The position numbers were made by a program, and so were the translations under genes. This document shows positions 1 through 64,000 of a stretch of DNA of 64,000 nt, piece after piece. Source of the stretch: Methanobrevibacter sp. (GTDB lineage: Archaea > Methanobacteriota > Methanobacteria > Methanobacteriales > Methanobacteriaceae); the NCBI GenBank assembly GCA_022775905.1, contig JALFJX010000009.1, positions 62,001 through 126,000 on the forward strand, given 5' to 3'. The notes below the pieces were generated by a model. The model saw only the letters and a program-made list of their open reading frames with translations, made no database searches and was not told the DNA's origin. Positions within the stretch are counted from its first letter, which is position 1. Each line of letters opens with the position of its first letter.

Positions 1-127
1 ATAATTCTATAATAAATTAATTTAGAATGTTTTATATCTTTGTTAATAAACATTTAAATATCTTATGTAAAATCGTGATAAATTGAAAAAATAAAAACTT
101 ATTAAAAAAATAATACAATTAATAAAT
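1..127. other. AT-rich leader upstream of the fumarase beta gene
   Basis: No gene is visible here. The stretch is almost pure A/T, with a TATA-like tttaaata near 54-61. It probably carries the promoter of the gene starting at 128. No Shine-Dalgarno motif is visible just before that start. Confidence 0.35.
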
Positions 128-619
128 ATGAAATATTTAACTACACCAATTACTGATGATGATTTATCAAATCTCCATATAGGAGATCAAATTACAATTT
201 CCGGAACCATATATACTGGTCGTGATGCTGCACTTCCGCAATTAGTTGAGTTAATTAAAAAAAATAAAGTTCCATTCGATTTAAACGGAATTGTAATAAT
301 GCATACTGCATTCAGTGATGCAGGAATTGCTCCAACAACAAGCAGCAAAGTGGAAATTGAATCTACAATCCCTACTTTAAGTGAAAATGGAGTTAAAATC
401 CACATTGGAAAAGGAATGTTGAATGAAGAAACAATCAAAGAACTGGATAAAAATAACTCTATTTTTGTAATAACTCCTCCAGTTGCTGCATTACTTACAA
501 GCAAAGTTCTAGAAAAAAAGTGTGTTTTATTTGAAAACGAAGGAATGGAAGCTATGTTTGAACTAAAAGTAGAAAAAATTCCTGGAATTGTAGCAATCAA
601 TAATGGATTGAAAATTTAA
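128..619 (+). CDS. Fumarate hydratase class I, beta subunit (C-terminal domain type)
   Basis: This is the stand-alone beta subunit of a two-subunit class I fumarase, which interconverts fumarate and malate; in methanogens it serves the incomplete reductive TCA branch. The 163 residues match the swivelling beta domain: an opening that sets out the barrel (IGDQITISGTIYTGRDAA), the HTAFSDAGIAPTTS segment, the HIGKGML segment, and a closing VEKIPGIVAINNG. The iron-sulfur alpha subunit is not in this window and must be elsewhere. It converges with the FKBP gene, whose terminator hairpin lies between them. The related L-tartrate dehydratase beta subunit is the main alternative. Confidence 0.88.
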   Translation: MKYLTTPITDDDLSNLHIGDQITISGTIYTGRDAALPQLVELIKKNKVPFDLNGIVIMHTAFSDAGIAPTTSSKVEIESTIPTLSENGVKIHIGKGMLNEETIKELDKNNSIFVITPPVAALLTSKVLEKKCVLFENEGMEAMFELKVEKIPGIVAINNGLKI

Positions 620-621
620 TT

Positions 622-659
622 AAAAAAAAGTAAATTGAGAAGAATAGAACTATTCTTCT
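622..659 (-). terminator. Hairpin plus U tract at the end of the FKBP gene
   Basis: A perfect 10-bp inverted repeat (638-647 with 650-659, 2-nt loop) spans the FKBP stop codon. On the minus strand it is followed by a run of eight T (plus-strand A at 622-629). It has the shape of an intrinsic terminator. Confidence 0.65.
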
Positions 660-1384
660 TCAGCATCGTCTTCAGATTCTTCTTTTTTCTCGAATTCATC
701 GACGAAATTAACTTTGGTAATTCCTTCAACGTTATCCCAGATGTCTTTAGCGATTCTGAATCTTGCGAAAGTAACATCCATGTAGGATTTTTGATCGAAT
801 TTAGCCATTTCATCTAATTTGATGTTTGCAACACCATCAACGATGTCAATTTCAGTTTTGTCAATATCCACATTAGGGCTTGCGTAATGTAATTCAATCA
901 TACTTTTGATTTTGTCTTCTTCATCAGCAATGATTTCAGTTACTTCAACATCATAGATTAAATCTTTTCCTGCTAATTCGTGGTTTAAGTCAACTTTTAC
1001 TCTTCCACCGTTTACGGTTAAAACTTTTCCGGTTGTACCTTCAAATTGGAGTTTCATACCTGGGAAAGGAGTCATACCTTGTCTTTTGAATTCTTTCATA
1101 GGAATTAATTGAACCATTTTAGGGTCTCTAGGACCAAATGCGTTGTCAGCATCTACTTCAACATGTTTGGTTTCTCCTTCTTCTAATCCAATGATTGCTT
1201 CTTCAATAGCAGGTAATAAGTGGTTTCCACCTACAACAATAGGAATTGGTTTATAAGTTTTGTTTTCATCAAAAAGTCCAGCTTCTTGTGCAATTTCATC
1301 ATAAGTAGTATCAAATACTTCATCAGTTTCTTTAACTTTACCTGTAAAATTTACTCTTACAAAATCTCCGTTATCTACAGCCAT
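650..1384 (-). CDS. Long-type FKBP peptidyl-prolyl isomerase (SlyD-like)
   Basis: A cytosolic prolyl isomerase and chaperone. Residues 1-90 start with the FKBP fold ([22 protein letters not shown]), followed by an inserted insert-in-flap chaperone domain around 85-140, with FG-P-R-D near the junction ([11 protein letters not shown]) and closure on the DVEVTEI strand near residue 150. A C-terminal domain of about 80 residues and an acidic tail ([14 protein letters not shown]) complete it. This long layout (about 230-250 aa) is typical of methanogens, and there is no signal peptide. An aaggag motif 10 nt before the ATG supports the start. Confidence 0.93.
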
Positions 1385-1580
1385 AGTAAATACGCTCCTT
1401 AATAATTTTGATTAAAATAATCTTGTTAATAAATATAACATTAATAATTTTAGTAACCATTATATATTAAAGTTTTGTATATAAATGTAAAAAAATAAGA
1501 TTTTATTAAAAAATAAAAAAAAATACTTTCCAAATGCTCTTTCTAAAAACATAATACTAATTAATCATATAATATTAGTC

Positions 1581-2675
1581 ATGCAAAGAAGAGGAGCAGT
1601 TAACTTACCACTCCATGGAGGCCATCCTCCAAAATGGTTATTTTCCAGAATGGTTGATTTATCAGGAGCACTTGCATCAATTATCATTGAAGAATATAGC
1701 TTATCAGAGTTCTTAAATAGAATATCAAATCCATACTGGTTCCAGGCATTTTCTTGTGTTTTAGGCTTTGACTGGCACTCTTCAGGAACAACCACAACCA
1801 CATTAGGTGCATTGAAGGCATCACTTTCACCAGAAGAACATGGAATATATCTAAGTGGAGGGAAAGGTGCAAAATCCAGAAAAACACCACAAGGAATTGA
1901 ACATGCTGGAGAAATATTTAATCTAAAAACTAAAACAACCGAAAAGTTAGTTGAAACCAGCAAGTTGTCTGCTAAAATTGACAATTCATGCATTCAAGAC
2001 GGTTACACATTATACCAGCACAATTTCTTTGTTACTGAAAAAGGAGACTGGGCCGTTGTCCAACAAGGATTAAACATTTCCAACAAATATGCTAGAAGAT
2101 ATCATTGGCTAGGCTCTGAAGTAGAAGAATTATTAAATGATCCCCATAGTGGAATATCATGCGATAAAAAAACACCAAATACATTAAACATGTCTTCAAA
2201 AGACAGTACAGAAGCTCAAAAAATAAGTGTTGACTTAATCAATGACAATCCAGACCATTTAAGACAATATTTTAAAAGAAAAAATAATCAAATGCTTTTA
2301 GAAGATTTTTCAATGCCCCAACACCATCCCGTTTTAGATATGGACATATCAGATAAAGAATTTGAAGTTTTAACAAAAGCATATGAGATACAGCCTGAAA
2401 ACTATGAAGAATTAATCCTGCTTCAAGGAATTGGACCTAAAAAAATAAGAGCATTAGCTTTGATATCTGATTTGGTTTACGGTGAACCTGCAAGTTGGAA
2501 AGATCCTGTAAAATACAGTTTCACACATGGTGGAAAAGACGGATTCCCATATCCTGTTGACCAGGAAGTCTATGACAATTCCATTCAAACAATAAGAGAT
2601 GCGCTTGACCAGGCACGTATAAAAAAAGATGAAAAATTAAAAGCCATTAAAAGACTGGATGATTTCATCTCTTAA
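1581..2675 (+). CDS. DUF763 family protein
   Basis: A 364-residue member of DUF763, an archaeal and sporadically bacterial family without an assigned reaction. The N-terminus is the family signature (RRGAVNLPLHGGHPPKWLF), followed by a conserved FDWHSSGTTTTTLGALK stretch and KGAKSRKTP. Around residues 265-300 there is a helix-hairpin-helix-like element (LLQGIGPKKIRALALIS) that suggests nucleic-acid contact. The gene overlaps the convergent Trm56 gene by the four bases TTAA, which hold both stop codons. I infer DNA or RNA binding only from the hairpin motif. Confidence 0.87.
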   Translation: MQRRGAVNLPLHGGHPPKWLFSRMVDLSGALASIIIEEYSLSEFLNRISNPYWFQAFSCVLGFDWHSSGTTTTTLGALKASLSPEEHGIYLSGGKGAKSRKTPQGIEHAGEIFNLKTKTTEKLVETSKLSAKIDNSCIQDGYTLYQHNFFVTEKGDWAVVQQGLNISNKYARRYHWLGSEVEELLNDPHSGISCDKKTPNTLNMSSKDSTEAQKISVDLINDNPDHLRQYFKRKNNQMLLEDFSMPQHHPVLDMDISDKEFEVLTKAYEIQPENYEELILLQGIGPKKIRALALISDLVYGEPASWKDPVKYSFTHGGKDGFPYPVDQEVYDNSIQTIRDALDQARIKKDEKLKAIKRLDDFIS

Positions 2676-3211
2676 CGATTTTCATTGTGAATATTAACGT
2701 TTTTTCCATGGGCTGTTGGAATAACTTCCAATACTGGATTTTCAAATTCCAAATCAAACTCTTTACCATCCATCAACAAATGTTGAAACACAGCAAGTGA
2801 AGATACTTCAGAATGAGGCTGAGTTGTAACAGACACATTCCAATCAGCAGCTTTATAAACACTTCCAGGAACTTTAGAACCACCAACAACAATTAAAATG
2901 TCAGAACCATCTTCTCTTACTTCAGGTGCTACTTCATGAGCCTGTGAACCATACATTGTGAGATGGACAACTTTTCCCTCATCAGCCTTCCATTTGTTAA
3001 TTACACCCATATAACCTTCAGCATACTCAATTTCAAAGTTACCTCCGAATCTTGAAGCAGTATCCCTTACATTTTCCATTAATTTGGTGTCCCTTTCACC
3101 AGCAAGGTAGATTTTACTTGCCCCAAATGCACGAGCAGTTAAACAAACGTGAGTAGTGATACGAGTATCTCTTTTTAATCTGTGATCTAATCTTAAAACA
3201 TTAACATTCAT
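2672..3211 (-). CDS. tRNA (cytidine-56-2'-O)-methyltransferase Trm56
   Basis: A SPOUT-class enzyme that 2'-O-methylates C56 in the T-loop of archaeal tRNAs using S-adenosylmethionine. The N-terminus (VLRLDHRLKRDTRITTHV) and LTARAFGA are family hallmarks. The knot region holds LTMYG and ILIVVGGSKVPG, followed by DWNVSVTTQPHSEVSSLA. The 179-residue length is standard. A gatgat motif precedes the ATG. It is convergent with DUF763 and shares the TTAA stop overlap. Confidence 0.95.
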   Translation of the reverse strand: MNVNVLRLDHRLKRDTRITTHVCLTARAFGASKIYLAGERDTKLMENVRDTASRFGGNFEIEYAEGYMGVINKWKADEGKVVHLTMYGSQAHEVAPEVREDGSDILIVVGGSKVPGSVYKAADWNVSVTTQPHSEVSSLAVFQHLLMDGKEFDLEFENPVLEVIPTAHGKNVNIHNENR

Positions 3212-3452
3212 AATATCATCTAATAAAAATAATAATATAATATTTCATTTTAAAAATATATAATAATTTGCTTGAAAATGATGAAGTTACCACTTTTAGA
3301 CGCAATGTGAGAAAAATGTACTGATTAGATATTATTGAAAAATGGAGGTGAACCATACAAGTGATAACTCATCAAAAAGTATTATGAAACACCAAATTAA
3401 TAAATTAATCGCTTATTCAATCTAAATATTGATTTAAATATGTTAAATTAAA

Positions 3453-4235
3453 TTAAATAAAATATAAAGCAACTGCCATAAATAATAAAACAAACAAACG
3501 TCCAACTTCATTACTCATCCCAAGAACATCACCATTGGCCAAAACAAAATTACGTTTTGCAATAGTCGCAATGATAATGCCTCCAACAATAGCACCAATA
3601 ACTCCAACAACCCCAACCAAATTACCAAGTAAAAATGCAATGCAAGTTACAAGGACTGTTGAAACCAAATAATTAGTACCATTAGTCTCTTTAATAAAAT
3701 AACTACCAATACCTGGAACTAAAGGCTTAGATAAAAGTGCAGTAGTCACTAGAGATGTTTTAGCCGCCATTTCACAGACAATAATGCCAAAAATGAAATT
3801 ATAATCCAATATATTATATAAACCTGCAACAGTTAGACTTGCAACTAAAAATAAAGATGCAACACCACCTGCACCTACAGATGAGTCTTTCATTACACTG
3901 ATTTTGCGTTCAGGATCTCCATGAACCATCACACCATCAGACATATCCATTACACCATCTAAATGATTATAACCTGTAATCAACATCAAGAATGCATAGA
4001 CAATAGCCGCTGTGAAAAATGCATTTAAATGTAAAAACTCCAAAGAAACATATCCACAGATTGCAGCTAAAATTCCAACAAAAATATGCAAAAATGGCCA
4101 GCACCAAGTTAATTTAGTCATATACTCAATTGAAGTGTACACATTTATTGGTAAGATTGTTGAAAATGTCAAAAGACCCAAAAGAGATCTTATTGGGGAA
4201 AATTCTTCATCTTCAAAATAACTATCATCTTCCAT
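3453..4235 (-). CDS. cobS: Adenosylcobinamide-GDP ribazoletransferase CobS
   Basis: An integral-membrane enzyme of the last cobamide step, joining adenosylcobinamide-GDP to an alpha-riboside (phosphate). At least six hydrophobic segments are visible across 260 residues. The metal and substrate motif is clear: NHLDGVMDMSDGVM, then MKDSSVGAGG. A ggagaatgt motif lies before the ATG. It is the last gene of a minus-strand set with the CbiS-like gene and the broken CPBP gene, so two genes of the late corrinoid pathway flank a pseudogene. Confidence 0.94.
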   Translation of the reverse strand: MEDDSYFEDEEFSPIRSLLGLLTFSTILPINVYTSIEYMTKLTWCWPFLHIFVGILAAICGYVSLEFLHLNAFFTAAIVYAFLMLITGYNHLDGVMDMSDGVMVHGDPERKISVMKDSSVGAGGVASLFLVASLTVAGLYNILDYNFIFGIIVCEMAAKTSLVTTALLSKPLVPGIGSYFIKETNGTNYLVSTVLVTCIAFLLGNLVGVVGVIGAIVGGIIIATIAKRNFVLANGDVLGMSNEVGRLFVLLFMAVALYFI

Positions 4236-4373
4236 AATACATTCTCCAATTGATAATTTCTCATAAAAAAATGTTTTGTAAAGTATAATATATTTAATGT
4301 AATATATTACTCTTTTTAATTAACATCATAAAAATAAAAAAAAGTAGATGAAAAAATAGCTACATAATCTAAA

Positions 4374-5237
4374 TCAGACTACATTCATTTGTTTTTTCAT
4401 CAAACCATCCGTGTTTATTTCCAACATAACATAAATTAATGGAACTAAAATTCCAGGTATAAAATCCCAAATTGTAATTAATGATGATGTACCAAGTCCT
4501 AAAGCCACAAAATAGCATAGCAATAAATTATTTACAGTGTGCAGAGCAGAACCTGCTTCCAAACCTTTAGTGTACATAGCCAAAAATCCTAAAACGATAC
4601 CATCATATAATATTCCAATCATTCCCATACTATACATATGCCCACCTGTGAAAAGTACTGCCTGAATTATCAATGCAACAACAGGTATCTTAATCCAAGA
4701 TCCCAAAGTTTGCATTATGAATCCACGAAACAAATATTCTTCAGCAATACATTGGAGTGGAACTAAAATTAAGCAAATGATAAAAAATGGTATTGTAAGT
4801 CTATTCGGACCTACACACCCATTAATCAACGGATAACCAATATAATAAATCAAATTTATTGCCAATGGAATAACTAAACATTTAAGATAAATCTTCCAAT
4901 TCCAACCTCCACGAGAAGAAGAATAATATGAAAACGGTCTATCACGAATAATTCTGGAAGCAATATACAGTGAAGGAATCAAAATAGCAAGAGATGCATA
5001 AGAGAAATAAGATCATGCATCAGTATTTAAAATACTATATCCCCCACTCATAATATCTCCTGTAATTTGTATCCCCTAAATCATAGAAAATCCTAAAGTA
5101 ACAACAACAAAGAATATGAAAAATACAATTAAACCAACTACGAATACAAGTAACGGTTTATACCATTTATAATTTTCAAATGTCCTTGCAAAAGTAACAT
5201 ACTCAGGAAAATCATTCTTAATTTTATCAATAATCAT
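4374..5237 (-). pseudogene. CPBP-family intramembrane protease, interrupted by two in-frame stops
   Basis: Read from the ATG at 5237 (strong ggagg ribosome site), a single frame of 288 codons runs to 4374 but contains TAG at 5076-5078 (codon 54) and TGA at 5013-5015 (codon 75). The intact downstream part (from 4982) holds all CPBP motifs: EEYLFR at about 166-171 of the full frame, F-x3-H (FTGGH) and HTVNN. The upstream part begins MIIDKIKNDFPEYV and has one membrane helix. The family are membrane glutamic proteases or CAAX-processing-like proteins. The frame is otherwise preserved, so the damage is recent or is sequencing error. Confidence 0.85.
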
Positions 5238-5255
5238 ATTAAATCCTCCATAAGA

Positions 5256-6326
5256 TTATTCCTCAAATATTTTAGACATACACCCTGCAATAAGGCCTGC
5301 AAAAATATCATTGAGTACAGGAGGCAATCCATAGATTATTCCAGGTTTTGCCTCAACATATCTTCTGAAATTAAATATTGCTTTTGTTCCTGCAATATGA
5401 TTTGCAATAGCTAGACCTAACACTTCATCGGAAAACATACCAACAGCATTATTTATTCCAATTTCTCTTACTCTGTTTTCTGCCAAGTCTTGTTCAGTCC
5501 TCATTGCAGCAACAATCAAAGTTATAACATCAATATCACTTAATGACTTTAAAATTTGAACTTCCATTTTATCCTTAAGTTCAGAAGTCACTTCAACATC
5601 AGCAAGTTCCATACCTGCATCCACCAAATCTCCAATTAAAATTCCTTCAGATACAAAGTAATCAAGGATTCCGAATGTCAATCTCATGTGTTCAAATGCA
5701 TCCTCCAAACTTATTTCGACTGCATCTTCAATTCTTATTTTCAAATCATCCCAATCAATTTGATCATATTCTTCATTATTAATATCAAAATCTTCACTTT
5801 CAGATACATTAACATTAGATAACACCGCAAGAAAATCATCAGTATTGATAATATTTTGAATATGTACAGGTAAACGCATACTTGCTAAAACTTTTGCCTT
5901 TATATTAGTCACTATTTTAAATATTTTAAGCAAATCTTTTGGAGAGATTTTCTTATCAATATAAATTATGTGACTTAAATTGATTCTCGCATCAGCAAAA
6001 CCTTTTGGTGAGTTCGCTACCTTTAAATGTTCAGTAAAATCTTCAATTACAACATCATTTGCCATAAATGTAAAAATAGTCAAATCACCATATGTATTCT
6101 GAAAATAATCAATGGAATCAACCGCCTGTGCAATATAAGAACCTTGAGATTGATTAAATGCTTCTGCCCTTTTTGCAGTAGCATTAAATTTATTTTTAGC
6201 TTTTACAACATTAACATTTTCAACAATATCAATTCCATCACTTACTGTAAAATCACTGAATGCCAAGAAATGATTTGGATTATTTATACAAATCCCATAA
6301 TCTTTTTCTATGATACTAAAATTCAT
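5256..6326 (-). CDS. cbiS: CbiS-like protein: CbiZ-type amidohydrolase fused to CobZ/PgpA-type phosphatase
   Basis: A 356-residue cobamide-salvage candidate. The N-terminal 190 residues resemble the adenosylcobinamide amidohydrolase CbiZ ([12 protein letters not shown], then a [11 protein letters not shown] segment). After an acidic linker, residues about 200-356 resemble CobZ/PgpA ([35 protein letters not shown], and a final [16 protein letters not shown]). CbiS fusions of this order have been described in methanogens. Its place two genes upstream of cobS fits removal of the phosphate or salvage of incomplete corrinoids. The N-terminal half is divergent and its activity is less certain. Confidence 0.62.
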
Positions 6327-6400
6327 GTTATAACCTATGATAATCTATATTAATTATTTAATTTAAATCTATATTAACAACATCAAAAGGACTTATCATT

Positions 6401-7570
6401 ATGACAATTATTATTGACCCACAGGGAAGTGGAATTGCTGGAAACATGCTAATTGGCGCATTTGTAGACTTAGGAGCGGATGCAGATAAATTAAAAGAAA
6501 TTATGGAAAAATCTGCTGAAGGATTTGGAAAAGTAGAAGTTACTTTTGAAAAAATAAACAAAAAAGGCATTGCATCTACTTATTGTCATGTTAAAATGCT
6601 TGAAAACAAGCATCCAATTAATTATCAAAAATCCATTGAAAAGATTAAACAATTAGACATTGATGAAAAAGTTAAGGAAACTTCAATCAAAGTATTTGAA
6701 AGGATAGCTATTGCAGAAAGCAAAGTTCATGGAAAAACTTTAGAAACAACACATTTTCATGAAGTTGGTGCAAGCGATGCAGTTGCTGATGTGATAGGTT
6801 CAATTTATGCATATTACAGTTTAAATTTTGACAAACAAAAGATAATTGGCCTTCCAATAGCTGTAGGGGGTGGAAGAGTTAAAACTGCACATGGAATCAT
6901 ACCCGTTCCTTCACCAGCAGTTGTGGAAATCCTTAAAGATGGAAAAATGATTGGTGGACCAGTAGCCAGTGAACTTGCAACACCAACAGGAGCAGCAATA
7001 TATATGGAAATCTGTGATGAAATAAAAGAATTCATTCCATTAACTAAAGCTAAAAAAACAGGATATGGTGCTGGTAAAAAAGATTTTGACCATCCAAATG
7101 TTTTAAGAATTATAGAAAGTTCCGACATTACTGAAAGTGACAAAATAGAAGTCATTGAAACAAATATGGATCATTTAACAGGTGAAGAAATAGGATATCT
7201 ATTCAATAAACTCTTGGATTCCGGTGCAAGAGACGTTTCTATTACCCCAATAATCATGAAGAAAAACAGACCTGGAAACTTGCTTAAAGTGATTTCCAGA
7301 AAAGAAAACAGAGAACAGGTTATTGAGACCATATTTAAAGAAACTGGAAGTTTAGGTATTAGAATAGCACCAAATATGCACAGAGGAATTTCCAAAAGAG
7401 AATTCATAAAAAAGACATTTAACATAAATGATAAAGATTATGAAGTAACATTCAAAATTGGATATTTAAACGGCGAAATCATATCCAAAAGACCAGAATA
7501 TGAAGATTTGAAAAAGATAGCTGAAGATAGTGGACTCCCACTTAGAAAAGTGAGCGAGATGATTAGATGA
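6401..7570 (+). CDS. larC: LarC (DUF111) nickel-pincer cofactor / nickel insertion protein
   Basis: LarC performs CTP-dependent nickel insertion (cyclometallation) in the nickel-pincer nucleotide cofactor first found in lactate racemase. The N-terminus IIIDPQGSGIAGNMLIGAF, the THFHEVGASDAVADVIGS segment, GGGRVKTAHGIIPVPSPA and ATPTGAA are diagnostic. The length (389 aa) is full. It is divergent from the CbiS-like gene and its stop overlaps the queC start (ATGA), so the two are co-translated. No larA, larB or larE lies nearby, so the client enzyme is unknown here. Confidence 0.94.
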   Translation: MTIIIDPQGSGIAGNMLIGAFVDLGADADKLKEIMEKSAEGFGKVEVTFEKINKKGIASTYCHVKMLENKHPINYQKSIEKIKQLDIDEKVKETSIKVFERIAIAESKVHGKTLETTHFHEVGASDAVADVIGSIYAYYSLNFDKQKIIGLPIAVGGGRVKTAHGIIPVPSPAVVEILKDGKMIGGPVASELATPTGAAIYMEICDEIKEFIPLTKAKKTGYGAGKKDFDHPNVLRIIESSDITESDKIEVIETNMDHLTGEEIGYLFNKLLDSGARDVSITPIIMKKNRPGNLLKVISRKENREQVIETIFKETGSLGIRIAPNMHRGISKREFIKKTFNINDKDYEVTFKIGYLNGEIISKRPEYEDLKKIAEDSGLPLRKVSEMIR

Positions 7571-8244
7571 AAAAAGCAATATCCGTCATGTCAGGAGGTC
7601 TTGACTGTACCGTTGCAACAAGTATTATCAGCAAAGACCACGAAATTCATGCAATAACCTTCAATTACGGACAAAAAGCATTAGAAAGAGAAGTAAAAGC
7701 ATCAAAAGCAATATGTAATAAGATGAACTGGACCCACGAAGTAATCGATCTTCCATGGCTTGCGAATATAAGCAATTCCAGCTTAAATACTGACGAAGAA
7801 GTTCCAGAACCATCTGCTGAAGATTTAGATGATTTGGAAAAAAGTAATGAAACTGCAAGCAGTGTTTGGGTTCCTGCAAGAAACACCGTTTTTACATCAA
7901 TTGCATTGTCATATGCAGAAAGCATTGGAGCAGATACAATAATTGTTGGTTGGAATGGTGAAGAAGGTGCAACATTCCCAGATAATTCCAAAGAGTATAT
8001 GGAAAAATTCAATGAATTAATTGAAGAGGGTTCCCCTGAAAAAATTAGAATTGAAGCACCATTGATTAACTTAAATAAAGAGGAAATTGTTGAACTTGGA
8101 GTTGAATGTGGTGCTCCAATGGAATTAAGTTATTCCTGTTATAAAGGTAGAGAAAAACAATGTGGTGTTTGTGAAAGTTGTATGAGAAGGAAAAGAGCAT
8201 TTGAAGCATTAGGCTTAAAAGATAAAAGTGAGTATGAAAATTAA
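7567..8244 (+). CDS. queC: 7-cyano-7-deazaguanine synthase QueC
   Basis: Converts 7-carboxy-7-deazaguanine to preQ0 with ATP and ammonia, feeding archaeosine in archaeal tRNA. The PP-loop SGGLDCTV is at the N-terminus, RNTVFTSIALSYAE follows, and the C-terminal zinc site is CYKGREKQCGVCESC. The 225-residue length is normal. It overlaps larC by ATGA and shares the TTAA stop overlap with the convergent vWA gene. Confidence 0.96.
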   Translation: MKKAISVMSGGLDCTVATSIISKDHEIHAITFNYGQKALEREVKASKAICNKMNWTHEVIDLPWLANISNSSLNTDEEVPEPSAEDLDDLEKSNETASSVWVPARNTVFTSIALSYAESIGADTIIVGWNGEEGATFPDNSKEYMEKFNELIEEGSPEKIRIEAPLINLNKEEIVELGVECGAPMELSYSCYKGREKQCGVCESCMRRKRAFEALGLKDKSEYEN

Positions 8245-8852
8245 TCATACTTTCTTAAATTTTCCTTCCAATCTTCACAATCTAAAGCAATATCTGCCCT
8301 TGAAAACTCAACAACCCTTTCCATAGAAACAAATGCATCATTAAATCCAGCTTTAGATTTTTCATAATTGGCTACATGAGATTTTCTAATACCAATACTT
8401 GCAGCTTCACCATATGAGTCAATATCTGCTCCCATAAATATAAATTCCCAATTATGACTTTCAATCATGTTTTTAATTTGAGATTTTGAGAATTCAACAG
8501 AGGCATTCTCATATCCATCAGTCATTATGACAAATAATACTTTGTTGTCAATCTCTTTGTCAAGAATGACAATTGATTTTCCGATTGCATCCAAAAGAGC
8601 AGTCATTCCTCTTACATAATATACATCAGAAGTTAACTCTTCAACTTCATTGATATCTTTTCTTTTGTACAGCATTTCATATTTATCATCAAACAGAATA
8701 GTGGTTACATTAGTTAGGAATCCTTTTTTCCTTTCTTTTTCAATGAATGAATTAAATCCACCTATTGTGTCTAGTTCAGACCCATGCATTGATCCACTTC
8801 TGTCAATTACAAATACAATATCAAGGTTTTGGTTCTTAAATACATCATTCAT
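8241..8852 (-). CDS. von Willebrand factor A domain protein
   Basis: A single vWA domain of 203 residues without signal peptide or membrane segment. The metal-ion site DRSGS is at residues 17-21, the conserved Thr lies in YVRGMTALLDAIG, and the Asp in FVIMTDGYENAS, so the MIDAS is complete. Such small vWA proteins resemble TerY-like cytosolic domains and probably act through protein binding. A ggatgtg motif lies before the ATG. It has no obvious functional link to queC or the adhesin gene beside it. Confidence 0.85.
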   Translation of the reverse strand: MNDVFKNQNLDIVFVIDRSGSMHGSELDTIGGFNSFIEKERKKGFLTNVTTILFDDKYEMLYKRKDINEVEELTSDVYYVRGMTALLDAIGKSIVILDKEIDNKVLFVIMTDGYENASVEFSKSQIKNMIESHNWEFIFMGADIDSYGEAASIGIRKSHVANYEKSKAGFNDAFVSMERVVEFSRADIALDCEDWKENLRKYD

Positions 8853-9059
8853 TTTTTCACATCCAGTAAAAAAAACTTTTATATAAATAAATTAACTATA
8901 ATTTATTAGTAATTTATACACAAGATAATGTATGAATTAAGAAATATATAAACATATCTATTACATAAGTTATACACATAATTATAAAATTAATATTAAA
9001 ATCACAATAGAATTTAATTAAAAATCAAAACATACCCTGAAAAAGAGTTGAACATCAAG

Positions 9060-9096
9060 AAAAAAGAAAAGATTAGAAGAGTTCATTGACCCTTCT
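9060..9096 (-). terminator. Hairpin and U-rich tract ending the adhesin-like gene
   Basis: An 8-bp stem (9075-9082 with 9089-9096, including one G-U pair in RNA) covers the stop codon at 9095-9097. On the minus strand it is followed by a T-rich run. Confidence 0.5.
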
Positions 9097-11210
9097 ATTT
9101 TACAGTTATTAATATTTTTTTACTAGATGATTTGTAAGATTTATTACCTGCAAACTTAATTAATGCTGAATATTTACCTTTTTTAGTTAATTTGGTAATT
9201 TTAAATGTAGCTTTACCTTTAGAATTTGTAATTGCACTATAAGTTTTACCTCTAACTTTTATAGTCACTTTAACTTTTTTAATTGCTTTATTGGATGCAG
9301 TCAAAGTTATGGTAACTTTTTTAGTTTTAGTTTTTGCTTTGAAAGTAGCTTTTTTTGCAGTAATTTTAGAAGTCAGTTTTTTAACAGTAATTTTAGATAT
9401 TGCAAATGAAGATTTATAATTATCATCACCTACAAAACAGACAACACAATTATAACTTCCATCTTTTGAAAATACTGCATTTAATGATACACAACCATTT
9501 TCATCAGTTGTTCTTTTATATATTGCACCATTTAAAATAATAGCAATTTCCTTATTAGATAACACATTTCCATTAACATCCATTAAAGTAAAAATAAGTG
9601 TATTCTTTTTATTTACTGTAGTTACCACATTAGATACCATAATTTTAGTTTCTGATAAGTTATGTTGATTTTCAATTTCATAATTTACAAGCAATAAGTT
9701 ATCTTCAGAAGTATTATTTACAAAAACATTATCTTTTGAGTAAATGGAACTTGTTAAACCAGCATACGCCGGAGTTTCAGGTTCTTCATCAAGTTTTCCA
9801 GTATTATCCAAGAATACAACAGACCCATTTACTGCATTATTTCCAATGAAAGTATCATTAATGATTTTAATATTGGATTCAAAAGTTCCAAATATTGCTC
9901 CACCATAAGTTGCACTATTATTTGTCAAGACAGAATTTTTAATAGTGATATTATTAATCATATCCCCAAATACTGCTGCACCAAATGTTGTGACATTATT
10001 ATTAAAAACACAGTCATTAATATCAATTTGACAACCTTCATCACCCATCACTGCCCCTTCACTTGCAGTGTTATTTTCAAATTTACAATTATTAATTGTT
10101 AAAAATACAAAGTCCGCACCAATTATTGCAGAACCAGTTCTTGCACGTCCGTTTGAAAAAGAACTGTTTGTAGCAGTAAGATTACTATAGTGATGTGCAT
10201 ATAATGATCCACCAGTGTTTGCATAATTATCATCAAATGTACAATTGTCAACATACATGTTTGAATATCTTTGTTGATAGATAATTCCACCAGCATTAGT
10301 CCCATCATTTTTTATAAAAATTGAGTTAGAAATGTGAGTAGTAGTGTTTAAATAGACCAAAAATACTCCACCACAGTATGATGCAGTATTATTTTCAAAT
10401 CTAGAATTTAAAACATCTAAAGTTGTTAAAGTATGTGCATAAACAACAGAAGACCTACTTCCAGAGTTATTGTAAAAATTGGAATTACTAATTCTTGTTG
10501 CATTGAATGACCCAATTACACATCCCCAATCAGCCAATTTTCTTAAATCAGCTAAGGTATTTCCTAAAGTATTATTAATTTTATTGTTGAATGCAGTTAC
10601 ATTTTCAATATTTATTTCACCAGTACTGAATACAACACCAGTATAAATAGTTGATTTTTCCTCACCAACACCCAAGGATGTTTGAATTACATTATTTGAT
10701 AAAACCACAGCATTCAAATCTATTTTGGAATTACTTGTAATGATTCCCGCTTTAGTTCCACTTTGGTTAATTGATTTGAAGAAGTTAGTAATTGTCACAT
10801 CTTTAATGGTTAATTTTCCACCATTCATATTTATTAACCAGTTTGCATTAGAACCGTAATATTGTTTTTTCACTAGAAGAACCTATTAAATTAACATTTC
10901 CATTTACTGTTAAATTCACATTTCCTTCCTGTTGGTAAACTCCATCACCTAAGTAAATATTAGTTGTTTTATTTGAATCTGATTTTTCAGTTGCTTTCCC
11001 TATTGTCTTATATGGAGAATTTAAACTACCATCATTGTCATCTGATCCATCATTAGACACATAATAACTTAAATCACCTTCAAATAATTCATCATCAAGA
11101 ACATTATCAATAGCTAATGTATCATTTGTATCTTGTGCACTAATTGCAGATATTGAAACAAACAATACCAACATAACCATCAATAATGACAATATATTTT
11201 CAAACCTCAT
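9095..11210 (-). pseudogene. Adhesin-like surface protein with right-handed beta-helix, split by a frameshift
   Basis: Two frames make one protein. The first (11210 to 10848) has an aggag site, a signal peptide (hydrophobic residues 5-25, ending SISAISA) and an N-terminal NDGSDDNDG segment. The second (from about 10871 to 9095) continues with many N-N-x-A-x-x-G-G-(A/V) parallel beta-helix rungs, then Ig-like modules rich in Lys and Thr (KKATFKAKTKTKKVTITLT). The break is near a run of six T at 10865-10870. A five-base run would join the frames as SSSEKQYYGSNANW. It is typical of Methanobrevibacter adhesin-like proteins and lacks a C-terminal membrane anchor. It may be a pseudogene, a phase-variable gene or a sequencing error. 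Confidence 0.85.
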
Positions 11211-11371
11211 TTTATTCTCCTAATTTTTTGTGCATATTTTTATACACCAATTTTATAATTATGAAATTATATTATTAATAATTTTCTATAATTAAGTAAT
11301 ACTTTTTTCATATTATAATATATATTAGTATTACTAAAAATAAAATAAAAAAAATAATACAAGAAAACAGA

Positions 11372-12370
11372 TTAAAGTTTATATCCACAATTCATACAAA
11401 ATGCATCATTACTTCCAATTGATGAACCACATTTAGGGCATTTTAATTCCACTCCAAGTTTAGTCCCACAAGAAGTACAGAATTTATCACCCACATCAAC
11501 TGGAGCACCACATTCAGTACAAAAACAACCAGCAGAGTTATCATGTTTACCATTAGATGAATTAATTTCACCAATGACCGGTTTTGAGTAAAAATCATCC
11601 TCATTTTCAATTTCACAAATCAATTGCTGCATAGTAGCAATTCTTTTTGAATCAGCAGGATGTGTTGAAAAGAAATCATGTTCGTTAGAATTTTGTCTTG
11701 ACATATCTGCCCAAAATGATGGAATGTGAGACACATCATATCCTGCCCAATGAATAATCATCATACCCAATCTGTCAGCTTCAAGTTCCTGATCTCTTCC
11801 CCACGGATTCATCAGGAAAAATTGAGATCCAATACTTGCAACATTTGTAGCTGCTCTTGTAAGACTTCCAAGTTCCCCCAAACCAACAAGATCCATTGCA
11901 ATACTGCCAATCCATGCAGCACCTGCAATTGCATTTTGTGTATTTTGAGCGCTAATTCTAGTCCTTGCATGGTCAAGAAGTGCATGTGCCATTTCATGGC
12001 CTAAAATAAAAGCAACTTTTTCTTCAGTATTTGCAACTGAAAGAATTCCCGAGAACAATACAATTTTACCACCAGGCATGCAAAATGCATTTACAGTAAT
12101 ATCCTCAACCAAATGAACTTCCCAGTCATAATAATCTTCAACATAATCAAGTCTACCAATTTTAGACAAGTAATTGTTAACAGCATTAATCAAACCTACT
12201 GCAACATTTATAACAATTTGTCCATTTTGAGTATTGTCCAAAATCCGTGCCTGATTAAGCATACTATAATACTCATTGTAAGATTCTTGGATAAATTTAT
12301 CATCATTTAATGTATCATAATGTTTTCTGCCAGTGAATGGATTTATTTCACTCCTATCATCTTTTGCCAT
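11372..12370 (-). CDS. M48-family zinc metalloprotease with C-terminal zinc ribbons
   Basis: A 332-residue peptidase. The zinc motif HEMAH is at 125-129, and the third ligand is probably the first Glu of ELEADRLG. DYYDWEVHLVEDITVNAFCMPGG upstream is the family's typical substrate-side strand. The last 55 residues form two zinc ribbons (CFCTECGAP with CTSCG, and CPKCGSS with CMNCG). I see no signal peptide and only a weak hydrophobic stretch, unlike the membrane-bound HtpX, so I infer cytoplasmic or membrane-peripheral action. Confidence 0.88.
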   Translation of the reverse strand: MAKDDRSEINPFTGRKHYDTLNDDKFIQESYNEYYSMLNQARILDNTQNGQIVINVAVGLINAVNNYLSKIGRLDYVEDYYDWEVHLVEDITVNAFCMPGGKIVLFSGILSVANTEEKVAFILGHEMAHALLDHARTRISAQNTQNAIAGAAWIGSIAMDLVGLGELGSLTRAATNVASIGSQFFLMNPWGRDQELEADRLGMMIIHWAGYDVSHIPSFWADMSRQNSNEHDFFSTHPADSKRIATMQQLICEIENEDDFYSKPVIGEINSSNGKHDNSAGCFCTECGAPVDVGDKFCTSCGTKLGVELKCPKCGSSIGSNDAFCMNCGYKL

Positions 12371-12411
12371 AATTAGTATTTTATAGATGATATGATATTT
12401 AAGTTGTGTTT

Positions 12412-12453
12412 AAAAAAAAGAATAAAATACTTGTTTAATATTTGAAACAAGTA
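12412..12453 (-). terminator. Hairpin terminator of the flavin oxidoreductase gene
   Basis: A perfect 9-bp inverted repeat (12428-12436 with 12445-12453, 8-nt loop) has the stop codon in its loop. The minus strand then carries a run of eight T (12412-12419). Confidence 0.65.
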
Positions 12454-13433
12454 CTAGTTTTTTTAGAATAACAATTATTACAGCTTTGACAAATTGCTAC
12501 TCCCTCACCATTTGCTTTCCAGTCAGCTAAAAAGTCTGCTTGAGCAACAAACGGTTTTGACATTGAAATATATTCAACAGTTGAGCTGTTTAAAACATCA
12601 TTGATTGTTTTCATATCTCTAAGAGATCCTCCCAAAACAACAGGAATGTCAACTGCATCAATTAACTTTTCAACATAAACCAAGAAAGGATGTTTCTCAC
12701 CTTTGTCATAAACCTGTGAGATTGTACGTGCAGTAAGTTGAATACTGTCAGCACCTACTTTTTCAAGTTCTTTTGCAATAGCTATGCTTTCTTCAGCAGT
12801 CATTCCATCTTTTCTAGCATCCCATGGATTGATTCTGCAGCTCACATGAATATCCATAGTCTTTTTAATAACTTTAATTATTTCAGAACATATCCTTACA
12901 CGATTTTCAGTGTTTCCACCATATTTATCATCTCTTTGATTGAAATAAGGATTCATGAACCTTGCAAGATAAAAATTGTTTCCCATGTTAATTTGAATTC
13001 CATCAAAACCAGCAAATGAGAATTTTTTAGCAGCCATGATTACTTCTGCCTGCAATTTTCTAATACCCTGTTCTGAAATGTCATTAGCTTCAACTTTCTG
13101 ATTTTCACCATCATCATAGTAAAAGAATGCCAATTGACCCAAAATTGGAACTTCATATTTGTGAACAATATCTGTAACCATTTGATAATCTTTAATAAAA
13201 CCTCTGTAATTCATATTTGTTGAGTAAGGGAAAAATCTGTCTTTGTGATCAAGTGCAAATATTTCAGATACAATAAGTCCAGTACCACTACTTGCAATTT
13301 TTTCATATCTGTCATAAATGTCAGGTGTTAGAAATCCTCCTTCGGCAGTCTCAGTCTCCCAAGTTCCTGTTCTAACGATACGGCTGTTAAGTTTTAAGTT
13401 TCCAAATTGAACTTCATCAAAAATATCTTTCAT
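12435..13433 (-). CDS. NADH:flavin oxidoreductase, old yellow enzyme family
   Basis: A TIM-barrel flavin enzyme. I place the start at the ATG at 13433, because a ggtgat site precedes it and the next residues (DEVQFGNLKLNSRIVR) are the family N-terminus. Visible landmarks are GLIVSE, the barrel strand GFDGIQI, RFMNPYFNQRDDKYGG, RINPWD and VVLGGS. The C-terminus has a Cys cluster (ICQSCNNC, then C) that resembles the iron-sulfur site of the 2,4-dienoyl-CoA reductase branch, but the protein ends there without the NAD(P) domain. The substrate is unknown. Confidence 0.86.
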   Translation of the reverse strand: MKDIFDEVQFGNLKLNSRIVRTGTWETETAEGGFLTPDIYDRYEKIASSGTGLIVSEIFALDHKDRFFPYSTNMNYRGFIKDYQMVTDIVHKYEVPILGQLAFFYYDDGENQKVEANDISEQGIRKLQAEVIMAAKKFSFAGFDGIQINMGNNFYLARFMNPYFNQRDDKYGGNTENRVRICSEIIKVIKKTMDIHVSCRINPWDARKDGMTAEESIAIAKELEKVGADSIQLTARTISQVYDKGEKHPFLVYVEKLIDAVDIPVVLGGSLRDMKTINDVLNSSTVEYISMSKPFVAQADFLADWKANGEGVAICQSCNNCYSKKTSTCFKY

Positions 13434-13578
13434 AATATCACCGCTTATTAAAATATTATAATAGTTATTTAAAAAACTCATTAATATAATTTAGGGAAGA
13501 ATATATATTTGTATAAACATTTATTAACAAAGTAAACTAGAAATGACATATAATAAAATCAAAAGGATGAAAACTAAA

Positions 13579-13797
13579 ATGGTTAGTCAAATAGTTGCAG
13601 CAATTGCATCATTCATCATTCCAGGTTTAGGTCAAGCTTTAGCTGGTGACATTAAAAAAGGTGCAATATACTTCGTAATTGCTATTATCATAAGCGCAAT
13701 TTTGATTATGCTTTTAGGTATGGGCAATCCTATTTCATACATAAGCATTATTTACAACATTTACACTGCTTATGATGCATATAACATGGTAAAATAA
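13579..13797 (+). CDS. Small two-helix membrane protein, paralog A
   Basis: A 72-residue membrane protein made of two hydrophobic helices. The pattern IIPGLGQALAGDIKKG followed by a hydrophobic stretch and AYDAYNM resembles TM2-like or DUF5683-like small proteins. An upstream in-frame ATG exists at 13543, but aggatga before 13579 and the match in length to the gene at 14145 favour the later start. It is a paralog of that gene. A strong hairpin terminator follows. The function is unknown. Confidence 0.72.
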   Translation: MVSQIVAAIASFIIPGLGQALAGDIKKGAIYFVIAIIISAILIMLLGMGNPISYISIIYNIYTAYDAYNMVK

Positions 13798-13810
13798 AAA
13801 ACACATTTTG

Positions 13811-13845
13811 AGTCTATAACATTTTATAGACTTATACTATTTTTT
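13811..13845 (+). terminator. Hairpin terminator after small membrane protein A
   Basis: A perfect 9-bp stem (13811-13819 with 13824-13832, loop CATT) starts 13 nt after the stop codon. A run of six T lies at 13840-13845. Confidence 0.65.
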
Positions 13846-13987
13846 CATATATTTTCTCAAGATTCAATGAATTTTATATCATAACTCATTCATTTTTAAA
13901 AAATTCATAATAATGTTCATAATTATATTTTAAATAAGAAATTTATTTGATTTTAAATTAATTAAATTAATTAATGTTAAAAATTAT

Positions 13988-14025
13988 ATCCATAATATTA
14001 AAATACATCCACAATATCACAATAC
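13988..14025. repeat. Tandem imperfect 19-bp direct repeat
   Basis: Two adjacent 19-bp units (13988-14006 and 14007-14025) agree at 16 of 19 positions, each beginning ATCCA and ending AATAC. They lie about 120 bp before the start of paralog B and might be a regulator site, or chance in A/T-rich DNA. Confidence 0.4.
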
Positions 14026-14144
14026 ATTAAAATATTAATGAATAACTTTAAAATATCTAATAAAATATTAAAATATATTATACAAAATTATATAAATATA
14101 AAATTAAAAATAAAATAATAATTAATAACAATGGAGGAAAAAAT

Positions 14145-14360
14145 ATGGTTAATCCAATTATTGCAGCAATTATTTCTTTCTTCTTACCAGGTATTGGTCA
14201 AATAATACAAGGTGCAGATGTTAAAAAAGGAATAATAATGTTCATTATTGCTATCGTATTAAGTTACTTATTAATGAACTTCCTCGGTAGCTTAGGAAAC
14301 ATTATTTATCTTCTTTACGCAATTTATGCTGCATACGATGCATATAAAATAGAAGTATGA
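14145..14360 (+). CDS. Small two-helix membrane protein, paralog B
   Basis: A 71-residue membrane protein with a strong ggagg site 7 nt before the ATG. It aligns end to end with paralog A: IIAAIISFFLPGIGQIIQG, then KKG, a second helix, then AIYAAYDAYK. The P-G-I-G-Q turn and Y-D-A-Y-x tail are shared. It is probably a tandem duplicate with its own promoter and terminator. I infer a structural or membrane-associated role and cannot assign a function. Confidence 0.78.
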   Translation: MVNPIIAAIISFFLPGIGQIIQGADVKKGIIMFIIAIVLSYLLMNFLGSLGNIIYLLYAIYAAYDAYKIEV

Positions 14361-14389
14361 TATTATTTAATTAATAACATCATGAACGG

Positions 14390-14428
14390 GTCCAGAGATT
14401 TTATCTGGACATACTTTTTTTATTTTTT
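14390..14428 (+). terminator. Hairpin terminator after small membrane protein B
   Basis: A 7-bp GC-richer stem (14390-14396 with 14404-14410) is followed by T-rich 14415-14428. It overlaps the 3' end of the convergent MFS gene. Confidence 0.6.
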
Positions 14429-15945
14429 CTATTAATTTTTTCATCTTTTAATGTTAAAGTCAACAATAAACCAATAAACAATATTACTGCAGTTACTTCC
14501 ATGACCAGTTTCATTGCATCTTGAACAACAGTATTAACAATTTTTTCTTTTAGAGTATTTTCATGTTTAAGTTGAGTTGTATTTACATGACCTAATTTTT
14601 CGAAATATACATGAACATTATCATGAAACTCAGCATCACTGATTTGGTCTGGAGCATATGTATCAATAGCATCATGCATACCTCCAACAGCACCCATAAT
14701 CAATAAGCACCCAATTATAGCAGTTCCCATTGATGTTCCGAGTGTCTGACCAGTTGTTATTAAACCAGATGCAGTATTCTCTTTTTCCTTATCAATATTT
14801 TTAAGTGCGATACCCACTCCCAATGAAATTACCAATCCTAAACCTGCACCATACACAATCAAACCAGGGACCAAATCCATAAATCCAGTAGTTAATTCAA
14901 ATTGGTTTCTAAGTAAAATGACACCAATAATTGTTATTATAAACCCAATACTCATTACAGACTTGACATTTAACTTAGTAACAAGTCTAGGTGCCAAAAT
15001 AGAAAATACCATCATCACAACAGTGAGAGGTAGCAATGTCAGACCAGTAGAGAATGCACCTAACTTTAAAACACTTTGAAGGAATATTGAAACCGCAAAT
15101 AATGATCCTCCAATTGAAAGATTTGTAATTAATCTGATTAGCATCCCCGCTTTTAGATTTCTATCTTTTAGCAAGGACATATCCAATAAAGGAATTTTAT
15201 CTTGCTTTTTACATCTAGTTTCAAATAATGCAAAGCAGATTAAAATTAAACAACCAACCACCATCAGGATTGCACTATTCATCTGATTATGCTGCAATGT
15301 TAGAATTCCATATACAAATGTTACAAGACCGGAAATAGCAAGAATTCCGCCAACAACATCAAAATCGCTTTTTGATGCAGTTGTTGGAAAAGTTTTAATT
15401 TGATTATGGAAAACAAAAATGAATACAATTATTAAAAGTTCAAAAACAAACCCATATCTCCATGACAAGAATGTTGTGACAACTCCTCCAAATAAAGGAC
15501 CAATAGCTGCAGCTATTCCAACGATTGCACTACTTATTGCCAATGCAAATGTACGTTTTTCGCCAGAATAAGTTCCACTGATAATTGAAACAACAGCAGG
15601 AGTCATAAATGCTCCACCAATTCCCTCAAGTAAAGACCAGCCAATAAATAGCATTAAAGCGTTTTGACTCAATGCTGCAATTAATGCACCTAAACCATAA
15701 ATTCCAGCACCAATTAGAAATATTGTTCTTTTACCAATTATATCCTGCAATTTGGAACTAACCAGCATCAGAGAAGCAGTAGTTAATGTATAAAAACAGA
15801 TAATCATTTGCACAACACTTACTTGCGTATTCAGGTCCACAACTAACTGTGAGATTGACACATTCATAAATGTAGAATCCAATGTTATAATAAAAGAAGC
15901 GAAAGCCACTAAAATTAGAGGAAACCATGAAGAATTAGTATTCAT
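14401..15945 (-). CDS. MFS drug exporter, DHA2 (EmrB/QacA) type
   Basis: A proton-driven exporter of about 514 residues with roughly 14 hydrophobic helices. The DHA2 landmarks are the N-terminal FIITLDSTFMNVSIS motif (D1 type), motif A in loop 2-3 (SKLQDIIGKRTIFLIG) and motif C-like IGPLFGG. The ATG at 15945 sits at better distance from aaggta than the ATG at 15951, so I prefer it. There is no adjacent TetR or MarR regulator. The substrate is unknown; lipophilic drugs or bile-type compounds are the usual guess. Confidence 0.88.
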   Translation of the reverse strand: MNTNSSWFPLILVAFASFIITLDSTFMNVSISQLVVDLNTQVSVVQMIICFYTLTTASLMLVSSKLQDIIGKRTIFLIGAGIYGLGALIAALSQNALMLFIGWSLLEGIGGAFMTPAVVSIISGTYSGEKRTFALAISSAIVGIAAAIGPLFGGVVTTFLSWRYGFVFELLIIVFIFVFHNQIKTFPTTASKSDFDVVGGILAISGLVTFVYGILTLQHNQMNSAILMVVGCLILICFALFETRCKKQDKIPLLDMSLLKDRNLKAGMLIRLITNLSIGGSLFAVSIFLQSVLKLGAFSTGLTLLPLTVVMMVFSILAPRLVTKLNVKSVMSIGFIITIIGVILLRNQFELTTGFMDLVPGLIVYGAGLGLVISLGVGIALKNIDKEKENTASGLITTGQTLGTSMGTAIIGCLLIMGAVGGMHDAIDTYAPDQISDAEFHDNVHVYFEKLGHVNTTQLKHENTLKEKIVNTVVQDAMKLVMEVTAVILFIGLLLTLTLKDEKINRKNKKSMSR

Positions 15946-15969
15946 GTGCATTACCTTAAAACTTTATAT

Positions 15970-15986
15970 GTAATCTATTTGATTAC
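15970..15986 (-). terminator. Short inverted repeat on the pycB stop codon
   Basis: A 6-bp stem (15970-15975 with 15981-15986, 5-nt loop) overlaps the TAG stop of pycB. No clear T tract follows, so termination is only a guess. Confidence 0.3.
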
Positions 15987-17687
15987 CATTAAAGTGTCAC
16001 CAGCATTTACTGCATCACCAGGTTCTACGAAGATTTCTTCAACAACACCATCAACTTCAGATTGAATGTCGTTTTCCATTTTCATAGCTTCAAGAACGCA
16101 GATTGTGGATCCTTTAGTAACTTTATCTCCAACATTAACTTTAAGTTTGATTACCATACCATTCATGGAAGATGTAACTCCTCCTTCAACTGGGTGGAAA
16201 TTACCATTATCAGCTTCGCCGATTTCCATATATCCAGTAGGCATGATTTTAACTTCAAACATATCCCCATCAACTTCAACATTATATTGAGTTGGGATTC
16301 CAATTGCTTCATCTTCACTGAATGCATGAGGTGCTTTGAGTTCTTCTTCTTCAGCTTCTCCTTTAAGGAATTTTGGAGCAATTGGTGGGTATAATGCATA
16401 GGTTAATGCATCTTCATCAGATTTGACAAATCCTTTTTCTTCACCTTCAGATTTGAATTTATCAAATTCAGGTTCAAGTAAGTCTGCAGGTCTGCAGGTA
16501 ATAATTTCTTCATCACCTAAAATCTTTTTGGATAATTCTTCATTTACAGGCGCAGGAGATTTACCATACATTCCTTTCATGTAATCTTTAACTTCGTTAG
16601 ACACAGTTTTGTATCTTTCTCCACCTAAAACATTCATTACAGATTGAATACCCACAATTTGGCTTGTTGGAGTTACAAGAGGCGGGTATCCCATATCTTT
16701 TCTTACACGAGGCATTTCATCCAATACATCATTGTATCTGTCAAGTGCATTTTGTTCTTTAAGTTGGGAAATCAGATTTGAAAGCATTCCACCAGGAATT
16801 TGGTATAATAATACATCAGCATCAATACTTGTGGATATTGGGTCTAAAATTCCTAAATATTTTTCTTTAATGTCTTCAAAGTATTTTTTAATTGAAGTCA
16901 ATAATTTTAAATCAAGACCAGTGTCAAATTCAGTTCCTTGAAGAGCAGCAACCATACTTTCTGTTGGTGGTTGACTTGTTCCCCATGCGAGAGGTGAAAT
17001 AGCAGTATCTAAAATGTCAACTCCAGCTTGACATGCTGCATAATAACTGATTGGAGTCATACCACTGGTACAGTGACAGTGCAAATCTACAAGCAAATCA
17101 GTTTCTTCTTTTAATTTTGATACTAACTCATAAGCAGCAGTAGGAGTGATTAAACCAGCCATGTCTTTAATTGCAACAGAATCACAATCAAGTGCTTCTA
17201 AATTTTTAGCTAAATCCACAAAACCATCAATGGTGTGAACTGGACTTATAGTGTAACTGATTGTACCTTGTACATGAGCTCCTTGATCTTTAGCAACTTT
17301 AATTGCTTTTTCCATGTTTCTGATATCATTTAAAGCATCAAATACTCTAAATACATCTACACCATTTTCGTAGGATTTTTCTACGAATTTTGTTACAATA
17401 TCATCAGGATAATGTTTATAACCTACTAAATTTTGCCCTCTTAAGAGCATTTGAATAGGAGTTTTGTTAAATTCAGATTTTAATTGTCTTAATCTTTCCC
17501 ATGGGTCTTCATTTAAATATCTAATACAAGTATCAAAAGTAGCTCCACCCCAAGCTTCTACTGAAAAATAACCTACTTTATCCATTTCTTCAGCAATAGG
17601 AATCATATCTCTGGTTCTCATCCTAGTTGCAAGTAGAGATTGGTGAGCATCACGAAGTGCTGTTTCTGTAAATCTTACTTTTGCCAT
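15975..17687 (-). CDS. pycB: Pyruvate carboxylase subunit B (biotin-bearing carboxyltransferase)
   Basis: The carboxyltransferase subunit that makes oxaloacetate from pyruvate and carboxybiotin. It starts with RFTETALRDAHQSLLATRMR. The DRE-TIM barrel holds the metal ligands in DLHCHCTSGM. A linker leads to a biotinyl domain with EAMKMEND, biotinyl lysine at residue 536. The 570-residue length and order match the archaeal two-subunit enzyme. The biotin-carboxylase subunit PycA is not in the window. With fumarase it feeds the reductive TCA branch. An aagaggtg site precedes the ATG. Oxaloacetate decarboxylase alpha is the near homolog. Confidence 0.93.
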   Translation of the reverse strand: MAKVRFTETALRDAHQSLLATRMRTRDMIPIAEEMDKVGYFSVEAWGGATFDTCIRYLNEDPWERLRQLKSEFNKTPIQMLLRGQNLVGYKHYPDDIVTKFVEKSYENGVDVFRVFDALNDIRNMEKAIKVAKDQGAHVQGTISYTISPVHTIDGFVDLAKNLEALDCDSVAIKDMAGLITPTAAYELVSKLKEETDLLVDLHCHCTSGMTPISYYAACQAGVDILDTAISPLAWGTSQPPTESMVAALQGTEFDTGLDLKLLTSIKKYFEDIKEKYLGILDPISTSIDADVLLYQIPGGMLSNLISQLKEQNALDRYNDVLDEMPRVRKDMGYPPLVTPTSQIVGIQSVMNVLGGERYKTVSNEVKDYMKGMYGKSPAPVNEELSKKILGDEEIITCRPADLLEPEFDKFKSEGEEKGFVKSDEDALTYALYPPIAPKFLKGEAEEEELKAPHAFSEDEAIGIPTQYNVEVDGDMFEVKIMPTGYMEIGEADNGNFHPVEGGVTSSMNGMVIKLKVNVGDKVTKGSTICVLEAMKMENDIQSEVDGVVEEIFVEPGDAVNAGDTLMVIK

Positions 17688-17862
17688 TATTTACACCTCT
17701 TATAAATTATTCATTTACAAATAATCATAAAATATTCAACTATAATATATCTTTTTTGTATTATATAAAAATATGCAAAAAATCAGTATATACTATTAAT
17801 TTCAAGAGATTTTAAAAAAAAGTTTTAAATTAAAAAAATAAAAAAAGATGAAAATTGAAAAA

Positions 17863-18957
17863 TTATCTTTCTAAATCACCAGAAATGAATTTTTCAACAT
17901 TTTCAAATGCTTCATCATCAGTGTATTGAATTGGAGGGTGTTTCATTGTGTATGAAGAGATAGAAGTCAATTGTCCACCAACGCCTCTTTCCAAACCGAT
18001 TTTACAACATCTGACAGCATCAATTACACAACCTGCAGAGTTTGGAGAATCTTCTACACTTAATCTGAGTTCAATATTCATTGGAACATCACCAAATGTA
18101 CGACCTTCCATTCTGAGGAAACATAATTTGTTATCGTTTTGCCATGGGACATAGTCACTAGGACCAATATGAATATCCCTATCATCCATTCTTTCTTTTA
18201 AAACTGATTGAACAGCTTCTGTTTTAGATTCTTTTTTAGAATCTAATCTTTCACGGTTAAGCATGTTTAAAAAGTCAGTGTTACCACCAGTGTTAATTTG
18301 ATAAGTTTTATCTAATTTTACTCCCCTATCCATGAATAAACTAGCCAGTGTTCTGTGAGTGATAGTAGCACCAATTTGAGCTTTAATATCGTCACCAACA
18401 ATTGGAATTCCTTTTGCTTTGAATTTAGCATCCCATTCATCATCACTTACAATGAATACTGGCATACAGTTAACATATGCAACACCAGCATCAAGAGCAC
18501 ATTGAGCATAATATCTTGCAGCTTTTTCTGAACCTACTGGCAAGTAATTAACCAAAATTTCTGCACCACTTTCTTTTAAAACTTCAACAACATCAACAGG
18601 ATCTTCATCACTTACAACAAAAGTGTATTCATCATCATAGTTAGCCATGTGTTCTGCAACACCATCTAAAACATGACCCATACTTACTTTTGCTTCATAT
18701 TTAGGAATATCTTCTTGGAAAACAGTTGTACAATTTGGTTTTGCAAAAATAGCTTCATCAATAGTTTTTCCAACTTTTCTTGCATCAACATCGAAAGCAG
18801 CAACAACTTCAATATCGCTAGGTTCATAACCTCCGATATCCCAATGCATAAGTCCTATTGCATCTTCAGGGTTCTTACCATCATAATAATGAATTCCTTG
18901 AATAAGAGAACTAGCACAGTTTCCTATTCCAACAATTGCTATCTTAATTTTATTCAA
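17863..18957 (-). CDS. myo-Inositol-1-phosphate synthase
   Basis: Converts glucose-6-phosphate to L-myo-inositol-1-phosphate with NAD, giving the precursor of archaetidylinositol lipids. I place the start at the TTG at 18957, preceded by ggtgtta and opening NKIKIAIVGIGNCASSLIQG with the Rossmann GxGxxxS. The frame could extend upstream to 19026 but would add an implausible hydrophobic tail. GDDIKAQIGATITHR and NTGGNTDFLN are the family's catalytic segments. The length from this start is 364 aa, usual for archaea. It is divergent from the DGGGP synthase gene. Confidence 0.91.
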   Translation of the reverse strand: MNKIKIAIVGIGNCASSLIQGIHYYDGKNPEDAIGLMHWDIGGYEPSDIEVVAAFDVDARKVGKTIDEAIFAKPNCTTVFQEDIPKYEAKVSMGHVLDGVAEHMANYDDEYTFVVSDEDPVDVVEVLKESGAEILVNYLPVGSEKAARYYAQCALDAGVAYVNCMPVFIVSDDEWDAKFKAKGIPIVGDDIKAQIGATITHRTLASLFMDRGVKLDKTYQINTGGNTDFLNMLNRERLDSKKESKTEAVQSVLKERMDDRDIHIGPSDYVPWQNDNKLCFLRMEGRTFGDVPMNIELRLSVEDSPNSAGCVIDAVRCCKIGLERGVGGQLTSISSYTMKHPPIQYTDDEAFENVEKFISGDLER

Positions 18958-19074
18958 TATAACACCAGCTTTAATAATTATAATTAATACTTTAATAAAA
19001 TAAAATACTAATATTATGTTAATCAATATACCTTATATAATTATGGTAATAACTAAACAATAAGGAACAATAAC

Positions 19075-19920
19075 ATGAACCCATATATAGAAATTTTAAG
19101 ACCAGGAAATGCATTAATGGGTGCAATATCAATAATTTTAGTTGCACTTATTGATAAGACAATTTCAATCCCAGTAATTCTTGCAATGCTCACAGTATTC
19201 TTTGAAACAGCAGCAGGAAATGTGATTAATGACTATTTTGATTATAAAATTGATTTAATAAACAAACCTGAAAGACCAATACCCTCCGGAAGAATTTCAC
19301 TTGAAAATGGTAGAAACTATGGATATCTCTTATTTGCTGCCGGAACAATGTGTGGTTTTTTAATTAGTTACATTACAAACAATTGGATACCATTTGGAAT
19401 TGTATTATTTGCAGATGTTGTTCTTTATTTATATGCATACACATTAAAAACAACACCATTACTTGGTAATTTAACTGTAGGTTTTATGACAGGATTTGGA
19501 TTTGTATTTGGAGGATTTTCAATTAATAATCCAAGCATAATAATGACTTCATTGTTCTTAGGTTTCTTTGCATTTGTAATGACAACCGCACGTGAAATCG
19601 TGAAAGATATTGAAGACATTGAAGGAGATAAAGCAGACTGTGCAAAAACACTACCAATATTAATCGGTGAGAAAAAACCAGCAATACTTGCAGCTGTTTT
19701 AATAATAATTGACAGTGCATTATGCCCTTTATTATATTATTATCATATTTTTGGAATATTATACTTGGTAGTAATTGCTATTGCAGTTATATTATTCATT
19801 TACTCTGCAATTTTGATATTAAAATCACAGGAAAGAGCAGTTGCAGCAAAAGTATCTAAAAATTTAAAAATAGGAATGTTAATAACTTTTGTTGCATTCG
19901 TATTTGGATCATTAATGTAA
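19075..19920 (+). CDS. Digeranylgeranylglyceryl phosphate synthase (UbiA family)
   Basis: An integral-membrane prenyltransferase that adds the second geranylgeranyl chain to geranylgeranylglyceryl phosphate, the second ether bond of archaeal lipids. The two Asp-rich motifs are present: NDYFDYKIDLINKPERPIPS and DIEDIEGDKADCAKTLP. Eight or nine hydrophobic helices fill 281 residues. An aaggaac motif precedes the ATG. It is divergent from the inositol-phosphate synthase gene, so two lipid genes share this intergenic control region. Confidence 0.92.
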   Translation: MNPYIEILRPGNALMGAISIILVALIDKTISIPVILAMLTVFFETAAGNVINDYFDYKIDLINKPERPIPSGRISLENGRNYGYLLFAAGTMCGFLISYITNNWIPFGIVLFADVVLYLYAYTLKTTPLLGNLTVGFMTGFGFVFGGFSINNPSIIMTSLFLGFFAFVMTTAREIVKDIEDIEGDKADCAKTLPILIGEKKPAILAAVLIIIDSALCPLLYYYHIFGILYLVVIAIAVILFIYSAILILKSQERAVAAKVSKNLKIGMLITFVAFVFGSLM

Positions 19921-19934
19921 TAACTAATTACATT
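19914..19934 (+). terminator. Inverted repeat on the DGGGP synthase stop codon
   Basis: A perfect 8-bp inverted repeat (19914-19921 with 19927-19934) covers the stop. It lacks a T tract, so a role in termination or 3'-end processing is uncertain. Confidence 0.35.
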
Positions 19935-19966
19935 TATATATATAGAAATATGAAAAATTATTAATA

Positions 19967-21544
19967 ATGTTTAAAGAGTTTAACATAAACAAAAAGGACA
20001 AATATTATTTACTAGCTATTTTAATATTTAGTACAATCCTCATAGGTTATTATATCAATTTCAATAACCAGATTGGCATTTCTTGTTCTGATGTCTATGT
20101 TTATCTCATAAATTCTCTTTATTATTCTGGTGAAAGTGTAAACATAACTCAATTTATCCACATATCACCAGTAATTTGCATTTTAACATCTCTTCTTTTC
20201 AGATTAGGATTTGTAGATAAAATAGCAATTTATGCAGTTACTGGACTATTTGCAATAATTGGAAATATAGGATTTTACTTATTTCTCAAAAAATTCTTCA
20301 ACGAAGAATTAAGTTTAACTGGAACAATACTTTATTCATCATTTTCACTATACCTTATTTGGCTTGCAAATGGAACATTGGACATTCCTGCAACCGGCAT
20401 AATAATCTGGATTGCATTATTAAGTGTGATTGCAGTTAGAGAAAATCCAAAATACTATCAATATGTAATTCCATTGATGGTTATTGGACTTTATACAAGA
20501 TATCCAGTAATTCTAACAATACCTGCATTTTTCTTATTATATGTCCTCGAAAATGGATTTAAAATAAAACCGGACGAATGGAAATATATAAAAAGAGGAA
20601 TAATTATTGCAGTAGTCATAGCTGTTGCAGTATTTTTATTAGTTTTTACTATGGGACATGGCAGATTTGATGCTGCTAGCCAAATGGCAAATGGAATACA
20701 AGGAAAAACAGGAGAACTAAATGATCCTGCATACAATCCGGACTCAACATATTATTTAGTGAATTATATCACTTACATATCAAGTTCACATACAGTATTC
20801 GAAACAAATCCGACATTCTACTCTCCTACAATATTAGCATATGCAATTTTTGCATTATTAATTATTGGAGCAGGATTCTGGTTATATGACCATCATGACA
20901 TAGACCTTTCAAAAACAGACATATTTGCAATTTTATTACTTATAATAAGCATTGCAACTTTTAAAATGTTTACTTCTGTAATCACCTCTGTTTTAGTTTA
21001 CATTGGAATTTATCTGCTTGCAAAAGATCGTGAATTCAACAATGAAGTATTCATGTTAGGTTGGATTTTAGCAAATGGAATATTTCTTAGTTTTGACATA
21101 GTCAAGGTTAACAGATATATGATTCCTACATTGCCACCATTCATATTCTTTGTTTTAATGGCAATAGAAAATATTCATTCCCATACTAAAATCAATGAAA
21201 ATATAATCCCAATAGCTTTAATAGTCTTGTTTGTAATCCAAGCATTTGCATTTACATATACAGTTGAACCGACAGATAAATACTTAACTCCTGAGCAGAT
21301 TTCAAACCAGATAATTGATAATAATCCAGACTATGAAAACATGAGCATTGGTGTTTATAATATAAGACCATATAGCTGGTGGCTTGGTTCAAATACAATA
21401 GGAATCCCATCAGACAATCAAAGTCAAATCGACCAAAGCAATGTCAGTTATTACATTTCTAACAAGCACATGGACAATTTGACAAATTTTACTGAAATAA
21501 AAAATATTAATGAATTATATTTATATAAAAATACTAATTTTTAG
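19967..21544 (+). CDS. Multispanning membrane glycosyltransferase-like protein (GT39/ArnT-like)
   Basis: A 525-residue membrane protein with about 11 to 13 hydrophobic helices and a soluble C-terminal tail. The arrangement, with helix pairs around LYSSFSLYLIWLANGTLDIPATG, resembles dolichyl-phosphate-mannose/ArnT GT-C enzymes that use lipid-linked sugars at the outer membrane face. A D-V-Y loop motif follows the first helix (GISCSDVYVYLINS), compatible with the GT-C catalytic Asp. The start at 19967 has no clear ribosome site. It follows DGGGP synthase by 46 nt. The acceptor is unknown. Confidence 0.65.
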   Translation: MFKEFNINKKDKYYLLAILIFSTILIGYYINFNNQIGISCSDVYVYLINSLYYSGESVNITQFIHISPVICILTSLLFRLGFVDKIAIYAVTGLFAIIGNIGFYLFLKKFFNEELSLTGTILYSSFSLYLIWLANGTLDIPATGIIIWIALLSVIAVRENPKYYQYVIPLMVIGLYTRYPVILTIPAFFLLYVLENGFKIKPDEWKYIKRGIIIAVVIAVAVFLLVFTMGHGRFDAASQMANGIQGKTGELNDPAYNPDSTYYLVNYITYISSSHTVFETNPTFYSPTILAYAIFALLIIGAGFWLYDHHDIDLSKTDIFAILLLIISIATFKMFTSVITSVLVYIGIYLLAKDREFNNEVFMLGWILANGIFLSFDIVKVNRYMIPTLPPFIFFVLMAIENIHSHTKINENIIPIALIVLFVIQAFAFTYTVEPTDKYLTPEQISNQIIDNNPDYENMSIGVYNIRPYSWWLGSNTIGIPSDNQSQIDQSNVSYYISNKHMDNLTNFTEIKNINELYLYKNTNF

Positions 21545-21648
21545 CCAAATATCACCACTGAAAATTACTTTTTTTAACTATTTTTAGAAACATATATAAT
21601 AAAAAAAATAAAAATAAAATATCATAAAAAGTAATTTAAGAGGATAAT

Positions 21649-23187
21649 ATGAAAGTTGTATGCTGTAAGAACTGTGGTGCAAAATACCAACTCGATGATG
21701 ATGATGACATATCTACATTCGAGTGTTCTTCATGTGCAGGTGACTTAGAATACTTAGAAAACTATTCTAATGAAGAAAAAGAATCCAACAATTCATTAAT
21801 TAGTTCAAGATATGATAATTCATATATTGTTCAATGCCAAGACTGTGGATTGAAATACAAAATCAAAAGCAGCGATAGCATACTTGATTATGAATGTGAC
21901 AGTTGTGGTGGATCTTTAAGATATTTAGATGAAGAGATGAATAAAGAGTTAGATTCATATCTTGAGGAAAGACGTACAGAGATTCAAAACATTAGAAGAG
22001 AATCAAAACCTAAAGAACCAACATCTGAAGAATTAAACACAAATAATACCCCCTCAATAAAATCAATTACTAACAAACTTGAAAATTTCTTTTCAGAAGA
22101 ACGTATGTTGCAAATAGCAGATACAGAAAAAGAAGAGGAAGAAATTCAAGAAAAAGTAATTGCAAAAACAGCAAGAACAACTATACCACAATCCGTTTTA
22201 TCAAGATTTGGAAAAGAATTTGCAGTTCCTAAGACCAATGATTATGATGTCTTGAAAAATTTCCTTAAAACTGAATTTTTCAAAGGAATGGAAGAATACT
22301 ATCCAAAAAATAGTGAAACAAAATCAAGTAATCGTTTCCTTGATAAAATTAGCTTAAAAGAACCTGATAATGGAGAATTAACTCCTGTTGAAACTTCACT
22401 TATAAATAATGAACCTAAATTTGACATCAAAAATATTGATGTGAAAAACATGGACACCAATAATACAATCATTATTATTGGAGCTGTCATATTTATTTTA
22501 AGTATAATTGAAATTTTAGCTATCAACAGTGGTGTAGGAATTGTTGCTTTATTTATTGGAGTAATTATCTTATGTTATGGAATTTATAAAACTAGAGATG
22601 TAAAACAAACTGAAGAAAGAACAAGAATAATCAGAGAACACTTGTTAAGTCTTCCAGAAGAATTTTATGTTTTCTACAATGTTAAAACTCCAACTTCCAC
22701 TTCAGGTATTAACCACGTTGTTGTAGGACCAACTGGAATTTATGCATTACTTTCACAAAAATATAATCCAAAACTTAGATTAGAATCAGAAAATGAAAAT
22801 CTAAATTTAATTGGTACTATTGAACCTGAAGAAAATAAAATTGAAGAATTCCCAAGTTATGGGAACACAAGAAAATTTAGATATACAACAAAACAAGCTA
22901 AATTTTCACAGGACAATAAAGTCAAACAAAAATCATTAAGTTTAGGTGAAGATTTAATAAACTTCCTTAATGACAACAATATTAAAAATTGTTTTGTTGA
23001 ACCATTAGTTGGATTCATAAACAATGAGGTTGTAGTCATAAATATGCCTTTAACCGATGAAGACTTATTTATTGAAGAATTATTAAATAAAATCCAGACT
23101 GCTACAATTAAATTAGATTCTGAAACAATCGATAAATGTGCTGTTTTAATCAACAAATATTCAGCCGACTGTTCTTCAGAATTTTAA
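21649..23187 (+). CDS. Membrane protein with two N-terminal zinc ribbons and a NERD-like domain
   Basis: A 512-residue chimera. Residues 1-40 and 60-95 form two similar zinc ribbons (CKNCGAKYQL with CSSC, and CQDCGLKYKI with CDSC). A charged linker follows. Two hydrophobic segments lie near 272-316 (IIIIGAVIFILSIIEILAI, then ALFIGVIILCYGIY). After them, YNVKTPTSTSGINHVVVGPTGIYALLSQK matches the start of a NERD domain, a nuclease-related fold. An agaggat site lies before the ATG. I infer a membrane-anchored sensor or nuclease-like protein; catalytic residues are not certain. Confidence 0.75.
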   Translation: MKVVCCKNCGAKYQLDDDDDISTFECSSCAGDLEYLENYSNEEKESNNSLISSRYDNSYIVQCQDCGLKYKIKSSDSILDYECDSCGGSLRYLDEEMNKELDSYLEERRTEIQNIRRESKPKEPTSEELNTNNTPSIKSITNKLENFFSEERMLQIADTEKEEEEIQEKVIAKTARTTIPQSVLSRFGKEFAVPKTNDYDVLKNFLKTEFFKGMEEYYPKNSETKSSNRFLDKISLKEPDNGELTPVETSLINNEPKFDIKNIDVKNMDTNNTIIIIGAVIFILSIIEILAINSGVGIVALFIGVIILCYGIYKTRDVKQTEERTRIIREHLLSLPEEFYVFYNVKTPTSTSGINHVVVGPTGIYALLSQKYNPKLRLESENENLNLIGTIEPEENKIEEFPSYGNTRKFRYTTKQAKFSQDNKVKQKSLSLGEDLINFLNDNNIKNCFVEPLVGFINNEVVVINMPLTDEDLFIEELLNKIQTATIKLDSETIDKCAVLINKYSADCSSEF

Positions 23188-23207
23188 TTTCTTTTTTTAT
23201 TTTTTTA
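23188..23207. terminator. T-rich tract between convergent NERD and NeuB genes
   Basis: Runs of seven T, separated by one A, directly follow the NERD stop codon. Archaeal polymerases release at such tracts. On the other strand the same place ends neuB. Confidence 0.45.
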
Positions 23208-23215
23208 AAAATAGT

Positions 23216-24217
23216 CTATGACAACATATCATATTCAATCAAAGAACCTTTAGGAATATCATAATTTACTTTTTTACCGATGATTTCATCTATCTTTTCA
23301 GGAGAAATTCCATTAGCAGGTCTTTTAAAGTCAATATCTATTTCATTAATAATATCCCCAGATTTAATATCTCTTTTAGCAACAATAGATTTCCTAACAT
23401 TTTTCCTTGAAAAAGATTCACAAATCAGAGGCTGTTTACTTTTATATCCATTAATTTTAGATAATACACTTGAATTTAATTTGAAAATACGAATGTCATC
23501 TTCATCCATAGCAAATTCATGGCCTTCAATAGATTTATCAATAGTAAAATATTTTTCTAAAACTACAGCACCATAATTAAATGCAGTAGTTAAAATGAAC
23601 ATGAAATCATCAGAAATTGTATAATCAGAATAACCTACATCATAATCTTCAAAATGACCTGCAAGATCCTTAATCATTAAAAGATTAGCATCATCCAAAT
23701 TAGCAGGATAAGACAATACAGAATGCATTATAATGATTTTAAAATTAGAATTATCTTCAATGCAAGAAACAGCATTCTTTATCTCCTTTAGATTGGCTGC
23801 AGCAGTTGACAACATTATTGGTTTCTTTTTAGTGGAAATATAATCAATAAGTGGAATATTAGTTAGATTAGAAGAAGATATTTTATAACCATCAACCACA
23901 TCATCTAAATTATCAACAATTTCTTTATTATCTGGAGTTATAATAAATGCTAATCCAAGTTCTTTTGAATAATCCGCTAATTTTTTATACTCATCAAAAG
24001 TTAATTTGTCTGATATGTTTGAATCATCTTCATAATTACAATGAAGATATTCAGAATCCCCAACATGGAAATTAACACCATCAAGACCAGATTCACTACA
24101 TTTTTCAACTAAAAATTTAGCCATTTGAATATAATGAACGTTCTCTTTTTCAGCAAGATCATAGTAATTAAAACTAATTTCTCCAATCAAAAAAGGATGT
24201 TTGTTGATTACATTCAT
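23216..24217 (-). CDS. NeuB-family nonulosonate (sialic/pseudaminic-type) synthase
   Basis: Condenses phosphoenolpyruvate with a hexosamine derivative to a nine-carbon acid sugar. The TIM-barrel part has IGEISFNYYDLAEKE, the KISSSNLTNIPLI substrate loop, PIMLSTAAANLKEIKNAVS, and a final antifreeze-like SAF domain (SIVAKRDIKSGDIINEIDI). I start it at the ATG at 24217 after gaggga, just after the stop of the upstream cytidylyltransferase gene. It lacks the N-terminal extension of some homologs. The exact sugar (sialic, legionaminic or pseudaminic) cannot be read from the sequence. Confidence 0.85.
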   Translation of the reverse strand: MNVINKHPFLIGEISFNYYDLAEKENVHYIQMAKFLVEKCSESGLDGVNFHVGDSEYLHCNYEDDSNISDKLTFDEYKKLADYSKELGLAFIITPDNKEIVDNLDDVVDGYKISSSNLTNIPLIDYISTKKKPIMLSTAAANLKEIKNAVSCIEDNSNFKIIIMHSVLSYPANLDDANLLMIKDLAGHFEDYDVGYSDYTISDDFMFILTTAFNYGAVVLEKYFTIDKSIEGHEFAMDEDDIRIFKLNSSVLSKINGYKSKQPLICESFSRKNVRKSIVAKRDIKSGDIINEIDIDFKRPANGISPEKIDEIIGKKVNYDIPKGSLIEYDMLS

Positions 24218-24225
24218 AATATCCC

Positions 24226-25890
24226 TCACTTTTTCATTAAGAAATTCCTATATTCTTCCTTAACCACTGCACAAATATTTTCATAACCATGCTTAAAGTC
24301 AATTGATCTCATTTTTTTATGCATATCCACTCTGAGTTCATAATTATTAACCAACTCTAAAAATTGATCAATGAACTCCTGTTTTGTTAAAGAATCAACA
24401 TCACCAAGATTTAAAATACCATTAACATTATTTGCAAAAACATGTGAAGCTTCTAAATCATTTTGATAAACACAAATAGTAGGAATACCTAATGAAGAAG
24501 CATCATACATAATCTTACTAGCAGAAGTAATTAATATGTCTGCTTTAAACATGAAATCGCTGACATTTGAAACATTTTGATAAATTTGGACTAAAGGATT
24601 GGTTTCATATTTGGATATGAACTGTTCAATGTTCTCATATCCTCTGCCTAAAATGATATTAATTTTCTTTTCGTAGGTTGTGGACAAAATTGCTGCTAAG
24701 AATTTTTCAGATAACCTCTTAGGATCATTTCCATCAATCATGATTAAAATATTATTTAAATCTTGGGTAATTACCTTACAAGGTTGGAAATAAAATTCAT
24801 CTTTAAGAACATGGAATTTATGGCCAGAATATACATTTGTATCACTCAAATCATGTTCATATAATGAATCAAACACCACATCTGCAAGATTTGATCCTAC
24901 ACCTAAATCATCAAAATTAACAACAAAGTATCCTTTTTCCTTTAAATCGGACATATATTCTTCAGTGGTATCAGACACATCATTGATTACAATTTGAGCA
25001 CCAAACTCTTCTAAAATATTGTAAATACTCTCATGACCGTCATAAATTTTATAGTTAAAACCAAACTTTTTAACTAAATTTTGCCCTAATTCCTGTTGCT
25101 CATCTAAAACAAACAAAAATTCATGAGAAACAAGTTTTGATGCAAAAGCTAAACAGCTATTTATTCTTCTGGTTCCGATTTCATTATTCGCATTGACAAC
25201 AATAGCTATTTTTTTTCTTTGAATAATTGTTTCAACAGCCCACCAATCTTTAAACCCATCAATAGAAATAGCTTCTTCATCAGACAACACCACTACATCA
25301 ATATTGTCCCCAATGCAAGAAATTTCGTTTATAAAACCTCTACGGGTAGCAATGACTGCACCAGTTTCTCTAAAAGAACTTGGTAAATCTTTTTTATCCA
25401 CTCTTTCAATGTAATTTGGGAAGAATCTTTTATTATCTTCATCATATCCCCAATATAGATGTTTATCCTCCACAACAGATATTACACTTTCAAGACCAAA
25501 ATCATCAAATTTTTCAATAGCAGAATCTAAAGTTTGTACTTTAAGTAATGGTGCTGTCGGTAACATTGTGATTACAATATCATATTCATCAAATGCCTCT
25601 TTCTCTTTTTGAACCATTGCATCGAAAATAACAGCTTCCAGAGGAATATCTTCACCAGACAAATCCTCTGAGCGCCTAATAACACTTGCTCCAAACTTTT
25701 CAGAAATGGAAGCAATTTCAGAATCATCAGTAGTTACAACAACATCATCAACATATTGGGATGATTTAGCGATGTTAATTGAATAGTAAATCAAAGGTTT
25801 ATTATCCAACAAACGAACATATTTGCGGGGAATTCCTTTTGAGGTTCCTTTTGCTGGAATAACTACTAAAATTTTATTATTATTAAACAT
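24226..25890 (-). CDS. Fusion: acylneuraminate cytidylyltransferase (NeuA-like) with PseG-like domain
   Basis: Residues 1-230 form a CMP-sugar synthetase (VVIPAKGTSKGIPRKYVRLL, then VVTTDDSEIASI and TMLPTAPLL). Residues 235-554 begin KIAIVVNANNEIGTRRINS and end with a UDP-sugar-processing domain like PseG or a GT-B glycosyltransferase (MIDGNDPKR, ILITSASKIMYDASSLGIPTIC). I start it at the ATG at 25890 with aagga before it, not at 25908. It is immediately upstream of neuB on the same strand, so precursor release, PEP condensation and CMP activation may be one unit. Which nonulosonate is made is inference. Confidence 0.8.
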   Translation of the reverse strand: MFNNNKILVVIPAKGTSKGIPRKYVRLLDNKPLIYYSINIAKSSQYVDDVVVTTDDSEIASISEKFGASVIRRSEDLSGEDIPLEAVIFDAMVQKEKEAFDEYDIVITMLPTAPLLKVQTLDSAIEKFDDFGLESVISVVEDKHLYWGYDEDNKRFFPNYIERVDKKDLPSSFRETGAVIATRRGFINEISCIGDNIDVVVLSDEEAISIDGFKDWWAVETIIQRKKIAIVVNANNEIGTRRINSCLAFASKLVSHEFLFVLDEQQELGQNLVKKFGFNYKIYDGHESIYNILEEFGAQIVINDVSDTTEEYMSDLKEKGYFVVNFDDLGVGSNLADVVFDSLYEHDLSDTNVYSGHKFHVLKDEFYFQPCKVITQDLNNILIMIDGNDPKRLSEKFLAAILSTTYEKKINIILGRGYENIEQFISKYETNPLVQIYQNVSNVSDFMFKADILITSASKIMYDASSLGIPTICVYQNDLEASHVFANNVNGILNLGDVDSLTKQEFIDQFLELVNNYELRVDMHKKMRSIDFKHGYENICAVVKEEYRNFLMKK

Positions 25891-25969
25891 GTCAATCCTT
25901 ATATCCATAAATTTAATTAATACAATAATAAATATACTAATAATATATTATTAAATCTTTGGTGTTAAT

Positions 25970-27022
25970 ATGAATATGAAAAGTATGTCAGATAAATTAT
26001 TACAAAAAATAAATGAATTATCCACACCGGTTAAGATAATGCATGTTTGTGGTTCCCACGAACATACTATAATGGAAAATGGGATTAGAAGTTTACTTCC
26101 AGAAGAAGTGGAAATTATTGCAGGACCTGGATGTCCTGTCTGTGTGGTCCCATCACGTGAAATTGATGAAGCATTAGAATTAATTGACAGAGGAGTCACA
26201 ATTACAACCTTTGGAGATATGTTAAGAGTCCCAGGTTCTGAAAGATCACTTGCAGATGCAAAAGCTGAAGGAGGAGACGTAAGAGTTGTTTATGGAATTA
26301 ACAGAGCTATTGAAATAGCTGAAAAAGAAGACAATGATGTTGCATTCATATCAGCAGGATTTGAAACAACTGCACCAACAACTGCAGCAGAATTGTTAGC
26401 AACACCTCCTGAAAACTTCTCAGTACTCTCATGCCACAGATTAATACCCCCAGCTATTGATTTTTTAATCAATTCAGGAGAAACCAGTTTAAATGCATTA
26501 ATTGAACCAGGACACGTTTGTACAATAATAGGAACCAAACCATTCGAATATTTCTCAAGTGAATTTGGAATTCCACAAGCAGTAGCTGGTTTTAATCCAT
26601 TAGACATATTGATGTCTGTATACATGATTTTAAGACAAATTCATAACGAAACACCAAAAATTGAAAATGAATACACAAGAGCAGTTAAAGATGAAGGAAA
26701 CGTAATCGCACAAGAAAAGATGAATCAAGTATTTGAAGTGACCTCCAGAGAATGGAGAGGATTTCCTAAAATACCAAACTCAATCTTAGAAATTAAAGAT
26801 GAATTCAGTGAATTTAATGCTCGTGAAAAATATGATATTGAAGTAAAAGATGTTAACGAAGCACCAAAAGGCTGTATCTGCGGACCTATTTTAAGAGGAC
26901 TTGCAAGACCAGAAGACTGTAAGTTATTTAGAAAAGCATGTAACCCATTGCACCCTATCGGAGCTTGTATGGTAAGTAAAGAAGGAACATGTAACATCGC
27001 ACACAGATATTCAAGAGGATAA
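25970..27022 (+). CDS. hypD: [NiFe]-hydrogenase maturation protein HypD
   Basis: HypD carries a [4Fe-4S] cluster and with HypC assembles Fe(CN)2CO for [NiFe] hydrogenases. The hallmarks are MHVCGSHEHTIMENGIRSLL, IIAGPGCPVCVVP, GFETTAPTTA, and the C-terminal Cys set GCICGPILRG, CNPLHPIGACMVSKEGTC. The length (350 aa) is normal. A ggtgttaat site precedes the ATG. Other hyp genes are absent here. Its product serves F420-reducing and energy-converting hydrogenases. It is followed after 1 nt by phosphoglycolate phosphatase. Confidence 0.96.
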   Translation: MNMKSMSDKLLQKINELSTPVKIMHVCGSHEHTIMENGIRSLLPEEVEIIAGPGCPVCVVPSREIDEALELIDRGVTITTFGDMLRVPGSERSLADAKAEGGDVRVVYGINRAIEIAEKEDNDVAFISAGFETTAPTTAAELLATPPENFSVLSCHRLIPPAIDFLINSGETSLNALIEPGHVCTIIGTKPFEYFSSEFGIPQAVAGFNPLDILMSVYMILRQIHNETPKIENEYTRAVKDEGNVIAQEKMNQVFEVTSREWRGFPKIPNSILEIKDEFSEFNAREKYDIEVKDVNEAPKGCICGPILRGLARPEDCKLFRKACNPLHPIGACMVSKEGTCNIAHRYSRG

Positions 27023-27023
27023 C

Positions 27024-27728
27024 ATGACAATTGAAGCAATTGCAGTAGATATTGACGGAACAATTACTGATGAAAAAAGACAAATCTGCATCTCTGCTAT
27101 TGAAGCATTAAGAAAAGCAGAAGCGAAAGGAATCCCAACAATTATCGTAACAGGAAATGTTGTAAACTACGCTTATGCAACTGAAGTCTTGATTGGTTGT
27201 AGTGGTGGACTTGTAGCGGAAAACGGCGGCGTTGTCTTCAAAGAAGGGGAAAACAATAATGCTGTTGAAACATTAGTAGAAAGAGGATTTGTAACCTCTG
27301 CTGAAGAACACCTAAAAGACAAATTAGGTGATAACTTCGATAAACATGCATCTCACGACAATATGTACAGATTAACAGAAACTGTATTTTATAAAACACT
27401 TGCTCGTGAAGAGTTAGAAGATGCATTAAAAGATTTTAAATATTTGGACCAACTCGAAATTTATGACAGTGGTTTTGCATTGCACATTACCGACAAACGT
27501 ATCAATAAAGGAACTTCACTCAAATATCTATGTGAAAGAAATGGAATAAACATGGAAAACGTTATGGCCATTGGAGATAGTCAAAATGATGAAGATTTCT
27601 TGAAAGAAGCAGGATACAAAATAGCTGTTGGAAATGCAGAAGATAAGTTAAAAGAAATAAGTACCTACACCTGTGAAAACATGTTTGGTGATGGAGTAGC
27701 AGAAGCTATTGAAAAATTTGCATTATAG
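27024..27728 (+). CDS. Phosphoglycolate phosphatase, archaeal HAD type
   Basis: A 234-residue HAD phosphatase that removes phosphate from 2-phosphoglycolate. The catalytic DIDGTITDEKR motif is near the N-terminus (nucleophile and acid Asp), TGNVVNYA is motif II, and AIGDSQNDEDFLKEAG is motif IV. The Cof-type cap lies between. It begins 1 nt after hypD, and the next gene begins 7 nt beyond its stop, so hypD, this gene and the TldE-like gene form one transcription unit. Confidence 0.85.
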   Translation: MTIEAIAVDIDGTITDEKRQICISAIEALRKAEAKGIPTIIVTGNVVNYAYATEVLIGCSGGLVAENGGVVFKEGENNNAVETLVERGFVTSAEEHLKDKLGDNFDKHASHDNMYRLTETVFYKTLAREELEDALKDFKYLDQLEIYDSGFALHITDKRINKGTSLKYLCERNGINMENVMAIGDSQNDEDFLKEAGYKIAVGNAEDKLKEISTYTCENMFGDGVAEAIEKFAL

Positions 27729-27735
27729 GGATAAA

Positions 27736-29046
27736 ATGATATATGAAATAGCACAAGAAGCAAAAAAAGCAATAGAAAATGATTGCGATGCTTATGAGAT
27801 ATACATTGATGAATCAAAATCCATAGAACTTGACTCCAGAAAAGAGGAATTGAATTTTGCAAAAGAGGAAATTGATTGTGGAGTTGGGATCAGAGTAATT
27901 AAAGATAACAAAATTGGTTTTGCATTCACTTCAAACATGGATAAAATAGCTGAAACTGCAAAACAATCAATTGAAAACACTAAACTTAACAAAGTTGATG
28001 AAAATTATACATTTGCAGAAATTGAAGATGTCCCAACTGTTAAACAGGTATATGACAAAAAGTTTAATGAATTGAGTCTTGATGAATCTATTGAATTTTT
28101 AAAGAATACAATAGACACAACACTTGATCAAGGATGTGACATAACCGGATCAGGATTTTCAGCAAGTGAAGGAAGATCACTTATTCTAAATTCAAACGGA
28201 GTTTCAATTGAAGATGAAGGCACTGGGTTTGGCATTGGTTTATCTGTAACTATGCAAAAAGACGGTAAAATCGCAACAGCATACAATTCACAATCCTCAA
28301 GATTCTTTGATTTGGATGGTGAAAAATTAGCGATTGAAGTATGTAATCTTGCTAAAAGTTCACTTGACACCAAACCTGTTGAAACAAATGATTATGATGT
28401 AGTTCTTGATTATTATGCTGCAACTGGTCTTTTACAGACTTTCATGAGTGCATTCAATGGAGAAAATGTTATGAGAGGAAGATCCATTTTGAAAGATAAA
28501 ATGGGCTCAGAAATAGCAAATCCTAACTTAACAATTATCGACAATCCACTTTTGGAAAAAGGAATGTACACCTCAAAATGTGACGGAGAAGGTAGTGTAA
28601 GTCAAAAAACTGATTTAATTAAAGATGGAACATTAAACTCATTCATTTATGATATTTATACTGCAAATAAAGCAGGAGTTGAAACAACTTCAAACGGACT
28701 TAGAGGTTCTTATTTAACAACACCCATGATTTCGCCTACAAACCTTGAATTTAAATTTAAAGACATGAAAGAACTGTCTGAAATCAAAAAAGGTGTTTTG
28801 ACAACCAGTGTTTTAGGAGCACACACTGCAAATCCTATTTCTGGAGATTTCTCAGTTGAAGCAAGTAATGCATTCAAAATAGAAAATGGTGAATTAACTG
28901 ATCCTATAAATAAAGCTATGATTTCAGGAAATATATTTGAAATTATGAAAAAAGTAGAAGGCCTGCAATCCGAAATAAAACAATACGGATCATTCATTAT
29001 TCCTAAATTGTTAGTTCACGATTTAAGAGTTGTCGGACAGAACTAA
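27736..29046 (+). CDS. PmbA/TldE-like metalloprotease subunit
   Basis: A 436-residue member of the TldD/PmbA (U62) family. I start it at the ATG at 27736 after agggata; the extension to 27709 overlaps the phosphatase and has no site. It has the family regions VGIRVIKDNKIGFAFTSN, SGFSASEGRS, GEGSVSQKTDLIKDG and LRGSYLTT, but no HExxxH zinc motif, so it is the PmbA/TldE partner and not the catalytic TldD. The TldD partner is not in this window. Confidence 0.85.
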   Translation: MIYEIAQEAKKAIENDCDAYEIYIDESKSIELDSRKEELNFAKEEIDCGVGIRVIKDNKIGFAFTSNMDKIAETAKQSIENTKLNKVDENYTFAEIEDVPTVKQVYDKKFNELSLDESIEFLKNTIDTTLDQGCDITGSGFSASEGRSLILNSNGVSIEDEGTGFGIGLSVTMQKDGKIATAYNSQSSRFFDLDGEKLAIEVCNLAKSSLDTKPVETNDYDVVLDYYAATGLLQTFMSAFNGENVMRGRSILKDKMGSEIANPNLTIIDNPLLEKGMYTSKCDGEGSVSQKTDLIKDGTLNSFIYDIYTANKAGVETTSNGLRGSYLTTPMISPTNLEFKFKDMKELSEIKKGVLTTSVLGAHTANPISGDFSVEASNAFKIENGELTDPINKAMISGNIFEIMKKVEGLQSEIKQYGSFIIPKLLVHDLRVVGQN

Positions 29047-29047
29047 T

Positions 29048-29089
29048 AAAAAAAAGAGTGTGGAAAAATTAAATCTTTTTTAATTTTTC
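29048..29089 (-). terminator. Hairpin terminator of the 83-residue gene
   Basis: A perfect 11-bp inverted repeat (29063-29073 with 29079-29089, 5-nt loop) spans the stop codon, followed on the minus strand by a run of eight T (29048-29055). It is the longest perfect stem I found. Confidence 0.7.
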
Positions 29090-29320
29090 TCTATATCTAT
29101 TAATTGTGGATTCAGAATAGTCAATAGACAAATAATCTGATGTTAATTTTTTATTATCATCAAATTCTTTAATTTTACTATCCATGATTTTATCAATTTC
29201 TTTATCTAATTTTCTAATTTGATTTTCAAAAGAATATTCTGATTTTCTAATATCAATGTTGCTTTTGCGAGAAATCTTTTCAAGTTCTTTATCAACATCA
29301 AATTCTTCTTTTTTAGGCAT
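29069..29320 (-). CDS. Small charged helical protein, unknown
   Basis: An 83-residue protein dominated by Lys, Glu, Asp and Ser with heptad-like hydrophobic spacing (FENQIRKLDKEIDKIMDSK), so a coiled coil is likely. There is no membrane segment or motif. It begins 8 nt after the stop of the GyrI-like gene, suggesting co-transcription, and ends on a strong terminator. I do not recognise it. The terminator and the spacing support its being a real gene. Confidence 0.55.
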   Translation of the reverse strand: MPKKEEFDVDKELEKISRKSNIDIRKSEYSFENQIRKLDKEIDKIMDSKIKEFDDNKKLTSDYLSIDYSESTINRYREKLKKI

Positions 29321-29328
29321 ATAAACAC

Positions 29329-29790
29329 CTACATTTCGATAATTGGTAATTGAATCTCAGTAATATAATCTTTTTCATTGTCACAATTGTGGACATTTTT
29401 AACTAAAACTTCTTTAGGTGATCCAATAATATCATAATGATTTTCTTGAGCAATATCAACCAACTTTTCATATGTTTCCATGATATTGTCAACAGGACCA
29501 TAATGACGGCCAGATAAAACTTTGTTGGAAATCATGTCAACAACACGAATCCTATCAGTTTCATTAGCATCCTCTTTAATTGGAATACTTACATCATATA
29601 CTGCATCGCCTTCATTGACTTGATGTCTTGGTGAGAAGTAGACAATGAATGGTTCACCATCAGTTTTAATATCTTCTGCATCAATCCAACCCATTAACAT
29701 TGAAAGGAAAATTTCTAAATCAGTAATTGGAGTTTTACAATTAATAACAGCTAATTTTTGTTCTGGAATTACTTTAACTTCACTTTCCAT
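29329..29790 (-). CDS. GyrI-like (SOUL/AraC effector-binding fold) small-molecule binding protein
   Basis: A 153-residue single-domain protein. EVKVIPEQKLAVINCKTPI begins the GyrI-like fold; PFIVYFSPRHQVNEGDAVYDVSIPI and VLSGRHYGPVDNIMETYEKL are its second half, and PKEVLVKNVHNC with ITEIQLPI close it. Such stand-alone domains bind cationic or lipophilic ligands, or hydrolyse some of them. It has no DNA-binding domain. It is followed by the 83-residue gene and preceded by moeA. The ligand is unknown. Confidence 0.75.
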   Translation of the reverse strand: MESEVKVIPEQKLAVINCKTPITDLEIFLSMLMGWIDAEDIKTDGEPFIVYFSPRHQVNEGDAVYDVSIPIKEDANETDRIRVVDMISNKVLSGRHYGPVDNIMETYEKLVDIAQENHYDIIGSPKEVLVKNVHNCDNEKDYITEIQLPIIEM

Positions 29791-29820
29791 TTTTACACCT
29801 TTTATAATACTTTATAATAT

Positions 29821-31044
29821 TTAATTAAATAAATAAACTTCGACTTCTTCGCCTTCATCTAAAAGTTCAACAGATTTTGGAACTTTAACATAACCATCTG
29901 CTGTTGAAAGTGAAAAAATTGCTCCAGAATCTTTGAAGATCGGATGAATATCTTCACCATCCACTTTAACAAGCTGATATTGCATTCTTCCAACAGGAGA
30001 GTGTATCCTTCTAGTCATTTTACCTTTAACAGTATCAAGTTCAAAGTCCTTATCAATACCCGCTAATTTAGTCAATGGTTCTGCAACAAATGCATTGAAT
30101 ATCATTAAAGCGGAAACAGGATTTCCAGGAAGACCAATAACCAATTTATCTTCAATTACACCAACAATAGTAGGTTTACCTGGCTGAACTGAAATACCAT
30201 GAATGTAAACTTCACCCAATTCTTCTAAAACACTGTTTAAAACATCTCCAAGACCAGCAGAGGTTCCACCAGAACAAAGTACAATATCCACTTCTTTTAA
30301 AACATCAGTTAATTTTTGTTTAACTTCATCATAGTTATCTCTCATAATGCCTAAAAAATGAGCATCCGCACCACAGGAAATAGCTGCGTTCTTAATCATA
30401 CCACCATTGACATCATAGATTTTACCATAACTTAATTCCTCTCCTTGAAGAGTGATCTCATTTCCAGAGGAAATTACTCCCAAACTAGGTTTTTTATAAA
30501 CTTCAATAGTTTCAAAACCTTGTGAAAGCAATACTCCAATTTTACCAGGATTTAGGAAATCTCCTTTTTTAAGAATTAACTTACCTTCTTCAATATCTGA
30601 TCCTTTACGAGCAACATCCTGTGAAGGAGTAGCAGTAGTCAGTAAATTAACTTCACCATCCAATTTTTCAGCATACTCCACCATTACAACAGATTCCGCC
30701 CCTTCAGGCATTGCAGCACCAGTACTGATTTCAATACATTTTCCTTTTTCCACTTTCTTATCAGTTGTTGCACCTGCTTCTAGAAAGTCAACAACTTCCA
30801 AGGTTTTAGGATTTTCTTCTGATGCCCCAAAACTGTCTTCAGCAAGTATTGCAAATCCATCTTTTAAAGCCTTGTTGAATGGAGGAAAATCCATTCTTGA
30901 ATAAACATCCTCAAATAAAATTCTTCCATATGCTTCTGTAACAAGAATTTCTTCACTTTCTTGAGTTAATTTTTCATTGAATAAATTTTGAATAATATCA
31001 GTAGCTTCATCACATTCTTTAATTTTTAAAAATTCAGTTCCCAT
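29821..31044 (-). CDS. moeA: Molybdopterin molybdenumtransferase MoeA
   Basis: Inserts molybdate (or tungstate) into adenylylated molybdopterin. Its domains are present: the N-terminal LVTEAYGRILFEDVYSRMDFPPFNKALKDG, TGAAMPEGAESVVMVE, the MoCF domain IVLCSGGTSAGLGDVLN, VIGLPGNPVSAL, and a C-terminal barrel. It has 407 residues from the ATG at 31044, chosen over an upstream GTG because ggtgatt precedes it. It supports formylmethanofuran and formate dehydrogenases. It is divergent from aIF1A. Confidence 0.93.
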   Translation of the reverse strand: MGTEFLKIKECDEATDIIQNLFNEKLTQESEEILVTEAYGRILFEDVYSRMDFPPFNKALKDGFAILAEDSFGASEENPKTLEVVDFLEAGATTDKKVEKGKCIEISTGAAMPEGAESVVMVEYAEKLDGEVNLLTTATPSQDVARKGSDIEEGKLILKKGDFLNPGKIGVLLSQGFETIEVYKKPSLGVISSGNEITLQGEELSYGKIYDVNGGMIKNAAISCGADAHFLGIMRDNYDEVKQKLTDVLKEVDIVLCSGGTSAGLGDVLNSVLEELGEVYIHGISVQPGKPTIVGVIEDKLVIGLPGNPVSALMIFNAFVAEPLTKLAGIDKDFELDTVKGKMTRRIHSPVGRMQYQLVKVDGEDIHPIFKDSGAIFSLSTADGYVKVPKSVELLDEGEEVEVYLFN

Positions 31045-31147
31045 AATCACCACTTATATAACATACAATAACTTAATATATAATATATTGATAAATATAT
31101 AAATAATTTAATCTTATATAATTTATTATAATTTTGGAGGAGAGTAT

Positions 31148-31453
31148 TTGTCTAGACCTAATCAAAATCAACAACAAGAATATAAAAGAGTAAGAACTCC
31201 TAAAAAAGGTGAAATTCCTGGAGTAGTTGAACAAATTATGGGACACGGAAAATTAAAAGTACGTTGTGCTGATGGAAATATGAGAATGACCAGAATCCCT
31301 GGAAAAATGAAAAAACGTATTTGGATTCGTGAAGGAGACGTAATCCTTGTAAAACCATGGGATTTCCAATCTGATGAAAAAGCTGATGTAATTTGGAGAT
31401 ACACCAAAACCGAATCAAATTGGCTTGAAAGAAAAGGCTACTTAAAAATGTAG
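31148..31453 (+). CDS. Translation initiation factor aIF-1A
   Basis: An S1/OB-fold factor that promotes initiation on the small ribosomal subunit. It starts with a TTG after an excellent ggaggagag site, giving SRPNQNQQQ and then VRTPKKGEIPGVVEQIMGHG, with the OB-fold residues KVRCADGNMRMTRIPGKMKKRIWIREGD. The 101 residues are standard. It heads the information-processing series that continues with RIO1, KH and topoisomerase VI genes. A hairpin with T tract directly follows. Confidence 0.96.
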   Translation: MSRPNQNQQQEYKRVRTPKKGEIPGVVEQIMGHGKLKVRCADGNMRMTRIPGKMKKRIWIREGDVILVKPWDFQSDEKADVIWRYTKTESNWLERKGYLKM

Positions 31454-31472
31454 TCTAACTACTTATTTTTTT
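31450..31472 (+). terminator. Short hairpin and T run at the aIF-1A stop
   Basis: A 5-bp stem (31450-31454 with 31458-31462, 3-nt loop) on the stop codon is followed by seven T at 31466-31472. It is a possible attenuating terminator between aIF-1A and RIO1. Confidence 0.45.
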
Positions 31473-31479
31473 GATTTTA

Positions 31480-32253
31480 ATGGATTCCAAAATAGTTAAA
31501 GCAGATGCAAAACACGAAAAAATACATTCCCGAAAAAGAAAGAAAGACAGTTCTGATAGAAAAGTGGGAAATGAAATTTTCGATAAAATAACCTTAGAAA
31601 CATTATACAAATTAGCTAATCAGGGACACATTGATATTTTAAATGGTGCTATAAGTACAGGTAAAGAAGCCAATGTACTTACAGGCATTACTGAAGACAA
31701 AAAATTTATTGCAGTTAAAGTTTATAGAATTGCAACATCTGATTTTAAAAAAATGGATTATTACCTCAAAGGAGATCCAAGATTCCATCTTAAAACCAAA
31801 AATAAAAGAAAAATCATTTATTCTTGGGTTACAAAAGAATTTAAAAACCTAACAAGACTTGAGTCTGCAGGAGTTAAAGTACCTCATCCAATTACAAGTG
31901 CAAATAATGTATTGTTAATTGAATTTATAGGTGATGAACAAGGGAATCCTGCCCAACCTGTTAAAAATCAACCACCAAAAGACCCTGAAGAATTTTTCAA
32001 TAAGTTAATCGAAAATCTAAAATTATTTGTAAATGAAGCAAAATTAGTGCATGGAGACTTGTCAAATTACAATATTTTAAATAAAGATGAAGAACCAGTC
32101 ATTATAGATGTTTCACAGTCCGTTGTTTTAGACAATCCCATTTCAAAAGAACTTCTTGAAAGGGACATTAACACACTTGTTCGTGAGTATACCAAATTTG
32201 GTGTTGAGACTAGTTTTGAAAAAATTTGGGAATATGTCAATCCTAAATTTTAA
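31480..32253 (+). CDS. RIO1-type serine/threonine protein kinase
   Basis: An atypical kinase of small-subunit rRNA maturation. The ATP-binding P-loop is GAISTGKEANVL, the invariant Lys is in FIAVKVYRI, the catalytic loop is VHGDLSNYNIL, and the metal-binding Asp is in PVIIDVSQSV. I start it at the ATG at 31480; an upstream TTG (31471) is less likely. It has a basic N-terminal extension (SRKRKKDSSDRK). In most archaea the KH-domain gene follows directly; here mtrH lies between them. Confidence 0.94.
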   Translation: MDSKIVKADAKHEKIHSRKRKKDSSDRKVGNEIFDKITLETLYKLANQGHIDILNGAISTGKEANVLTGITEDKKFIAVKVYRIATSDFKKMDYYLKGDPRFHLKTKNKRKIIYSWVTKEFKNLTRLESAGVKVPHPITSANNVLLIEFIGDEQGNPAQPVKNQPPKDPEEFFNKLIENLKLFVNEAKLVHGDLSNYNILNKDEEPVIIDVSQSVVLDNPISKELLERDINTLVREYTKFGVETSFEKIWEYVNPKF

Positions 32254-32742
32254 TTAAAATATTACTCACACACCGCAAATATTATTACTTTTTTAATTCT
32301 ACATAGTAACTTATTTTTTTCATTGAAACCATTTTAGAACATGAAATAAATTTTTTACATATAATTTAAAGTTATATCACTTAAAACTTATTAAAAATCA
32401 ATGATTTAATAATTAAAATTCAAATTAAGAATTAAATTATATAATAATGATTAATTATGATTAATTAATTATTTTAGATTTTTTCAATCAAAATAGCTAA
32501 AAAATAAGAATTAAACATTATTTTCAATTATAACTTATATTTGCCCCTTTTTTAGTTGTGTTAAACTGTCTAATATATTATTTATAAAATTAAACAGTAA
32601 TTTAAAAATATATACAATTTATTAAAAACTGTACAATAAGTATAAATAACATTACACCATAAATTCTAATTAGACTTAATTTTATTAACATGAATAAATT
32701 ATTTATTGAAAATTAAGTCGAAAAATATAGAGGTTATATTAA
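32254..32742. promoter_or_regulatory. Long AT-rich leader upstream of mtrH, with a TATA-like box and repeated half-sites
   Basis: No coding frame is convincing here. A TATA-like run tttaaaaatatatac lies at 32601-32615, about 130 nt before the mtrH ATG. Three TTAAACTGT-like motifs occur at 32561-32569, 32590-32598 and 32624-32632 (the third is AAAAACTGT), spaced by about three helical turns. These could be operator half-sites. The assignment is by eye only. Confidence 0.35.
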
Positions 32743-33681
32743 ATGTTTAAATTTGATAAAGAACAAGAAGTTTTTGACTTCGGTGGAGTCAAAATGGGTG
32801 GACAACCTGGAGAATACCCAACTGTATTAGCTGGTACTATTTTCTACGGTGGACACAACATTCTTAATGATGAATTAACCGGTGACTTCGATAAAGCTAA
32901 AGCTGAAACTTTAATCAACGATATGGCATCCATTTCTGATGTAACTGGAAACCCATACATTGTACAAGTTTTCGGACAAACTGTTGAAGCTCTCCCTAAA
33001 TATATTGAATTTGTTGGTGAAATTTGTGATGCTCCTTTCCTTATAGATTCTACATCTGGAGATGCTAGAGTTGCTGGTGCACAGTACGCTGATGAAACCG
33101 GATTAACCGAAAGAGCTATCTACAACTCAATCAACATGGCAGCAGACAAATCTGAATTACAAGCTCTCGCTGAAACTGACATTTCTGCATCCATTATCTT
33201 AGGATTCAACCCAATGAATGCTACCGTTGAAGGTAAAATGAACATGTGGGAAAACGGAGACAATGGTGCTTATGAAAAAGGTTTACTTGAAGTAGCTGCA
33301 GAATGTGGTATCGACAAATTTATGATGGATACTGCTGTAACTCCTTTAGGACAAGGTGCAGGTATTGCTGCTAGAACTTCCTTTGCAGAAAAAGCTAAAT
33401 GGGGATACCCAGTTGGATCCGGTATTCACAACGTACCTTCTGCATGGGACTGGTTAAGAGACTACAAAAAAGAAGGTAACAAAACTGCATTCACCGTTTG
33501 TGATATTGGTGCAAACATTGTTCAAGTTATGTGTGGAGGAGACTTCGTTCTCTTTGGACCTATTGAAAACGCAAAAATTGCATTCCCTGCAGTAGCACAA
33601 ACTGATATGTTCATTTCCGAAGCTGCAAAACCTTTAGGAACTGAACCTGTAGATTACCACCCAATGAACAAATTATTATAA
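32743..33681 (+). CDS. mtrH: Tetrahydromethanopterin S-methyltransferase subunit H (solitary copy)
   Basis: MtrH moves the methyl group of methyl-tetrahydromethanopterin to the Co(I) corrinoid of MtrA, in the sodium-pumping Mtr complex. It is full length (312 aa) with the family N-terminus FKFDKEQEVFDFGGVKMGG, TLVxx-type core, PFLIDSTSGDARVAGA and GFNPMNATVEG. The codons are those of a highly expressed gene (GGA/GGT, AAC, TTC). It stands alone, with no mtrE-G next to it, inside the archaeal series aIF1A-RIO1-KH-top6B-top6A. It could be the only copy, a duplicate, or serve another corrinoid protein. An agaggttat site is near the start. Confidence 0.92.
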   Translation: MFKFDKEQEVFDFGGVKMGGQPGEYPTVLAGTIFYGGHNILNDELTGDFDKAKAETLINDMASISDVTGNPYIVQVFGQTVEALPKYIEFVGEICDAPFLIDSTSGDARVAGAQYADETGLTERAIYNSINMAADKSELQALAETDISASIILGFNPMNATVEGKMNMWENGDNGAYEKGLLEVAAECGIDKFMMDTAVTPLGQGAGIAARTSFAEKAKWGYPVGSGIHNVPSAWDWLRDYKKEGNKTAFTVCDIGANIVQVMCGGDFVLFGPIENAKIAFPAVAQTDMFISEAAKPLGTEPVDYHPMNKLL

Positions 33682-33691
33682 GCAATTTGTT
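33667..33691 (+). terminator. Inverted repeat on the mtrH stop codon
   Basis: A perfect 8-bp inverted repeat (33667-33674 with 33684-33691, 9-nt loop) contains the TAA stop at 33679-33681 in its loop. No immediate T tract follows, so it may act in 3'-end formation or stability. Confidence 0.4.
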
Positions 33692-33799
33692 ATAGACTTA
33701 TCAAAAGTTACATTTTCAAACCTCAACATCAATTTGTTCTAAATGTCATTCCCTAAAATGATATTTAACAAATCTAAACATTAATCCAAAATACCGAAT

Positions 33800-33831
33800 T
33801 AGCACTGGACCTCCAAACACGTCCAGTGCTA
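33800..33831 (+). terminator. GC-rich perfect hairpin downstream of mtrH
   Basis: An 11-bp perfect stem (33800-33810 with 33821-33831, 10-nt loop) stands out in A/T-rich DNA: its first arm is tagcactggac. It lies 119 nt after the mtrH stop. The T run at 33846 is 14 nt away. It may terminate or protect the mtrH transcript, or belong to a small RNA. Confidence 0.5.
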
Positions 33832-33955
33832 TTAAAATAAAAACTATTTTTTATAAACTTATTTTTTAGTAAACAATATCTTTTTAATCCTAAATTTTAA
33901 ATAACTTCAGATAAATAATTATTAATAATTTTAATTTAAGAAAAAAGGTGAAATT

Positions 33956-34576
33956 ATGCCGGAAACAGATTATTTAAAAATACCTCAAAATAGAGTAGGG
34001 GCATTAATTGGAAGCAATGGAGGAGTTAAAAAGTCCATTGAAAAAGCAACTGGAACTATTCTCGACATAGATAGTGATGAAGGTACCGTTTACATCACAC
34101 CTAGCGACAATATGGAAGATCCATTAGGAGTTTGGAATGCAAACCATATCGTCAAAGCAGTTGCACGTGGATTCAATCCAGAAGTTGCATTGAAATTAGT
34201 TAGTGACGATTATTATTTAGAAGTAATTAGCTTACCATTATACATTGGAAAATCCAAAAAAGCCCTCGCAAGACATAAAGGAAGAATCATCGGAAAAGAC
34301 GGGAAAACACGTGAAATAATTATGGAAATGGCTGAAGTTGACATGGCAATTTACGGTAAAACAGTTTCATTGATAGGGGAAATGGACAACATAATGGTTG
34401 CTAAAGAAGCTATTGAAATGATTTTGAAAGGTTCCAGACATAAATCAGTTTACGGATTCTTAGAACATAAAAAAGAAGATTTAAAAATGAAAGAATTCAA
34501 AGACCTTGTTGGAATCGAAGATGACAAAATCGAATTCAAAGACGGAATTGAATTTGATGAAAACATGTTACAGTAA
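33956..34576 (+). CDS. KH-domain protein, archaeal Dim2/Pno1 homolog
   Basis: A 206-residue RNA-binding protein with two KH domains. Domain 1 has IPQNRVGALIGSNGGVKKSI with the GxxG loop (GSNG), and domain 2 has KGRIIGKDGKTREIIMEMAEV. Archaeal homologs help 16S rRNA 3'-end processing and bind aIF2-alpha. Its usual place is directly after RIO1; here mtrH has come between. An aaaaggtg motif precedes the ATG. A strong terminator sits on its stop codon. Confidence 0.92.
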   Translation: MPETDYLKIPQNRVGALIGSNGGVKKSIEKATGTILDIDSDEGTVYITPSDNMEDPLGVWNANHIVKAVARGFNPEVALKLVSDDYYLEVISLPLYIGKSKKALARHKGRIIGKDGKTREIIMEMAEVDMAIYGKTVSLIGEMDNIMVAKEAIEMILKGSRHKSVYGFLEHKKEDLKMKEFKDLVGIEDDKIEFKDGIEFDENMLQ

Positions 34577-34605
34577 CATTTAATGTTACTATTTTTTCTT
34601 TTTTT
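34572..34605 (+). terminator. Hairpin terminator on the KH-gene stop codon
   Basis: A perfect 8-bp stem (34572-34579 with 34583-34590, loop TTA) overlaps the TAA stop and is followed by T-rich 34592-34605. It is a textbook intrinsic-terminator shape. Confidence 0.7.
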
Positions 34606-34870
34606 AAATTAAAGTATTACTTTAATGCAATTTTCATACCATAATTATTCAAATAATAGAAAACTATTATATACATCGATAGACATATATAGATAGTGTA
34701 GTACAAATACGATATTTTCTACATGTTTTTAACTTATTATTTTATTATATATTTAATCAATATAGATAGGGCAATAGAAAAATATTAGTTTTCAAATGCT
34801 CTCTAACTTCATTTAAATATAAAACATCACATAATAAAGTAAAACATATACCAATTTTAGGAGGAATTTT

Positions 34871-36577
34871 TTGGCAAGTCAGGAACCAGGACTTGATTGG
34901 AATCAGGATTTTAAAAACTTGACTCCATCCGAGTTTTTTAGAAAAAACAAGCAAATGTTAGGATTTACAGGTAAAATCCGTTCATTAACTATTGTATTTC
35001 ACGAATTAATCACAAACAGTTTTGATGCATGTGAAGAATCTGGAATATTACCTGAAATCGAAATTGAATTAAAAAGAGTTGACAAGGAACATTATATTCT
35101 CAGACATAAAGATAATGGGCCAGGTATCCCTGAAGATTATGTAATGAGAGTTTACTGTAGTATGTTTTCAGGATCCAAATTCAGAAACATACAATCAAGA
35201 GGACAACAAGGATTAGGTTGTAGTGGTTGTGTATTACTTTCACAGATGACCACAGGTAAACCTGCTCGTGTAATTTCCTGTTACAAAGAAAACGGTGAAA
35301 TTAAAGGAGTGAAAATGAAATTCCAAATGGATGTGAAAAACAACCGTGGAATTTTAATGGAAAGAGAAGATTATCCAGCAGAAAGTACTGGAGTATGTAT
35401 TGAATTACAATTCAAAGAGGTTTCATATTCTCTTGCAGAACAAGGTGCTTTTGAATACATCAGAAGAACCATGATTGGAAACCCTCACGCTAAAATTACA
35501 TTCAGAGATCCATCCGGACATAAATACATATTCAAAAGAGCAGCAGACATTGTTCCAATCCTTCCAAAAGAAGTATTACCTCATCCAAAAGGTGTAAGTG
35601 CTGATGATTTAATGACAATGGCACAAAACACAGACAGTAGAAGATATAAAAGTATGTTAACCTCATCATTATCTAGAATGTCCAACAAAAGAGTGGATGA
35701 AATTTCAGAACTTACTAAAATTGACATGAATAAACGTCCGAAAGACCTCACATTTCCTGAAGCAGAAGCTATTGTACAGTGTTTCAAAAAAATGAAATTC
35801 ATGGCTCCTCCAACTGATGGACTTATACCTATTGGATCAGAACAAATTGAAAAAGGTATGAAACAAATTCTTAAACCTGAATTTGTAACAACAATTACCA
35901 GAAAACCTGTAACCTACCAAGGTGGGGTTTCATTCATTATTGAAGCCGGACTTGCTTACGGTGGAGATGCAGGAAGAGTTGTAAAAGAACAAAGAAAATC
36001 TGAAATCATGAGATTTGCAAACAGAGTTCCATTAACTTTCGATGCAGGAAGCTGTGCTATTACTGAAGCTCTCAAAAGTATCGATTGGAAACGTTACGGT
36101 CTTAGAGACTTAGATAACACACCATTAACTTTATTTGTAAATATTATTTCAACACAAGTACCATATCTTTCAACTGGTAAACAAAGTGTATCACCAGAAC
36201 CTGAAATCGTGCATGAGATCAGACAATCCACTATGAAATTAGCTCGTAAGCTTCAAAAACACTTAAGAGCTAAAAAAGCAGCAAAAGAAAAAGAAAAACG
36301 TTCAAAAGTATTCGAAGATTATGTACCAGTAATCATCGAAGAAGCTGCAAAACTAGGAGAAACTGGAGTTCCAGAATATCAAGAAGTTTTAGCAAAAGTT
36401 ACCAAAAAAGCTCTTGCAGAATTACTTGGTGAAAAAGTTGAGGAAGAAGAGGAAGAAGAAGAACTTGACGCAATCATCATGGAAGAAGTTGATGAAATGG
36501 GCCATACTGTTGACTCAGAAAATAGCTCATTATACGACTTTGAAGAAGATGATGTTGATGATGGATTTGAAGACTAG
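34871..36577 (+). CDS. top6B: DNA topoisomerase VI subunit B
   Basis: The ATPase subunit of the type IIB topoisomerase. It starts at a TTG after an aggaggaa site. The GHKL fold shows [15 protein letters not shown] (N box), DNGPGIP (G1), and [18 protein letters not shown] (G2). The central H2TH region and a transducer domain follow, and an acidic C-terminal tail closes the 568-residue protein ([11 protein letters not shown]). It is translated with top6A, 8 nt downstream. In host-associated methanogens it is the main decatenase. Confidence 0.96.
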
Positions 36578-36585
36578 GTGATTAA

Positions 36586-37680
36586 ATGACTAAAATTAAA
36601 GAAGACCAAAAAGCCCACAGGGAAAAAAGGAAAGAATACACATACAACAAATTAAAAGGATTAGGTCAAGAAATCATTGAAGACATTGAAAAAAATAAAG
36701 TTCCTTCCGTTAGAGTCCCATCAAGGGGTACTGGAAACATCGTTTATGATGAAGCTAAAAGATATTACGTATTAGGAGACAGATACGGTAAAAGATCCTT
36801 AGGTAATGTAAAACAAATCAGAAAATTAGGTCAAATGGTTTATGTAGCTAATTTCTGTAAAGATTTAGTAGCACGTGAAAAAACAGCAACCATCAGGGAG
36901 ATGTATTATGTTTCTGAAGGTTGGGGAATTAGTTTTAAAACACAACAAGAATCCAACATTGTTGGAGAAGATTTAGAAGTAACTCTTGGAACCACTCGTG
37001 AAGATTTAGGATTAATGCCAGAGGAAGACGGAGCATCAGTATACGGAGATATTACATTATTAGATGATGATGTTGAAATTAATGCTGCAAAAGCAGGTAA
37101 ATCCGGTTATACAATATCACCAACTATCGATCAAGTAGAATTTTTAGACTGTAATGTTGACAGAGTTATCGCAGTGGAAACCATGGGAATGTTCCACAGG
37201 ATGGTTCAGGAAAATGCAGACAAAAGATTCAACACATTAATTGTTGGACTTAAAGGACAAGCTGCTCGTGCAACAAGAAGATTCCTCCACAGAGTAAATG
37301 ATGAAATTGGATTACCTGTTTACATCTGTAACGACGGAGACCCTTGGGGATTCCACATTGCACAAGTAATTATTTCTGGAAGTGCAAAATTAGCTCACGT
37401 TAACAATGATTTAGCAACACCTGATGCTAAATTCATGGGAGTAACTGCATCTGACATCATCAACTATGACTTGCCAACTGATAAACTCAAAGATGTTGAC
37501 GTCATGAGACTCAAAGAGCTTTCCAAAGACCCAAGGTATAAAAATGATTTCTGGCAAACTGAAATCAAAAAGATGCTTAAAATTGGTAAAAAAGCAGAAC
37601 AGCAATCTTTCTCAAAATATGGGCTTGAGTACGTAGTAGATACTTACTTCCCACAAAAACTTGAAGAATTAGAAAATTAA
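36586..37680 (+). CDS. top6A: DNA topoisomerase VI subunit A (Spo11-type)
   Basis: The cleaving subunit; it makes transient double-strand breaks. The catalytic Tyr is in [10 protein letters not shown] (residues 104-113), and the Toprim metal site is in ETMGMFHRM and [11 protein letters not shown]. Its 364 residues are normal. It starts 8 nt after the stop of top6B with a ggtgatta site overlapping that stop. A T-rich tract (37688-37720) follows and may terminate transcription. Confidence 0.96.
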
Positions 37681-37752
37681 ATCTATTTCTTCATTACTTT
37701 TTCTTTTTTTAAAATATTTTTTACAATCATATTTATATATTAAAAAAATCAT

Positions 37753-37768
37753 ATACCCTAGTAGGTAT
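37753..37768. promoter_or_regulatory. CsoR-type operator O1
   Basis: An imperfect palindrome ATACCCTAGTAGGTAT with five pairing bases on each side (ATACC/GGTAT). It lies between a TATA-like box (37731-37741) and the csoR start, about where transcription should begin. It matches the operator at 38074-38091, so the CsoR-like protein probably represses its own gene here. Confidence 0.7.
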
Positions 37769-37782
37769 GGGTTGTGTTATTT

Positions 37783-38055
37783 ATGAAACAATGTATGGAT
37801 ACTGAAAATTTACATAGAAGACTCAAGAAAATCATAGGGCAGTTAAATGCAATTGATCGTATGATTGAAGAAGACATTCCTTGTGAACAGATATTAATGC
37901 AAGTAAATGCATCAAAATCAGCATTACATAAGGTTGGACACATAATTGTTGAAGGCCACTTAGAACACTGTGTAAAAGAAGCTATTGATGCTGGAGATTC
38001 ATATAAAGCATTAGGCGATATCTCATCAATTTTAGAATATTACTCCAGACTTTAA
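37783..38055 (+). CDS. csoR: CsoR-family copper-sensing repressor
   Basis: A 90-residue helical repressor. The Cu(I) ligands are conserved in type and spacing: Cys34, His59 and Cys63 (GHLEHC), the same spacing as in mycobacterial CsoR. The RRLKKIIGQLNAIDRMIEE stretch is the family N-terminal helix. I use the ATG at 37783; an upstream GTG (37774) and a later ATG (37792) are possible. Palindromic operators lie before this gene and before the ATPase gene. Copper loading is expected to release DNA and turn on export. Confidence 0.88.
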   Translation: MKQCMDTENLHRRLKKIIGQLNAIDRMIEEDIPCEQILMQVNASKSALHKVGHIIVEGHLEHCVKEAIDAGDSYKALGDISSILEYYSRL

Positions 38056-38073
38056 TTTTTTTTAAATTAAATT

Positions 38074-38091
38074 TATACCCTAAGGGGTATA
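38074..38091. promoter_or_regulatory. CsoR-type operator O2
   Basis: A near-perfect palindrome of seven base pairs with a 4-nt centre (TATACCC-TAAG-GGGTATA). It lies 25 nt before the P-type ATPase start and next to an A/T-rich TATA-like run at 38062-38074. It shares the ATACCCTA-GGTAT core of O1. Confidence 0.75.
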
Positions 38092-38115
38092 TCTATATAT
38101 TGGGAGTTGTATAGT

Positions 38116-39996
38116 ATGGATTTGAAATTTAAAAAAGAAGAAAAAACAGAAATCATTTTTATCACAATATCAGCAGTCAGTTTAATTTTAGGATTTACCT
38201 TATCAATTAATTATCTTTCATGGATTCCGATAATATTATGCGGAATTCCAATATTTAAAGAATGTTATAAAGGATTAACAACTGAATTTGACATTAAAGC
38301 AGATTTACTTGTTTCTATAGCAATTATTGCATCAATTATAATTGGTGAAGTTTATGCAGCAGGTGAAATTGCAACAATCATGGCAATTGGTGGATTTTTA
38401 GAAGAATATACTGTATCAAAAGCACAGAGCAGAATTAAAGAACTTGCAAAAATGACCCCAAAAGTTGCAACAATAATAAAAGATAATATTGAAAATACAA
38501 TTCCTATTGAAGAAGTTAAAATTGGAGATATATTAAAAGTACTTCCGGGGGAAAGCATTCCAAATGATGGAATCATTATTAATGGAGAAACATCCATTAA
38601 CCAATCCACACTTACAGGAGAATCAATACCTGTAGATAAAACAGTGAATGATGAAGTATATAGTGGAACAATCAATCTTTATGGATCATTTACCATGAGA
38701 GTAACAAAAATAAGTAAAGACAGTTCCCTTCAAAAATTAATTAAACTTGTTGAATCCTCAAAGCCTGAAAATGCAAAAATTGTAAAAACAGCAGACAAAT
38801 GGGCAACAATGATTGTTGTAATAGCATTCACTGCCTCAATATTAACATACTTATTTACATTTGAAATAATCCGATCAGTTACCATATTAGTAGTATTCTG
38901 TCCATGCGCATTAGTTCTTGCTACCCCAACAGCACTAATGGCTGCTACAAGTAATCTAACAAAATATGGAATTTTGGTAAAAAATGGAGAATCAATAGAG
39001 GAATTAGCTCATGTCGATGAAGTAATATTCGATAAAACAGGAACATTAACTTATGGAACTCCCACTGTAATAAAAGTTACCTCAAAAAATCCAGAAGAAA
39101 TGATGCAAATTGTAACATCACTTGAATCCAAATCAGAACATCCCCTAGCAAAAGCTATTGTAAAATATTACAATAATAAAGATTTAACAGAGGTTAATGA
39201 TTTTAAAATACATATAGGTAAGGGAATTACCGGAACAATCAAAGGAGAAAAAGCAATAGTGGGAAATAAAAAATTCTTAGAATCTGAAGGGATTAAAATA
39301 AATTCATTAAATGATAATAAAAATGGAGAAATAGAAATTTTTGTTGCAAAAGAAAAAGAGCACATTGGAACAATATCCCTTGCAGATACAATACGCAATA
39401 ATTCCAAACCAACAATCAGAAATCTTAAAAAACTAAGAATCAAAACAATATTACTCACTGGTGATAATGAAAATACTGCAAAATCCATTGCAAATCAGCT
39501 CAAGATAAATAATATTAAATTTAATTGCTTACCAGAAGATAAAATCAAATATATTCAAGATGAACAAATAAGAAACCATAGAGTTGCAATGATTGGAGAT
39601 GGAATAAACGATGCCCCTTCCTTAAGAAAATCAAATGTTGGAATATCCATGGGAAAAATAGGTAGCGATCTATCTATTGAATCTTCAAATATTACATTAA
39701 TTAAGGACAATATAGAAAATATCCCTCATTTAATTGAAATATCTAAAAAAACTATAAGAACAATCAATATAAGTATTGGCTTTGCATTGACATTGAATGT
39801 GCTTGCAATGGCATTGGCAATTCTTGGAATATTAAATCCGATTGAAGGAGCATTAATTCATAATATCGGTTCAGTAATTGTAATTATTTACTCCTCCATA
39901 TTGGTCAATTACAAAAGTTCAAAAATAGATTATAAAACCGAACAGTTTGATTTATATAAAACTTTAAATATAACAATGAATAATTATAATTTATAA
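38116..39996 (+). CDS. Heavy-metal P1B-type ATPase, no N-terminal metal-binding domain
   Basis: A metal-exporting ATPase of 626 residues. Visible parts are four helices before residue 100, the actuator TGES (167-170), CPC (262-264) in helix 6, the phosphorylation site DKTGT (306-310), SEHPLAKA, and GDGINDAP. It lacks the usual HMA domain; a separate HMA protein follows. I use the ATG at 38116 with gggag 9 nt before it. CsoR control predicts copper, but helix 8 has an HNxGS pattern (LIHNIGSVIVIIYSS), not the MSxxS of classical Cu+ pumps, so the metal is open. Confidence 0.88.
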   Translation: MDLKFKKEEKTEIIFITISAVSLILGFTLSINYLSWIPIILCGIPIFKECYKGLTTEFDIKADLLVSIAIIASIIIGEVYAAGEIATIMAIGGFLEEYTVSKAQSRIKELAKMTPKVATIIKDNIENTIPIEEVKIGDILKVLPGESIPNDGIIINGETSINQSTLTGESIPVDKTVNDEVYSGTINLYGSFTMRVTKISKDSSLQKLIKLVESSKPENAKIVKTADKWATMIVVIAFTASILTYLFTFEIIRSVTILVVFCPCALVLATPTALMAATSNLTKYGILVKNGESIEELAHVDEVIFDKTGTLTYGTPTVIKVTSKNPEEMMQIVTSLESKSEHPLAKAIVKYYNNKDLTEVNDFKIHIGKGITGTIKGEKAIVGNKKFLESEGIKINSLNDNKNGEIEIFVAKEKEHIGTISLADTIRNNSKPTIRNLKKLRIKTILLTGDNENTAKSIANQLKINNIKFNCLPEDKIKYIQDEQIRNHRVAMIGDGINDAPSLRKSNVGISMGKIGSDLSIESSNITLIKDNIENIPHLIEISKKTIRTINISIGFALTLNVLAMALAILGILNPIEGALIHNIGSVIVIIYSSILVNYKSSKIDYKTEQFDLYKTLNITMNNYNL

Positions 39997-40014
39997 AACA
40001 CAAGGTGATTTAAT

Positions 40015-40218
40015 ATGCCTGAAAAAGAAATCAAAGTTGTGGGCATGCACTGCCCTTCCTGTGTAAATGCTGTTGAATTATGTTTAAAAGATGTTGACGG
40101 AATTGATGATGCTAAAGCAGATTTAGATTCTGGAGTTACCACTTTAACATTATCTGCTGATGTAAGCGATGCAGACATCAACGAAGCTGTTGAAGAAGCA
40201 GGATTTAAAGTAGAATAA
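40015..40218 (+). CDS. HMA-domain metallochaperone (CopZ-like)
   Basis: A 67-residue ferredoxin-fold protein with the metal motif GMHCPSC (Cys13, Cys16). Its length equals one HMA domain. It follows the P-type ATPase by 18 nt after an aaggtga site, without its own operator, so it is co-transcribed. It probably delivers metal to the ATPase, replacing the N-terminal domain that the pump lacks. Confidence 0.9.
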   Translation: MPEKEIKVVGMHCPSCVNAVELCLKDVDGIDDAKADLDSGVTTLTLSADVSDADINEAVEEAGFKVE

Positions 40219-40240
40219 ATCCTCTTTTACTTTTATTTTT

Positions 40241-41008
40241 TTAACTATAAAATTTAATTAAAATATCAACTATTTTTCCAATATCCTTTCCGACCAACAA
40301 ATTATGTTTCAAGTTATCAAAAACAATTAAGTCGGAATTTTTGATGTTGCTACTTAATTCTGTTTGTTCACTCAACAATGACAAATCATCATATTTTCCT
40401 GCCAAGATCAATGTTTTAATATCAATAGCATCCAACATACATTCAACATTGAAATTTAAGATAGCATCAATTGCTTTTTTAACTGCATCAACATTTAAAA
40501 CAACCCTTACATTATTTCTAAGCAATCCAAGATTATGTTCATGCCTTTTAATAACATCAGGACATAGAGTAAACGGAAGAATTGTATCAAAGAATTCTTC
40601 AGGACTATTTGAAATAGCTCTCTTAAATTTATTTAATTCATTTTCAAGATGGTTGCTGCAATAGGAGAAACTAGACATCATAACCAATTATGAAACCTTT
40701 GAAGGATACTTTATTGCAAAGTTAAGTGCAATGGCACCGCCCAAAGAAAGTCCTACCAGATTCACATTATCAATATTTAACTCATCTAAAAGACAATTCA
40801 AATCTTCAGTATATGAATCAACAGTTATTTCATCACCCCATAATTTAGAATCCCCATGGCCCCTTAAATCAAACCGTAGTATTTTATATTTATTTTTAAG
40901 AGGATTTGCTAAAACTTCCCAATAATTTAAGTTATCAGAAAGCCCATGAATAAATACAATAGTTTCACCTTCACCTTCAACAAGATAATTTATAGCAGGT
41001 TTAACCAA
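40241..41008 (-). pseudogene. Alpha/beta hydrolase with one in-frame TAA stop
   Basis: One frame from the TTG at 41008 (ggtgat before it; GTG at 41017 possible) to 40241 is interrupted only by TAA at 40688-40690. The first part has VFIHGLSDNLNYW, FDLRGHGDS, and the nucleophile elbow VGLSLGGA. The second continues with a cap region and IKTLILAGKYDD, then DNLKHNLLVG with the catalytic His. The joined length of 255 residues is normal. The stop replaces a residue in YPSKVS-x-LVMMSSF, where Lys is usual. The substrate is unknown. Confidence 0.85.
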
Positions 41009-41154
41009 AACAATCACCGAAATTAAAATTCAATAAGTATATTTCTATTTAACGTAAATTTAAAATTAATCATCAAATTTTAAATAAGTTAAAAAACAAA
41101 ATTTAATCATATAATATTTTTTTAAATTTATTATAAAATAAAAAGGGATAAAAA

Positions 41155-42171
41155 ATGAAAACTGTTGCAATTAATGGTTATGGAACCATCGGTAAAAGAG
41201 TGGCTGATGCTGTAGCTGCTCAAGATGATATGAAAGTAATTGGTGTAAGTAAAACTAGACCAAACTACGAAGCAAGAACTGCAGTTGAAGAAAAAGGATA
41301 CCCATTATACATTGGAATCCCAGAAAGAGAACAAATGTTCAAAGATGCTGGAATCGAAATAGCTGGTACTGTTGAAGACATGATTCAAGAAGCAGATGTT
41401 GTCGTTGACTGTACTCCCGGAACTATCGGACCACAAAATCTTGAAATGTATAAAAAAGCAGGTGTTAAAGCAATTTACCAAGGTGGAGAAGACCACGATT
41501 TAACAGGTCTTTCATTTAATGCTATTTCTAATTACGATGACTCATACGGTGCAGATTACACTAGAGTAGTATCCTGTAACACTACCGGATTAACCCGTAC
41601 ATTATCCACAATTGACCCGATTGCAGACATCAAGAAAGTTAGAGCAGTAATGGTAAGAAGAGGATCAGATCCCTCTGAAATTAAAAAAGGTCCAATCAAC
41701 GCAATTGTACCAAACCCTCCAAAAGTACCTTCCCACCACGGTCCTGACGTAAAAACTGTTATGAAAGGCATTGATGTGACAACCATTGCATTACTCGTAC
41801 CTACTACATTAATGCACCAACACAACATTATGGTGGAAATCAATAACGAAGTAGAAACCGAAGAAATCATTAAAGCTTTAGAAAAACGTTCCAGAGTTCT
41901 TGTTGTTTCTGCAGAAGAAGGCTTAGGTTCCACTGCTGAATTAATGGAATATGCTAAAGAACTTGGAAGAAACAGAAACGATTTATATGAAATCCCAGTT
42001 TGGAGAGAATCCATCAATATTGTAGGAAATGAATTATTCTACATGCAAGCTGTTCACCAAGAATCTGACGTTGTTCCAGAAAATGTTGATGCAATTCGTG
42101 CACTTTTAGAAATGGAAAGTGACAACGAAAAATCCATCGCAAAAACTAACAAAGCTATGGGGATATTCTAA
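41155..42171 (+). CDS. gap: Glyceraldehyde-3-phosphate dehydrogenase, archaeal type II
   Basis: A phosphorylating, NAD(P)-dependent enzyme that works mainly in gluconeogenesis here. The Rossmann motif [14 protein letters not shown] is N-terminal. The catalytic Cys141 lies in [13 protein letters not shown], and the archaeal [21 protein letters not shown] segment follows. The length (338 aa) is normal, and the codons suggest strong expression. An aaagggataa site precedes the ATG. A small hairpin and T run follow directly. Confidence 0.96.
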
Positions 42172-42184
42172 ATTCCCCTTTTTT
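42159..42184 (+). terminator. Hairpin terminator at the gap stop codon
   Basis: A GC-rich 5-bp stem (GGGGA at 42159-42163 with TCCCC at 42174-42178) spans the TAA stop and is followed by six T. Confidence 0.6.
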
Positions 42185-42206
42185 ACTATTTTTTTAAACG
42201 ATTTAA

Positions 42207-43043
42207 ATGAAACATAAAGTACTTTTTGGACCTGCAGGAAGTCCAGTTGATTATAAAGGTGCTGCATACAAAGCTCCAAAATACATCTCCGAGGAAAGTC
42301 TTGACTCCTATGAATATCAATCCCCCTACGGAGTGAGAATTGGAGAATCCTCAGCAAATACCTTAAAAGAAGAATCTAAAAAGCACGACATTTTAATTTC
42401 AATGCATGCTCCATATTATATTAATTTATGTGCAAAAGAAGAGTCAAAACTTGATAAAAGTATTGGGCATTTAATATCTGCTGCACGTGCTGGTGAATGG
42501 ATGGGAGCATATAGATTAGTATTCCACCCAGGAGCTTATTTGAATAGAAAACCTGAAAAAGCTATGGAAATATCAAAAAATACTGTTAACAGATTATTTG
42601 AAGAGCTTGAAGCTGAAGGAATCAAAGAGTTCACTTTTGCACCTGAAACAACCGGTAAAAGAACACAACTTGGAAATGTCAGAGAAGTTGTTGAATTATG
42701 TGCTACTTTTGATCACTTTGAACCTACAATTGATTTTGCACATGTTCATGCAAGAGGAAGAGGTTTTTTGAATAAAAAAGAAGATTACAATTGTATATTT
42801 TCAACAATCGAAGACCAATTAGATATTGATATGTTGCATTGCCATTTTACAACAATTGAATATGGTAACGGTGGAGAAGTTAAACATCATACTTTAGATG
42901 AAAATGATGAATATGGGCCGCAAATTGAAGATTTGCTTTCAAATTTGATTGACAATGGATGGAATGCAAACATCATCTGTGAAACTCCACTTAGAGATAT
43001 TGATTCACTTAAAATGAAAAAGATATATGAAAATATGATTTAA
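42207..43043 (+). CDS. nfo: Endonuclease IV (AP endonuclease family)
   Basis: A TIM-barrel apurinic/apyrimidinic endonuclease of base-excision repair with three Zn sites. The metal ligands are seen in ISMHAPYYINLC, VFHPGAYLN, FAPETTGKRTQLGN, PTIDFAHVHARG and LHCHFTTIEYG. The 278-residue length is normal. It begins 35 nt after gap, with no clear Shine-Dalgarno motif. It shares TTAA stop codons with the convergent zinc-ribbon gene. Confidence 0.93.
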   Translation: MKHKVLFGPAGSPVDYKGAAYKAPKYISEESLDSYEYQSPYGVRIGESSANTLKEESKKHDILISMHAPYYINLCAKEESKLDKSIGHLISAARAGEWMGAYRLVFHPGAYLNRKPEKAMEISKNTVNRLFEELEAEGIKEFTFAPETTGKRTQLGNVREVVELCATFDHFEPTIDFAHVHARGRGFLNKKEDYNCIFSTIEDQLDIDMLHCHFTTIEYGNGGEVKHHTLDENDEYGPQIEDLLSNLIDNGWNANIICETPLRDIDSLKMKKIYENMI

Positions 43044-43552
43044 TAATCTTTTACAGAATCTATTAAATCATCCATATCCTTAAAAAGGTTATTTATCTCA
43101 ATAGAATCATCTTTATTGGAACTTAGATGAATAACCAATTCATCAATCAAATCATTCATCTTATCAATGAATGTTCTTAATATTTTTAGTTTATTGTCAA
43201 TTTCACGTTCAACAAATTCTTTACTACCATCATTTACTTCAATCATCTTCTTTGTAACTTCCATCTGACTAATAAACAGTTTATTGGAATTGTTAATAGA
43301 AGATAAAAACTTGGTATATGTCATATGAGTCGGATCAAAGAGTTTTCCAACTAATTCTTTTGCTCTTTTTTGTTTAATATCATACTCCTGTTCAATATCA
43401 AACAGCATATCATCATATTTTGACGGAATTGCTTCAACAGGTTGTTCAACACGGAAAACTTCCCTTCCACACTGTGTGCAAAAGTGCTGGCCAAATTCTA
43501 GTTTAGCACCACAGTAAATACAAAAATGATTATGGTCATCATTAATTGTCAT
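43040..43552 (-). CDS. Zinc-ribbon protein with helical C-terminal region, unknown
   Basis: A 170-residue protein. Residues 10-33 form a zinc ribbon (FCIYCGAKLEFGQHFCTQCG). The rest is charged, helical and coiled-coil-like (VTKKMIEVNDGSKEFVEREI), with no membrane segment. The ribbon type is common in archaeal protein-binding domains. It overlaps the convergent nfo stop. I cannot assign a function. Confidence 0.7.
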   Translation of the reverse strand: MTINDDHNHFCIYCGAKLEFGQHFCTQCGREVFRVEQPVEAIPSKYDDMLFDIEQEYDIKQKRAKELVGKLFDPTHMTYTKFLSSINNSNKLFISQMEVTKKMIEVNDGSKEFVEREIDNKLKILRTFIDKMNDLIDELVIHLSSNKDDSIEINNLFKDMDDLIDSVKDY

Positions 43553-43587
43553 ACAGTTATTATTTTAACATAAGTTTTTTATAAATA

Positions 43588-44653
43588 CTATGATTTTCTC
43601 AATTTTAAAATAACCAATTCTGAATCGGTTCCCCATCTCATTGGAGTATCCATTGAACCTACACCAGTTGTAACATGAAGATATTTTCCAAGATTATTTT
43701 TAAATAAACCCATATTATATTCAAATAGCTTATTTGAAAACCAAACTACAGGATAAAATTGTCCACCATGAGTATGGCCTGAAAACTGTATATCAAAGCC
43801 CAATTTGGAAAAATTATCCCAATAATATGGAACATGATAATTGATAATATTGACCAAATTATGATTTATTGAACTTTCATCAAGTTGGAGCACTCCTATC
43901 ACCAAAACTAAAAGTTAAACCAAAGATACTTAAATCCCCAAATTCTTTTCTTTCATTGTCCAAAACAATAATTCCTGCATTTTTACAAGTAGTTATAACA
44001 CTATCAATTCCAGGATAAAAATCATGATTTTCTGGTGTGAATATAATCGGCATGTTAACATCTTTTAATGCCAGAAAGTCATCTTTTTCAACAACAGAAG
44101 AGCCATCAGCAAAATCACCAGAAATAATTGCTAATTCACAAGTGTTTTCCAAGTCTTTTAACTTATTAGCTAAAGATTGAATAAGTTTTTTGTGACGTAC
44201 AGATCCAAAATGAACATCAGACAAATGCACAATGTCAATATCCCTTTCAATATTATCCAATTTTAAAGTTTTCTCATTGATAACTAATTTATGAGCATTA
44301 TAGAAATTGTATATGGCCAAAATAGGCACAATCAATATCAAACCTAAAATAATTTCAAAAGGCAGTTTAACAAACATTCCAAGAGTATAAATAACCACAA
44401 TATCTATTAATAACATTAGAGATGTCCACATCCAAACACCATCAATTGTTGTTAAGAATCTTCTAACAACAGTAGATTTTTTTGATTCAAAAAACATTGG
44501 AATAAAATGCAATAATCCAATCACAACTGCAAGAATAATCAAATATACATCACTAACTCCACCAAAAAGCATTAATAAATATTTTAGTAAAAAGAACTGA
44601 AATATCATATAAAATGGAGTAATAAATAGTATCCTTCTTGTTCTAAAACTCAT
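43588..44653 (-). pseudogene. Membrane calcineurin-like metallophosphoesterase, split by a frameshift
   Basis: Two frames form one gene. The first (44653 to 43880) has four N-terminal hydrophobic helices, then the phosphoesterase motifs HLSDVHFG and ISGDFADGS. The second (43905 to 43588) has INYHVPYYWD and the final metal motif SGHTHGGQFYP. The join is near 43890; deleting one base would give FGDRSAPLDESS. The canonical GNHD motif reads ENHD (TPENHDFYPG), a further possible loss. YkuE-like homologs act on membrane-linked or extracellular phosphodiesters. Confidence 0.85.
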
Positions 44654-44746
44654 AAATTTAACACCAATAATCTATTATACCCCATCAAATATTTAAACAA
44701 TTAAAACAAATGTTAGAAATGTAAAAAATATCGGAGGCGAGTGGAT

Positions 44747-45871
44747 ATGAAAAATGATAACAAAAAAGCAGAAATCAAAACAACTAATCAAAAGCAACAA
44801 CTACAAAAAACTGAAGATAAAGAATGTGCTGAATGTGTCATTTTAAAACCTGTTGGTTATCCATTTGAATTTGCATTGATGGATGAACATATCGAAATTA
44901 CCAACAAAGAATTATTCGAAGAATATGCTCGTGAACAATGGTTAGGATTAGTTGTAAAAGAAAAATCACATTTATTCGATCAAAAAATTATTCCAGATTA
45001 CGGTTTTGAAGTGATTAAAGCAAAACCTGATAACTCAATAATCTCTGAAACAACAAGAATCAAACTTATTGCCGATGAATTGGAAAATAAAAAGGATAAA
45101 AAACCATTTAAATCCAATATACTTATTTCAGATATTGTTGGTCAAGTTAATGCAAAAAACAAGCTTAAAGTTATAAGAAAATATTTGGAGAATCCTGAAA
45201 AGTTTGGACCATGGGCTCCTAAGAACATATTGTTTTACGGACTTCCAGGTACTGGTAAAACTATGCTTGTTAAAGCACTTGCCAATGAACTTGAAGTTCC
45301 ATTGCATTTAATAAAAGCAACATCATTAATTGGAGATCATGTTGGAGATGGTGCATCTAAAATCCATGATTTATTCAAAAAAGCTAGTGAAAATTCACCA
45401 TCAATAATTTTCATAGACGAAATTGATGCAGTTGCACTCCACAGATCATTCCAGTCACTGAGAGGAGATGTTTCAGAAATCGTAAACTCCCTTTTAACAG
45501 AAATGGATGGAATCAGCGAGAATGAATATGTCATAACCATTGGTGCTACCAATAATCCAAGCAGTTTAGATTATGCTATCAGAAGTAGATTTGAAGAAGA
45601 AATTGAATTCAAATTACCTAATGATGAAGAAAGATTAGCAATTCTAAAAAATAATCTCAAAACAATGCCATTAGATTATGAACTTAATTTAGAAAAAATT
45701 GTTAAACTTACAAAAGGATTATCCGGAAGGGACATAAAAGAAAAAATATTAAAAACAGCACTGCACAATGCAATAGCTAATGATTCTGATTTAATAACAA
45801 TGAAAAACATTAATTATTCATTCGAATCAACAAAAATCAAAAATAAAGATATTAAAGGAATGTTTGAATAA
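44747..45871 (+). CDS. AAA-family ATPase, PAN/Cdc48-like single-ATPase protein
   Basis: A 374-residue ATPase with a nonconserved N-terminal 125 residues and one AAA module. Walker A is FYGLPGTGKTMLVKA, Walker B is SIIFIDEIDAVAL, sensor 1 is ITIGATNNPSS, and the arginine finger region is AIRSRFEEEIEF. The C-terminal lid has LTKGLSGRDIKEKIL. The ATG at 44747 is 9 nt from ggagg, better than the GTG at 44741. It is convergent with hemA. Unlike PAN it lacks an N-terminal coiled coil and HbYX tail, so the substrate is unknown. Confidence 0.87.
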   Translation: MKNDNKKAEIKTTNQKQQLQKTEDKECAECVILKPVGYPFEFALMDEHIEITNKELFEEYAREQWLGLVVKEKSHLFDQKIIPDYGFEVIKAKPDNSIISETTRIKLIADELENKKDKKPFKSNILISDIVGQVNAKNKLKVIRKYLENPEKFGPWAPKNILFYGLPGTGKTMLVKALANELEVPLHLIKATSLIGDHVGDGASKIHDLFKKASENSPSIIFIDEIDAVALHRSFQSLRGDVSEIVNSLLTEMDGISENEYVITIGATNNPSSLDYAIRSRFEEEIEFKLPNDEERLAILKNNLKTMPLDYELNLEKIVKLTKGLSGRDIKEKILKTALHNAIANDSDLITMKNINYSFESTKIKNKDIKGMFE

Positions 45872-45881
45872 CCAAACATTC
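45858..45881 (+). terminator. Inverted repeat on the AAA ATPase stop codon
   Basis: A perfect 9-bp inverted repeat (45858-45866 with 45873-45881, 6-nt loop) holds the TAA stop in its loop, between convergent genes. Only weak T-rich DNA follows. Confidence 0.5.
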
Positions 45882-45885
45882 AAAT

Positions 45886-47079
45886 TTAATCAAAAATATA
45901 TTCACAAGCTGCAAGAACTTCTTCATTGTCTTCCTTAGCGGCTTTCTTAACTTTTTTAGAAATATCATAAAATATTTTATTAACAATAGAATTTGTTAAA
46001 TTATCTAAAATTTTAGCACTGTCATCTACATCAGACAACTTACCAATAGCTTTTTGTACTTCACGTTGTCTTATATCCTCCATAGAGGTTCTTAAATTAC
46101 CAAGTAACTCATCAACATCCATCATTTTGAAGGATTCTTTAAGTAAAATGAACTCTTCATTTATGATATTTTCAGCTTCACCAAATTCCTTTTTTCTAAG
46201 ACGAGTATTTTCATCAGCAATTTCCCTTAAGTCATCAATGTTGAATGCTTTAACCCCTAATTCTAAAACATCATCAGAGATATCACGAGGATTTGCAATA
46301 TCCACCATCATAACATCTTCATAATCCATATCAATTCCTAAAAGACGTTCTTTATTAATAATTGCATGAGGAGCACTAGTAGCACTAATAACCAAATCAG
46401 CAGCAGCTAAGTATTTTTCCAAATCATTAAATAAAATAGCTTCCCCACCAAGGTCTTTTGCAAGCTCAACAGCAACGTAAAAAGTACGATTTGCAACAAA
46501 AATAGCATTCAAATCTTTTTCAGCAAGTGCTTTAGCAACCAATTTACCCATTTTTCCAGCACCAATTACCAAAACAGACTTGTCATCCAAAGAACCAATA
46601 TATTTTTCAGCCAAATCAATAGCTGCAGAACCAATAGAAACAGAACCCTTATTAATATTGGTTTTATTTCTAACAACCTGACCAACATGAATAGATTTAG
46701 TAAAAATTAAATCAAGAACCTTACCACAATGATGATTTTTCATTGCATTATGTTTTGCATCCTTAACTTGACCTAAAATCTGGTCTTCACCAACAATCAT
46801 TGATTCCAAACCAGAAGTCATACGTAACAAATGCATAACTGCAGACTGACCATAATCAATTACAATGCTTCTATTCTCATGAGACAATAATTCTTCATCC
46901 TCAGGAATATTGTTATTATGAAGATAATATTCTTTCCTGTTGCATGTACTAATCTCAATATATTCACCTATTGAATATTTTTCTTGTAATTTAGTAAATA
47001 ATTCATCAATATCCTTTGAAATAACTTCCATTGATTGAATATCTGCTAATTTATGATCAACTCTTAAATTTAGTATCAA
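45886..47079 (-). CDS. hemA: Glutamyl-tRNA reductase HemA
   Basis: First committed step of C5 tetrapyrrole synthesis: reduces glutamyl-tRNA to glutamate-1-semialdehyde with NADPH. The catalytic Cys46 is in EISTCNRKEYYLH; GLESMIVGEDQILGQVKDA and the Rossmann VLVIGAGKMGKLVA follow; a C-terminal dimerisation helix closes 397 residues. The TTG start overlaps the stop of the upstream gene (TTGA) after aggggat. It supplies F430, corrinoid and siroheme. Confidence 0.95.
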   Translation of the reverse strand: MILNLRVDHKLADIQSMEVISKDIDELFTKLQEKYSIGEYIEISTCNRKEYYLHNNNIPEDEELLSHENRSIVIDYGQSAVMHLLRMTSGLESMIVGEDQILGQVKDAKHNAMKNHHCGKVLDLIFTKSIHVGQVVRNKTNINKGSVSIGSAAIDLAEKYIGSLDDKSVLVIGAGKMGKLVAKALAEKDLNAIFVANRTFYVAVELAKDLGGEAILFNDLEKYLAAADLVISATSAPHAIINKERLLGIDMDYEDVMMVDIANPRDISDDVLELGVKAFNIDDLREIADENTRLRKKEFGEAENIINEEFILLKESFKMMDVDELLGNLRTSMEDIRQREVQKAIGKLSDVDDSAKILDNLTNSIVNKIFYDISKKVKKAAKEDNEEVLAACEYIFD

Positions 47080-47696
47080 TCTAATCCCCTTATTAAATTA
47101 TCAATGTACTCTTTAGCTCCATCAATATTCCCATCTTTAATCAAAACATTAATATTTTCATCTTCAAAAATTTCATAAAGATACTTTCTTCTCACTTTCT
47201 GGTCTTTAACACTTTTTTTCAAAATGCTTCGAGCATAATCCTGAAGCTCAATTTCCATAATATCTTCTTCAGTGATTATTGATTGTATCTTTTTTCTAAG
47301 TTGGCGAGCCATTAATGGACTTTTACCACCTGTAAAAATAGAAATTTCAATTTCACCAATATTAAAACTTGTAGGGACAATTATATCCCCATCTTGTGGA
47401 AAATCTGCCCTATTAATAAGTTTGTCATCGGCAATTCCACAGACATAATTAGATAAATCCCTATCTCCACTGGCAATGACAACCAAATCAGACCATTTGA
47501 CCAATTCATCAACATCATCAACAGAACATAAAATCGCTCCCTTAGATATCAAATCATGAGATATATCACTTCCAGCCAATTTGACATTAGCCCCATGGTC
47601 TAAAAATTTATTTGCACGTCTGGTTGCAACTTCACCAGTGCCTAAAATAAAAACATTTAAATCAAATGTTTTTAAGTAAAGAGAAGTCCAATCCAT
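47076..47696 (-). CDS. Precorrin-2 dehydrogenase / sirohydrochlorin ferrochelatase-like (Met8/CysG-B)
   Basis: Oxidises precorrin-2 to sirohydrochlorin, the branch point to siroheme, corrinoid and F430. It has the Rossmann fold opening NVFILGTGEVATRRANKFLDHGANV, the WSDLVVIASGD segment, and the catalytic region FNIGEIEISIFTGGKSPLMARQLR. The 206 residues start at the ATG at 47696, just after the stop of the marker-9 gene; an earlier start at 47726 would overlap it. It overlaps hemA at its end. Confidence 0.9.
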   Translation of the reverse strand: MDWTSLYLKTFDLNVFILGTGEVATRRANKFLDHGANVKLAGSDISHDLISKGAILCSVDDVDELVKWSDLVVIASGDRDLSNYVCGIADDKLINRADFPQDGDIIVPTSFNIGEIEISIFTGGKSPLMARQLRKKIQSIITEEDIMEIELQDYARSILKKSVKDQKVRRKYLYEIFEDENINVLIKDGNIDGAKEYIDNLIRGLD

Positions 47697-47697
47697 T

Positions 47698-48180
47698 TTA
47701 ATCAGAATTCTCAAGAGATCTTGCATGTAAAACTTTTACAGCTGCTCTCAAATCATCATTGCATTCAGTTAAAACATTCATAGCTTCAAGTTTTGTTACA
47801 TTGAATGTTTCAGCCAATGCCTCAGCTTTTTCATCAGGAGCGGGTTTTTTAACACCAACCAATCTTTCAGATAATTCTTTTTTCAAGTCCAAATATTCAT
47901 CATGACTCATTCCCATACTTTTTAAAGTCATGTCTCTTAATGGGCAAGGCTTAGATGGTTTACAACACCATACAAGTGAACCGAAACAGGTCCCTGCTCC
48001 TTCACCTAACCTTGTCTCTTTAGCAAACTGAGTTTTAATATCAACATACTCTCTAGGAGTTAAATTAACTTCCTGTAATGCGTTTAAAACTGGGCACGGT
48101 TTTACTGGAGGACAACAAAAAGCAAGCCCCCTAACATCTCCACCCCTACAAATATGAGATGGTGCATCTTCCCAAGTCAT
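47698..48180 (-). CDS. Methanogenesis marker 9 domain protein
   Basis: A 160-residue protein with two Cys-rich repeats: [22 protein letters not shown] and [16 protein letters not shown], suggesting a metal or iron-sulfur site, followed by a charged helical region and a C-terminal UBA/NAC-like helix ([19 protein letters not shown]). This is the pattern of the methanogen-restricted marker-9 family. A ggaggt site precedes the ATG. It heads an operon with precorrin-2 dehydrogenase and hemA, which hints at F430 or another tetrapyrrole step. The reaction is unknown. Confidence 0.8.
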
Positions 48181-48353
48181 AATAAACCTCCAAAAAATTC
48201 ATTCATCATTGTAAATTATCATTAAAAATAATTATAAAATAATAATATAATTTATTTTAACAATGAATATATAATCTTTTTTATAATAGAATAGTATTTT
48301 TAACAATGAATAAATTTTTAATATTATAACTACCAAACTAACTATAGATTTTT

Positions 48354-49037
48354 ATGAAGGAAATAGTAACAATCGAAGATATAACCATCACATTAGAAAG
48401 AAAAAATATCAAAAATATGTATCTTCGAGTCATACCTCCAAAAGGAAATGTAAAAGTTTCAGTTCCATTATTTTTACCTGATGAAGAATTAGCTAAATTC
48501 ATTAAATCACGAAAAGATTGGATTTTGAAAAAACAGAAATATATTTTAGATAACAACATCAATGCTCCTTTAAAATTCACAACAGGTGAGAAACATTACT
48601 TATGGGGCAATGAATACACATTACAACTAATTAAAAACAATGTAAAACACGTTTTAGTTGATGAAGAAAAATCAATGATGTATTTACCAGTGCCGCCAAG
48701 AAGTTCAATAGCTACAAGAGAGAAAATATTAGTGGATTTTTATAGAAAAGAACTGAAAAAGGCAATTCCAGAAGTTTTAGATAAATGTAGTGCAATCGTT
48801 GGGGAAAAACCATCAGAAATTAAAGTAAGAAAAATGAAAAATTGGGGAAATTGCAGACAGGACAGGAGAATAACTTTAAATATAAATCTAGCAAAGAAAG
48901 CACCAAAATGCTTAGAATATGTGATGATACATGAATTATGCCATCTAATAGAATTTAACCATGGAAAAAAATTTAAAAAATTAATGGACACATTTTGTCC
49001 AGATTGGAAAAAAATAAAAAAAGAATTGAATGAATAA
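48354..49037 (+). CDS. YgjP-like (DUF45/M48-type) metallopeptidase
   Basis: A 227-residue protein with the zinc-peptidase motif HELCH (193-197) and a third His in FNHGKKF (203). The N-terminal half, rich in beta strands, has GEKHYLWGNEYTL, and KNWGNCRQDRRITLNINLAK precedes the active site, as in the SprT/YgjP group. No signal peptide or membrane segment is present. It is convergent with atwA, with 6 nt between stops. The natural substrate is unknown; relatives often accompany restriction or repair genes, which are absent here. Confidence 0.86.
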   Translation: MKEIVTIEDITITLERKNIKNMYLRVIPPKGNVKVSVPLFLPDEELAKFIKSRKDWILKKQKYILDNNINAPLKFTTGEKHYLWGNEYTLQLIKNNVKHVLVDEEKSMMYLPVPPRSSIATREKILVDFYRKELKKAIPEVLDKCSAIVGEKPSEIKVRKMKNWGNCRQDRRITLNINLAKKAPKCLEYVMIHELCHLIEFNHGKKFKKLMDTFCPDWKKIKKELNE

Positions 49038-49043
49038 GAAGAA

Positions 49044-50645
49044 TTATCTATTTTCTTTAAGCATATCTTCTTTTTCATCTGCAGTTAATTTATCAACTAT
49101 TTCTTCAGGAGTACCAATATCCAAGAGTTTACCTCCCCTCATTAAAGCAGCCCTGTCACAAACATCTAAAACAAAGTCCATATCGTGAGAAATGATAACA
49201 AATGTTTGTTCTAATTCAGTACGTGCTTTTAAAATGGAATCAGTTACAATAACACGAGTAATTGGATCCATAGTACCTGTTGGTTCATCTAACACAATTA
49301 AATTAGGTTCTTTAATTAAAACTTGAGCTAAAGCAACCCTATGTTTTTCCCCTACACTTAATTGATCAGGATATTTATCAAGAATATTTACAGCAACATC
49401 ATCTGCAAATCCAACAGTAGTCAATGCATGAATTGCTTTGATTTTACCGAATTCAGCAGGTAAATTTAAACTAATTGCATCAGTTAAATTACCGAGAACT
49501 GTTCTGTGAGGATATAATGAATATTCTTGGTGCAATAAACCAATGTACGGCATGATACGTCCACGGTTGAGAGGTCCGACTTTAGTCATGTCAATCCATT
49601 CATCACCAAGTTTAATTTGAACATTACCACCACTTGGTTCAGTTAAACCCATCAACATTTTAGTTGTTGTAGTTTTTCCAGAACCACTTAAACCTACAAT
49701 GCCGAAAATTTCTTCTTTATTAATAGTTAAGTCCACACCATCAACTGCTTTAACAACACCACGTTCAATGGAGTAGTAATGTTTTTTAACACCTTCAAGA
49801 ATAACTTCAGGTTCTCCGAATTCAGGAACTTCCGGTTTTTCTGGAATAGGGATTGTTGATACAAATTCATCAACAATTTTTTGAGGTTCACCAGACTCTT
49901 TAATTTGACCATTTTCTAACCAAATTACAGTGTCTGCCAATTCAACCATTACTTCAGGCCAGTGAGAAGTAATTAACATGGTGATTCCTTCATCTTTAAC
50001 ACCTTCTTTCAGAGTATTGTGAAGTTTAATTGCAGTTTGAGGATCTAAAGTACCGGTTGGTTCATCAGCTAAAAACATCATTGGTTCTTTAGCCAATTGT
50101 CTTGCAAGAACAACTCTCTGTTTTTCCCCACCACTCAAATCACGAGCAATATGTGTAATCCTATGGTTCATTTGAACCATTTCTAATAAATCTAAAGCTT
50201 CATAGATTTTTTCATCATACTCTTTACCATCAGGCATTGCCCTCATTACATTTTCAATTACACTTTCTTCATCATATAATGCAAAGTTACGTTGCAACAT
50301 GATAGAAATTCTTCTTTTAATACTTGCGAATAATTTTCTCTCAGCATTAAAGAAATCAACTTCTTTTGCTTCCAAAGTTGCTCCACAACTACATTTTTCA
50401 CCAGCATGAGATGGAGAATCTACAGCTAAACAGTCTGGACATACAGCCACATTAACCAATACTTGGCCCTCATCAGGATGATACTCCTTGGTACCTCTAA
50501 GCATGTTAATTAAAACAGATTTTCCACTCCCACTACGTCCAAGAATACCTAAAGTTTCTCCTTCAGTAATCTTTAAATTAATATCTTTAAGAACATCAAC
50601 ACCATCAAAAGTTTTTGTAATATTTTTAAGTGTTATAAAATCCAT
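49044..50645 (-). CDS. atwA: Methyl-coenzyme M reductase activator AtwA (component A2)
   Basis: A twin-ABC ATPase that reactivates methyl-CoM reductase together with the A3 complex. Walker A motifs are [13 protein letters not shown] and [13 protein letters not shown]. The signature sequences are LSGGEKQRV in the first domain and LSVGEKHRV in the second. A zinc finger is inserted in the first domain (CPDC, CSC). The 533 residues are the family length. An aaggtga site precedes the ATG. Confidence 0.96.
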
Positions 50646-50731
50646 GAAATCACCTTATTTAGAATAATGTATATTTAAAACTATTAATAATATTTTCTAA
50701 TAACAATCGTTTAATAACAATTGTTTTAAAA

Positions 50732-51463
50732 TTAAAAATTAGTAATATCGAACTCCAACTTACCAGAAATAACTGAGCGAGCTATTGAAAAACCATCAAC
50801 ACCAGTCTCAATCATTTTTTTAACATTACTTTCAGAGTTCACAGAATTATTTCCAATGACTTTAATATCAACATCATCCGAAATTTTACGTAAAAGTTCC
50901 CAATCTGCCTCAAAAACACCTTTTTTCATTGCATCAATATGTAAATAATCTGCACCAGAATCTTCAATCAAATGAGCTATCTTTAAAGAATCAGTACCTT
51001 CAACATTAGCTCTCATTTTAACTGAAACTTCACTATCAACATTATCAGCAATTTGAGAGATGAAATTTTGTAAATCATCTCTTTTTAACATTTCTTGTCC
51101 ACAACCAATAGATACAATCTCATTTTGGCGACAATGACAATTAATTTCTACAATATCAAGATTACTAATATTTCCAACATCAATAATCGGTTGTGGATTT
51201 ATTGCGCGAACATTTGCTGAAACTTTTACATTTTTATGAGTTTTTTTAATTAAATCAACTTCATTTGCAATATGATTAAAAATCATATCCAAAGGAAAGT
51301 CAAATTCCTTCCTTCCACGTTGAATAATTTTTTTGCTTGCTTCAATAGTAGGAGAGTCTAAACTGTATCCTCCCAAAGTAGCTACATTAAATCCATAAGG
51401 AATAACCCCATTTAGAAAATCAGCATTAGTTATTCCCGCCATTGGGGCAACTACTTTAAGCAT
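50732..51463 (-). CDS. Archaeal TIM-barrel protein, nifR3/Dus-related (MJ0144 type)
   Basis: A 243-residue barrel related to dihydrouridine synthases (VVAPMAGITNADF at the N-terminus, VSVKMRA, IDAMKKG). It is shorter than tRNA dihydrouridine synthases and lacks their C-terminal helical domain. From memory, the Methanocaldococcus homolog neighbours GTP cyclohydrolase III too, so the pairing seems conserved. A gaggattt site precedes the ATG. It follows the cyclohydrolase gene by 9 nt. A role in deazaflavin or pterin supply is inference from that pairing. Confidence 0.8.
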   Translation of the reverse strand: MLKVVAPMAGITNADFLNGVIPYGFNVATLGGYSLDSPTIEASKKIIQRGRKEFDFPLDMIFNHIANEVDLIKKTHKNVKVSANVRAINPQPIIDVGNISNLDIVEINCHCRQNEIVSIGCGQEMLKRDDLQNFISQIADNVDSEVSVKMRANVEGTDSLKIAHLIEDSGADYLHIDAMKKGVFEADWELLRKISDDVDIKVIGNNSVNSESNVKKMIETGVDGFSIARSVISGKLEFDITNF

Positions 51464-51472
51464 ACAAAATCC

Positions 51473-52234
51473 TCAGTCTTCTTTTTCAACAACCCAAGTC
51501 CACATTTCATTATTATGTGCACGGATTTCCTCTAAACCAATATCTGCCATGTAAGCAGCATCTTCAGCATTTTTAGCTCTTCCAATACCTGCTTTGAGTT
51601 TGATACCAATTTCTTCATCAATTTCAATCATTAAATCTTCGATATCTTTTTCAGTTAATCCATTACATGGAGCCATGAAGTTGTCTCCACCAATGAAGAA
51701 TAATAATGCCCCTCTTTTGATTAATTTAGTCATTAAGTAATGTTGAGCTTTATTAACACTAAAACTTGTATCAAAAGCAGATTCAATATCAGTGAAAGTT
51801 TCTGTTACACTGTTAATATCAATGTGAGCTGCTTGAACAAAGCTATCTTCTTCACTAACTAAACTATCAATAGCTAAGATTTCTTTTCTTTCTCCTGATT
51901 GAGCACTACCTGCTTTTTGAAGAGCAATAGTTGCTAATTTTTGAGCTTCATGCGGAGTATCAGCAGCACCTACACCCATACTTACTGTGATAGGATATTT
52001 ATTTCTAATAGATCTTTGAATTCTTAAATGATCTTCTTCGTTAATACCATTTGAAATTGCGAGTAAGTTATCAAATCTAGTGAAGAAAACTAAACCTTTT
52101 TTAGATCCAAAATAACTGTTTAAATCAGCGAATAATCTCGCTTGAAGAATTTGTAAGTCTGATTCAGTTCTTGGTCTTGGAGTTACAGTCCAAGGTCCGT
52201 AATTGTCAATTTGTATTAATGTCATTTGTATCAT
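51473..52234 (-). CDS. arfA: GTP cyclohydrolase III (ArfA type)
   Basis: Converts GTP to 2-amino-5-formylamino-6-ribosylaminopyrimidinone phosphate, the start of archaeal riboflavin and F420 supply. It is built of two related domains: [20 protein letters not shown] at the start, and [14 protein letters not shown] in the second, with GGDN-like metal sites as in GGDEF-fold enzymes. The length (253 aa) is normal. I keep the ATG at 52234, because ggaggg lies 6 nt before it. Confidence 0.94.
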
Positions 52235-52257
52235 TGAATACCCTCCTCCCTATATAT

Positions 52258-53163
52258 CTAAGGAATACTGTCAATAATCATTTGCGCCAAATTTTTTTTA
52301 GCATCTAAATTATTCATTATTGTATTTGTAACTATTACCTTATTAATTATTTGATTTATTTCAGCTTTTTTAACATTATCTTGAATATCAATTACAATTG
52401 TATCTAAAAAATCTTCATACAATGATGCAACACCAACAGAGGAAACATCAATATTCAATGCTTTCATGAATTTGCTTGCAGGCCCTGAGACAGAATCAGA
52501 ACCAATAATTGGTGATACTGCAATAACATAAGTATCTTTTAATGCTTCACGAACACCCTCTAGAGACAATATTGGTGAAATTGAAGTAATTGGATTTGAC
52601 GGTCCGATAATTACTGCATCTGAATCTTTAATTGCATCAACAATACCATCAGTTGGTGAAACCTCAGAAAATTTAAGGTCGATAACATCAGGTTCAGATT
52701 GATGTTTGATTAAAAAATCATGGAACTCCAATTCTCCAATATCAGTAATTATTTTGATTTCAGAATCTTCTTCACTCATTGGAATAATTTTTGATTGAAG
52801 ACCCATATTTTCTGCCTGGATTTCACATGCTTTGCTAAGACCATACTTTTCCATCAATTGTGTCTTTTGTATTTTAGTTGCACGATCAATATCTCCAATC
52901 CTAAGTAATTCAGGACATCCTAATTCTTCAAGACGTTCATGAGTTATGAAAGTGTCATTCTTAACACCATACCAAAATTCATCATTAATCATATCTGCCA
53001 TAGTATATAATACAGTGTCAATATCTGCAGATACATAAACACCAGAAAAATAATCATTTTCCAATGTATTAACAATGATTGTCAAATCACTAGGATCAAC
53101 AACTTCTTTTAAACCCTGTAATAATTTTGGAGTACCAGTTCCACCAGATAAAACAGTAATCAT
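52258..53163 (-). CDS. cofD: 2-phospho-L-lactate transferase CofD
   Basis: Joins the lactyl-phospho guanosine precursor to 7,8-didemethyl-8-hydroxy-5-deazariboflavin (Fo), making F420-0. The N-terminus is ITVLSGGTGTPKLLQGLKE; IIVNTLENDYFSGVYVSADIDTVLY, GDIDRATKIQKTQLM and GPSNPITSISPIL follow. It has 301 residues from the ATG at 53163, which I prefer over the GTG at 53172. It is directly followed by arfA and preceded by cofE on the same strand. Confidence 0.95.
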   Translation of the reverse strand: MITVLSGGTGTPKLLQGLKEVVDPSDLTIIVNTLENDYFSGVYVSADIDTVLYTMADMINDEFWYGVKNDTFITHERLEELGCPELLRIGDIDRATKIQKTQLMEKYGLSKACEIQAENMGLQSKIIPMSEEDSEIKIITDIGELEFHDFLIKHQSEPDVIDLKFSEVSPTDGIVDAIKDSDAVIIGPSNPITSISPILSLEGVREALKDTYVIAVSPIIGSDSVSGPASKFMKALNIDVSSVGVASLYEDFLDTIVIDIQDNVKKAEINQIINKVIVTNTIMNNLDAKKNLAQMIIDSIP

Positions 53164-53172
53164 AAAAACCAC

Positions 53173-53937
53173 TTAATTTCTAAATACATCAAATTCTTTT
53201 GGCATAAGTACAGATTTAATATTTGAATCTACATCTCTTAAAGTATCAAAAGCATTGAAACCACGAATAACAACAACAGGAAGTCCCTCATCAGCCTGAC
53301 CCATTATAAGTGATGCAGCTGAAGCCAATTCGTCACAAGTTGCAATTTCAGTTGTTTCAAGTTCTCTACCATATAAATCTTTTTCACCGACTCTTTTCCA
53401 TATTGGTGAAATACCAGAACATCCGATTGCAGTACCTACTGCTCCAAATCTAAATGCTCTTCCTTGGGTATCAGTAATAATAACAGCAATCTCTTCGCCA
53501 AATTCATCTTCTAAATATTCACGAATTTCTGAAGCAGATTTATCTGCATCTTTTGGCATCGGTGTTACTAAACCATCGCCCACATTAGATTCATCAATAC
53601 CAGCATTAGCACAAACAAAACCATGAACAGTTTCAGTAATAATGAATTTTGGACCTACTGCAACAATTTCATTTGATTGTTGAATAATAGATTCAACCAA
53701 TTCAGGTTCCTTTTGAGATTTTTCAGCAAGTTCAATAGCTTGTTTTGATGGAGTTAAGTCATCTAACTTTATAAAATTCTCTTCAGCTTTTGAAATTAAT
53801 GTTTCTGCAATCAATATAATATCCCCATGGCAAAGATTGCATCCTTGTTTTTCAATAGCTTCCTTAATAATTTTTGAAATATCACTATTACCATCAATAA
53901 TAGGAATATTTTCTAAACCAAATAATTCAATACTCAT
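53173..53937 (-). CDS. cofE: F420-0:gamma-L-glutamate ligase CofE
   Basis: Adds two glutamates to F420-0 using GTP. It has the GDIILIAETLISKAEENFI start, CANAGIDESNVGDGLVTPMPKD, VIITDTQGRAFRFGAVGTAIGCSG and LASAASLIMGQADEGLPVVVIRG, all standard. The 254 residues start at the ATG at 53937 after agatgat. It precedes cofD with 9 nt between stop and start. It follows purO on the same strand. Confidence 0.95.
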   Translation of the reverse strand: MSIELFGLENIPIIDGNSDISKIIKEAIEKQGCNLCHGDIILIAETLISKAEENFIKLDDLTPSKQAIELAEKSQKEPELVESIIQQSNEIVAVGPKFIITETVHGFVCANAGIDESNVGDGLVTPMPKDADKSASEIREYLEDEFGEEIAVIITDTQGRAFRFGAVGTAIGCSGISPIWKRVGEKDLYGRELETTEIATCDELASAASLIMGQADEGLPVVVIRGFNAFDTLRDVDSNIKSVLMPKEFDVFRN

Positions 53938-53971
53938 AATAATCATCTAAAAAAAGTTTAAAAAAAAAGAA

Positions 53972-54598
53972 TTATGGATTATAGACGTCAATAGTCCATT
54001 CTCCATCAAAAATCGCAGCAGAAGAAGTTACTGGCTTTTCATAATTTACAAAAGTACCTTCATCGAAAATAAATTTAGCCGCACCATCAGCAGTTGTTGC
54101 ATCGAAATCAACTTCATCAGGAACTTGACTACCATATGTTGAAATGAATGCTGCTTTTCCATATGGGACTCTTTCAACTAAAATTTTGCCGTCATTAACA
54201 ATACCAATATAACATTCATACTCTTCTTCATCAGTGCTAGCTGTAACAACAGCAGCAATTCTTGGAGTATTGTAACTGTCTTTTTCATAGTCCATGGCAA
54301 GTAATGAAAATGCCATTGCATCCCTTAAATTCATTCCTAAAGCTATTTTATCTGCAATAACATCAGTTTGAGATCCATTAGATACAATTGCAATATCATC
54401 AACAATACGAATACAATTGTAAGTAATATATGGATTTTCAAAAATATCTTTTTCAAATCCTTCTTTTGGCACAATAGATGCACGTTTTTCAAATTTAAGA
54501 CATTGTCTATTTGGAAATGACCTGCTTGAAACCCTATATGCAATAAAAGGTTTACCATCACAGTTCATTCCAGTTGATAAAATTCTACCAGTATACAT
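53972..54598 (-). CDS. purO: IMP cyclohydrolase PurO (archaeal type)
   Basis: Closes FAICAR to IMP, the last step of purine synthesis in many archaea. The fold differs from bacterial Pur[30 protein letters not shown] is typical, as are [16 protein letters not shown]-like AAVVTAST and the ending [15 protein letters not shown]. The length (208 aa) is normal. A gaggaat site precedes the ATG. The gene begins 10 nt after exbD. Confidence 0.93.
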
Positions 54599-54608
54599 TT
54601 TTTATTCC

Positions 54609-55025
54609 TCAATTAAGTTCTGGGCGTTGAACAGCCTTATCAGGTGAGACATCCGGCGGAGTTGTAATAACAATTTCTCCAGGTTTAATTGTGATTTGAC
54701 CGTTGTCAATCACATTAGCTTGAACTCCAACTGCACTATTCAGAATCGTATCTGACCTATCCACACCATTCACTGTAACCTTATGTAAATTAGCTACAGG
54801 CATTACATAGTATTCAGCATCCCCTGAGACAGAAGTGACATTAGGTTTTCCACTTCCACCATCATCAGCAACATCTGCATCGTCCGTTTGAATATCGGCT
54901 GAAAAATTACTTGTTACAACTAAAAAAATCATTATTGTGAATAAAATATCAATAAACGGGACTAAATTGATACTTGGCTTGCTGTCTGAAATCTTTTTTT
55001 TATGTCTTCCAACATCAATTGCCAT
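54609..55025 (-). CDS. exbD: ExbD/TolR-family biopolymer transport protein
   Basis: A 138-residue membrane protein with a single N-terminal helix (SINLVPFIDILFTIMIFLVV), whose conserved Asp (PFID) is the proton-carrying residue. The C-terminal part is a small soluble domain. It follows exbB by 8 nt after aaggtgat, so ExbB and ExbD form a proton-driven motor. Archaea lack an outer membrane and TonB, so what the motor drives is unknown. Confidence 0.9.
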   Translation of the reverse strand: MAIDVGRHKKKISDSKPSINLVPFIDILFTIMIFLVVTSNFSADIQTDDADVADDGGSGKPNVTSVSGDAEYYVMPVANLHKVTVNGVDRSDTILNSAVGVQANVIDNGQITIKPGEIVITTPPDVSPDKAVQRPELN

Positions 55026-55033
55026 CTAATCAC

Positions 55034-55873
55034 CTATTGTTTTAGTTTACTTTCAGTAATTTCAGCATTAACATTACATTTTTCCAAAATAATATTAGAA
55101 ATACTCTTATCTAACATACTTGGTTTAAAAGAAACTTTAATATTTGCGTATGGATCAGAAATTAATCTGGTGTTAACGACACCTTCAGCTTCTTGTAACG
55201 CTTCAAGTGCACATTCAACATTTGAATCAACCCTAACTTTAACTACAGCATAACCCCAATTAGTCATTTTTGTAGCAAGTTCAATTTTATCCATTTCTAT
55301 TTCAATAAGTCCTTGAATATAAGTATGAAGAGGCAATAACACAATTGCAACTAAAAGTCCCATAATAGTTGTAGTCAATGCAACATAAATACCTTCCGCC
55401 ATTGCAGCAGAATCCGGATTAACACCTAATGATTTGAATGTTAACCAGATACCAATAACAGTACCTATCAATCCTAAAAATGGAGCCAATTCAGTAAGGG
55501 TTTTAATTGTACCTAACCCTTTAGTCATTTTTCCAACTTCAACAATGAAGATTTGTTCCATACTTTCTTCAACTTCAGTTTTATTTTTATAACCAATTTT
55601 TAAAGTTTCAGAAATAATTCTGGAAATAGGATTTTTAAAACCATTAATCTGTTTTAATGCTTCTACAGCTCCTCCCCTTTCCATAGATGCAGTTACAACC
55701 CCAAAAATTTCAGTTGTATCCACTTTACTAATTTTTTTAAGATATGCAATCTTTCTCAATGCAATAATAAGACCATAAATACCAACAAAGAGAATTATGT
55801 AAGTAATAATTCCACCATGAGTAAAAATATCCATCACTCCATCAATGAAAGGCATAATACTCTCAATAATCAT
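55034..55873 (-). CDS. exbB: ExbB/TolQ/MotA-family proton channel
   Basis: A membrane protein with three hydrophobic helices: the first near residues 20-38 (GIITYIILFVGIYGLIIAL), then LTELAPFLGLIGTVIGIWLTF with the conserved channel motif, and ALTTTIMGLLVAIVLLPLHTY. The C-terminal 80 residues are cytosolic. I start it at the ATG at 55873, with gagg 6 nt before it. It lies between rnhB and exbD. A partner TonB-like protein is not visible. Confidence 0.9.
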   Translation of the reverse strand: MIIESIMPFIDGVMDIFTHGGIITYIILFVGIYGLIIALRKIAYLKKISKVDTTEIFGVVTASMERGGAVEALKQINGFKNPISRIISETLKIGYKNKTEVEESMEQIFIVEVGKMTKGLGTIKTLTELAPFLGLIGTVIGIWLTFKSLGVNPDSAAMAEGIYVALTTTIMGLLVAIVLLPLHTYIQGLIEIEMDKIELATKMTNWGYAVVKVRVDSNVECALEALQEAEGVVNTRLISDPYANIKVSFKPSMLDKSISNIILEKCNVNAEITESKLKQ

Positions 55874-55965
55874 TTTCATCCTCTATAAAATATTAAATTG
55901 AAAATTTGCTATAAGAATACTTTATTAATTCATATACTTAAATATTGTTTAAAAAAAGCGCCAAA

Positions 55966-56580
55966 TTACTTCATTTTTGCAACAGTAGCCCATGATTTTC
56001 TAACAAAATCAGGCATTTCATCATAAGTGAAATTTGTTAAAAATTTTTTTGTATTTGGGTCTGAAGGATAACCTGAACCAATTCCACCAGATTTAATATA
56101 TTCTTTATTAAGCTCTTTAATATAATCATCCCTTTCTGCTTTAGCAATGATTGATGCTGCACTAACTTCAATATACGTATCATCAGCTTTATGTTCAGCT
56201 ACAACATTGCAACCTGTATCTTTGCGCAAATTCTCTTGAAAACGCTCAGCTTTAACATCAACTGCATCAACAATAGCTTTTTCAGGTTTTAATTTTAAAA
56301 TAATGCTTTCCATAGCATTTTTTTCTATTTCATTAAGATTAACACCACTTGCTCTTAACTCATCAATTTCACGAGCAGAAATAACAACAATTTCATATTC
56401 GAACATTTTTCTTAATTTTCTAGACAAAATAGTGCGTCTATTAGGAGTGAGTCTTTTAGAATCCTTAACACCCATTCTTTCTAAAACTTTATCCATTTTT
56501 TCAGGTACAATAACACCTGCAATAACCATCGGGCCTAAAACAGATCCTCTACCCGCTTCATCAATTCCTAAAATATCCAT
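55966..56580 (-). CDS. rnhB: Ribonuclease HII
   Basis: Cuts the RNA strand of RNA-DNA hybrids and single ribonucleotides in DNA. The catalytic Asp-Glu pair is at residues 6-7 in GIDEAGRGSVLGPMV; further metal ligands are in IVDAVDV and HKADDTYIEVSAASIIAKAERD. The 204 residues are normal. No clear ribosome site is seen. It lies after mreB with about 46 nt between, where a terminator stands, so it may be transcribed separately. Confidence 0.95.
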   Translation of the reverse strand: MDILGIDEAGRGSVLGPMVIAGVIVPEKMDKVLERMGVKDSKRLTPNRRTILSRKLRKMFEYEIVVISAREIDELRASGVNLNEIEKNAMESIILKLKPEKAIVDAVDVKAERFQENLRKDTGCNVVAEHKADDTYIEVSAASIIAKAERDDYIKELNKEYIKSGGIGSGYPSDPNTKKFLTNFTYDEMPDFVRKSWATVAKMK

Positions 56581-56591
56581 AAAAATCAGTT

Positions 56592-56633
56592 AAAAAAAAA
56601 GTAAAAAAAGAAATAAATAAAAATATTTATTTC
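56592..56633 (-). terminator. Hairpin terminator on the mreB stop codon
   Basis: A perfect 10-bp inverted repeat (56610-56619 with 56624-56633, 4-nt loop) overlaps the mreB stop and is followed on the minus strand by T tracts (56603-56609 and 56592-56600). Confidence 0.65.
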
Positions 56634-57697
56634 ATAGCTCTAAGACGAACTTCAGGTTCTAATGCAAGAGGTTCAGCAGCAACAATAGCAGTACCTTTTG
56701 CTACAACAGTCATAGGATCATCAGAAACTTCAATAGGAATGGAAATTTCATCAAAAATTCTTTCTTTCAAACCACGAAGTCTTGAAGTTCCACCTACTGC
56801 AACAGAATTATTGTAAACACCCATCATTAATTCCGGAGATAATCTTTCTAAGATTACATTCAATCCAGCAACAATTTGTTGCATGTAAGGTTCAACTGCT
56901 TCTGCAACAAGCATTGAATCAATGATAACTTTTTTAGGTCTGTTAGTCTCTAAGGATTTACCAATTATTTCAACGCTGAGGTTTTCTAATTGTTCGGAAC
57001 AATGAACCATACCAACTTCTATTTTAGCAGATTCTGCATCATGAATACCAATAGCTACATCGTATTTTTCAGCTACGAGTTCAACAATTTTGTTATCAAT
57101 GTCATCTCCACCACATCTAACAGTTTCAATATCATTAATACCACCAAGAGAGATGATAACAATATCAGTTGATCCAGCACCAATATCAACAACCATAGTT
57201 CCATTAGGTTCAGCAATAGGCAATCCCGCACCGATAGCTGCAGCTAATCCTTCACTAATAACTAAAATATTTTGAGCTCCTGCTTTTCTACCAATTTCTT
57301 CAGCAGCATTCTTTTCCACTTCAGAAGCATCACCAGGAATACCTATAACAATTCTTCCAACACTTTCTCCTTCATTAATACCAATTTGCATTGCTTTAAT
57401 TAATAATGCTTGAGCTTGAACAACATTTTCAATTACACCTTTTTTCAAAGGTCTTACAGCAAGAATATCTTCAGGAGTTCTACCGAGCATTTTTTTAGCT
57501 TCTTCTCCAACAGCTAAAACTTCTGTAGGGTCATCTTTTTTAACAGCGACAACAGATGGAATTTGGTATAAGTCAAATTTATCACCTGAAGGTTTTGCAA
57601 TTACAGTGTTTAATGTTCCTAAATCAATACCTAAACTATTGCTAATAACTTTGGCTTCACTAATTTGTGGTTCTTCTTCTTTTCCAAAAATATTCAT
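56627..57697 (-). CDS. mreB: MreB/actin-family cell-shape ATPase
   Basis: An actin-fold filament protein. Phosphate-binding parts are GIDLGTLNTVIAKPSG, VDIGAGSTDIVIISLGG and AVGGTSRLRGLKERIFDE, in MreB order. The 356 residues match MreB size, and it is much shorter than DnaK-like proteins. MreB occurs in pseudomurein-walled methanogens, where it is expected to organise wall growth. A ggagg site precedes the ATG. The unknown 212-residue gene lies 2 nt upstream, so they are co-translated. Some archaeal Hsp70-like actins are an alternative. Confidence 0.87.
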   Translation of the reverse strand: MNIFGKEEEPQISEAKVISNSLGIDLGTLNTVIAKPSGDKFDLYQIPSVVAVKKDDPTEVLAVGEEAKKMLGRTPEDILAVRPLKKGVIENVVQAQALLIKAMQIGINEGESVGRIVIGIPGDASEVEKNAAEEIGRKAGAQNILVISEGLAAAIGAGLPIAEPNGTMVVDIGAGSTDIVIISLGGINDIETVRCGGDDIDNKIVELVAEKYDVAIGIHDAESAKIEVGMVHCSEQLENLSVEIIGKSLETNRPKKVIIDSMLVAEAVEPYMQQIVAGLNVILERLSPELMMGVYNNSVAVGGTSRLRGLKERIFDEISIPIEVSDDPMTVVAKGTAIVAAEPLALEPEVRLRAMK

Positions 57698-57699
57698 GA

Positions 57700-58338
57700 T
57701 TAATCCTCCGTTACAATATCTTTAAAATCGATAACGAAAATTCTGTTAGATGTAGCTATACTTTGAACTTTTTTAATTTCTTCTTTCTTATCGACAGAAA
57801 TCAAAATTGTTGATAAAACAACTTCATTCGCATTATAAAATGGTTTCAATGCAGATTTAATAAAATTGGGTAATTTTACTTCATTACTTAAATCAACATC
57901 AATGAATCCAGTAGTCTGAGAATCCTGTAAAATTGCAAAGGATATTCTTGATTTTTCAATTACAGACACTGTCTTTTTAATAACATTATCTGGAGCTACA
58001 AGTACCATTAAATTAGGCTCTTCAACAAGATACTTACGTAATATTCTTACATAAGCACCACCATATTGTTTTGCAAGTTTTTTGAATTCATCAATAACGA
58101 TAGAACTTCCATAAAGCATGATAAAATCAAACTTCTTATCCAGTTTACCATCCTTCAACATTACATGTTCCCTGAATAATATTTTAACACGATGATTGGA
58201 AGCAATAGCCTTATAAGCTATTTTATCCACCAAATCTGCATTTCCTGCAATAACACACCAATTTTTTTCAATTTTATAGTCGCTATTGGAAGAAACCCTT
58301 GCAGCCTGTCTAAGAACACGTATATTATCTTCTATCAT
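57700..58338 (-). CDS. Unknown protein co-transcribed with mreB
   Basis: A 212-residue cytosolic protein without membrane helices or known motif. It has alternating hydrophobic strands such as NWCVIAGNADLVDKIAYKAI and FIMLYGSSIVID, a Rossmann-like alpha/beta layout, and a basic second half (YVRILRKYLVEEPNLMVLVA). Its stop is 2 nt before the mreB ATG, which suggests linked expression and a possible role with the MreB filament. I do not recognise the family. Confidence 0.55.
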   Translation of the reverse strand: MIEDNIRVLRQAARVSSNSDYKIEKNWCVIAGNADLVDKIAYKAIASNHRVKILFREHVMLKDGKLDKKFDFIMLYGSSIVIDEFKKLAKQYGGAYVRILRKYLVEEPNLMVLVAPDNVIKKTVSVIEKSRISFAILQDSQTTGFIDVDLSNEVKLPNFIKSALKPFYNANEVVLSTILISVDKKEEIKKVQSIATSNRIFVIDFKDIVTED

Positions 58339-58766
58339 TTAACTACTCACTAAATATTAATTTAAATTCAATTTACATAAATAAACATCATCTTTATTAA
58401 AAAATATTAAATTTAATTAAATCAATTACAAATCCAACATTTTAAATTAAAGAATGTATAAGCTATTTATTAAAGTTTAACCATTACTATTTATTAAAAA
58501 ATTATTATATATATTTTATCTTTTATGCCGATATTTTAAAAAAAATAACTAAAAAAATAATTTTAAAGTAAATATAAAGCAAATCAATTATTAAAATTAA
58601 AAACATTAATAATAACTTAATCAAATAATGAAAAACTAAATTAATTAATATGCATAGATAAAAATAAGTATTATTAAGTATTAAATACAAATATACATAA
58701 AAATAACGTAAAATAAAAGATTAAATTAATAAGAAATAAACTAAAAAGTAATACTGGAGTTTGAAT
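58339..58766. other. AT-rich divergent intergenic region between the mreB operon and pssA
   Basis: Nothing coding is visible in 428 bases. It must contain both promoters of the divergent genes, the left for the 212-residue gene and the right for archaetidylserine synthase. Only A/T-rich runs such as tattatatatatttta (58491-58506) are seen. No GC-rich RNA gene stands out. Confidence 0.45.
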
Positions 58767-59462
58767 ATGAAAATTGAAAGCACAAATATGAAAAGTTTCA
58801 TTGCATTATCCGACATCATATCTCTATTGAATATGGCATCAGGATTCTTATCAATCATATTTTCATTGAACCATGAGTTCAGCATAGCAGCAGTTCTCAT
58901 GATAATTGCAATCATATTCGACTCAGCAGATGGTTGGGTAGCACGTAAGATAAATAGGCAAGATGAATTAGGTTTCGGGAAAAATATCGATTCACTATCC
59001 GATATTGTCTCATTCGGAGTTGCGCCAGCAGTACTCCTTTACGGCAGTATTAACACCACCCCAGGCATTTTTCAGATAATAGTAACCCTCGTTAGTTTAT
59101 TGATTGTTGTTTGTGGAGTTTTAAGATTAACAAGATATAACGTGATTTCAGGTAAACTAGACACACAAGACTTTATTGGATTTCCAATTCCAAGCATGTC
59201 ATTAATCATAGGATCATTTTATTTAAGTGGATTGTATAATCCATATGTTGCAATTTTATTAAGTATCATAGTTTCATTACTTATGATAAGTAACATAAGA
59301 TATCCAAAATTTGATAACATTCCAGTAATTGCATTTTCATTCTTATTAATAATCATATTAATCCTTCCAATTGACATTATTTTATTTAATGTAAATATTC
59401 CTGCAGTATTATTACTATTATTCTGCCTATACTACCTAATAATTAATTTAATTAAAAAATGA
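58767..59462 (+). CDS. pssA: Archaetidylserine synthase (CDP-alcohol phosphatidyltransferase)
   Basis: Makes archaetidylserine from CDP-archaeol and serine. The CDP-alcohol motif is FDSADGWVARKINRQDELGF followed by GKNIDSLSDIVSFGVAP, with the D-G-x2-A-R, G-x3-D-x3-D core. About six helices span 231 residues. I start it at the ATG at 58767 with ggag 7 nt before it, not the TTG at 58761. It is the first gene of a plus-strand run toward DUF515 and the sortase. Inositol headgroup use would need an additional enzyme. Confidence 0.88.
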   Translation: MKIESTNMKSFIALSDIISLLNMASGFLSIIFSLNHEFSIAAVLMIIAIIFDSADGWVARKINRQDELGFGKNIDSLSDIVSFGVAPAVLLYGSINTTPGIFQIIVTLVSLLIVVCGVLRLTRYNVISGKLDTQDFIGFPIPSMSLIIGSFYLSGLYNPYVAILLSIIVSLLMISNIRYPKFDNIPVIAFSFLLIIILILPIDIILFNVNIPAVLLLLFCLYYLIINLIKK

Positions 59463-59522
59463 GCAATTACTCCTATAATTAAATTATCCATCTATATTTA
59501 TTCAAAATTAGGAGTATGAATA

Positions 59523-60692
59523 ATGAATAATAAAAAACCAAGAGATCCATTATATCCGAAAGGTTTTGAAGAAACAAGAGAATTAAAAAACCAAATCTCA
59601 AAAGAATATTCAAAACCATCAAAAAAAGATGATGAATTAACACCATTAAAAAAATTAAACCATAAACTCGGAGTTTATTTAAGTCCAAATTCCGTGGAAA
59701 TATCTGATGATGAAAAGAAGAAGAAAACAGGTATTATCATAACAACATTGATTTTAATTACATTAATCTCATCAGCATATTATTTTTTGATTTATGAACC
59801 CTCACAAGAAGAATTAACTCTTGCAAAAACCACAAAACTCAATGAATTACATGAATTATATTGTGGTCCGTTAACAACATCCCCAAATTCCTATTTATTG
59901 GAAGAAAAAATCAATGATGCCCATACTCCTGGAGAAATTGATCAAATAAATATAATGACTCTCGCAACAAAAGATTGGAAATCATTCCACAAAAAGTCAA
60001 TTTATTCAAATGCAGACAAATACAACAGAACTATGGCAGTATACTCAAATGAAAGCAAAAATGTCATTCTTCCAACTGCCAAAGCAATACAAATTGTAAA
60101 TGATAATAATGCTGAAGTATTATCCAAAATTAAATTTGAAGAACCAAATACAGTATCAGTTCCCATTTTGATTTCAAGACTTCAGGCAGGAGCAGGCCTT
60201 GTTAATGTCGGCAGCGTTGTGGATATCTACACCAATAATAACAGCACAAATGAGAATTACACCCCCAACAACACAAGTCCTGACATAAGTGGCTGTACTG
60301 TTCTGGCAATAATGAGATATGAGGACAATGGCGAAATTGATTCCGAATACTCAAAATCAAATACAATAGTGAAAGGAAACACTACAAATCCCAAAGAAAA
60401 CACCAAAGAATTTTCATCCGATGTATTGGAATTACTAAAAGGATCACTTATTGATGGTTATGATGAAGAGAAAACTCTTGAAATGCTTAAAAATTATGGA
60501 GTGAAACTATCAAATTACGAAAGACAAATAAATCTAGGTGATTTGAATGCTCAATATATGCTTTTAATTGAAACACCACAAGACAAAGTGGATTATGTGA
60601 TAAATAATATGGACAGTATCATATTAACCATTCCAACAACAAAAGCTCCAGATTGGATGATAAATGAAATAAGTTCCACGTACCAAGATTAA
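59523..60692 (+). CDS. DUF515-like single-helix membrane protein
   Basis: A 389-residue protein. The first 68 residues are cytosolic and charged; one helix spans about 69-91 (GIIITTLILITLISSAYYFLI); the rest is outside. Within the outer part, SVPILISRLQAGAGLVNVGSVVDIY resembles the SAF-type pattern of CpaB/RcpC pilus assembly proteins and DUF515 of Methanobacteriales. It is 36 nt upstream of the sortase gene, which suggests shared surface function. An aggagt motif precedes the ATG. The function is unknown. Confidence 0.65.
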   Translation: MNNKKPRDPLYPKGFEETRELKNQISKEYSKPSKKDDELTPLKKLNHKLGVYLSPNSVEISDDEKKKKTGIIITTLILITLISSAYYFLIYEPSQEELTLAKTTKLNELHELYCGPLTTSPNSYLLEEKINDAHTPGEIDQINIMTLATKDWKSFHKKSIYSNADKYNRTMAVYSNESKNVILPTAKAIQIVNDNNAEVLSKIKFEEPNTVSVPILISRLQAGAGLVNVGSVVDIYTNNNSTNENYTPNNTSPDISGCTVLAIMRYEDNGEIDSEYSKSNTIVKGNTTNPKENTKEFSSDVLELLKGSLIDGYDEEKTLEMLKNYGVKLSNYERQINLGDLNAQYMLLIETPQDKVDYVINNMDSIILTIPTTKAPDWMINEISSTYQD

Positions 60693-60728
60693 GAAAAGTA
60701 TTATATTAGATTTAACAAATTTGATATT

Positions 60729-61448
60729 ATGAATAAACCAACTATTTCAACTATAGTCATTATTATTTGTATATTAATAATTGGATTATATGCAATGGGT
60801 GAAGTGAATTACTTTTCATCCAAAATAGCTGTAGAAAGAAATATTGACTCTCCCTCTATTGTAATACCAAGCATTGGAGTACATGAAAAAATTAATAATG
60901 TATCCTTAAATCAAGGTGTTTTAAGTGACCCTGGGACAAATGTTCCAACTAATGATTATATTGCATTATATGGACATAGAACCCTCCAAGGTTCTCCATT
61001 CTTTAGATTGAATGAACTTTCAGCAGGAGATACATTACTTCTAGAATGGCCTGGTGTTGGTGAATTAAACTACACAGTAACAAATACAACTATCGTACCC
61101 GGGACTGCGGATGCACCAACAGAAGATAATGAATCATTATTCTTAATAACTTGTGATCCAATCGGTTCAACAGCAAACAGAATAATTGTTGAAGGAGAAT
61201 TAGTAAATCAAAGTCCTATTAATGATAAAATCATTAAAGAAAATCCTCAGGAATCAAATGCATTCATAATAGCAGCAGTATTCCTTATAGTCGGAGGCAT
61301 ATTCAGTTATTTCTATCCAAAAGATAATAGGATATATATTTTAGCAGTTGTTTTAATAATTTCCGCATTATTATTCTATTTCTGCATTAGTCCAATACCA
61401 TCTGAAATAATATATGAAAAAATCATATTTTTAAATGGAGGCCTGTAA
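60729..61448 (+). CDS. Archaeal class-E-like sortase
   Basis: A 239-residue transpeptidase on the outer face of the membrane. An N-terminal helix (10-22) leads into the sortase barrel; the catalytic residues are His83 (YGHRTL), Cys142 (LITCDP) and Arg151 (ANRIIVEGE). Two C-terminal helices follow (AFIIAAVFLIVGGIFSYF and IYILAVVLIISALLFYF). It anchors proteins or links wall components, probably on pseudomurein. It abuts mptD with no gap. The adhesin-like gene in this window carries no clear sorting tail, so substrates are unknown. Confidence 0.87.
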   Translation: MNKPTISTIVIIICILIIGLYAMGEVNYFSSKIAVERNIDSPSIVIPSIGVHEKINNVSLNQGVLSDPGTNVPTNDYIALYGHRTLQGSPFFRLNELSAGDTLLLEWPGVGELNYTVTNTTIVPGTADAPTEDNESLFLITCDPIGSTANRIIVEGELVNQSPINDKIIKENPQESNAFIIAAVFLIVGGIFSYFYPKDNRIYILAVVLIISALLFYFCISPIPSEIIYEKIIFLNGGL

Positions 61449-61823
61449 ATGGATGTCGATAAAGAATATTTTTCAAACATAACAACAAGAGAAAGAGCAA
61501 TATTTGAAGGTGCAATTAGTATGGGTGCTTTATTCCATCAATTTGTAGGAACACCTGTAAACAAAGACACCAAAGAAGGTTTAGAAAAAAGTATGGAAGA
61601 CTCTTTAAGATTGCAACCTGCAATTGAAGATATTGACGTTAAAATCAGATTTGATAAACTTGAAGAATCCATGACTGAGTTTGATTACACTTCTCTTAAT
61701 GGTGATATGTTAGATGTAAAAATATATACAAAAGTAGACAATGTCAAAGCTACAATAAGGATTGAATTCATCGAAGAACTCAATTATCCTTTAATGTATG
61801 TAGAAGACATAACAGAAGATTAA
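61449..61823 (+). CDS. mptD: 7,8-dihydroneopterin aldolase MptD
   Basis: Archaeal enzyme (DUF372) of methanopterin synthesis that cleaves dihydroneopterin to hydroxymethyl-dihydropterin and glycolaldehyde. The 124 residues contain ERAIFEGAISMGALFHQFVGTPV, the family's most conserved segment, and a strand-rich second half. It starts immediately after the sortase stop with ggaggcc before it. A sortase and an MptD in one transcript is unusual and may be only a convenient arrangement. Confidence 0.9.
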   Translation: MDVDKEYFSNITTRERAIFEGAISMGALFHQFVGTPVNKDTKEGLEKSMEDSLRLQPAIEDIDVKIRFDKLEESMTEFDYTSLNGDMLDVKIYTKVDNVKATIRIEFIEELNYPLMYVEDITED

Positions 61824-61826
61824 AAA

Positions 61827-62984
61827 TTAGAATATTTCTTTTAAATCTTCTAACAATTCTTTCAAATGAGTTAATTTAATATGATTCATTAATACAACCC
61901 TAATAGCTACCGGGCATTTAGCAACAGAAACTTTCCATCCTAATTCTTCTAATTTTTCTGCAAATTCATGAGCTTCAATATTAGGATGATTAAAAGCAAC
62001 TAAATTTAATTCTGGTTCACAAATCACATCATAACCTATTTTTTCCAAGTTTTCCTTTAAGAATTTAGCATTATCCATTGATTCTTTAATTAACTTGGAA
62101 TATCCTTCTTTTCCAAAATATTTCATAACAGCATAGGTAGCTGCAGAAGCTGCACCAGAACGTGTTCCTACAATTGTAGATTGAGTTTTAACAGTTAAAT
62201 AAGGAGAATCAACTGCCATAACATCCAAATATTCTTCTTTCCTAAAAAGAATACCTCCAGCAGGAATAGGTGCTAAACCCATTTTATGAGGATCAATAGT
62301 TATAGAACAAACACCATCTAATGAAAAATCAAAGACTGGTAAATCATAACCCATATCTCTTAAAAATGGAATTGAAAATCCACCAAAAGCTGCGTCAACA
62401 TGAAAATAAATATTATTTTCATAAGCTATTTTTGAGATTTCTTCAATTGGGTCTATTAAACCTAATTCAGTAGTACCTGCAATAGCAACAATTGCTACTG
62501 TTTTATCAGAAATTAAATCCTTAACTGATTCAACGTCAATTTTATAATTGTCATCAAGGTCTGCTTCAACAATTTTTAAGTTTAACATATCAGCCGCTTT
62601 CTTAAATGAAAAATGAGCTGATTCAGGGACGATTATTTCTCCATCAACAATCCCTTTATATTTTCTTGCATGATTTCTAGCAGCACGTATAGCCATGAGA
62701 TTAGCTTCAGTACCACCAGTTACAATATGACCATATGGTTTTTCAATAGATAAAAGTTCACCTATATTTTCAATAACCTTATTTTCAATTAGTTTTGTAC
62801 CTTTAAAAAGACCAGGATCTCCCAAATTAGTATCAATGAATTTGTAATAAACTTCTTTTGCAAAAGGATGTGCTTCTGTACACATGGATCCTAAAATTCT
62901 ACCATCTGCATAATCATGATCCAATTGATGGAGTTCATCTAACTCTTTTAAAATAATATCTTTATCTATTGGTTTTTCGTCCAT
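61827..62984 (-). CDS. mfnA: L-tyrosine/L-aspartate decarboxylase MfnA
   Basis: A pyridoxal-phosphate enzyme that makes tyramine for methanofuran and may make beta-alanine for coenzyme A. The PLP lysine is Lys234 in [10 protein letters not shown], the [14 protein letters not shown] phosphate-binding loop is at about 90-103, and HVDAAFGGF is the Asp region. The length (385 aa) is normal. It is convergent with mptD (3 nt between stops). No partner gene for methanofuran synthesis is adjacent. Confidence 0.93.
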
Positions 62985-63010
62985 AAAATAACCTGAATTT
63001 AAAATTTAAT

Positions 63011-63046
63011 AAAAAAAAATAAAAAAAGAAATAAAAGAATTATTCT
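63011..63046 (-). terminator. Short hairpin and T tracts ending ppsA
   Basis: A small inverted repeat AGAAT-T-ATTCT (63036-63046) overlaps the ppsA stop, and long T-rich runs follow on the minus strand (63011-63030). Confidence 0.45.
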
Positions 63047-64000
63047 AAACGTTGACGAGCAGCGTCAAGAATAATTTTTTGTTCAGCTCTAGCAACAGTT
63101 TTTCTAACTTCTGCTATAGCATCAGTGTTTGAAGATACACTTGTAATTCCAAAACCAACAAGTTTTTCAACAATACGAGGTACACTACCTGCTTGACCAC
63201 AGATACTGCATTTAACACCAGCTGCAACACATTTTTTGATTGTCATTTCAATCAATTTCATTACTGCAGGGTGTTCTTCAGAATAGTGTTTTGCAACGTA
63301 TTCATTGTTCCTGTCAACTGCAAGAGTGTATTGGGTTAAATCGTTGGTTCCTAAACTTACAAAGTCAATACCTACTGCAATGTAATCTTCAATAGTTAAT
63401 GCAGCAGCTGGGATTTCAACCATCATACCGAACTCAACATCTTTTTGAGGTTCTAAACCAATTTCAGAACAGAGTGCTTTAGCTTGTTTGAGTTCTTCAG
63501 GACTTTGTGATAAAGGAATCATAATTCCAATATTAGTGTATCCTTGTTCATGTAATTTTTTAATAGCTTTGAATTCACATTTGAGAATTTCAGGTTGATC
63601 AAGTTCCCTTCTGATTCCTCTCCAACCGAGCATTGGGTTGTGTTCTTCAGGTTCGTTTTCTCCACCTTCTAATGTGATAAATTCATCAGTAGGAGCATCT
63701 AAAGTTCTGTACCACACTGGTTTTGGATAGAATTCATCAGCTACAATTTTAACGTTTTCTGCAATAGTATCAATTAATTCATCTTCTCTTCCATCAGCAA
63801 TGAATTTTCCAGGGTGAATACCTGCAGTTAACATTAAATGTTCAGTTCTGAGTAAACCTACACCATCAGCACCAGTTGCAGCTGCTTTTGCTGCTGCTTC
63901 AGGCATGCTTACATTAGCTTTAACTTCAGTAACAGTAATAATTGGAGCTGCTCCAGCACTAGCTACTACTTGAACTGCTTCTTCTTTGTTTTCTGAAATT
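63040..64000 (-). CDS. ppsA: Phosphoenolpyruvate synthase PpsA, C-terminal part (partial)
   Basis: Only the C-terminal 320 residues are in the window; the frame is open to base 64000 and beyond, so the true start lies outside. It makes PEP from pyruvate, ATP and water. GADGVGLLRTEHLM, TLDAPTDEFITLEGGENEPEEHNPMLGWRGIRR and LGTNDLTQYTLAVDRNN are the PEP/pyruvate-binding barrel, with the catalytic Cys in CSICGQAGSVPRIVEKL. It feeds gluconeogenesis together with the GAPDH at 41155. Confidence 0.93.
   Translation of the reverse strand, partial: ISENKEEAVQVVASAGAAPIITVTEVKANVSMPEAAAKAAATGADGVGLLRTEHLMLTAGIHPGKFIADGREDELIDTIAENVKIVADEFYPKPVWYRTLDAPTDEFITLEGGENEPEEHNPMLGWRGIRRELDQPEILKCEFKAIKKLHEQGYTNIGIMIPLSQSPEELKQAKALCSEIGLEPQKDVEFGMMVEIPAAALTIEDYIAVGIDFVSLGTNDLTQYTLAVDRNNEYVAKHYSEEHPAVMKLIEMTIKKCVAAGVKCSICGQAGSVPRIVEKLVGFGITSVSSNTDAIAEVRKTVARAEQKIILDAARQRLE

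Follow-up and report, generated by a model that had tools for sequence, protein, structure and literature searches.

The solitary mtrH gene in this window appears to be a movable second copy, mtrH2, whose 3' untranslated region (3'UTR) would repress translation of the mtrH in the mtr operon, mtrH1, with the protein MtrH2 replacing MtrH1. The probability of this reading is put at about 0.62. Its firmest part is the pairing itself: that base pairing of the mtrH2 tail with the operon mtrH start is under selection is well supported by conservation, energy comparisons, and covariation between genomes. Mtr carries out the sodium-pumping step of hydrogenotrophic methanogenesis, and gut and rumen Methanobrevibacter, the source of the genomes analyzed, are a major source of livestock methane.

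The locus and the gene

The window (the whole 64,000-nucleotide stretch analyzed) belongs to a contig of G000, a Methanobrevibacter-type genome of 1.83 Mb that is 99.98% complete. The features of the locus are as follows.

31471-32253: RIO1, upstream flank of mtrH2
32641-32648, + strand: TATA box TATAAATA of the mtrH2 promoter (window sequence)
32673-32719, + strand: 5'UTR hairpin GACTTAATTTT ... AAAATTAAGTC (9-pair consensus stem, 27 genomes)
32729-32735, + strand: mtrH2 ribosome-binding site (RBS), AGAGGTT (GAGG invariant in 27 leaders)
32743-33681, + strand: mtrH2, the solitary mtrH and second MtrH of G000 (312 amino acids)
33719-33830, + strand: whole 3' antisense element with terminator hairpin (covariance model match)
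33721-33739, + strand: antisense segment 1, CCTCAACATCAATTTGTTC, predicted to pair with operon mtrH codons about 7-15
33732-33773, + strand: inner hairpin between the antisense segments, overlapping their edges (fold)
33767-33787, + strand: antisense segment 2, AACAAATCTAAACATTAATCC, predicted to pair with the operon mtrH RBS (GGATTA), ATG, and codons 2-4
33801-33810 / 33821-33830, + strand: terminator-like stem, GCACTGGAC / GTCCAGTGC (compensatory changes)
33956-34576: KH, downstream flank of mtrH2

The original prediction was of a full-length mtrH standing alone between RIO1 and KH, and the gene is indeed complete, with no mtrA-G genes adjoining it among the window open reading frames (ORFs). 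It had also been credited with a 489-bp A/T leader. The length is correct, as RIO1 ends at 32253, but most of this stretch is spacer; the positions of the TATA box and the 5' hairpin imply a 5'UTR of only about 72 nt. The two 3' inverted repeats that had been noticed correspond to the inner hairpin and the terminator-like stem. Does mtrH really interrupt a gene series, as was claimed? RIO1 and KH are directly adjacent in seven relatives (loci L214, L217, L218, L221, L223, L230, and L232), so it does.

MtrH2 was assigned to its family (TIGR01114/PF02007) over its full length by the curated equivalog cutoff of 271.4 bits; it matches the TIGR01114 mtrH equivalog at 490.9 bits across residues 1-311. 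It also aligns from end to end with PDB chain 9qtp, the MtrH of the solved Mtr complex. The residues of MtrH that bind the pterin and those that form the salt bridge to MtrB have been named (PMC12774963), and MtrH2 keeps all of them: D103, N129, D196, and N230 at the pterin site and D5 and R211 for MtrB docking (M. mazei numbering). The gene evolves under a dN/dS of about 0.03-0.08 between genomes, and none of the other 51 window ORFs comes as close to mcr/mtr genes in codon usage, which is what a strongly expressed gene would show. As judged from its sequence, then, MtrH2 is a complete MtrH isozyme with intact catalytic and docking residues. It likely has methyl-H4MPT:MtrA methyltransferase activity in the Mtr complex, since its orthologues (type B, described below) are the sole MtrH of the mtr operon in relatives such as G038.

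A second copy, and probably the native one

G000 has exactly two MtrH genes. The other, mtrH1, closes a complete mcr-mtrEDCBAFGH operon on the same contig, 46 kb away, so the solitary gene is a second copy and not a relocated sole one. The proposed self-contained cassette, "either a relocated sole mtrH or a second copy," thus survives in its second form. Nor is this simply the layout of the lineage, with no other mtrH in the genome and the same position in all relatives: a second mtrH exists, and the position of the solitary one varies between genomes.

Which of the two genes is the original? MtrH1 and MtrH2 are 68% identical, differing at 32% of residues, and when 127 Methanobacteriales MtrH proteins are placed in a tree they fall into two clades, with the operon copy of G000 in type A and the solitary copy in type B. 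Type B is, in many close relatives of G000, the operon copy. Between G038 and G000, for example, the other operon proteins are 75-97% identical and MtrH is 68% identical; the operon MtrH of G038 is 90% identical to the window gene mtrH2. Between G086 and G000, it is MtrH that is 90% identical and the other Mtr proteins that are at 58-81%. In the tree of the other operon genes, G000 falls beside two genomes of type B, G038 and G048, and an AU test rejects a single clade uniting the genus's operon mtrH copies (P = 1.2e-55). The simplest reading of these trees and identities is that the operon mtrH of G000 was replaced in place by type A while the native type was kept as a solitary gene; the operon mtrH looks like the newcomer. 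If so, it plainly illustrates how a gene can lose its place in an operon and still be retained elsewhere.

A mobile cassette with constant parts

The 30 solitary copies of the mtrH2 type are spread over 14 genomic contexts. Only G000 and G001 have mtrH2 between RIO1 and KH; in G004 and G021 it adjoins KH, and G004 carries the same cassette with its 3' element. Elsewhere, nothing lies in the RIO1-KH gap, or it is taken up by unrelated genes, among them those for an SBF transporter, an EamA transporter, and a TMEM175 channel; these differing contents (loci L067, L275, L278, L281, and L284, besides the window) mark it as a recurrent insertion site. What stays constant from context to context is the set of promoter, 5' hairpin, mtrH, and 3' element with terminator hairpin, which indicates that the solitary mtrH is a gene that travels as a unit.

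At the front of the cassette, a TATA-like box lies about -94 to -102 from the ATG in most solitary copies. The 5' hairpin, in which 6 of the 9 stem pairs have changes on both sides among the 27 genomes, is probably at the 5' end of the mRNA and could be a place where further control is exerted. At the other end, the terminator stem has changes on both sides in 8 of its 10 pairs. Behind the operon mtrH genes the terminator is plain, and the antisense element is missing.

An antisense element behind mtrH2

The element is on the coding strand, after the mtrH2 stop codon and before the terminator. When reverse-complemented, it resembles the RBS, ATG, and approximately the first 20 codons of an mtrH, split by an inserted hairpin. 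The start that it matches is that of the operon gene, GGATTA..ATG TTT AGA TTT GAT AAA GAA CAA, and not the start of mtrH2 itself (ATG TTT AAA). It covers 60-100 nt of the target. Its core is conserved across 27 genomes that have a synonymous-site divergence of 0.2-0.9. At the Rfam gathering score there was no match in the window, and 32200-34000 gave only chance-level hits.

How is the element distributed? Searched with a covariance model, 31 of the 67 genomes have it, each in a single copy directly 3' of mtrH2, and those of the 67 that lack mtrH2 have none; since 27 of the 31 elements were used to build the model, only four of these hits (G005, G019, G048, and G054) are independent. In the last of these, G054 (L272:4437-4958), mtrH2 has lost codons 1-177, but the element is intact and pairs with the operon start at -44.8, a case that counts against the main reading. 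Either the gene has decayed recently or the RNA has been retained while the protein was lost.

Predicted pairing with the operon mtrH start

In RNAduplex, the element pairs with the operon mtrH start at -41.2 kcal/mol, compared with -23.9 +/- 3.3 for dinucleotide shuffles and -27.4 for the start of mtrH2 itself. Once internal folding is accounted for, the net hybridization is -32.8, versus -11.9 +/- 3.4 for shuffles. The operon mtrH is the best target among 113 gene starts in 96 kb of the genome, and its start is the best non-self hit in a two-strand tile scan of 96 kb. Viewed from the target, none of the other 3' regions among the 94 compared pairs as well with the operon mtrH start as the element does. 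A pattern search found the 24-nt target start to be unique to the two mtrH genes.

The fit is also specific to each genome. For 17 genomes, the mean own-genome pairing is -40.0 and the mean cross-genome pairing is -33.0, with none of 20,000 permutations as good; for a one-type subset of 11 genomes, the figures are -40.2 and -35.6, with 8 of 20,000 permutations as good, and both permutation P values ignore relatedness between the genomes, which inflates them. Individual positions tell the same story. By eye, an operon codon 2 of TTA is met by TAA in the element in all four genomes that have it (G003, G004, G040, and G044), and TTT is met by AAA or G-U pairs in 11 of 12, the exception being a mismatch in G031. 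The element of G060 even fits the RBS-ATG spacer of its lineage (GTACTTATG versus CATAAGTAC). Where the operon mtrH is type B, in G005, G006, and G048, the antisense segment fits type B. In G019, too, the element fits the type-B operon. It does not fit the type-A operon on a contig of that genome, which was set aside as likely contamination, as it encodes the same protein as G020 and is not matched by the element. Overall, the features of a 3'UTR trans-antisense RNA that were looked for, conserved complementarity to a target in trans and covariation with it, are both present, though net hybridization is weak in G003 and G048, where it is not above that of shuffles.

How would the tail avoid its own gene? 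Of 35 solitary copies, 33 have AAA as their third codon, whereas the operon copies for which a partner element was detected carry AGA there; the tail is thus mismatched to the start of its own gene. In the two exceptions, G005 and G019, AGA is followed by TTC instead of TTT, and a mismatch with the tail persists. Autoregulation through the mtrH2 start was considered and rejected: its energies (-13 to -34) are mostly at shuffle level and are weaker than those for the operon target wherever both are known.

Proposed mechanism and its competitors

The mtrH2 transcript would do two jobs: it would encode MtrH2, and it would pair in trans with the operon mRNA through its 3'UTR, either intact or released as a separate RNA. 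This pairing would cover the RBS, start codon, and first codons of mtrH1 and block ribosome access to it and its translation, while MtrA-G would still be made. MtrH2 could then take the place of MtrH1 in the Mtr complex. As mtrH1 is the last gene of mtrEDCBAFGH, one subunit could be swapped in this way without lowering MtrA-G. Transcription of the tail, repression as its effect, and isoform exchange as the outcome are inferred from the comparisons above; on that footing, making MtrH2 probably switches off MtrH1. The original prediction had suggested that a second copy might allow control of methylation apart from the operon, and this is counted as right, as a prediction from sequence.

A more far-reaching version combines this mechanism with the origin of the genes, and its odds are about even. 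A foreign mtrH would have displaced the native operon gene, and the native gene, now a mobile cassette, would silence the operon copy through its 3'UTR. Self and target would be told apart by codon 3 (AAA or AGA), and the tail would be retargeted whenever the operon type changes. The result would be an RNA-controlled subunit exchange in a sodium-pumping methyltransferase.

Might a real and selected antisense tail have some other effect? It could bring about mutual silencing, the operon mRNA could destabilize the mtrH2 mRNA, or one of the two could be stabilized. Pairing is symmetric, and a target coverage of 60-100 nt means a long duplex that is open to double-strand cleavage in either RNA. 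However, the pairing is focused on mtrH1, at its RBS and start codon, and leaves the mtrH2 start untouched, as translational repression of mtrH1 predicts, and an effect of this other kind is considered unlikely.

The likeness of the element's reverse complement to mtrH codons 1-20 plus an inserted hairpin has a ready explanation: it probably arose by inverted duplication of the mtrH 5' end. It could be argued that the element is a functionless relic of that event, which we hold to be improbable. A relic would hardly be expected to keep its core over 27 genomes despite the synonymous divergence noted above, to pair better with the operon of its own genome than with those of others, to be retargeted to operon type A or B, and to occur once per genome in a fixed place.

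Two further explanations are given very little weight. One is that MtrH2 is merely a dosage or back-up isozyme and its 3' region merely a terminator, for which speak the very mtr-like codon usage and the compensatory changes in the terminator stem; this leaves unexplained the conserved 33719-33790 and its match to the operon start, and the terminator behind the operon mtrH genes is plain, lacking the element. The other, that MtrH2 serves the soluble corrinoid protein MtrA2, draws on the presence of a second, anchor-less MtrA in the genome, but MtrA2 and solitary mtrH each occur without the other, MtrH2 keeps the MtrB-docking residues, and its type-B orthologues are operon subunits in relatives.

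MtrA2 and the search for corrinoid partners

MtrA2 (L037:8069-8617, minus strand; G000:C9 at about 20.1 kb) is a soluble protein of 182 amino acids without a membrane anchor. It is almost identical to the soluble part of the operon MtrA, is near universal in the genus, and looks to be under ongoing gene conversion. It is the only other MtrA-type protein in G000. G008, G010, G063, and G064 have MtrA2 without a solitary mtrH, and G002 and G007 have a solitary mtrH without MtrA2; a partnership with MtrA2 was accordingly dropped as the main explanation, as the distributions do not match. A search for a second B12-binding partner turned up only one PF02310 protein, of 478 amino acids, and no MtaC-like set. 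The suggestion that the second MtrH could feed another corrinoid protein is therefore not supported, the distribution of MtrA2 not following that of solitary mtrH.

Comparison with known systems

The nearest precedent among methanogens is sRNA162 of Methanosarcina mazei, which masks the RBS of one cistron within a polycistronic mRNA and so uncouples operon expression (PMC3510493). The mtrH2 tail is predicted to act similarly, as a methanogen RNA masking an RBS inside an operon mRNA, but sRNA162 has an independent small RNA gene and targets that are not homologous to its own locus, whereas the tail sits on the mRNA of its target's paralogue. In enterobacteria, GlnZ is a small RNA from the glnA 3'UTR that represses the sucA mRNA and depends on Hfq and RNase E (PMC9731577). 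Here too, the 3'UTR of a metabolic enzyme is predicted to act on another metabolic mRNA by base pairing; GlnZ, however, is bacterial and sucA is unrelated to glnA, while the present case is archaeal and the target is a paralogue of the host gene.

An MtrH homologue outside the mtr operon is not in itself new. In some methanogens MtxH is encoded alongside mtxA and mtxX (PMC3087415, PMC4632066). Unlike MtxH, MtrH2 has no mtxA or mtxX beside it (its neighbors are RIO1 and KH, and no MtrA-like neighbor occurs in its 14 contexts elsewhere), and it is 68% identical to the operon MtrH. Closer to hand, an additional mtrH was reported for M. millerae SM9 (PMC4987999), likewise an extra copy in a Methanobrevibacter genome. 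That paper counts the extra gene only and does not describe an origin, a cassette, or an antisense element (PMC4987999); it was the only mention in the literature searched, which took in few subscription papers.

If the proposed mechanism is true, many Methanobrevibacter species tune the catalytic subunit of Mtr by an RNA switch, and control of a paralogue by a 3'UTR would be a rarity among archaea. The mechanism would also offer a testable reason for the retention, in so many species, of two MtrH proteins that are under strong purifying selection.

Other mtrH genes outside the usual arrangement

MtrH3 forms a separate solitary lineage of 313 amino acids, about 80% identical to MtrH2 (L068, L071, L074, L075, L177, and L179). 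As carriers of the element, the MtrH3 copies of G001, G062, G002, G007, and G090 fail; those of the group g6 genomes G075 and G078 reach a z of about -3, yet do not stand out in the tile scan. A solitary mtrH can thus exist without the element, as MtrH3 has no convincing one, and this counts against the main reading. In G001, both solitary mtrH copies are near an AAA_14/DUF4143 ATPase gene, and such a gene, or one with a SAP domain, is a further occupant of the RIO1-KH gap.

In group g9, mtrH genes occur in tandem at the end of the mtr operon, type A then B in L170 (G084) and L175 (G093) and B then B in L171 (G090). These tandems may be steps on the way to replacement of the operon mtrH. G070 of group g18 has a divergent MtrH-like gene that stands alone (L188:5380-6303); 41% identical and located outside the mtr operon, it does not belong to this family.
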